Source: a virus. Taken from it: a stretch of DNA of 22,182 nt. Numbering within the stretch: the first letter of the stretch is position 1; every line of letters starts with the position of its first letter. The translations under genes and the position numbers were made by a program. The notes beneath the pieces were generated by a model. It ran no database searches, had not been told where the DNA came from, and saw only the letters and a program-made list of their open reading frames with translations. The stretch covers positions 1 through 22,182 of the IMG/VR virus record IMGVR_UViG_3300039191_000054. The stretch is one strand, 5' to 3'. This document shows, in pieces, positions 1 to 22,182 of this stretch.

Positions 1-1923
1 GACTTAGAGAGTGACGGCCTGAAAGATACAATCACAAAGATTCATTGCATATGGACAGCATCAGCAGAAGACGAGACCTACACAGGTTTCAGACCTCAAG
101 ACTTAGGGAAGTTACAGAAACATTTAGAGGACGCAGATGCCTTAGTGTTTCATAACGGTATCGACTTTGATTACCCTGTTATTAAGATGTTCTATCCAGA
201 CATCAAGTTCCCTGAGCTGATTGACACCCTCGTATTGTCCCGCCTTATATACCCTAATATTTATGACCTAGACAAGCCCTTAGTTAAGAAATTCCTAGCG
301 ACTCGTGGAGCAAAAGGCCTACCGCCTAAGCTTCAGGGATTGCATGGATTGAAAGCTTGGGGCTATCGTCTTGGATTAAACAAAGGTGATTATGGCGATC
401 AGGAGGATGCGTGGAGTGTCTTCAATGAAGATATGTATTGGTATTGTAAGCAGGACGTAGCAGTAACACACAAGCTTTATGCACTACTCAAGCGTAAAGC
501 AAATGAACATGGATACACAGACTTACCCTTTGAGATGGAGCATAAGTCACAAACATTAATGACGAAGCTCAATGAGAATGGCTTCAAATTTGACGTACCA
601 AAAGCGCAGTTACTCTATCAGGAACTCGCACAGATACGCTTCGACCTTGGGGAGATCCTCATAGAAAAGTATGGTTCATGGTACGCATCAAGTGGCATCA
701 CGACACCAAAGAAAAGTATTAAATATAAGGACACTAATCGACCCTCATTAACTGAAGGCGCATCTTATACCAAACTCAAGAGAGTTCAATTCAATCCGAC
801 ATCACGAGACCACATTGCTAAGAAGCTTATCGAACATGGGTGGACACCAATGGAGTTTACTGACACCGGAAAACCTAAGATAAACGATGAGGTACTCAAG
901 TATTGCACCATCCCTGAGACCGTACATATAGGAAAATATCTGACAATCGCAAAGCGACTCTCGCAGTTAGCCGAAGGTAAAGGCGGTTGGTTAAAGAAGG
1001 TTAATGATGCGGGATTCATACATCACAGGGTTAACCCTAATGGAGCTGTAACAACACGAGCAACTCACAGCGACCCTAATTTAGCTCAAGTCCCTTCCGT
1101 TAAGAAGCCTTATGGAAAGGAGTGCCGAGCTTTATTCACAGTGCCGAGCGGTTGGTTACTCTTTGGAACGGATGCCAGTGGTTTAGAGCTTAGATGCTTA
1201 GCACACTATATGGCTGAGTTTGACGGAGGAGCTTACATCAATGAGGTATTGGATGGAGACGTTCACACAGCTAACCAGAAGGCCGCCGGATTACCAGATA
1301 GAGATTCAGCAAAGACATTCATCTACGCATTTCTATATGGAGCAGGCGATGAACTCATAGGTTCTATCATTGGGTATACAGCAAAAGAGAAGGCTGATTG
1401 GATACGTAATGGTCGCGGCAAGCCTATTGTAAGAAGGTTGAAAGCACGAGACATCAAGCCTACCTCTAAGATGATATGCCACATAATCAAAGGGCAAATC
1501 GTTAAGAAGAAGTTTCTTAAGGGATTACCTGCATTGGGTGAACTCATAGAGGGATGTAAGAAAACAGCTAAAGACACAGGCTACTTCATTGGACTGGATG
1601 GTCGTAAGATTTACACACGCACTCAGAGAGCCGCTTTAAATACTTTATTGCAAAGTGCAGGCGCGTTGATATGCAAGCTATGGGTGAACATTATGTTCGA
1701 ACTAGCAGAAGCGCATGGATACAAGCATGGATTTGATGGTGACTACGCTTTATGCGCGTGGGTTCACGATGAAGCTCAGACAGCTTGCAGGACACCTGAA
1801 ATAGCAGAGCAGTTCAAAGAGTTCTCAAAAATAGCAATGAACCGAGTACACGATATCTTTAAGTTTAACTGTAGGTTAGACGTAGATTCAAAGGTCGGTA
1901 AAAACTGGAAGGACACACATTAA
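1..1923 (+). CDS. T7 gp5-like DNA polymerase (family A with 3'-5' exonuclease), 5' partial
   Basis: The frame is open from base 1 to the TAA at 1921-1923 (640 residues), so the start lies upstream. The first residues read DLESD, the Exo I motif that sits about five residues from the start of T7 gp5, so only a few codons are probably missing. Exo II (FHNG..FD, aspartate about residue 57) and Exo III (YCKQD, about 152) follow. Polymerase motif A is DASGLELRC (about 391), motif B is RDSAKTFIY..LYGAG (lysine 438, tyrosine 446) and motif C is WVHDE (catalytic aspartate 590). The enzyme replicates the phage genome. Against T7 as remembered, the thumb loop that binds thioredoxin is about 34 residues shorter (nt 673-820), and about 34 residues are inserted in the fingers after motif B (nt 1375-1503). 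All catalytic residues are present, so it should be active. The family assignment is very secure. Confidence 0.97.
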   Translation, partial: DLESDGLKDTITKIHCIWTASAEDETYTGFRPQDLGKLQKHLEDADALVFHNGIDFDYPVIKMFYPDIKFPELIDTLVLSRLIYPNIYDLDKPLVKKFLATRGAKGLPPKLQGLHGLKAWGYRLGLNKGDYGDQEDAWSVFNEDMYWYCKQDVAVTHKLYALLKRKANEHGYTDLPFEMEHKSQTLMTKLNENGFKFDVPKAQLLYQELAQIRFDLGEILIEKYGSWYASSGITTPKKSIKYKDTNRPSLTEGASYTKLKRVQFNPTSRDHIAKKLIEHGWTPMEFTDTGKPKINDEVLKYCTIPETVHIGKYLTIAKRLSQLAEGKGGWLKKVNDAGFIHHRVNPNGAVTTRATHSDPNLAQVPSVKKPYGKECRALFTVPSGWLLFGTDASGLELRCLAHYMAEFDGGAYINEVLDGDVHTANQKAAGLPDRDSAKTFIYAFLYGAGDELIGSIIGYTAKEKADWIRNGRGKPIVRRLKARDIKPTSKMICHIIKGQIVKKKFLKGLPALGELIEGCKKTAKDTGYFIGLDGRKIYTRTQRAALNTLLQSAGALICKLWVNIMFELAEAHGYKHGFDGDYALCAWVHDEAQTACRTPEIAEQFKEFSKIAMNRVHDIFKFNCRLDVDSKVGKNWKDTH

Positions 1924-2163
1924 ATGAAAGCCATATACAAAAAAACCATGTTGAAAGAGATTATGAATATCAAACATCACGCAAAGATTATGGGCAAATC
2001 TATTGAGAGCATTGCAGTATCAAAGGGTGAGTATGACCAACTTTCAGCGGAGATTGATTGTGAGAACCTTCAAGGTATGTATGTACCCTTTAGATGTCTC
2101 GGTATCGACATTAAGTTAACCCGCACTGACGAGAACTTCGACCTAAGTGCATGTGGATATTGA
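1924..2163 (+). CDS. Small hypothetical protein, 79 aa
   Basis: This frame starts directly after the polymerase stop codon, with an AAGGA sequence about 11 bases upstream. I do not recognise the product. The first 20 residues are lysine-rich and the remainder is mixed and soluble-looking, with an EYDQL segment in the middle and two cysteines near residues 46 and 58. There is no membrane segment or obvious enzymatic motif. Lying between the polymerase and exonuclease genes, it occupies the place of T7 genes 5.3-5.9, a region of small host-interaction and nucleoid proteins, but position alone does not give it a function. Tight coupling to the polymerase gene and the normal codon pattern support a real gene. 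Confidence 0.75.
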   Translation: MKAIYKKTMLKEIMNIKHHAKIMGKSIESIAVSKGEYDQLSAEIDCENLQGMYVPFRCLGIDIKLTRTDENFDLSACGY

Positions 2164-2171
2164 GCATTATA

Positions 2172-2273
2172 ATGCCAACCATTGCGATTCTTTTAGCAGG
2201 CGTAGCCTTCTTTCTTATAGGGTTCTCTTTGGGATTACGAATCGCAGATATCGACAAAACAATCGGAAGATAA
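2172..2273 (+). CDS. Predicted single-pass membrane peptide, 33 aa
   Basis: A short frame fills the gap between two larger genes. Residues 3-23 are almost all hydrophobic (AILLAGVAFFLIGFSLGL) and the tail is charged (RIADIDKTIGR), the pattern of a one-helix membrane protein with a short cytoplasmic tail. The ribosome site before ATG 2172 is weak; an in-frame TTG at 2160 is an alternative start, and translation may be coupled to the preceding gene, which ends at 2163. It is too short to assign to a family. A holin-like or host-membrane role is possible but not shown. Confidence 0.5.
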   Translation: MPTIAILLAGVAFFLIGFSLGLRIADIDKTIGR

Positions 2274-2285
2274 ATAGGAAACATT

Positions 2286-2555
2286 ATGAACTTAAAAATC
2301 GAATTACAAGACGGTAAGTATGCAATAGCGAAGAGAGATACCATCAGTGGTTTCAAGCTAGAAGTATACACACCATCCTCTAAGATTGGCGCAAAGTCGA
2401 GTCATGTGAAGCGTGACCTTTACTACCCGCGACTTGAGTTATTGTCTCGCAAGATGATGGACTTAGGCGTGACCGGAGATAGCCTTCAAGGTATCGCTGA
2501 TAACGTAGAAGCTCACGCTGAGAAAATCACAAAGGCATTGGAGGAATTAGCATGA
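2286..2555 (+). CDS. Small hypothetical protein, 89 aa
   Basis: The ATG is preceded by AGGAAACATT, a good ribosome site. The N-terminal half looks like a small beta sheet (MNLKIELQDGKYAIAK, then GFKLEVYTP), and the C-terminal half is helical, ending in an acidic stretch (EAHAEKITKALEELA). I do not recognise the family. Its stop overlaps the start of the next gene by ATGA, so the two are translationally coupled, and that gene is in turn coupled to the exonuclease gene. This places it in the replication operon, but no function can be stated. Confidence 0.78.
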   Translation: MNLKIELQDGKYAIAKRDTISGFKLEVYTPSSKIGAKSSHVKRDLYYPRLELLSRKMMDLGVTGDSLQGIADNVEAHAEKITKALEELA

Positions 2556-2719
2556 AGGATTTCTTAGGGAAAGAACTTCAGATTGGGGACAAAGTGGTCT
2601 ACACATCATATGAAGGTAGCAGTTTATCCGTTGGAGAAGTCACAGGCTTCACCCCAAAGATGATACGTATCGGTAACACATTGAAACCTGATGGGTATGT
2701 CGCAAAGGTTGAACCATGA
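2552..2719 (+). CDS. Small SH3/KOW-like hypothetical protein, 55 aa
   Basis: This short gene is bounded by ATGA overlaps on both sides (2552-2555 and 2716-2719), strong evidence that it is translated with its neighbours. The protein begins MKDFLGKELQIGDKVVY, followed by short beta-strand-like stretches (SLSVGEVTGF, KMIRIGN). The 'GDKVVY...GEVTGF' pattern resembles small SH3-like barrel proteins common in phage genomes, although no binding partner can be inferred. There are no catalytic residues and no membrane segment. The fold suggestion comes from pattern recognition only. Confidence 0.72.
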   Translation: MKDFLGKELQIGDKVVYTSYEGSSLSVGEVTGFTPKMIRIGNTLKPDGYVAKVEP

Positions 2720-3558
2720 AGACAGTCTTATTACTAGATGGAGACATCTTTGCGTTTCAAGCCGCCGCCGCCGCCGAGGTCGAGATTGACTTTGGTGAGA
2801 GTCCTACAATGACTTACTTAGCGACTAACGCTAGTCACGCGATACATCATGCACGCGAAAAGATAGCGACTATTCAGGAATCCTTAGGGGCTGATGAGGT
2901 TGTATTCTTCCTAACAGATACACTCAATTGGAGAAAACTTTATGTTGACCCGAACTACAAAAGCAATCGCAAAAAAGTACGAAAGCCTCTTGGACTCCTT
3001 ACGGTTCGTGAGACTCTATTCAATTATTACAACAGCGAGATTGAGCCAACACTTGAAGCTGACGACCTTATGGGTATCAGGGCAACTGACCCCGAGTACT
3101 TTAAGGGATGGAGGAAAGTTATTGTATCAATCGACAAGGACATGCGGACAATTCCGAGCGTTGTATATAACCCCGATAATGACTTCAAGCCTAAAACTAT
3201 CAGTCGCAAACAAGCTGACCTTTGGTTCTTCACTCAAGCTCTCGCAGGTGACCCTACTGATGGGTACAAAGGATGCAAAGGAATTGGAACTGACCGTGCT
3301 ACGGAGTATCTCAGGAATATGTTGGGAGTTAGACCTTATGAACATACTTTTAAATCGGGAGTCCGTAAGGGTCTCGTTGAAATACGACATGAAACAGTCA
3401 CTATGGACTCTATGTGGGATATCCTTACATCACTCTATACCAAGGCAGGGATGTCCTCAGATGATGCCCTTATGAATACCCGATGTGCCCGAATCTTAAG
3501 GCACGGAGAGTATGACTTTAAAACCAAGAAAGTAACTTTGTGGAGTCCTGAGCTATAG
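2716..3558 (+). CDS. T7 gp6-like 5'-3' exonuclease (FEN family)
   Basis: The 280-residue protein matches the T7 gene 6 exonuclease along its length. It degrades host DNA, removes RNA primers and supports recombination and concatemer processing. Visible motifs are the metal-binding N-terminus LLLDGD (Asp 8 and 10), NWRKLYVDPNYKSNRK (about 71-86), EADDLMG (114-120), SIDKDMRTIP (138-147) and GDPTDGYKG (178-186), the helix-hairpin-helix region typical of FEN nucleases. The C-terminus (CARILRHGEYDF, LWSP) also follows T7 gp6. A run of five GCC codons (2761-2775) encodes polyalanine at the point where T7 also has an alanine-rich stretch. The start overlaps the preceding stop by ATGA. The TAG stop lies inside the 22-base repeated motif at 3554. 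Confidence 0.95.
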   Translation: MKTVLLLDGDIFAFQAAAAAEVEIDFGESPTMTYLATNASHAIHHAREKIATIQESLGADEVVFFLTDTLNWRKLYVDPNYKSNRKKVRKPLGLLTVRETLFNYYNSEIEPTLEADDLMGIRATDPEYFKGWRKVIVSIDKDMRTIPSVVYNPDNDFKPKTISRKQADLWFFTQALAGDPTDGYKGCKGIGTDRATEYLRNMLGVRPYEHTFKSGVRKGLVEIRHETVTMDSMWDILTSLYTKAGMSSDDALMNTRCARILRHGEYDFKTKKVTLWSPEL

Positions 3559-3575
3559 GCTCTTGCTCCCCTTAG
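3554..3575 (+). promoter_or_regulatory. Two-copy motif, copy 1: candidate phage RNA polymerase promoter
   Basis: The 22 bases that begin TATAGGCTCTTG and end CTCCCCTTAG recur without mismatch at 5765-5786. Similarity continues weakly downstream (ATTCAACAAT here, GATTAAACAAT there), while the upstream flanks are unrelated. The copy overlaps the stop of the exonuclease gene and precedes a 47-base gap, the position of promoter phi6.5 in T7. Its length fits a T7-class promoter with initiation at the final G. It does not match the T7, T3 or SP6 consensus, so promoter function is inferred from position and repetition. Confidence 0.5.
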
Positions 3576-3605
3576 ATTCAACAATTTAATATCAGGAAAA
3601 ACATT

Positions 3606-3923
3606 ATGAAACTGCAATTTAAAATACCGTTTGTCATAACGTCACTGTTCAGCGTCGAGTGCAAAGTTGAGAAGGCTTTATGGAGTCTTACAAGTGCCAA
3701 AGAGAGCCTTGAGGATTCAGCTAAGACTCTTTCACAGAAATACATCGAGCAGGAAAACAAAGCCATACTCGCTGAGAAGGACAGAATGTGGCGAGTCGCT
3801 AGAGCAGAACGTATCGCTAATGACAAGATCGTTAAGATTTTCGCACGTAAGGCTAAACAAGTAACTCTTATTGCTAAGTCACGTACAGCCGCTAAGAACA
3901 TCAGTTCGTTGATGGGAGATTAA
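3606..3923 (+). CDS. Hypothetical coiled-coil protein, 105 aa
   Basis: This is the first gene of the accessory block after the exonuclease, with a good ribosome site (AGGAAAAACATT) before the ATG. After a short hydrophobic N-terminus (about residues 4-16), the protein is strongly helical and rich in lysine, alanine and glutamate from about residue 20 to 100. Its spacing suggests a coiled coil (KVEKALWSLTSAKESLEDSA, then KYIEQENKAILAEKD). The C-terminal half is basic (RVARAERIANDKIVKIFARK), which could allow nucleic-acid binding. I do not recognise the family. It occupies the position of T7 gene 6.5 without a clear sequence match. Only two bases separate it from the next gene. Confidence 0.72.
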   Translation: MKLQFKIPFVITSLFSVECKVEKALWSLTSAKESLEDSAKTLSQKYIEQENKAILAEKDRMWRVARAERIANDKIVKIFARKAKQVTLIAKSRTAAKNISSLMGD

Positions 3924-3925
3924 TT

Positions 3926-4447
3926 ATGGATGAATTGACAGCACGAATGATTAAGAATCGCGAAGAAGGTCTTGAGAAAGCTCGCAAGCAGACAGCTCGC
4001 AAGCAGAGAGCTGAGGCAATGATTAGAGTACATGAAGATGGTTCAACACGAGAATCATACAATCCACTTATTGATGGAGCGAGCGGCCTTGAGGATTCTG
4101 TTCAAGGTGGGATGAAGCCCGATGCAGATAACGTATGGCTCAATAACACAGAGTTCACGCTCAATACCGATGCGTTCTCACCTGACATAGTATCTGAAAA
4201 AGTCACTAAGCCATTAACAGGTGGCTCAAGTGATTACTACACGATTGGACTTGAAGATGGAACATCAGTAGAAGCGCAAGACATTATTGAAGCACTCAAC
4301 CTGAACTTCGCTGAAGGCAACATCTTCAAGGCAATATGGAGACAAGCCGCTAAGCGTCAAGGTAATGGTAAAGCAGGTACACCCACAAAGTATGACCGAG
4401 AGAAAGTCGTATTTTTCGGCAACAGATTATTAGCAAGGGAGATATGA
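3926..4447 (+). CDS. DUF3310-like protein, 173 aa
   Basis: The C-terminal 75 residues follow the DUF3310 pattern common in phages: a tyrosine-containing start (DYYTIGLEDG), then EAQDIIEALNLNF (116-128), GNIFKAIWRQAAK (131-143), and a closing helix (KYDREKVVFFGNRLL) corresponding to the usual 'KA.WYL.RL'. The same domain occurs in T7 gp1.7, reported to be a nucleotide kinase, but no P-loop is visible here and the enzymatic role is uncertain. The first 95 residues are extra to the domain: a basic helix containing the duplicated ARKQ, then an acidic, polar stretch that may be disordered. The stop is adjacent to the start of the glutaredoxin gene, suggesting a shared link to nucleotide metabolism. 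Confidence 0.72.
   Translation: MDELTARMIKNREEGLEKARKQTARKQRAEAMIRVHEDGSTRESYNPLIDGASGLEDSVQGGMKPDADNVWLNNTEFTLNTDAFSPDIVSEKVTKPLTGGSSDYYTIGLEDGTSVEAQDIIEALNLNFAEGNIFKAIWRQAAKRQGNGKAGTPTKYDREKVVFFGNRLLAREI
3979..4007 (+). repeat. Short direct repeat in coding sequence
   Basis: AGCTCGCAAGCAGA occurs at 3979-3992 and again at 3994-4007, giving a 15-base period in frame and the duplicated residues ARKQ near the N-terminus of the DUF3310-like protein. It looks like a small in-frame duplication by replication slippage. Confidence 0.7.
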
Positions 4448-4666
4448 ATGCTAAGAGTTTATTCGAAAGATAATTGCCCTAACTGTAACGCGGCGAAGAA
4501 CCTACTGATATCTGAAGGTATCGAATTTGAAGCAACCAATATTATCTCAGAGAATATAGAGTCACTAAGGACTGTAGGGGCACGAAAAGCTCCTGCAATA
4601 TTCGATGGGGATGTCTTTATGGGTAGCTATGAAGAACTTAAACAATTTATAAAGGATTCACGATGA
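4448..4666 (+). CDS. Glutaredoxin (thioredoxin fold), CPNC active site
   Basis: This compact 72-residue protein has the redox site C10-P-N-C13 after a first beta strand (MLRVYSK). The expected cis-proline segment is KAPAIF (Pro 49), and a final MGSYEELKQF corresponds to the usual 'GGYDEL' helix start. Its length suits phage glutaredoxin or NrdH-like proteins. Such proteins usually pass electrons to ribonucleotide reductase, using glutathione or thioredoxin reductase as donor. No reductase gene is in the window, so it would serve the host enzyme or one encoded elsewhere in the phage. It begins at the base after the preceding stop and overlaps the next gene by ATGA. A second possibility, a link to the polymerase, is raised in the findings. 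Confidence 0.9.
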   Translation: MLRVYSKDNCPNCNAAKNLLISEGIEFEATNIISENIESLRTVGARKAPAIFDGDVFMGSYEELKQFIKDSR

Positions 4667-5190
4667 AATTTTATTATGGGGTCACTCATATAATGATACT
4701 CAACATGGTATTTGAAACGATATCAGCAGTATTCACAGGCTCAAACAGAGACAATACAGAGCGTATGTTAATCGGCACATCAGTAGCAGAGACATCACTT
4801 GGTACATACCCTGATGCTCATCCTAATAAACTAGGTGTAGGCCTTATGCAGATGGACAGGATTGCCTTTGAGGATGTCAAGGCTAGAACTCGCAATGCAC
4901 ACAAGCACACAGCAGTTCGAAGGTTATCAGTAGATGTCGATAATGTTTTATTTGAAGAACTTGCCACATGCCCGATGCTAAGCGTCCTATTCGCACGACT
5001 ATTCTATATGTTAGTCCCTGAGCAATTCCCTTCAACCGATGAGGGCATGGCGGACTATTGGAAAGAACATTACAACACGTCAGCGGGCGAGGGCACTCCT
5101 GAAGACTTTATGAATAGATCCAAGGCCTTAGAAAAAAAGTTAAAGGAGTATGGGTGTCTACTCGGAGAACAGGCGTTGAAGTACGCATAA
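4663..5190 (+). CDS. Lysozyme-like murein hydrolase / lytic transglycosylase-like protein
   Basis: The 175-residue protein carries the signature of lysozyme-superfamily phage proteins: a helix ending in a glutamate (GTSVAETSLG, probable catalytic Glu near residue 43), then a GVGLMQMD strand (about 59-66) followed by IAFEDV. A second half has an ARLFYML helix and the block DYWKEHYNTSAGEGTPEDF (about 130-148). This layout resembles soluble lytic transglycosylases and related virion hydrolases, which cleave peptidoglycan glycan chains. There is no clear signal peptide. It could act in lysis or be packaged to open the cell wall during DNA entry. ATG 4663 is chosen for its AAAGGA site seven bases upstream and the ATGA overlap; ATG 4693 is an alternative. 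The exact family is uncertain. Confidence 0.65.
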   Translation: MKFYYGVTHIMILNMVFETISAVFTGSNRDNTERMLIGTSVAETSLGTYPDAHPNKLGVGLMQMDRIAFEDVKARTRNAHKHTAVRRLSVDVDNVLFEELATCPMLSVLFARLFYMLVPEQFPSTDEGMADYWKEHYNTSAGEGTPEDFMNRSKALEKKLKEYGCLLGEQALKYA

Positions 5191-5211
5191 GAAATCACAA
5201 GGAATAACAAC

Positions 5212-5589
5212 ATGTCACATACGTTAGTATCATTAGTATTCGCAACAAATCCACTCACAGAACACCTTGATAAAGAGGGTTTAAAGTTAACACCAGTGCA
5301 TTCCGTTACTAAGGGTGAGTCGAATGTGACTGTATATATCCGCTTCGGGATGATGAGCTTAATGAAGCATTGGCTAAAGGGTTATAAAGCCCTGAAGTAC
5401 GAGACAACCCCCCGAAGAAAGCTACGCAAAGCACTTGCACATGAAATCAAGACGCAAGATGCACTTATCGAGTCCCATGAAGACAGCAAAAATATCTTAG
5501 TAATATCAGAGGCAGACTTTGAGAACCCTAAGGATATCACTGTGCTTGAACTTCATACCATTCTCGCTAAGTACCTTCCACATTTATAA
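5212..5589 (+). CDS. Hypothetical protein, 125 aa
   Basis: A good ribosome site (AAGGAATAACAAC) precedes the ATG. The protein has a beta-rich N-terminal half (LVSLVFATNP, SNVTVYIRFG), a basic central region (KGYKALKYETTPRRKLRKAL) and a closing part with alternating strand and helix (NILVISEADF, VLELHTILAKYLPHL). There is no membrane segment or recognised motif. It lies between the lysozyme-like gene and another small unknown, within the block bracketed by the two copies of the 22-base motif. I cannot assign it to a family. Confidence 0.75.
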   Translation: MSHTLVSLVFATNPLTEHLDKEGLKLTPVHSVTKGESNVTVYIRFGMMSLMKHWLKGYKALKYETTPRRKLRKALAHEIKTQDALIESHEDSKNILVISEADFENPKDITVLELHTILAKYLPHL

Positions 5590-5598
5590 GGAGTCTAT

Positions 5599-5769
5599 AT
5601 GACCACATTCGGAATCGTTAATGCTAAGGGTGTACTGGTTATGGCAACCGCAAAATCACCTAAGTTTTATGACACCGCCAAAGAGGCAAACACTAAGTTA
5701 GCCGCTATGAAAGCGAATAGCGCACTCAAAGTTCAAGCTTATACATTACACAAAGTAGTTCTCGTATAG
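5599..5769 (+). CDS. Small hypothetical protein, 56 aa
   Basis: ATAAGGAG lies six bases upstream of the ATG. The sequence opens with beta-strand character (MTTFGIVNAKGVLVMATAKS), continues with a helical, lysine- and alanine-rich stretch (YDTAKEANTKLAAMKAN), and ends with a strand (LKVQAYTLHKVVLV). The layout suggests a compact mixed alpha/beta domain, but I do not recognise the family. Its TAG stop lies inside the second copy of the 22-base motif at the same offset as the exonuclease stop lies in the first copy. It closes the accessory block. Confidence 0.7.
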   Translation: MTTFGIVNAKGVLVMATAKSPKFYDTAKEANTKLAAMKANSALKVQAYTLHKVVLV

Positions 5770-5786
5770 GCTCTTGCTCCCCTTAG
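5765..5786 (+). promoter_or_regulatory. Two-copy motif, copy 2: candidate phage RNA polymerase promoter
   Basis: This is identical to 3554-3575 over 22 bases. It overlaps the stop of the 56-residue gene and lies just before the genes leading to the portal. If initiation is at the terminal G, the transcript would begin at 5786 and nearly start with the AGGA (5785-5788) that serves ATG 5796. I saw no further full copy on either strand. Confidence 0.5.
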
Positions 5787-5795
5787 GATTAAACA

Positions 5796-5993
5796 ATGAA
5801 CAACAGGACAATCAGCAACAACCTCAAGGCTCTCGAAGGACATATCTTACATGTTGAAATAGCAAGGCTTAATGCGATATTTAATGCCTCTCAGCCGAAT
5901 TTACATTGGAAGACACCTGAAGCCGAAAAGAATTACCTGATAGGTCAAAATCACGGTATCAACTTGGTACTGCAAGCAATCTTACAGGAGTAG
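5796..5993 (+). CDS. Small hypothetical protein, 65 aa
   Basis: The ATG follows AGGA (5785-5788) with seven bases between them, so the ribosome site overlaps the edge of the repeated motif. The protein appears all-helical: an N-terminal helix (NNLKALEGHILHVEIARLNA), a polar turn with one tryptophan (NLHWKTPEAEKN), and a C-terminal helix (YLIGQNHGINLVLQAILQE). The last helix faintly recalls the C-terminal part of T7 gp6.5 in its 'G...G....V...I' spacing, which is not enough for an assignment. It ends two bases before the next gene. Confidence 0.72.
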   Translation: MNNRTISNNLKALEGHILHVEIARLNAIFNASQPNLHWKTPEAEKNYLIGQNHGINLVLQAILQE

Positions 5994-5995
5994 TT

Positions 5996-6202
5996 ATGTG
6001 CATATTAGATACACCAGATGCACCCGCACCGCCACCACCCGCCGCACCACCACCAGTTCAATCAGCAAAGAAAGCCTCAGCGAAAGCTCAGAAGTCTTCC
6101 TCTCAATCGAAGAAGCGTAAGAGTAAAGCAGGCACGCGAGTAAACTTAAAGCTGAATACCAAAGGTGCAGGTAAGGGCTTAAATACAGGAGATAAAACAT
6201 GA
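5996..6202 (+). CDS. T7 gp7.3-like small virion/tail assembly protein, 68 aa
   Basis: The protein starts MCILDTPDAPAPPPPAAPPP and continues with a lysine- and serine-rich basic stretch, then a glycine-lysine tail. A short protein beginning 'MC', proline-rich and then basic, encoded immediately before the portal gene is typical of T7 gene 7.3 (which begins MCFSPK) and its relatives, associated with tail assembly and host interaction. It is predicted to be disordered. The ribosome site is CAGGAG, and the TGA stop overlaps the portal start by ATGA. The assignment rests on position and composition, since such proteins are too variable for a firm sequence match. Confidence 0.68.
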   Translation: MCILDTPDAPAPPPPAAPPPVQSAKKASAKAQKSSSQSKKRKSKAGTRVNLKLNTKGAGKGLNTGDKT

Positions 6203-7668
6203 TGGATGCTCATGGTAGGTACAAAGAGTTGGAAACAACCAGACAGCCTTACCTAGACCGAGCGAGAACCTGTTCATCCATAACGATTCCATCCCTGTAT
6301 CCTGAAGAGGGTACTGAGGATGATGCCTTAAGAGTCCCCGAACAAGGACTAGGAGCAAGGGCCGTAAAGAATCTTGCCTCTAAGTTACTTTTAGGACTCT
6401 TCCCGCCTAATCAAGCATTCTTCCGATTAAGTATTGTCGATGAGGATCTTAACGCTCAAATCAAAGCCGGAGAGAAGGCAGAGATTGAGAAGGATTTAAT
6501 GACGTATGAACGTATTGTTCGCTCGTCCCTCGATAAGAAGTACTTAAGACTTAAGCTATACCAAATCCTACGCTTACTTATAGTTGGCGGTAACAGTCTT
6601 CTATACAAGCACAAGGAAGGTTTCAAAGCCTACAAGTTAGATACCTATGTTGTATCAAGATTCCCATCAGGAAAGATAGACGACCTCATTATCCGTGAGA
6701 CTCTCCCAAAGACTAGTATTCCTGAGGGTATCGACCAGTCAACTGGAGTTGAACAACCTTCAGATGGTAAGTCAGTCTACATTTACACAGTCGTTAAGCA
6801 TCACGAAACTAAAATGGACGTTCATCAAGAGATTGAAGGACAGCTCGTGCCGGACAGTGAGAGAACCTATCCAAACGAAAAAGCCCCTTTTGTATGCTTA
6901 AGAATGAATGCGATTGACGGTGAAGATTATGGACGTTCCTACGTTGAAGAACATATTGGTGACTTGTATAACTACGAGAAACTAAGTGGAAGTGTCAATA
7001 AGATTACCGCCGCGATTGCCCGATTGATATGGCTCGTTAACCCGAACTCAAGTACGAACATTAGTAACCTGAATAAAGCTAAAGATGGTGAATTTGTATC
7101 AGGTCGTAAAGACGACATTGAGGCCTTACTTGTAGATAAGAATGCAGACTTACAGGCGATGGAGAACAGAGGGCTTAGGCTTGAAGATTCCATTAAAAAG
7201 AGCTTCATGCTCATGGAGGCAATACAACGTGCAGGCGAACGAGTAACCGCCGAAGAGATTAGGCGATTAGCAGGTGACTTGGATGTAACTCTAGGTGGCA
7301 CGTACAGTCTACTCGCAGAGGAATTACAATTACCTATCGTTAGGATCGTTCTTGATGAAGCAACCAAAAGCAAAGCAGTAGAGAAGTTACCTAAGGGTAT
7401 TGAACCTATTGTGGTCACTGGTATTGATGCAATGGGAAAGGCCGCCGAGTTAACAAAGCTCAGCTCATTCTTGGAGCAAATCATGCCGCTAGGTCAGGAA
7501 GTAATTAAAGAATACGTTGATGTTGAAGGCTATATGACTCGCGTAGCAGTGGCAACAAATATCGACACTGAGGGCTTAATACGCAAACAGAAAGATGTCG
7601 AAGCTAGTCGTCAGGCACAAGCACAACAACAATCCGCGCAAGATGTCGCAGGGAACGTACTCAAGTAA
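6199..7668 (+). CDS. Portal protein (T7 gp8-like head-tail connector)
   Basis: This 489-residue protein follows T7 gp8 along its length: YLDRARTCSSITIPSLYP near the N-terminus, GARAVKNLASKLLLGLFPP (about 54-72), LLIVGGNSLLY, DGEDYGRSYVEEHIGDLYNY, VSGRKDDIEALL, and GERVTAEEIRRLAGDLDVTL followed by GGTYSLLAEELQLPIVR. It forms the dodecameric ring through which DNA is packaged and ejected, nucleates head assembly and joins the tail. It is slightly shorter than T7 gp8 (about 536 residues), mainly at the glutamine- and alanine-rich C-terminus. AGGAG lies seven bases before ATG 6199; the next codon is also ATG and could be the start. Confidence 0.97.
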   Translation: MMDAHGRYKELETTRQPYLDRARTCSSITIPSLYPEEGTEDDALRVPEQGLGARAVKNLASKLLLGLFPPNQAFFRLSIVDEDLNAQIKAGEKAEIEKDLMTYERIVRSSLDKKYLRLKLYQILRLLIVGGNSLLYKHKEGFKAYKLDTYVVSRFPSGKIDDLIIRETLPKTSIPEGIDQSTGVEQPSDGKSVYIYTVVKHHETKMDVHQEIEGQLVPDSERTYPNEKAPFVCLRMNAIDGEDYGRSYVEEHIGDLYNYEKLSGSVNKITAAIARLIWLVNPNSSTNISNLNKAKDGEFVSGRKDDIEALLVDKNADLQAMENRGLRLEDSIKKSFMLMEAIQRAGERVTAEEIRRLAGDLDVTLGGTYSLLAEELQLPIVRIVLDEATKSKAVEKLPKGIEPIVVTGIDAMGKAAELTKLSSFLEQIMPLGQEVIKEYVDVEGYMTRVAVATNIDTEGLIRKQKDVEASRQAQAQQQSAQDVAGNVLK

Positions 7669-7680
7669 TAAGGAGACATT

Positions 7681-8352
7681 ATGGAATTAACGAAAGAAGA
7701 AGAACAAGCGCATAACGCTAAGATGCTCAAAGCCGCCGAGGGTGGAGAAGAAGAAGAAAACCCAGATACTAGCAACAAAGAGTTACCTGAAGGTGTCTCA
7801 ATGGAAGACCTCCTTGCTATGTATAAAACTAAGCAGGAAGCAGATGAAGCCTCTAAGACACACGAACAAGACACTGAAACAGGTGACGAAGGCGATTCTA
7901 AAGAAGGTGACGAAGGCGATCAAGCAGATGATACCGCACCTACAAGTGAAGACCGTATTAAGTCTCTTGAAGATGAGCTAGTTCAAACTAAGATTTTCAA
8001 TGAGGCAGGCAGTGAAGAAGCATATAACGCTTTACGCAAGCAAGCCGAAGAAACTCTTTCAGACGCTCAATTATCCTTAATGAATACCGCGATCACGGAA
8101 GGTTCAGCAGAACAGGCCACAGCGGCAGTACAGTTAATGAAAACGATGTTTAGCTCAGCAACCAATCAGGATGCACCTAAAGAGCTTAACGCACAACATT
8201 TAGAAGGCACAACGACTCCCTCTTCGAACTCATTTCAAGATGAAGGTGATTTCACAGCGGCACTCGAAAACCCTCTATACAAACAGATGAATCAGCGCGG
8301 TGAGAAATATCGCAAAGAAGTCACACGTAAGCTATCAAACAGCAACTTTTAG
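7681..8352 (+). CDS. Scaffolding / capsid assembly protein (T7 gp9-like)
   Basis: The 223-residue protein is highly acidic, with glutamate/aspartate runs through the first 105 residues, as expected for a scaffold that guides procapsid assembly and then leaves. The C-terminus (DFTAALENPLYKQMNQRGEKYRKEV) has the short basic helical region of T7-like scaffolds that contacts the capsid protein. A perfect 15-base direct repeat (7882-7896 and 7906-7920) encodes GDEGD twice in the acidic domain. It lies between portal and capsid genes, exactly as T7 gene 9, and has an AGGAG ribosome site five bases before the ATG. Sequence identity in this family is low, so composition, C-terminus and position carry the call. 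Confidence 0.93.
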   Translation: MELTKEEEQAHNAKMLKAAEGGEEEENPDTSNKELPEGVSMEDLLAMYKTKQEADEASKTHEQDTETGDEGDSKEGDEGDQADDTAPTSEDRIKSLEDELVQTKIFNEAGSEEAYNALRKQAEETLSDAQLSLMNTAITEGSAEQATAAVQLMKTMFSSATNQDAPKELNAQHLEGTTTPSSNSFQDEGDFTAALENPLYKQMNQRGEKYRKEVTRKLSNSNF

Positions 8353-8365
8353 GAACTAATAAACA

Positions 8366-9406
8366 ATGACATTTCCAGTAGACAAAGCAGCATCCCGCTC
8401 AGGCCAGTTCGACTCAGAAGGTAATTCTCGTGAGTTGTACGTCAAGTTATTTAGCGGCGAAGTACTAACAGCATTTCACGACACAAACCTAGCACTTTCA
8501 TTGACTCGTGTTAAGACTATCTCAAGTGGTAAATCTTACTCGTTCCCACTATTAGGTCGTACCAAAGCAACCTATCACAAGCCCGGTCAATTGATTGATG
8601 CTAACAAGATTCCACATACGGAACGTTTAGTCTCAATTGACGACATCGCAATCTCTCCTGTATTTGTTGCAGACATTGATGAAGCAATCGCTCATTATGA
8701 TTCTCGTGCCCCTTACTCAGACGAATGTGGTGAAGCTCTAGGCGATATGGTTGACCGTAAGTGTTTCCGTACAATTGCTCAAGCGGCCCTAATCACAAGC
8801 AAGTCTCTTGCTACAGCGGCAGGTCTTAAAGCATTAGATGATGAACCATACACATCTAACATTCAGCTAGGTTCAGCAGGCGATGAAGATAACGGCGCGA
8901 AACTTGTAGATGCGATCTATAAAGCTCGTACTCAATTCAAATTGGCTAAGATTAAAGAACAGCCAGTTGTCGTATTCCCACCTGAGCAATATGAAGCTCT
9001 TATCAACGTTAATGATGTAACGAAAGTCGCATGGATTAACAAAGATACAGGCGGTGCAGGTTCGGTCTCTGAAGGTTCTATCGCACGTATTGCAGGTATG
9101 ACTATCTATGAGACTAACAACTTGCCACAGGAAGATGAGTCTTCTGCACTAGCAGATAATGAAGCGACCCCTCTTACAATCGCTGAAGGTGGTTCAGGTA
9201 ATGAAGCTAAGTATCTTGGTGATTACTCTGCAATCGTAGGCTTAGTATTCTCTATGTCAGCAATGGCAACCGTGAAGCTAATCGACGTGACTACTAAAGT
9301 TGTTGATGAGCCTCTACGTTTAGGTTCTACCATCTTAGGTAAACTTGCAGTAGGCCATGACGTATTACGTCCGTGCTGTGCAGTAGCGATCCTTAAATCA
9401 GCTTAA
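8366..9406 (+). CDS. Major capsid protein (T7 gp10A-like)
   Basis: This 346-residue protein (T7 gp10A is about 345) aligns clearly by eye: SGEVLTAFHDTNLALSLTR, ISSGKSYSFPLLGRTKATYH, a PGQLID loop, HTERLVSIDDI and DIDEAIAHYDSRAPYSDECG match the HK97-fold N-terminal half of T7 gp10. It forms the icosahedral shell. TAGGA lies about ten bases before the ATG. T7 produces a longer 10B form by -1 frameshifting; here the -1 frame near the end closes immediately and I see no slippery site, so a single form is expected. A strong terminator follows 30 bases after the stop. Confidence 0.97.
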   Translation: MTFPVDKAASRSGQFDSEGNSRELYVKLFSGEVLTAFHDTNLALSLTRVKTISSGKSYSFPLLGRTKATYHKPGQLIDANKIPHTERLVSIDDIAISPVFVADIDEAIAHYDSRAPYSDECGEALGDMVDRKCFRTIAQAALITSKSLATAAGLKALDDEPYTSNIQLGSAGDEDNGAKLVDAIYKARTQFKLAKIKEQPVVVFPPEQYEALINVNDVTKVAWINKDTGGAGSVSEGSIARIAGMTIYETNNLPQEDESSALADNEATPLTIAEGGSGNEAKYLGDYSAIVGLVFSMSAMATVKLIDVTTKVVDEPLRLGSTILGKLAVGHDVLRPCCAVAILKSA

Positions 9407-9435
9407 TAACACCTAGTCACTAACGACTATACAAT

Positions 9436-9467
9436 GCCTCAAGGATTCGTTCTTGGGGCTTTTTTTT
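9436..9467 (+). terminator. Intrinsic terminator after the capsid gene
   Basis: GCCTCAAG (9436-9443) pairs with CTTGGGGC (9452-9459) in an 8-bp stem containing one T-G wobble, with an 8-base loop, followed by eight Ts (9460-9467). This is a classical rho-independent terminator, in the place of T7 T-phi between genes 10 and 11. It would reduce transcription into the tail genes relative to the capsid gene. The rest of the 74-base gap holds nothing else I can recognise. Confidence 0.9.
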
Positions 9468-9480
9468 CGAGGTAAACAAA

Positions 9481-10068
9481 ATGAATAAACTAACAGTTAT
9501 AAACGGCATGTTAGCTCTCATAGGTGAAGCACCTGTTAACACTCTTGAAGAACCTGATGGTGTCACAGCGAAGGCTATACGCATTCTTGATGATGAAGTC
9601 ATTATGATGCAGGGGAAGAACTACTGGTTCAATCAGTATCCGGCACTCCTACCTTTAGATACTAACAATGAGATTATGCTCCCGAGTAATGTATCTCGTG
9701 TGGATGCTAACAACACAAGTATCATTCAGAGAGGTCTCAAGCTCTACAATAAGTACAACAACACATTCGTATTTGCGACACCAATTAGGGTCTCCCTTAC
9801 GGTTACACTGAGCTTTGAAGAGCTACCCTTGACAGCAAGACTATTAGTTAAAGCAACCGCTGAGTGGTTCTATGAGATGCAGGAACAGGGTGATAACTCT
9901 ATATCCAATGCACTCAGGTACACGATGGATAGATGCAATACGATGTTTCAAGATGAGAACCTTCAACAGCAGAACAACAATGTATTCAACAATCCTGAAG
10001 TAGCAGAAAGAGCTAACCGTCAAGTATTAGGTGGTGGAAGTCTTGCGCATGACGTGCGAGGTTACTAA
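9481..10068 (+). CDS. Tail tubular protein A (T7 gp11-like)
   Basis: The 195-residue product (T7 gp11 is 196) begins with the family's characteristic opening: TVINGMLALIGEAPVNTLE, then a helical stretch ending in a tryptophan-containing segment (MMQGKNYWFNQYPALLPL) and LPSNVSRVDANN. A later helix (LLVKATAEWFYEMQEQGDNS) is also typical. The protein forms the ring joining the portal to the tail nozzle. It is the first gene after the terminator and has GAGG nine bases before the ATG. Its stop overlaps the next start as TAATG. Confidence 0.94.
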   Translation: MNKLTVINGMLALIGEAPVNTLEEPDGVTAKAIRILDDEVIMMQGKNYWFNQYPALLPLDTNNEIMLPSNVSRVDANNTSIIQRGLKLYNKYNNTFVFATPIRVSLTVTLSFEELPLTARLLVKATAEWFYEMQEQGDNSISNALRYTMDRCNTMFQDENLQQQNNNVFNNPEVAERANRQVLGGGSLAHDVRGY

Positions 10069-12692
10069 TGTTAATCACACAGAAAATCAAAACATTGACA
10101 GGTGGTGTAACCCAACAGAGCATCACAGACCGAAGCCCTAATCAATTAACAGCACAGACCAATTGTATCAACTCGCTCGTGTCAGGACTGAGAACAAGGC
10201 AAGCCACATGGCTCAATGCCGTCTTAGCGACTGAAGGCGATGAAGACTTACCGAACTCCCATAAACACCAAGTAAATAGAGATGCCCTTGAGAAGTATCT
10301 GATGTATGTCAACGCCGATAATGTATCAGTATTCGACAAGATATCAGGCAACAAGTACCCCTTAGAAATTGAAGATGATGCAGAGAATTACCTTAAGATA
10401 CTCAGCGATGTCAATCCTGTAGATGCCTTTCGAACTATCACAAGTGCAGATACCACGTACCTTCTGAATAAGACTCAGCCTGTTTATCGGGAATTGAGAG
10501 ACATTGATTATGTCGCAGAGGATACAACTCGCCACCAGTTCAAATTGATTGCCTTATGGGGTAACAGGAACCAAGGTGGTAGCTATGAGTTTTCCAGTGG
10601 AACTGAGACAGTCACCTCAAGTATCGAACAAGGCCTAGCGGTAGCTTCGGCTAACCTACAGTCACTATTAGATTCTGTAACAGATGATACTTATACGACA
10701 ACTCGTGTAGGTTCTTCAGTTTACCTTGATGTCCCAACTTCAGGAAGTGTCCCAACAGTGGTCAACGACTCCTATGTATGGCGATTGCAACCAAGTGGTA
10801 CTAATAAGGTTTATCTTAATATCCTGACTGTATCGGAAGTCTCAGTGATTGAGCCTCTTGATGAACTCTCACGAACTTACTTGATACATGTCACTCAAGC
10901 TGATTATAGTGTTAAGTACTCAGTGTCAGTAGGTAATTCAACAGTTACTCACACGACTCCTGAGGCAACGACAGATAGAGCGCGAGCAGGCCTAAGCATT
11001 GAGAACATACACGATGAACTCAGCTCAGCTATCAACGGCCTATCGGATGCAAGTGCGATAAGTACCGGAAGCTATGTCGAGATTGTTACGAGTGAAGCAG
11101 TTGATGTATCCGTAGAAGATGATCTTAATAACTTCAGCTTAAAGATTGTCGGTAAGACAGTCGCACTATTCACAGACTTGCCACTCAAAGCCCCTAATGA
11201 TTACCGTGCGAAAGTTACAGGTGAACTAGGTGATGAGTCACTAGGTTATTGGGTAGCATATAATGAGTCACGGAATGCTTGGGTTGAATCAAGGCATCCT
11301 AATGAAGTTCATGGTATCGACAAGGCCACAATGCCCCACATCTTAGTGAGACTTAACAAAGCATCTTATGCAGACTCAGCGAACCCTTTAGGTATCTACT
11401 TTAAATTATCACAAGGTAATTGGTCGGATAGACTCTACGGAGATGATGCGGCTACACCTTTCCCGACATTCGTATCGGAGTGGGATAACGTCAACAATGT
11501 GCCTATATTAGAGCGAACTATCAACGCCATGACTTTTCATAGGAACAGGCTTGTGTTCAGCTCAGATGAGAACATTACGATGAGCGAGTCAGCTATATTT
11601 AATAACTTCTTCAGGACTACCGCCGAGGCACTCAAAGACTCAGACCCTATAGATATTGGTGTACTCAGCACAGAGATTAACCCTATTGAAGCAATGTTAT
11701 CAGCTCAGAAAGAACTCATATTGTATGGCTCAAAGACTCAATATAGCTTACGTTCAGGTGATACGTTAAGTGCTAATACAGTGTTTGCAGACCCTCTCTC
11801 AAGCTACTCAGTTGATGGACTTGCCGCACCTCTATTCGCAGGTGATATGGTTTTCTTCTTGGTCAAGCGTAATGGTTACAGCGGCATCTTTATGTCAGCA
11901 ATCAATGAGCAACAGAACTCAGCAGTGGAGATCACAAGTCACGTACCAACATTCATTAAGGGTAAGCCTTTACGTATGACGGTAAGCACAACTGAAAGTA
12001 GATTGTTCGTGCAGACTGATGATGATGTTAGAGCAGTTTATGTATATGACTATAAGGTGGTTAACAGAGAGAACGTTCACAGTGCATGGTCTTTATGGAA
12101 GTTCGATGATGAGGTAGTAGATTTGCATGTTGAGGACTCGTTACTAAGTGTTATCACTAAGACAGATAATACGTATTACTCAGAGTTTATGACACTAGAT
12201 GCAGATTATGGTGAGGATGATTATGGTTACAAGTTGGCCCTAGATAGAATACGGCCCTATGTTGATGGTGAAGATATTCCCACAGGTGAGCGAGTAGTTG
12301 CGTTGCCTTATGGAACAGTTATTGGTAAACCTATTAGCATGAGCTTTAAGATGTCCCCGATATTTATGCGAGACAAAGAGCGTGAGACTGTTATTGATGG
12401 AAGGCTTCAGGTTAAGAAAGCCTCCCTCTCAGTAAAGGATACTCAGAAGTTTGATATTAAAGTGATACGCAAAGGAAGATCCGAAGGGAATAACAACATG
12501 AGTAGCCGCACGGTTGGTCAGACAGGGATTACTCTCAGTGAACCTACGCTAGTCAGCAAGGTATTCTCAGCGAATGTCGATGGTAATACCAAGACCACAG
12601 AGATACTAATCAGCTCAGACGCTAGTTACATCAGTAGCTTTCAACGACTCATATGGACAGGAAGATATACAAGAAGGCAACGCAGTGTATGA
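10068..12692 (+). CDS. Tail tubular protein B / nozzle (T7 gp12-like)
   Basis: The 874-residue protein begins LITQKIKTLTGGVTQQSITD, the conserved start of T7 gp12 (ISQSIKNLKGGISQQ). It shares later blocks such as TMPHILVRLNKASY, FHRNRLVFSSDENITMSESA, LILYGSKTQYSLRSGDTLS and ITSHVPTFIKG. The C-terminus (FQRLIWTGRYTRRQRS) matches the conserved end (GCGWEGNYLRRS). It forms the hexameric beta-propeller nozzle of the short tail. At 874 residues it is somewhat longer than T7 gp12 (794); the extra length lies mainly in the region from about residue 160 to 360, which is rich in serine, threonine and valine and probably adds a beta domain. It overlaps both neighbours. Confidence 0.95.
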   Translation: MLITQKIKTLTGGVTQQSITDRSPNQLTAQTNCINSLVSGLRTRQATWLNAVLATEGDEDLPNSHKHQVNRDALEKYLMYVNADNVSVFDKISGNKYPLEIEDDAENYLKILSDVNPVDAFRTITSADTTYLLNKTQPVYRELRDIDYVAEDTTRHQFKLIALWGNRNQGGSYEFSSGTETVTSSIEQGLAVASANLQSLLDSVTDDTYTTTRVGSSVYLDVPTSGSVPTVVNDSYVWRLQPSGTNKVYLNILTVSEVSVIEPLDELSRTYLIHVTQADYSVKYSVSVGNSTVTHTTPEATTDRARAGLSIENIHDELSSAINGLSDASAISTGSYVEIVTSEAVDVSVEDDLNNFSLKIVGKTVALFTDLPLKAPNDYRAKVTGELGDESLGYWVAYNESRNAWVESRHPNEVHGIDKATMPHILVRLNKASYADSANPLGIYFKLSQGNWSDRLYGDDAATPFPTFVSEWDNVNNVPILERTINAMTFHRNRLVFSSDENITMSESAIFNNFFRTTAEALKDSDPIDIGVLSTEINPIEAMLSAQKELILYGSKTQYSLRSGDTLSANTVFADPLSSYSVDGLAAPLFAGDMVFFLVKRNGYSGIFMSAINEQQNSAVEITSHVPTFIKGKPLRMTVSTTESRLFVQTDDDVRAVYVYDYKVVNRENVHSAWSLWKFDDEVVDLHVEDSLLSVITKTDNTYYSEFMTLDADYGEDDYGYKLALDRIRPYVDGEDIPTGERVVALPYGTVIGKPISMSFKMSPIFMRDKERETVIDGRLQVKKASLSVKDTQKFDIKVIRKGRSEGNNNMSSRTVGQTGITLSEPTLVSKVFSANVDGNTKTTEILISSDASYISSFQRLIWTGRYTRRQRSV

Positions 12693-13147
12693 CCACAAAG
12701 ATAACCTTAGATGTCACAGAGGACTTTGCGGGTTATATAGGAATGAACCTTAAGCCTACAGACATCCTAGAATTAAAGTCGATGTATGGTATTAAAGGTG
12801 AGCAGAAGCGGAGAGCGGCAATCATAAGGTCGTTTAAAGGAAGCTACAAAATCGTAGGGCTAATCTTTAAGGATAAGCCCTGCGCTATAGCGGGAGTGGA
12901 TATTAAAGGTAGGATATGGATGGTCAGTACATTGTATATTGATAAGTGTACCCGCTTCATATTGAATAATTACCGCAAGATAATAACAATACTCTCATAT
13001 GGATTACCCGCCAGTGTTCTATTCAACCAGATAGACCCGCTCAGTATTAAAACAATCAGATTACTTAAGAGATTAGGCTTCAAGATAACTCAAGAACGCC
13101 ACTCTAGGTATTTACGTATCGAGGTACAAAATGACTGCAAAAGTTAA
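12689..13147 (+). CDS. T7 gp13-like protein (GNAT-like fold), 152 aa
   Basis: The segment CAIAGVDIKGRIWMVST followed by FILNNYRKIITIL and IKTIRLLKRLGFKITQE follows T7 gp13 (FPLAIGG...CWFVTS...KFRKLIMEYR...HIRFLKTIGAVF), the 'internal virion protein A' family (DUF2833). Its strand-helix order resembles a GNAT acetyltransferase. The last block is the usual 'aiRllkklGFk' helix and strand of GNAT proteins, but no acetyl-CoA loop is evident, so enzymatic activity is unproven. T7 gp13 is required for particle assembly. I chose ATG 12689, which overlaps the preceding stop by ATGA and aligns better with the family, over the in-frame ATG 12653 that would overlap by 40 bases. It overlaps the next gene by 17 bases. 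Confidence 0.82.
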   Translation: MTTKITLDVTEDFAGYIGMNLKPTDILELKSMYGIKGEQKRRAAIIRSFKGSYKIVGLIFKDKPCAIAGVDIKGRIWMVSTLYIDKCTRFILNNYRKIITILSYGLPASVLFNQIDPLSIKTIRLLKRLGFKITQERHSRYLRIEVQNDCKS

Positions 13148-13676
13148 AAAACCAAGAAGTACCACCGGACAAATGGCAGATGCAGGAGGTGACTTTGTTT
13201 CAACGTTCATAACAGGACTTCTTAATAATAAAGCACAAGCGAAAGCAATGCGCAGAGAAAGAGACGCAATGGTTCTCAATGCTTCAAGCAAAAGTAAAGC
13301 CACTGGTACTAGTACAAACTTAACCATCACACAATCAGCCGAGAAAGAATCTCAGGTCGGAAGGAAAGCTCTACGACTTAAAGGTTCAGCTCAAGCTTCA
13401 GCGGCAAGTTCGAACTTAACAGGAACAAGTGTAACCGCGATTGCTCAGGACATCGAAAAGAATGCAAAATATTCAATGGGCGTTATTCGTAGAAACGCAG
13501 AGAATGCTATCAACGTTAACCGAATGCGTAACAAGCAACTATTTGATGCGAACTCTAAGACAATCTCTCAGATGAAACCTAAGTCAACTTGGGAAGTATT
13601 CAAAGGCGCGGCAATTGACACAGCTCTTACAGCTTCAGGAAAGGCAATCAGTATAGCAACCGGAGGAGTGAAATAA
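13131..13676 (+). CDS. Internal virion protein B (T7 gp14-like)
   Basis: The 181-residue protein (T7 gp14 is 196) is alanine-, serine- and asparagine-rich and helical. It has the family-like central segment LRLKGSAQASAASSNLTGTS followed by a long helix with asparagine and arginine repeats (VIRRNAENAINVNRMRNKQ), and a hydrophobic C-terminus (AAIDTALTASGKAISIATGG). In T7, gp14 is part of the internal core and is ejected into the host outer membrane to form a channel for DNA entry. The call rests on order (between the gp13-like and gp15-like genes), size and composition, with moderate sequence resemblance. The start lies within the end of the preceding gene. Confidence 0.84.
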   Translation: MTAKVKKPRSTTGQMADAGGDFVSTFITGLLNNKAQAKAMRRERDAMVLNASSKSKATGTSTNLTITQSAEKESQVGRKALRLKGSAQASAASSNLTGTSVTAIAQDIEKNAKYSMGVIRRNAENAINVNRMRNKQLFDANSKTISQMKPKSTWEVFKGAAIDTALTASGKAISIATGGVK

Positions 13677-15724
13677 TGGCAAGAAGTGATATAAGAAATA
13701 CTATTGGCAATCTCATACCCTCAGGCCGTCTTGATAATCAAGGTGCGGCTAATGCGTATGCGATAACGAAACCAATTAAAGAAATAAAAGATCCTGTGGA
13801 GGCAGGCATATCGAACGGACTTAAGAATCTAAGCAGAGGTATTAGTAAGAGGGTCGCTAACGATGATAGAGATAGACGTAACCAGAACGCAAAAGATAAG
13901 CGTAAAGTCGAGAGTGAACAGTTAGCTTTAGACAAGATTAATGCAGAGTCCAGTTATCGGAAGCACATGAATAACTTTAAGGATGTCGCTACGAGGCATT
14001 CAGAAGATATGGTGAACCTTAATGAATCTGAGTTTAATGAGAAACATGCTGATGAACTTTTAGGATTTGACGCTAATCAGATCGAAAATAAAGTCCTTAG
14101 GGAATCTTATAAAGCTCAGATTGAAGATGTTAAAAGCTCAGCATTCTCAGGCGCACAGAACGAGAGATTCTCAAGGGAGCGTATAACTCGTGGTGAAGAA
14201 TACGCCGATGAACTTGTGAATGATGGAGACCCTGAAGAACTTAATGAGTACTTTCAATTAACACAAGATGCAGGAATGAGTGAAGATGAGCAATGGGGCG
14301 CACTTTTGGCAAGTGTTACTCGTCAAGTTGAAAGTGGCAACATCGCATCAGTCGCGATTGTGCAAGAAAAGATGAAGACGATTAAAGACTTAGACCTACG
14401 TAAAGAGATTGCCCGAGAGTTCAGCCATTTCTACGGTAAGAGCGATGTCATTAATTATGCGAATCGGAAGCAAATAAAGATAAACTTTGAAGATGCTACG
14501 ACCTCAGATGAGATTGATAATCTTGTAGCCACTCATGGTTTAAAAAGCTATACCGCCGCGAGTAACAAAGCATACAAGCGTGTCGAGAAAATTGATGTGA
14601 TTGACCATGCAGGAACTTCGATGGATGTTGTTCTTAATAAGACTGGTGATGTTGATGAGCTTGATATGTTTAGAGGCCGCGAGATTACTGTTAAAGGTCA
14701 AGGTGGCACTCATAAAGTTACCATCACAGAAGCTATGGTTAATCAACGTGTTACAGACTTTGCAAACTCACTAAGGGTTGACCGTGAGAATACCAATGCA
14801 ATAGGCCGCTATCATAAGCTACTCACGAAGAACCATGAGCTACCCACAGGCATTACAAGTGAATACAGTAACTTTGTAGCAGAAATCACAGCGTATGACC
14901 CTAAAGTCGCAAAGACTGAAGGATTAGGCTTTATAGATTTCGTGCAAGATAATTACGATACATTTGTGGACTTAGGTGATTGGCTCGATAAAGCAGGCAA
15001 TGTGAATAACGTAGCGAGAAAGCTAGGCATTGAACCTAAGAGTCGTGAAGGTACAGTCATTCGGTTATACGATACCTTACGTAACAACCAGAACTTAGCC
15101 CCTGAGAAAGCTTGGGAGCAGGCAAGTAGAATGGTTCGTGTAAATGATACGACAGTCCCTATGGAGAAGTCCTCGAAGTATAGCGGAATGCTTGAAGGTA
15201 ATGGTATGCAAACAGGTGTTCTTCAAGACCTTATGCTCAATGGTAGACAGAAAGCTGAAGCTATTGAATATACAGATTATGCAAGTAGAAGTATGACAGC
15301 TGATGCCATTAAGACTCAGCTTGTTAAAATGTATGGGGATCAGAACGAGATAGTCGAAGGTTGGCGCGTGAATGATTTTCCTGAGTTCTCTCGCATTATT
15401 GGTAAGGACATACTGAAAGATTATGCTGAAGATGTCACCCCTGAGGTAGTCATAGAAAGTCTATTGGAAACAACAGGCATCATTAAAGATGAATACGCCG
15501 AGGCTTCATTCGAACCTTCAACACAGCAAGTTATCATTTCAGGAAACTTCGAGAATGAGGATGGTGATACCGAAAAGAATGTCTATACCATCCCTCTATA
15601 TGAGATTAAGACTTTCATTAAAGAAGAATACAAAGACGACTTTCTGACCACTGATGGTCTTGAAGATTACAATAAAAATGATGTATTCCTAGACTCACCA
15701 CAGGCGGCAATATGGGTTAGGTAA
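13676..15724 (+). CDS. Internal virion protein C (T7 gp15-like)
   Basis: This 682-residue protein (T7 gp15 is 747) is charged and almost entirely helical after a short N-terminal tail. A highly basic stretch occurs at about residues 55-80 (RGISKRVANDDRDRRNQNAK), followed by long helical segments. It starts at a TAATG overlap with the gp14-like gene behind a strong GGAGGAG site and immediately precedes the gp16-like gene. In T7, gp15 and gp16 leave the capsid during infection and form a periplasmic tube for DNA translocation. Sequence recognition alone is modest; gene order, size and helical composition make the call secure. Confidence 0.86.
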   Translation: MARSDIRNTIGNLIPSGRLDNQGAANAYAITKPIKEIKDPVEAGISNGLKNLSRGISKRVANDDRDRRNQNAKDKRKVESEQLALDKINAESSYRKHMNNFKDVATRHSEDMVNLNESEFNEKHADELLGFDANQIENKVLRESYKAQIEDVKSSAFSGAQNERFSRERITRGEEYADELVNDGDPEELNEYFQLTQDAGMSEDEQWGALLASVTRQVESGNIASVAIVQEKMKTIKDLDLRKEIAREFSHFYGKSDVINYANRKQIKINFEDATTSDEIDNLVATHGLKSYTAASNKAYKRVEKIDVIDHAGTSMDVVLNKTGDVDELDMFRGREITVKGQGGTHKVTITEAMVNQRVTDFANSLRVDRENTNAIGRYHKLLTKNHELPTGITSEYSNFVAEITAYDPKVAKTEGLGFIDFVQDNYDTFVDLGDWLDKAGNVNNVARKLGIEPKSREGTVIRLYDTLRNNQNLAPEKAWEQASRMVRVNDTTVPMEKSSKYSGMLEGNGMQTGVLQDLMLNGRQKAEAIEYTDYASRSMTADAIKTQLVKMYGDQNEIVEGWRVNDFPEFSRIIGKDILKDYAEDVTPEVVIESLLETTGIIKDEYAEASFEPSTQQVIISGNFENEDGDTEKNVYTIPLYEIKTFIKEEYKDDFLTTDGLEDYNKNDVFLDSPQAAIWVR

Positions 15725-15738
15725 TACGAGGAGACAAC

Positions 15739-18700
15739 ATGGCAATCAATGAGATAGATAAGTATCGAACAGGAAGAACCGCAACCACACCTACGAGTGA
15801 TGAAGTAGAAACCCTCGCTAGACAGATGCAAGAAGAAGGTATGAACTACCAATCGGCCTCTGAATATATAGATGGTTTAATACGTAGTGGATCAGGAAGT
15901 GGTCAGACTATAAAGCGTCAGATACTCAGCAAGTTTACTCCCGAGAAAGAGGAGATAGTATCCGAAGAAGTGGCGAAGGCTAAGCCTAAAGTAACGTCTT
16001 CAGAACAAGCGAATACCAAAAACTTACAAGATAAGCATGATGAGTATTTCAAGGATGAAGACGACGAGCCTAAGGTTGAACCTGAAGTAGATTCCAAAGT
16101 TGAACCTCTAATTGTTGTAGACCCCATGCCTAAGAAGGATAGAACCTTTGAGCCAGTTGATTTAATACCTACAGGAGAACCAGTGGACTTACAACCGAAA
16201 GGTGAAGTAGACCCTGTGAAAACTCCTGTAGAAACTCCTGAAGGTGCAGAAGACCAATACCTCAATGACTCACTTAATGACACATTTTTAAACAAGAATG
16301 AGACAGACCGTGAAGACGCTAAGATGCAGGAGCAGGCAACAGAGAAGGAATCGAAGGAAGACAAGACGACTTGGTGGGGAAAGGTCAAGAAATTACGTGG
16401 ACTTCACGAGAGCTTCGATTATCAGAGTGGTATCTACGAATCAGAAGATGGATTCAACTTGGGAGACCACAAAGAGTTATTCGATAAGCAATCCAAGTTC
16501 GTCCGTGAAGCTCTACTTAAAGCCGATGTACGGTCAACAGAAGAACTAGCGTATCAGGTTGAGAAAATCAAAGGACTTGAAGATGCCCGAGCGAAGTACT
16601 CAGAATTAGGTTGGAGTAATACCTCTGCAAACTTTGGAGCGGCAATGCTTGACCCTGCATCTTGGGTTATTGGAATGGCCTCAGGTGGTATCGGCGTAGG
16701 AGCTAAGGTTGCAGGCGCAGGAGTAAGAGGCGCAATGATTGACTCAGTGATCGCAGAAAGTGCAATCGCCGCGACTAAGCTCGGCAATAACAGTATCTAT
16801 GATTTGAATGATGTCGTTAATGATATGGTGATGTCCCCGATAGGTGGCCTTCCAGTTGGCCTTATGTATTTAAGTAAAGGTAAACGACAGGCTCGCACAA
16901 TGGCTCGTGAAGCTAACAAGGAGTTCAAGAATCTAAACAAGACGATGAAACTTGAAGCTAAGCAAGAGAATGGCGAGATACTTAATGATGCTGAAGAGGC
17001 TTGGGTGTCAGAGAACACGACTTATGATACCGCCTTTAAAGGTGCGCGTATTGACCGCTTTGCTAAGTACACTAACTTGCTCAATAAAGTGGACACTGAG
17101 GAGAGCCAATACCTAGTCAATCTACTTCAAGATTCTGTAGGTACTCGCAAGGCTGATGAGATAGGACAAGGCGTAGATAATGCCGAATCAATCGCAGAGA
17201 CAGTCAGAGAGAACATCAAGACGTTCAATGAAGAAGCCTATAAAGCAATCATGTTGATAGCCAAAGAGCAGAAGAAACAACTTAAGGTTAATAGGTTCAA
17301 TCCTGATGCAATGATGGATATTGTCAAAACGACACAGCGTAGAGTTCTTGAAGCCTCATTCAAACGTGATAGGTCAATCTTAAGGACAGATGGTGAACGT
17401 GCCTTTTTTGATGCTCAAGTCCGAGTAGGTGAGAAGATCGCTAAGTATGGTAAAGAGCGTGGCGTTAAGATGTTCGACAAGGTTAAGCCGGATGAGTTTT
17501 ATATACCGATAAAGTATGAGAAGACTCGCTTTGAAGCTCTTAATACATCCGATGTGACTAACCTACTAGCTAAGGGCTTTATGGCAGGCTCAGATGGGCT
17601 CGATGATGTTCAGGCCAAGATATTAGCCAAGTCAATGTATGGGAAGATTACATCAGATGAAGTCAATAATGGTGGTGTATCAGGACTCGTGGACAACTTT
17701 GAGGAGCTAATAGATTACCTTAGTGACTCCGACATCCTTGATAGACTTAAGAATGACCCTGAGTTCGGTGATGTAAACCTTTCAAGTATTGATAAAGTTA
17801 AAGAGATACTTGGCGTTAATAAGAAAGATCCTAATGTCAGCGCACGAAAGCGAGCAGGTATTGATAGAACGGTTTCCATTAAGGCTGAAGGAGGTGGGGA
17901 GCTTAGCTTCTACGACCTTATAAGTAATGATGGGATTGCCAATACGACAAACTATACGAACAACATGTCAGGTCACATCGGAATCGAAGTGGCTACTGGC
18001 GGCAATCTAAATGACCTAAGGACTCGCTTTAAAGAAATACAGAACAGACCTTTCACTAAAGAAACTGTAGGAGCTAAGAAAGAACTTGATGATATGCAAG
18101 GGGATATTGAAGCCATTCTATTCGGTAGAAGTAGCCCAAACATGGAGGCAAGTGTCGTAGCAAATAACCTATCAAACCTCGCGACTACCGTGATGTTAGG
18201 CTTTGCAGGAGCGGCATCTATACCCAACATGGCAAAGAGTATCGTTAGGCACGGAGCTGTAGGAGCTTCACTCTTACTACCAAAGAAATTTCTCCCTAAA
18301 TCTAAGCAAGCAATGTTTAATCTTATAGAGGAAGTTGAAGAGATGGGTTACATATTCCGATCTCAAAGTAGTATCAATATGTTCTCAAGTGCGATGGAAG
18401 AATCTCTCGCCGGAGCTGAAGGTGGTTTAACGACAGGGCTAAGACAAGGCGCAAGGTTTACCGCTAAAGTTGGTGGTATGGATTACATGGGCCGAGTGAT
18501 TGAGCAACAAGCCTTTTCAGGTGGACTCAGTAAGATGTTTAAGGCCGCAAAGAAAGGCAATGACATACCTATACTCTTGAATGAGGCAGGATGGTCGAAA
18601 GCTGAAGTTGACGGCATTATGAAGAAGCTCAGAGATACCCCGAAGACAAAAGCATCAGGCATATTTAAAGATGGTGAGATTAACTTACCGGACTTAGATA

Positions 18701-19446
18701 GTTGGAAACCTCAGGAAGTTCACAAGTTATATCAAGGACTCGCCATATATGCGCGAAGACAGTCTGACAGAAACTATCGTGGTGAAAACTGGAAGTTCCT
18801 TGAGTCCCCCGCAGGTAGATTACTTGCACAATTCCGCTCAATAATCTTACAGAGCTACGCTAAGAAAGGTCTTAATGCTCTTAATGCAATAGGCACTAAG
18901 CAAGGCGCAAAGGACTCAGCAGTAGCCTCACTCGTAGAAGCCGCATCATTAACCGCTCTATACACACTTAAGGCCGAGGCCAAGATGAACGGTATGGGTG
19001 ATAGTGAACGTGAAAGATATGCGACTCGCTTGGGCTTCAAAGGCTTAAAGCAATTCAATGAGATGTTTTATGGAACGTGGGATGAACGTATGGCGGCGAT
19101 ACAAGATGTCGATTTTCAAGTCATGGCAAGTATATTCTCGTACTCACCGACCTTATCTTGGTTGACTGAGCCGATGGGAATCATAGCTTCAATTGGAGAC
19201 TTCGACACAGGTGGACGACACAAATCAGTTGAGGAAACATTGGTATCAATGCCCTCGCTAAGCTTCATACAGAATGTTAAAGAGTCAATCTCAGGAACAA
19301 TAGATATCGCAGTTAATGACGATGCTGAGTGGGACATTGAGACAGCAAATAGAATAAGGGCAACGATGCCTGCTAACTCACATCCCTTTGTACAGTACGT
19401 TACTAACGCTATGTTAAGGGAGACAGAAACAGAAAGGAGTAATTAG
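15739..19446 (+). CDS. Internal virion protein D (T7 gp16-like), no transglycosylase domain seen
   Basis: The 1235-residue protein (T7 gp16 is 1318) occupies the gene 16 position and is the largest protein in the window. T7 gp16 begins with a soluble lytic transglycosylase domain; here the first 70 residues show no catalytic glutamate motif or 'GLMQ' strand, and residues about 70-210 form an acidic, proline-rich linker (EPKVEPEVDSKVEP, then EPVDLIPTGEPVDLQP). Glycine/alanine-rich hydrophobic stretches at about 308-345 and 812-845 may insert into membrane during ejection. The C-terminal third (AQFRSIILQSYAKKGLNAL, GFKGLKQFNEMFYGTWDER) is the best conserved part. It is expected to form the inner part of the ejection tube. 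GAGGAGACAAC precedes the ATG. The missing hydrolase domain is the notable difference. Confidence 0.88.
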   Translation: MAINEIDKYRTGRTATTPTSDEVETLARQMQEEGMNYQSASEYIDGLIRSGSGSGQTIKRQILSKFTPEKEEIVSEEVAKAKPKVTSSEQANTKNLQDKHDEYFKDEDDEPKVEPEVDSKVEPLIVVDPMPKKDRTFEPVDLIPTGEPVDLQPKGEVDPVKTPVETPEGAEDQYLNDSLNDTFLNKNETDREDAKMQEQATEKESKEDKTTWWGKVKKLRGLHESFDYQSGIYESEDGFNLGDHKELFDKQSKFVREALLKADVRSTEELAYQVEKIKGLEDARAKYSELGWSNTSANFGAAMLDPASWVIGMASGGIGVGAKVAGAGVRGAMIDSVIAESAIAATKLGNNSIYDLNDVVNDMVMSPIGGLPVGLMYLSKGKRQARTMAREANKEFKNLNKTMKLEAKQENGEILNDAEEAWVSENTTYDTAFKGARIDRFAKYTNLLNKVDTEESQYLVNLLQDSVGTRKADEIGQGVDNAESIAETVRENIKTFNEEAYKAIMLIAKEQKKQLKVNRFNPDAMMDIVKTTQRRVLEASFKRDRSILRTDGERAFFDAQVRVGEKIAKYGKERGVKMFDKVKPDEFYIPIKYEKTRFEALNTSDVTNLLAKGFMAGSDGLDDVQAKILAKSMYGKITSDEVNNGGVSGLVDNFEELIDYLSDSDILDRLKNDPEFGDVNLSSIDKVKEILGVNKKDPNVSARKRAGIDRTVSIKAEGGGELSFYDLISNDGIANTTNYTNNMSGHIGIEVATGGNLNDLRTRFKEIQNRPFTKETVGAKKELDDMQGDIEAILFGRSSPNMEASVVANNLSNLATTVMLGFAGAASIPNMAKSIVRHGAVGASLLLPKKFLPKSKQAMFNLIEEVEEMGYIFRSQSSINMFSSAMEESLAGAEGGLTTGLRQGARFTAKVGGMDYMGRVIEQQAFSGGLSKMFKAAKKGNDIPILLNEAGWSKAEVDGIMKKLRDTPKTKASGIFKDGEINLPDLDSWKPQEVHKLYQGLAIYARRQSDRNYRGENWKFLESPAGRLLAQFRSIILQSYAKKGLNALNAIGTKQGAKDSAVASLVEAASLTALYTLKAEAKMNGMGDSERERYATRLGFKGLKQFNEMFYGTWDERMAAIQDVDFQVMASIFSYSPTLSWLTEPMGIIASIGDFDTGGRHKSVEETLVSMPSLSFIQNVKESISGTIDIAVNDDAEWDIETANRIRATMPANSHPFVQYVTNAMLRETETERSN

Positions 19447-22182
19447 TGACAGTAAGAAAACTATACGCTAATGCAATATATAACGCAGAGCCTCTACAAG
19501 CAGAATTTCCGATAACCTTCACATATCTCAAGCCTGAACATATAAACGTCTTCATTGATGGTGTATGGACAGGCGAGTGGATGCTTCGTGCCGGAAACAT
19601 TGTGGAACTCAACGTACCTCTACAAGATGACCATGAACTACGTATTAATCGTAAGACACCGATAGATATGCGAGATGTGGACTTTGCTACCGAGGCTGTA
19701 CTATCTGAGAAAGTGTTAGACCTTAGCGCATTGCAGACATTTTATGCACTTCAGGAGTTATCTGACAAACAGGTCTTAGGGTTCGACTTATCAGATGTAG
19801 TCCTTAGTGACTACTTAAAGGGTAAGGATGGAGCTGATGGATATGGTTCGAACCCTGAAGATCCTACAACTCCTGAAGGCATAACGATTATTGCCTCAGA
19901 CACAGCAGTATCAATCAGATGGGCTAAGCCACCTTTCAATGGCTACCTAGAAACAATCATAAGGAAACAACAACATGATGAAGGTCTTAGTCCTGACTTT
20001 AGTAGTTCTATTGAGCTTGCGCGTGCTGTGGGAAATTACGTTGACCTTGAAGTCGAGAGTGATTCGCAATATTCATACTGGCTCGTGTACCTTAATACAA
20101 ATGGTGAAGAAGGGGGTGTATCCGAAGCTCTCACGGTCACAACAAAGCAGACACTCGATATTCGACAAGGTTGGCTAGGTCAGGAGGCATTACAGGAAGC
20201 ACTTGCAGAGCGTATAGACCTTATAGACTTACCTGATGTTGGTCTCATAGATAAGCAAAGTGTTATGAATCTAGCGATAGAGGCAGTGCAAGAAAAGCTA
20301 CCATCGGAGGGCACAATAGCCACTCAGGAGTTCATCGCATCGGAAGACTTTGCAACCAATGAAACACTTATAGGTTTCGTAGAGAAGACAGGTTTAAACA
20401 TTAAGTTAGAGAGCTTTGTGTCTACCACTCAGCTTGTCAATGAAGACTTTGCAACTACCACATCATTAAATGCTTATGTACTTTCTGATGAACTTGATGA
20501 GAGCCTTACGTCATATGTATCAAATACACAGCTTGCTAACAAAGATTATGCTTCAAATACTGACCTAACAGCTTACGTGCTGAACTCTGCGTTAAACACT
20601 GAGCTTAATTCCTATGTTAAAAGCACACAGCTTGCTAATGAAGACTTCGCGACCAATACATCATTAACAGCTTACGTGCTGAACTCTGCGTTAAACATTG
20701 AGCTTAATTCCTATGTTCTATCGGAAGACCTTGCTAATGAAGACTTTGCTAAGAGAAGTGAGATAACCGCATTCATAACCCAAATGGACGTTGATTCTAA
20801 CCTAGAGAGTTATGTGTCAAATGAAGCTTTATCTAATGCAGACTTTGCAACCAACTCATCATTAACCGCATTCGTGACTACTAGTACAGTTGATGGTGTG
20901 GTCGAGAGAGTGAGTGCAGTAGAGACATTGGCAGAGGCCACCAAAGACGAAGCATTCTATAGTCTCAAAGTTGAAGCTAATGGTAAGGTCGCGGGGATAG
21001 GCTTAACGTCTAATCCTCAAGGGACAGCTATCCTATTCAATGCAGAGCAGATAGGTTTTCAGAATACCACTGGTTCAGACATCTTACCCTTCTCAGTACG
21101 TGACGAGATTGTATACATCAATCGAGCTAGGGTATCGACTCTTGAAGCTAACTCTATAATCAACGTAGATGATGTTAATGGTAACGAGAAGAGGGCATCA
21201 CTTGGTAACACAATGATTGAGGGAGACCTTACATTAGTGAAGTCAGGTCAGATTAATTGGAAAGACCTACATCCCGATATACTCGCGGGTATGGTTACTT
21301 TCGATGAAGATGCAGAGATTACCGGAGGAACTAGAGCAAACTCGGTGAATGGCCTATCAAATGAAACAGTGTATCTCGCAAAGGTTGGAGATGCTCTTAG
21401 GCCTCCTCTTAATTCAAATGGTGCAACTCAAACTCTTACACTAAGTATTTATGGTGGTGTTGACCCTAAAGATGTTCCTTACCGTGGTGGCCCAGATGCT
21501 CCTCAAATTAGACTTAAAGTTTTCCGAAGAGAGGTTGGTGGAAACACAGAAGAACTCTACAACGAGTACCATGAAGGTGTAATCATTCGAGGTGAAGCAG
21601 AAGGAAGGCCTGCAAGTAGTATAACATCAGAAATTACTGTTAATACTCAACTAGATGTCGCTTCACCTGTTCAGGGTAATGAATATGAGATTTACTTTGT
21701 AGTGTCAGAATACTCAGGTGCATGGGGAGTCACAGGTGGTACTTTAAGTATCGACATACGTGAGCCTGTAGGTTCAACAGGTGGTGTCGTGGTTTCAGCA
21801 TTGGCACATAATGGGGCTACTAAGGCGAGGGTAAGCGTGAATGGTTTTAGTGTTACTCAAGGTAATTTATACACAGGTAGCTTTGATAACCTTATAGCGG
21901 ATAGCTCAGGGCAACTCTACTATGATGGTGTAGACCTGACAGATAAGTTTGCGCTAATCAATGCGGATACTACTGGCACTGCGGCTAATGCTAGTAAGTT
22001 AAATAATATACCTAGTTCTAGCTTTTTAAGATCTGATGCTGATGATTACAAAACTGGTCGGTTATGGCTAGGTGGTCAAATTATAAACAGTGGAGCGGTA
22101 CTTCAAGTTAATGGCTTTATGCGAACAGGTCCAGTCCATATACATGAAGGTGGGAGTAACCCTAACGCTAACAATAAAGCAC
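19446..22182 (+). CDS. Mosaic tail fibre: T7 gp17-like anchor with FN3, tandem repeats and lambda gpJ/DUF1983-like region; 3' partial
   Basis: The frame is open for 912 codons from a GTG at 19446 to the window edge, with AAGGAG six bases upstream; the GTG shares its first G with the preceding TAG stop. Residues 1-105 follow the T7 gp17 virion-binding domain (FPITFTYLKPEHINVFIDG, ELRINRKTPIDMRDVDF, LDLSALQTFYALQE). A short collagen-like turn (GKDGADGYG, 126-134) and a fibronectin-III-like domain (about 143-233) come next. Then come 33-residue tandem repeats (308 to about 489), and a block resembling lambda gpJ/DUF1983 (FYSLKVEANGKVAGIGL, later PFSVRDEIVYINRA; about 490-565). Further beta-rich regions lead to SSSFLRSDADDYKTG, a motif frequent in phage fibres. 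The protein recognises the host surface. The DUF1983-like match is from memory. Confidence 0.9.
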   Translation, partial: MTVRKLYANAIYNAEPLQAEFPITFTYLKPEHINVFIDGVWTGEWMLRAGNIVELNVPLQDDHELRINRKTPIDMRDVDFATEAVLSEKVLDLSALQTFYALQELSDKQVLGFDLSDVVLSDYLKGKDGADGYGSNPEDPTTPEGITIIASDTAVSIRWAKPPFNGYLETIIRKQQHDEGLSPDFSSSIELARAVGNYVDLEVESDSQYSYWLVYLNTNGEEGGVSEALTVTTKQTLDIRQGWLGQEALQEALAERIDLIDLPDVGLIDKQSVMNLAIEAVQEKLPSEGTIATQEFIASEDFATNETLIGFVEKTGLNIKLESFVSTTQLVNEDFATTTSLNAYVLSDELDESLTSYVSNTQLANKDYASNTDLTAYVLNSALNTELNSYVKSTQLANEDFATNTSLTAYVLNSALNIELNSYVLSEDLANEDFAKRSEITAFITQMDVDSNLESYVSNEALSNADFATNSSLTAFVTTSTVDGVVERVSAVETLAEATKDEAFYSLKVEANGKVAGIGLTSNPQGTAILFNAEQIGFQNTTGSDILPFSVRDEIVYINRARVSTLEANSIINVDDVNGNEKRASLGNTMIEGDLTLVKSGQINWKDLHPDILAGMVTFDEDAEITGGTRANSVNGLSNETVYLAKVGDALRPPLNSNGATQTLTLSIYGGVDPKDVPYRGGPDAPQIRLKVFRREVGGNTEELYNEYHEGVIIRGEAEGRPASSITSEITVNTQLDVASPVQGNEYEIYFVVSEYSGAWGVTGGTLSIDIREPVGSTGGVVVSALAHNGATKARVSVNGFSVTQGNLYTGSFDNLIADSSGQLYYDGVDLTDKFALINADTTGTAANASKLNNIPSSSFLRSDADDYKTGRLWLGGQIINSGAVLQVNGFMRTGPVHIHEGGSNPNANNKA
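20367..20912 (+). repeat. Five and a half 99-base (33-residue) tandem repeats in the tail fibre
   Basis: Units start at 20367, 20466, 20565, 20664 and 20763, with a partial unit at 20862. Each unit has the form L..AYVL....L...L.SYV...QLAN.DFA.NTS. Units 3 and 4 share a 53-base stretch (20566-20618 and 20665-20717) with one mismatch, indicating a recent duplication; the others are similar mainly at protein level. The spacing suits a trimeric helical or mixed fibre shaft. Confidence 0.9.

Follow-up and report, generated by a model that had tools for sequence, protein, structure and literature searches.

Gene content of the phage fragment

The stretch of DNA analysed here (the window, 22,182 bases) is a whole virus record that begins inside a DNA polymerase gene. 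It encodes a T7 gp5-type DNA polymerase cut by the record start (positions 1–1923; phrog_17, E 4e-135; PF00476), a T7 gp6-type 5'-3' exonuclease (2716–3558; phrog_107, E 3e-63), small genes including a glutaredoxin, a T7 gp8-type portal (6199–7668; PF12236, E 2e-65), a scaffold, a T7 gp10-type major capsid protein (8366–9406; PF21703, E 3e-46), tube, nozzle and internal virion proteins, and a T7-type tail fibre; all features given with coordinates lie on the + strand. Because of this gene set, from DNA polymerase to T7-type tail fibre, we place the phage in the Autographivirales (T7-like); its portal and those of the nearest sequenced phages share only about 41% identity. The annotated relatives examined encode their RNA polymerase (RNAP) before the DNA polymerase and the record is cut within the latter gene, so the RNAP gene and the further promoters expected would lie outside the record. 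A capsid-based search found a second IMG/VR record of the same phage (IMGVR_UViG_3300012271_000116, 100% identical over the part it covers); it falls within the limits of the window and so does not extend the sequence upstream.

A strong intrinsic terminator (9436–9467; 10-bp stem, 4-nt loop, 8 T) directly follows the capsid gene, as do T-phi in T7 and T16 in LUZ100, and completes a T7-like transcription plan. Farther downstream, the tail-fibre gene contains about six repeats of 33 aa (99 bp), some near-identical (20345–20900), and this is likely a site of length variation.

An exact 22-base repeat overlapping two stop codons

The sequence TATAGGCTCTTGCTCCCCTTAG (22 bases) occurs at 3554–3575 and 5765–5786, identical at 22/22 positions and both times on the coding strand. 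Within each copy, at an equal offset, lies the TAG stop of the preceding gene: that of the exonuclease (3556–3558) in copy 1 and that of a 56-aa ORF (5599–5769) in copy 2. The flanks 5' of the two copies are unrelated, and 3' of them identity stops at the final G, giving way to an AT-rich tail with 78% identity over 50 bases. All of this agrees with an earlier note on this DNA, made from the letters alone, which had described two perfect copies, a stop codon embedded at the same place in each, unrelated upstream flanks and a weakly shared AT-rich tail.

Its length puts the repeat far beyond chance expectation, since exact repeats in 60 Markov simulations of the window reached 16 bases at most. 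Real repeats longer than the 22-mer are confined to the coding tandem repeats of the tail-fibre gene. Scanning both strands of the window at up to 3 mismatches returned no further copy (shuffles likewise 0), and the next best site had 7 mismatches. The motif is thus short and near-invariant, with two exact copies on the + strand of the record and none on the – strand, as in promoters of the T7 class.

Between the copies lies a cassette (3606–5769) of 105-aa, 173-aa, glutaredoxin (4448–4666; PF00462), 175-aa, 125-aa and 56-aa ORFs. Downstream of copy 2 come a 65-aa ORF (5796–5993), a 68-aa proline-rich gene resembling T7 gp7.3 (5996–6202; phrog_13568) and the portal gene. The final G of copy 2, its predicted start, adjoins a GGA Shine-Dalgarno sequence, leaving a 10-nt leader to the ATG at 5796.

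Searches elsewhere found no exact 17-mer of the motif in IMG/VR and, among 84,980 genomes, only two single-copy 17-mer matches (Fischerella and Butyrivibrio), a number within chance expectation. Its 14-mers gave single-copy matches only in IMG/VR, some of them in T7-like contigs, and no contig with two copies. Among phages, blastn of the motif returned only weak matches (E about 4) and megablast of the window returned none; L369, the closest relative by exonuclease, lacks the motif. The exact sequence is therefore new among the virus records searched, and private promoter specificities are usual in this group.

Gene order around the repeat in related phages

The order of promoter, small gene, gp7.3-like gene and portal is common to the window, the Roseobacter phages CRP-114 and CRP-125 and the Rhizobium phage RHEph01, and the distance from motif to portal is similar throughout (434 bp in the window, 443 in CRP-114, 454 in CRP-125 and 475 in RHEph01). 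In all four (4/4, copy 2 in the window), the predicted start lies 10–13 nt before the ATG and adjoins a GGA Shine-Dalgarno sequence; CRP-114 carries CCTTAGAGGATTAAACTAATG where the window carries CCTTAGGATTAAACAATG. The gp7.3-like counterparts, directly before the portal gene, are related in sequence to the window's gene (shuffle z 3.0–8.7). The 65-aa ORF matches the relatives' small genes in place and has no significant sequence similarity to those at the equivalent place.

Copy 1, directly after the exonuclease gene at what we take to be the position of T7 phi6.5, matches in place a copy of the repeat found in the L062 phage, described below. Both copies in the window are thus intergenic and at places syntenic with those of known promoters, after gene 6 and before the head module.

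A stop codon also overlaps the promoter in CRP-114 (8493, 17890), CRP-125 (7554, 16904), RHEph01 (12114), TRX32-1 (6998) and CRP-804 (13926). We therefore regard the overlap as a habit of compact genomes, not as peculiar to this phage.

Private promoter-like repeats in related phages

A blind (de novo) search of relatives for same-strand near-repeats found a private motif of 16–20 bp, in roughly 4–18 copies each, in RHEph01, TRX32-1, LUZ100, CRP-804, CRP-125, CRP-114, BB8, VP4 and one IMG/VR phage. The motifs read GATTACCCCTCCCTTAAGGA in RHEph01 (7 copies), GATTACCACCCACTTAAGCA in TRX32-1 (6 copies), AATAATCACCCTTTCTAGG in CRP-804 (5–6 copies), TTAGGTTGCACCATAG in CRP-125 (5 copies), TTAGGTTGCACCTAAG in CRP-114 (5 copies), GGGGTTGCACAATAGGA in BB8 (4 copies) and ATTAACCCTGACTATAGG in VP4 (18 copies), and CRP-118 has TTAATCACC..T.CTAG in 3 copies. 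Relatives' motifs also occur before the RNAP gene, after it and near the genome end. The same search returned no motif of the promoter-repeat kind in HTVC019P, Lau218, ProddE or ctgrD200. In LUZ100 it returned AATTACCACACAG..ATGGA, which is the phage promoter known from ONT-cappable-seq start sites (PMC10134795).

Extended to fragments of 44 relatives, the repeat search was informative mainly for two, L062 and L046. The L062 phage (IMGVR_UViG_3300012832_000015) carries eight copies of GTTTCTCCCCACCTTAGA, all of them on one strand. Two tandem copies stand directly before its T7-type RNAP gene, whose product shares 40% identity with the RNAP of BB8 and 39% with the VP4 RNAP, and one copy follows the exonuclease, beginning on the TGA of a 23-codon ORF read from the sequence. 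L046 (IMGVR_UViG_3300035494_000006, a 24.5-kb contig) has a LUZ100-like promoter repeat, CAATTAGTGxACAGTCTTGG (noted at 3163 and 6597), in 3 copies on one strand, one of the three lying 489 bp before the portal.

Comparison with known promoters

Several of these repeats resemble that of the window in layout. The RHEph01 repeat GATTACCCCTCCCTTAAGGAT (JX483873) shares a CTCCC.T.AGGAT block, a 10–12 nt leader and the strand, and like copy 2 it precedes two small genes before the portal; it differs in having ATTACC as its upstream half instead of the window's CTCTTGC, in the 7 copies seen and in its known polymerase. The CRP-114/CRP-125 repeat, TTAGGTTGCACC(T/A)TAG, has the same TAGG...TTGC...CC.TAG layout, GGATT.AA leader and place before the portal, and embeds a TAG stop in 2/5 copies in each phage, whereas its TAGG–TTGC and TTGC–start spacings are shorter and its copies number 5. 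That of the L062 phage shares CTCCCC and CCTTAGA and a copy after the exonuclease, with CTCCCC and CTTAG set two bases farther apart and 8 copies in all. The LUZ100 promoters AATTACCACACAGTTATGGA, whose starts have been mapped, are alike in class, map position and G as +1, but have a CACACAG core and 8 copies, including one before the major capsid gene.

Of the classical promoters, T7 (TAATACGACTCACTATAGGGAGA) shares CTC.C.-.TAG at -9..+1 and Syn5 (ATTGGGCACCCGTAA) shares GC.CCC.T.AG at -10..+1; in contrast to both, the window's motif has a different upstream specificity half and lacks GGGAGA after the start. The earlier note had found no match to the T7, T3, SP6 or K11 consensus, and this needs correcting for the 3' half, where CTCCCCTTAG equals T7 CTCACTATAG at 7/10 positions in register, while the upstream half does differ from T7.

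Matrices built from single relatives mostly ranked the two sites no better than within the top few percent (the G001 set being partly misaligned in that comparison), and for this reason we used a joint matrix, with one promoter consensus from each of twelve phages (T7 and Syn5 among them, the window left out), and scanned both strands. With the -9..+1 core, the two sites score equally and rank 4th among 44,346 positions, with +1 at 3575 and 5786; no other register of copy 1 ranks better than 1,922nd. They are also the only intergenic sites among the 14 best core matches, the other high-scoring ones lying inside genes. With -12..+1 both sites rank 48th, and over the full length (-17..+3) the match is weak (ranks 445 and 69). 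Column-permuted matrices reached the observed score in 11/2000 cases for the core, a value to be read in light of the core being one of three column sets tried, and in 254/2000 for the full length. By these scores, the core is T7-class and in register with known promoters, with a predicted +1 at G3575 and G5786, and the upstream half is peculiar to this phage. Ungapped similarity of the motif to the regions before the portal in 89 relatives did not rise above shuffled-motif controls, as expected if promoter specificities diverge.

Proposed function and alternative explanations

Taken together, the relatives' lineage-specific repeats of like size, strand and position, the mapped starts of LUZ100 and the matrix register indicate that both copies are very probably promoters for the phage's own single-subunit (T7-type) RNAP. 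The earlier note had proposed a recognition site of this kind, with initiation near the final G, and the comparative evidence supports it. It had also called the promoter type unfamiliar; a specificity of the phage's own is indeed likely, while the type itself appears to be ordinary T7-class, as is usual in the group.

From the repeat, its strand and position, synteny and similarity to relatives' promoters, we infer that the polymerase recognises the motif, where exactly RNA starts and that the sites are active, along the following lines. An RNAP whose gene would lie to the left of the record would bind at about -17 to -5 (GGCTCTTGCTCCCC) and melt the TTA adjoining the start, with the final G (G3575 and G5786) as the first base of an RNA running rightward. 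Copy 1, spanning about -21 to +1, would drive the genes after the exonuclease, and copy 2 the portal and other structural genes from an RNA start adjoining the Shine-Dalgarno sequence of the next gene. Because the genome is compact, the preceding stop codon would be part of the upstream edge of each promoter.

A signal acting at the RNA level, such as a processing or stability site that works in the transcript immediately behind a stop codon, is very improbable. Each copy does lie directly after a stop codon, where an intergenic RNA element would sit, and LUZ100 has a further repeated element, distinct from its phage promoter, immediately behind stop codons. Yet neither a stable nor a shared fold, of the kind an intrinsic terminator or structured RNA would have, was found in the two copies (z -0.83 and +1.00 for 71-nt regions; -2.2 kcal/mol for the 22-mer alone), in line with the earlier remark that they have no stable hairpin in common; moreover, identity stops at the predicted start site, and the relatives' motif at equivalent places is a promoter. 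We consider it extremely unlikely that TATAGG, present in both copies, forms part of the -10 box of a host sigma-70 type promoter: at neither copy are there -35 and -10 hexamers at 16–18 bp, a sigma-70 scan gives no site there and no excess over shuffles, and the conserved block runs on for 16 bases past this putative -10 box, through a part in which host promoters show no conservation.

The repeats might instead bound an inserted or exchanged cassette (3606–5769) and have no promoter role. Direct repeats do flank a 2.2-kb accessory gene cassette, and the content of this region differs widely from one relative to the next, but a pure recombination or insertion footprint accounts neither for a match to the promoter matrix in a single register nor for the synteny of copy 2, and in relatives the corresponding motif also stands on either side of RNAP and close to the end of the genome; we hold this reading to be highly unlikely. 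A combined role is unlikely, if less so: the identical promoters might also serve as short homology handles bounding an exchangeable accessory cassette and guiding modular exchange in T7-like phages, with a polymerase-promoter pair orthogonal to known ones.

As promoters for the phage's own RNAP, the two sites would extend the T7-like set by one promoter specificity and suggest that, with synteny as a guide, a fragment can suffice for reading the promoters of an uncultured phage. Such polymerase-promoter pairs could be useful as orthogonal transcription tools. The layout is compact, with a stop codon and a putative promoter in one short sequence, plus an adjoining ribosome-binding site at copy 2, and it recurs in several relatives.

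Other repeats in related phages

Repeats of other kinds were seen in the same genomes. LUZ100 (L004) has a second repeated element, (A)CTATCCACTAGCGCATAGG, in 8 copies (375, 576, 3938, 3994, 6688, 6964, 11568 and 22149), several of them directly after the stop codons of RNAP, primase and capsid genes; it is distinct from the mapped phage promoter. A possible counterpart in RHEph01 is GCATCCACCAGTG, in 4 copies, one of them at the RNAP stop. Early-region repeats also occur in BB8 (L006, 2473–4781) and HTVC019P (L008, 1024–7359). In Pasto (L012), the palindromic repeat TAGTCACTCAAGGGTGAC lies at 550, 1299, 3531, 8866, 11854 and 12368, intergenic and both before and after RNAP, and is perhaps the operator of the phage's MarR/HTH regulator.
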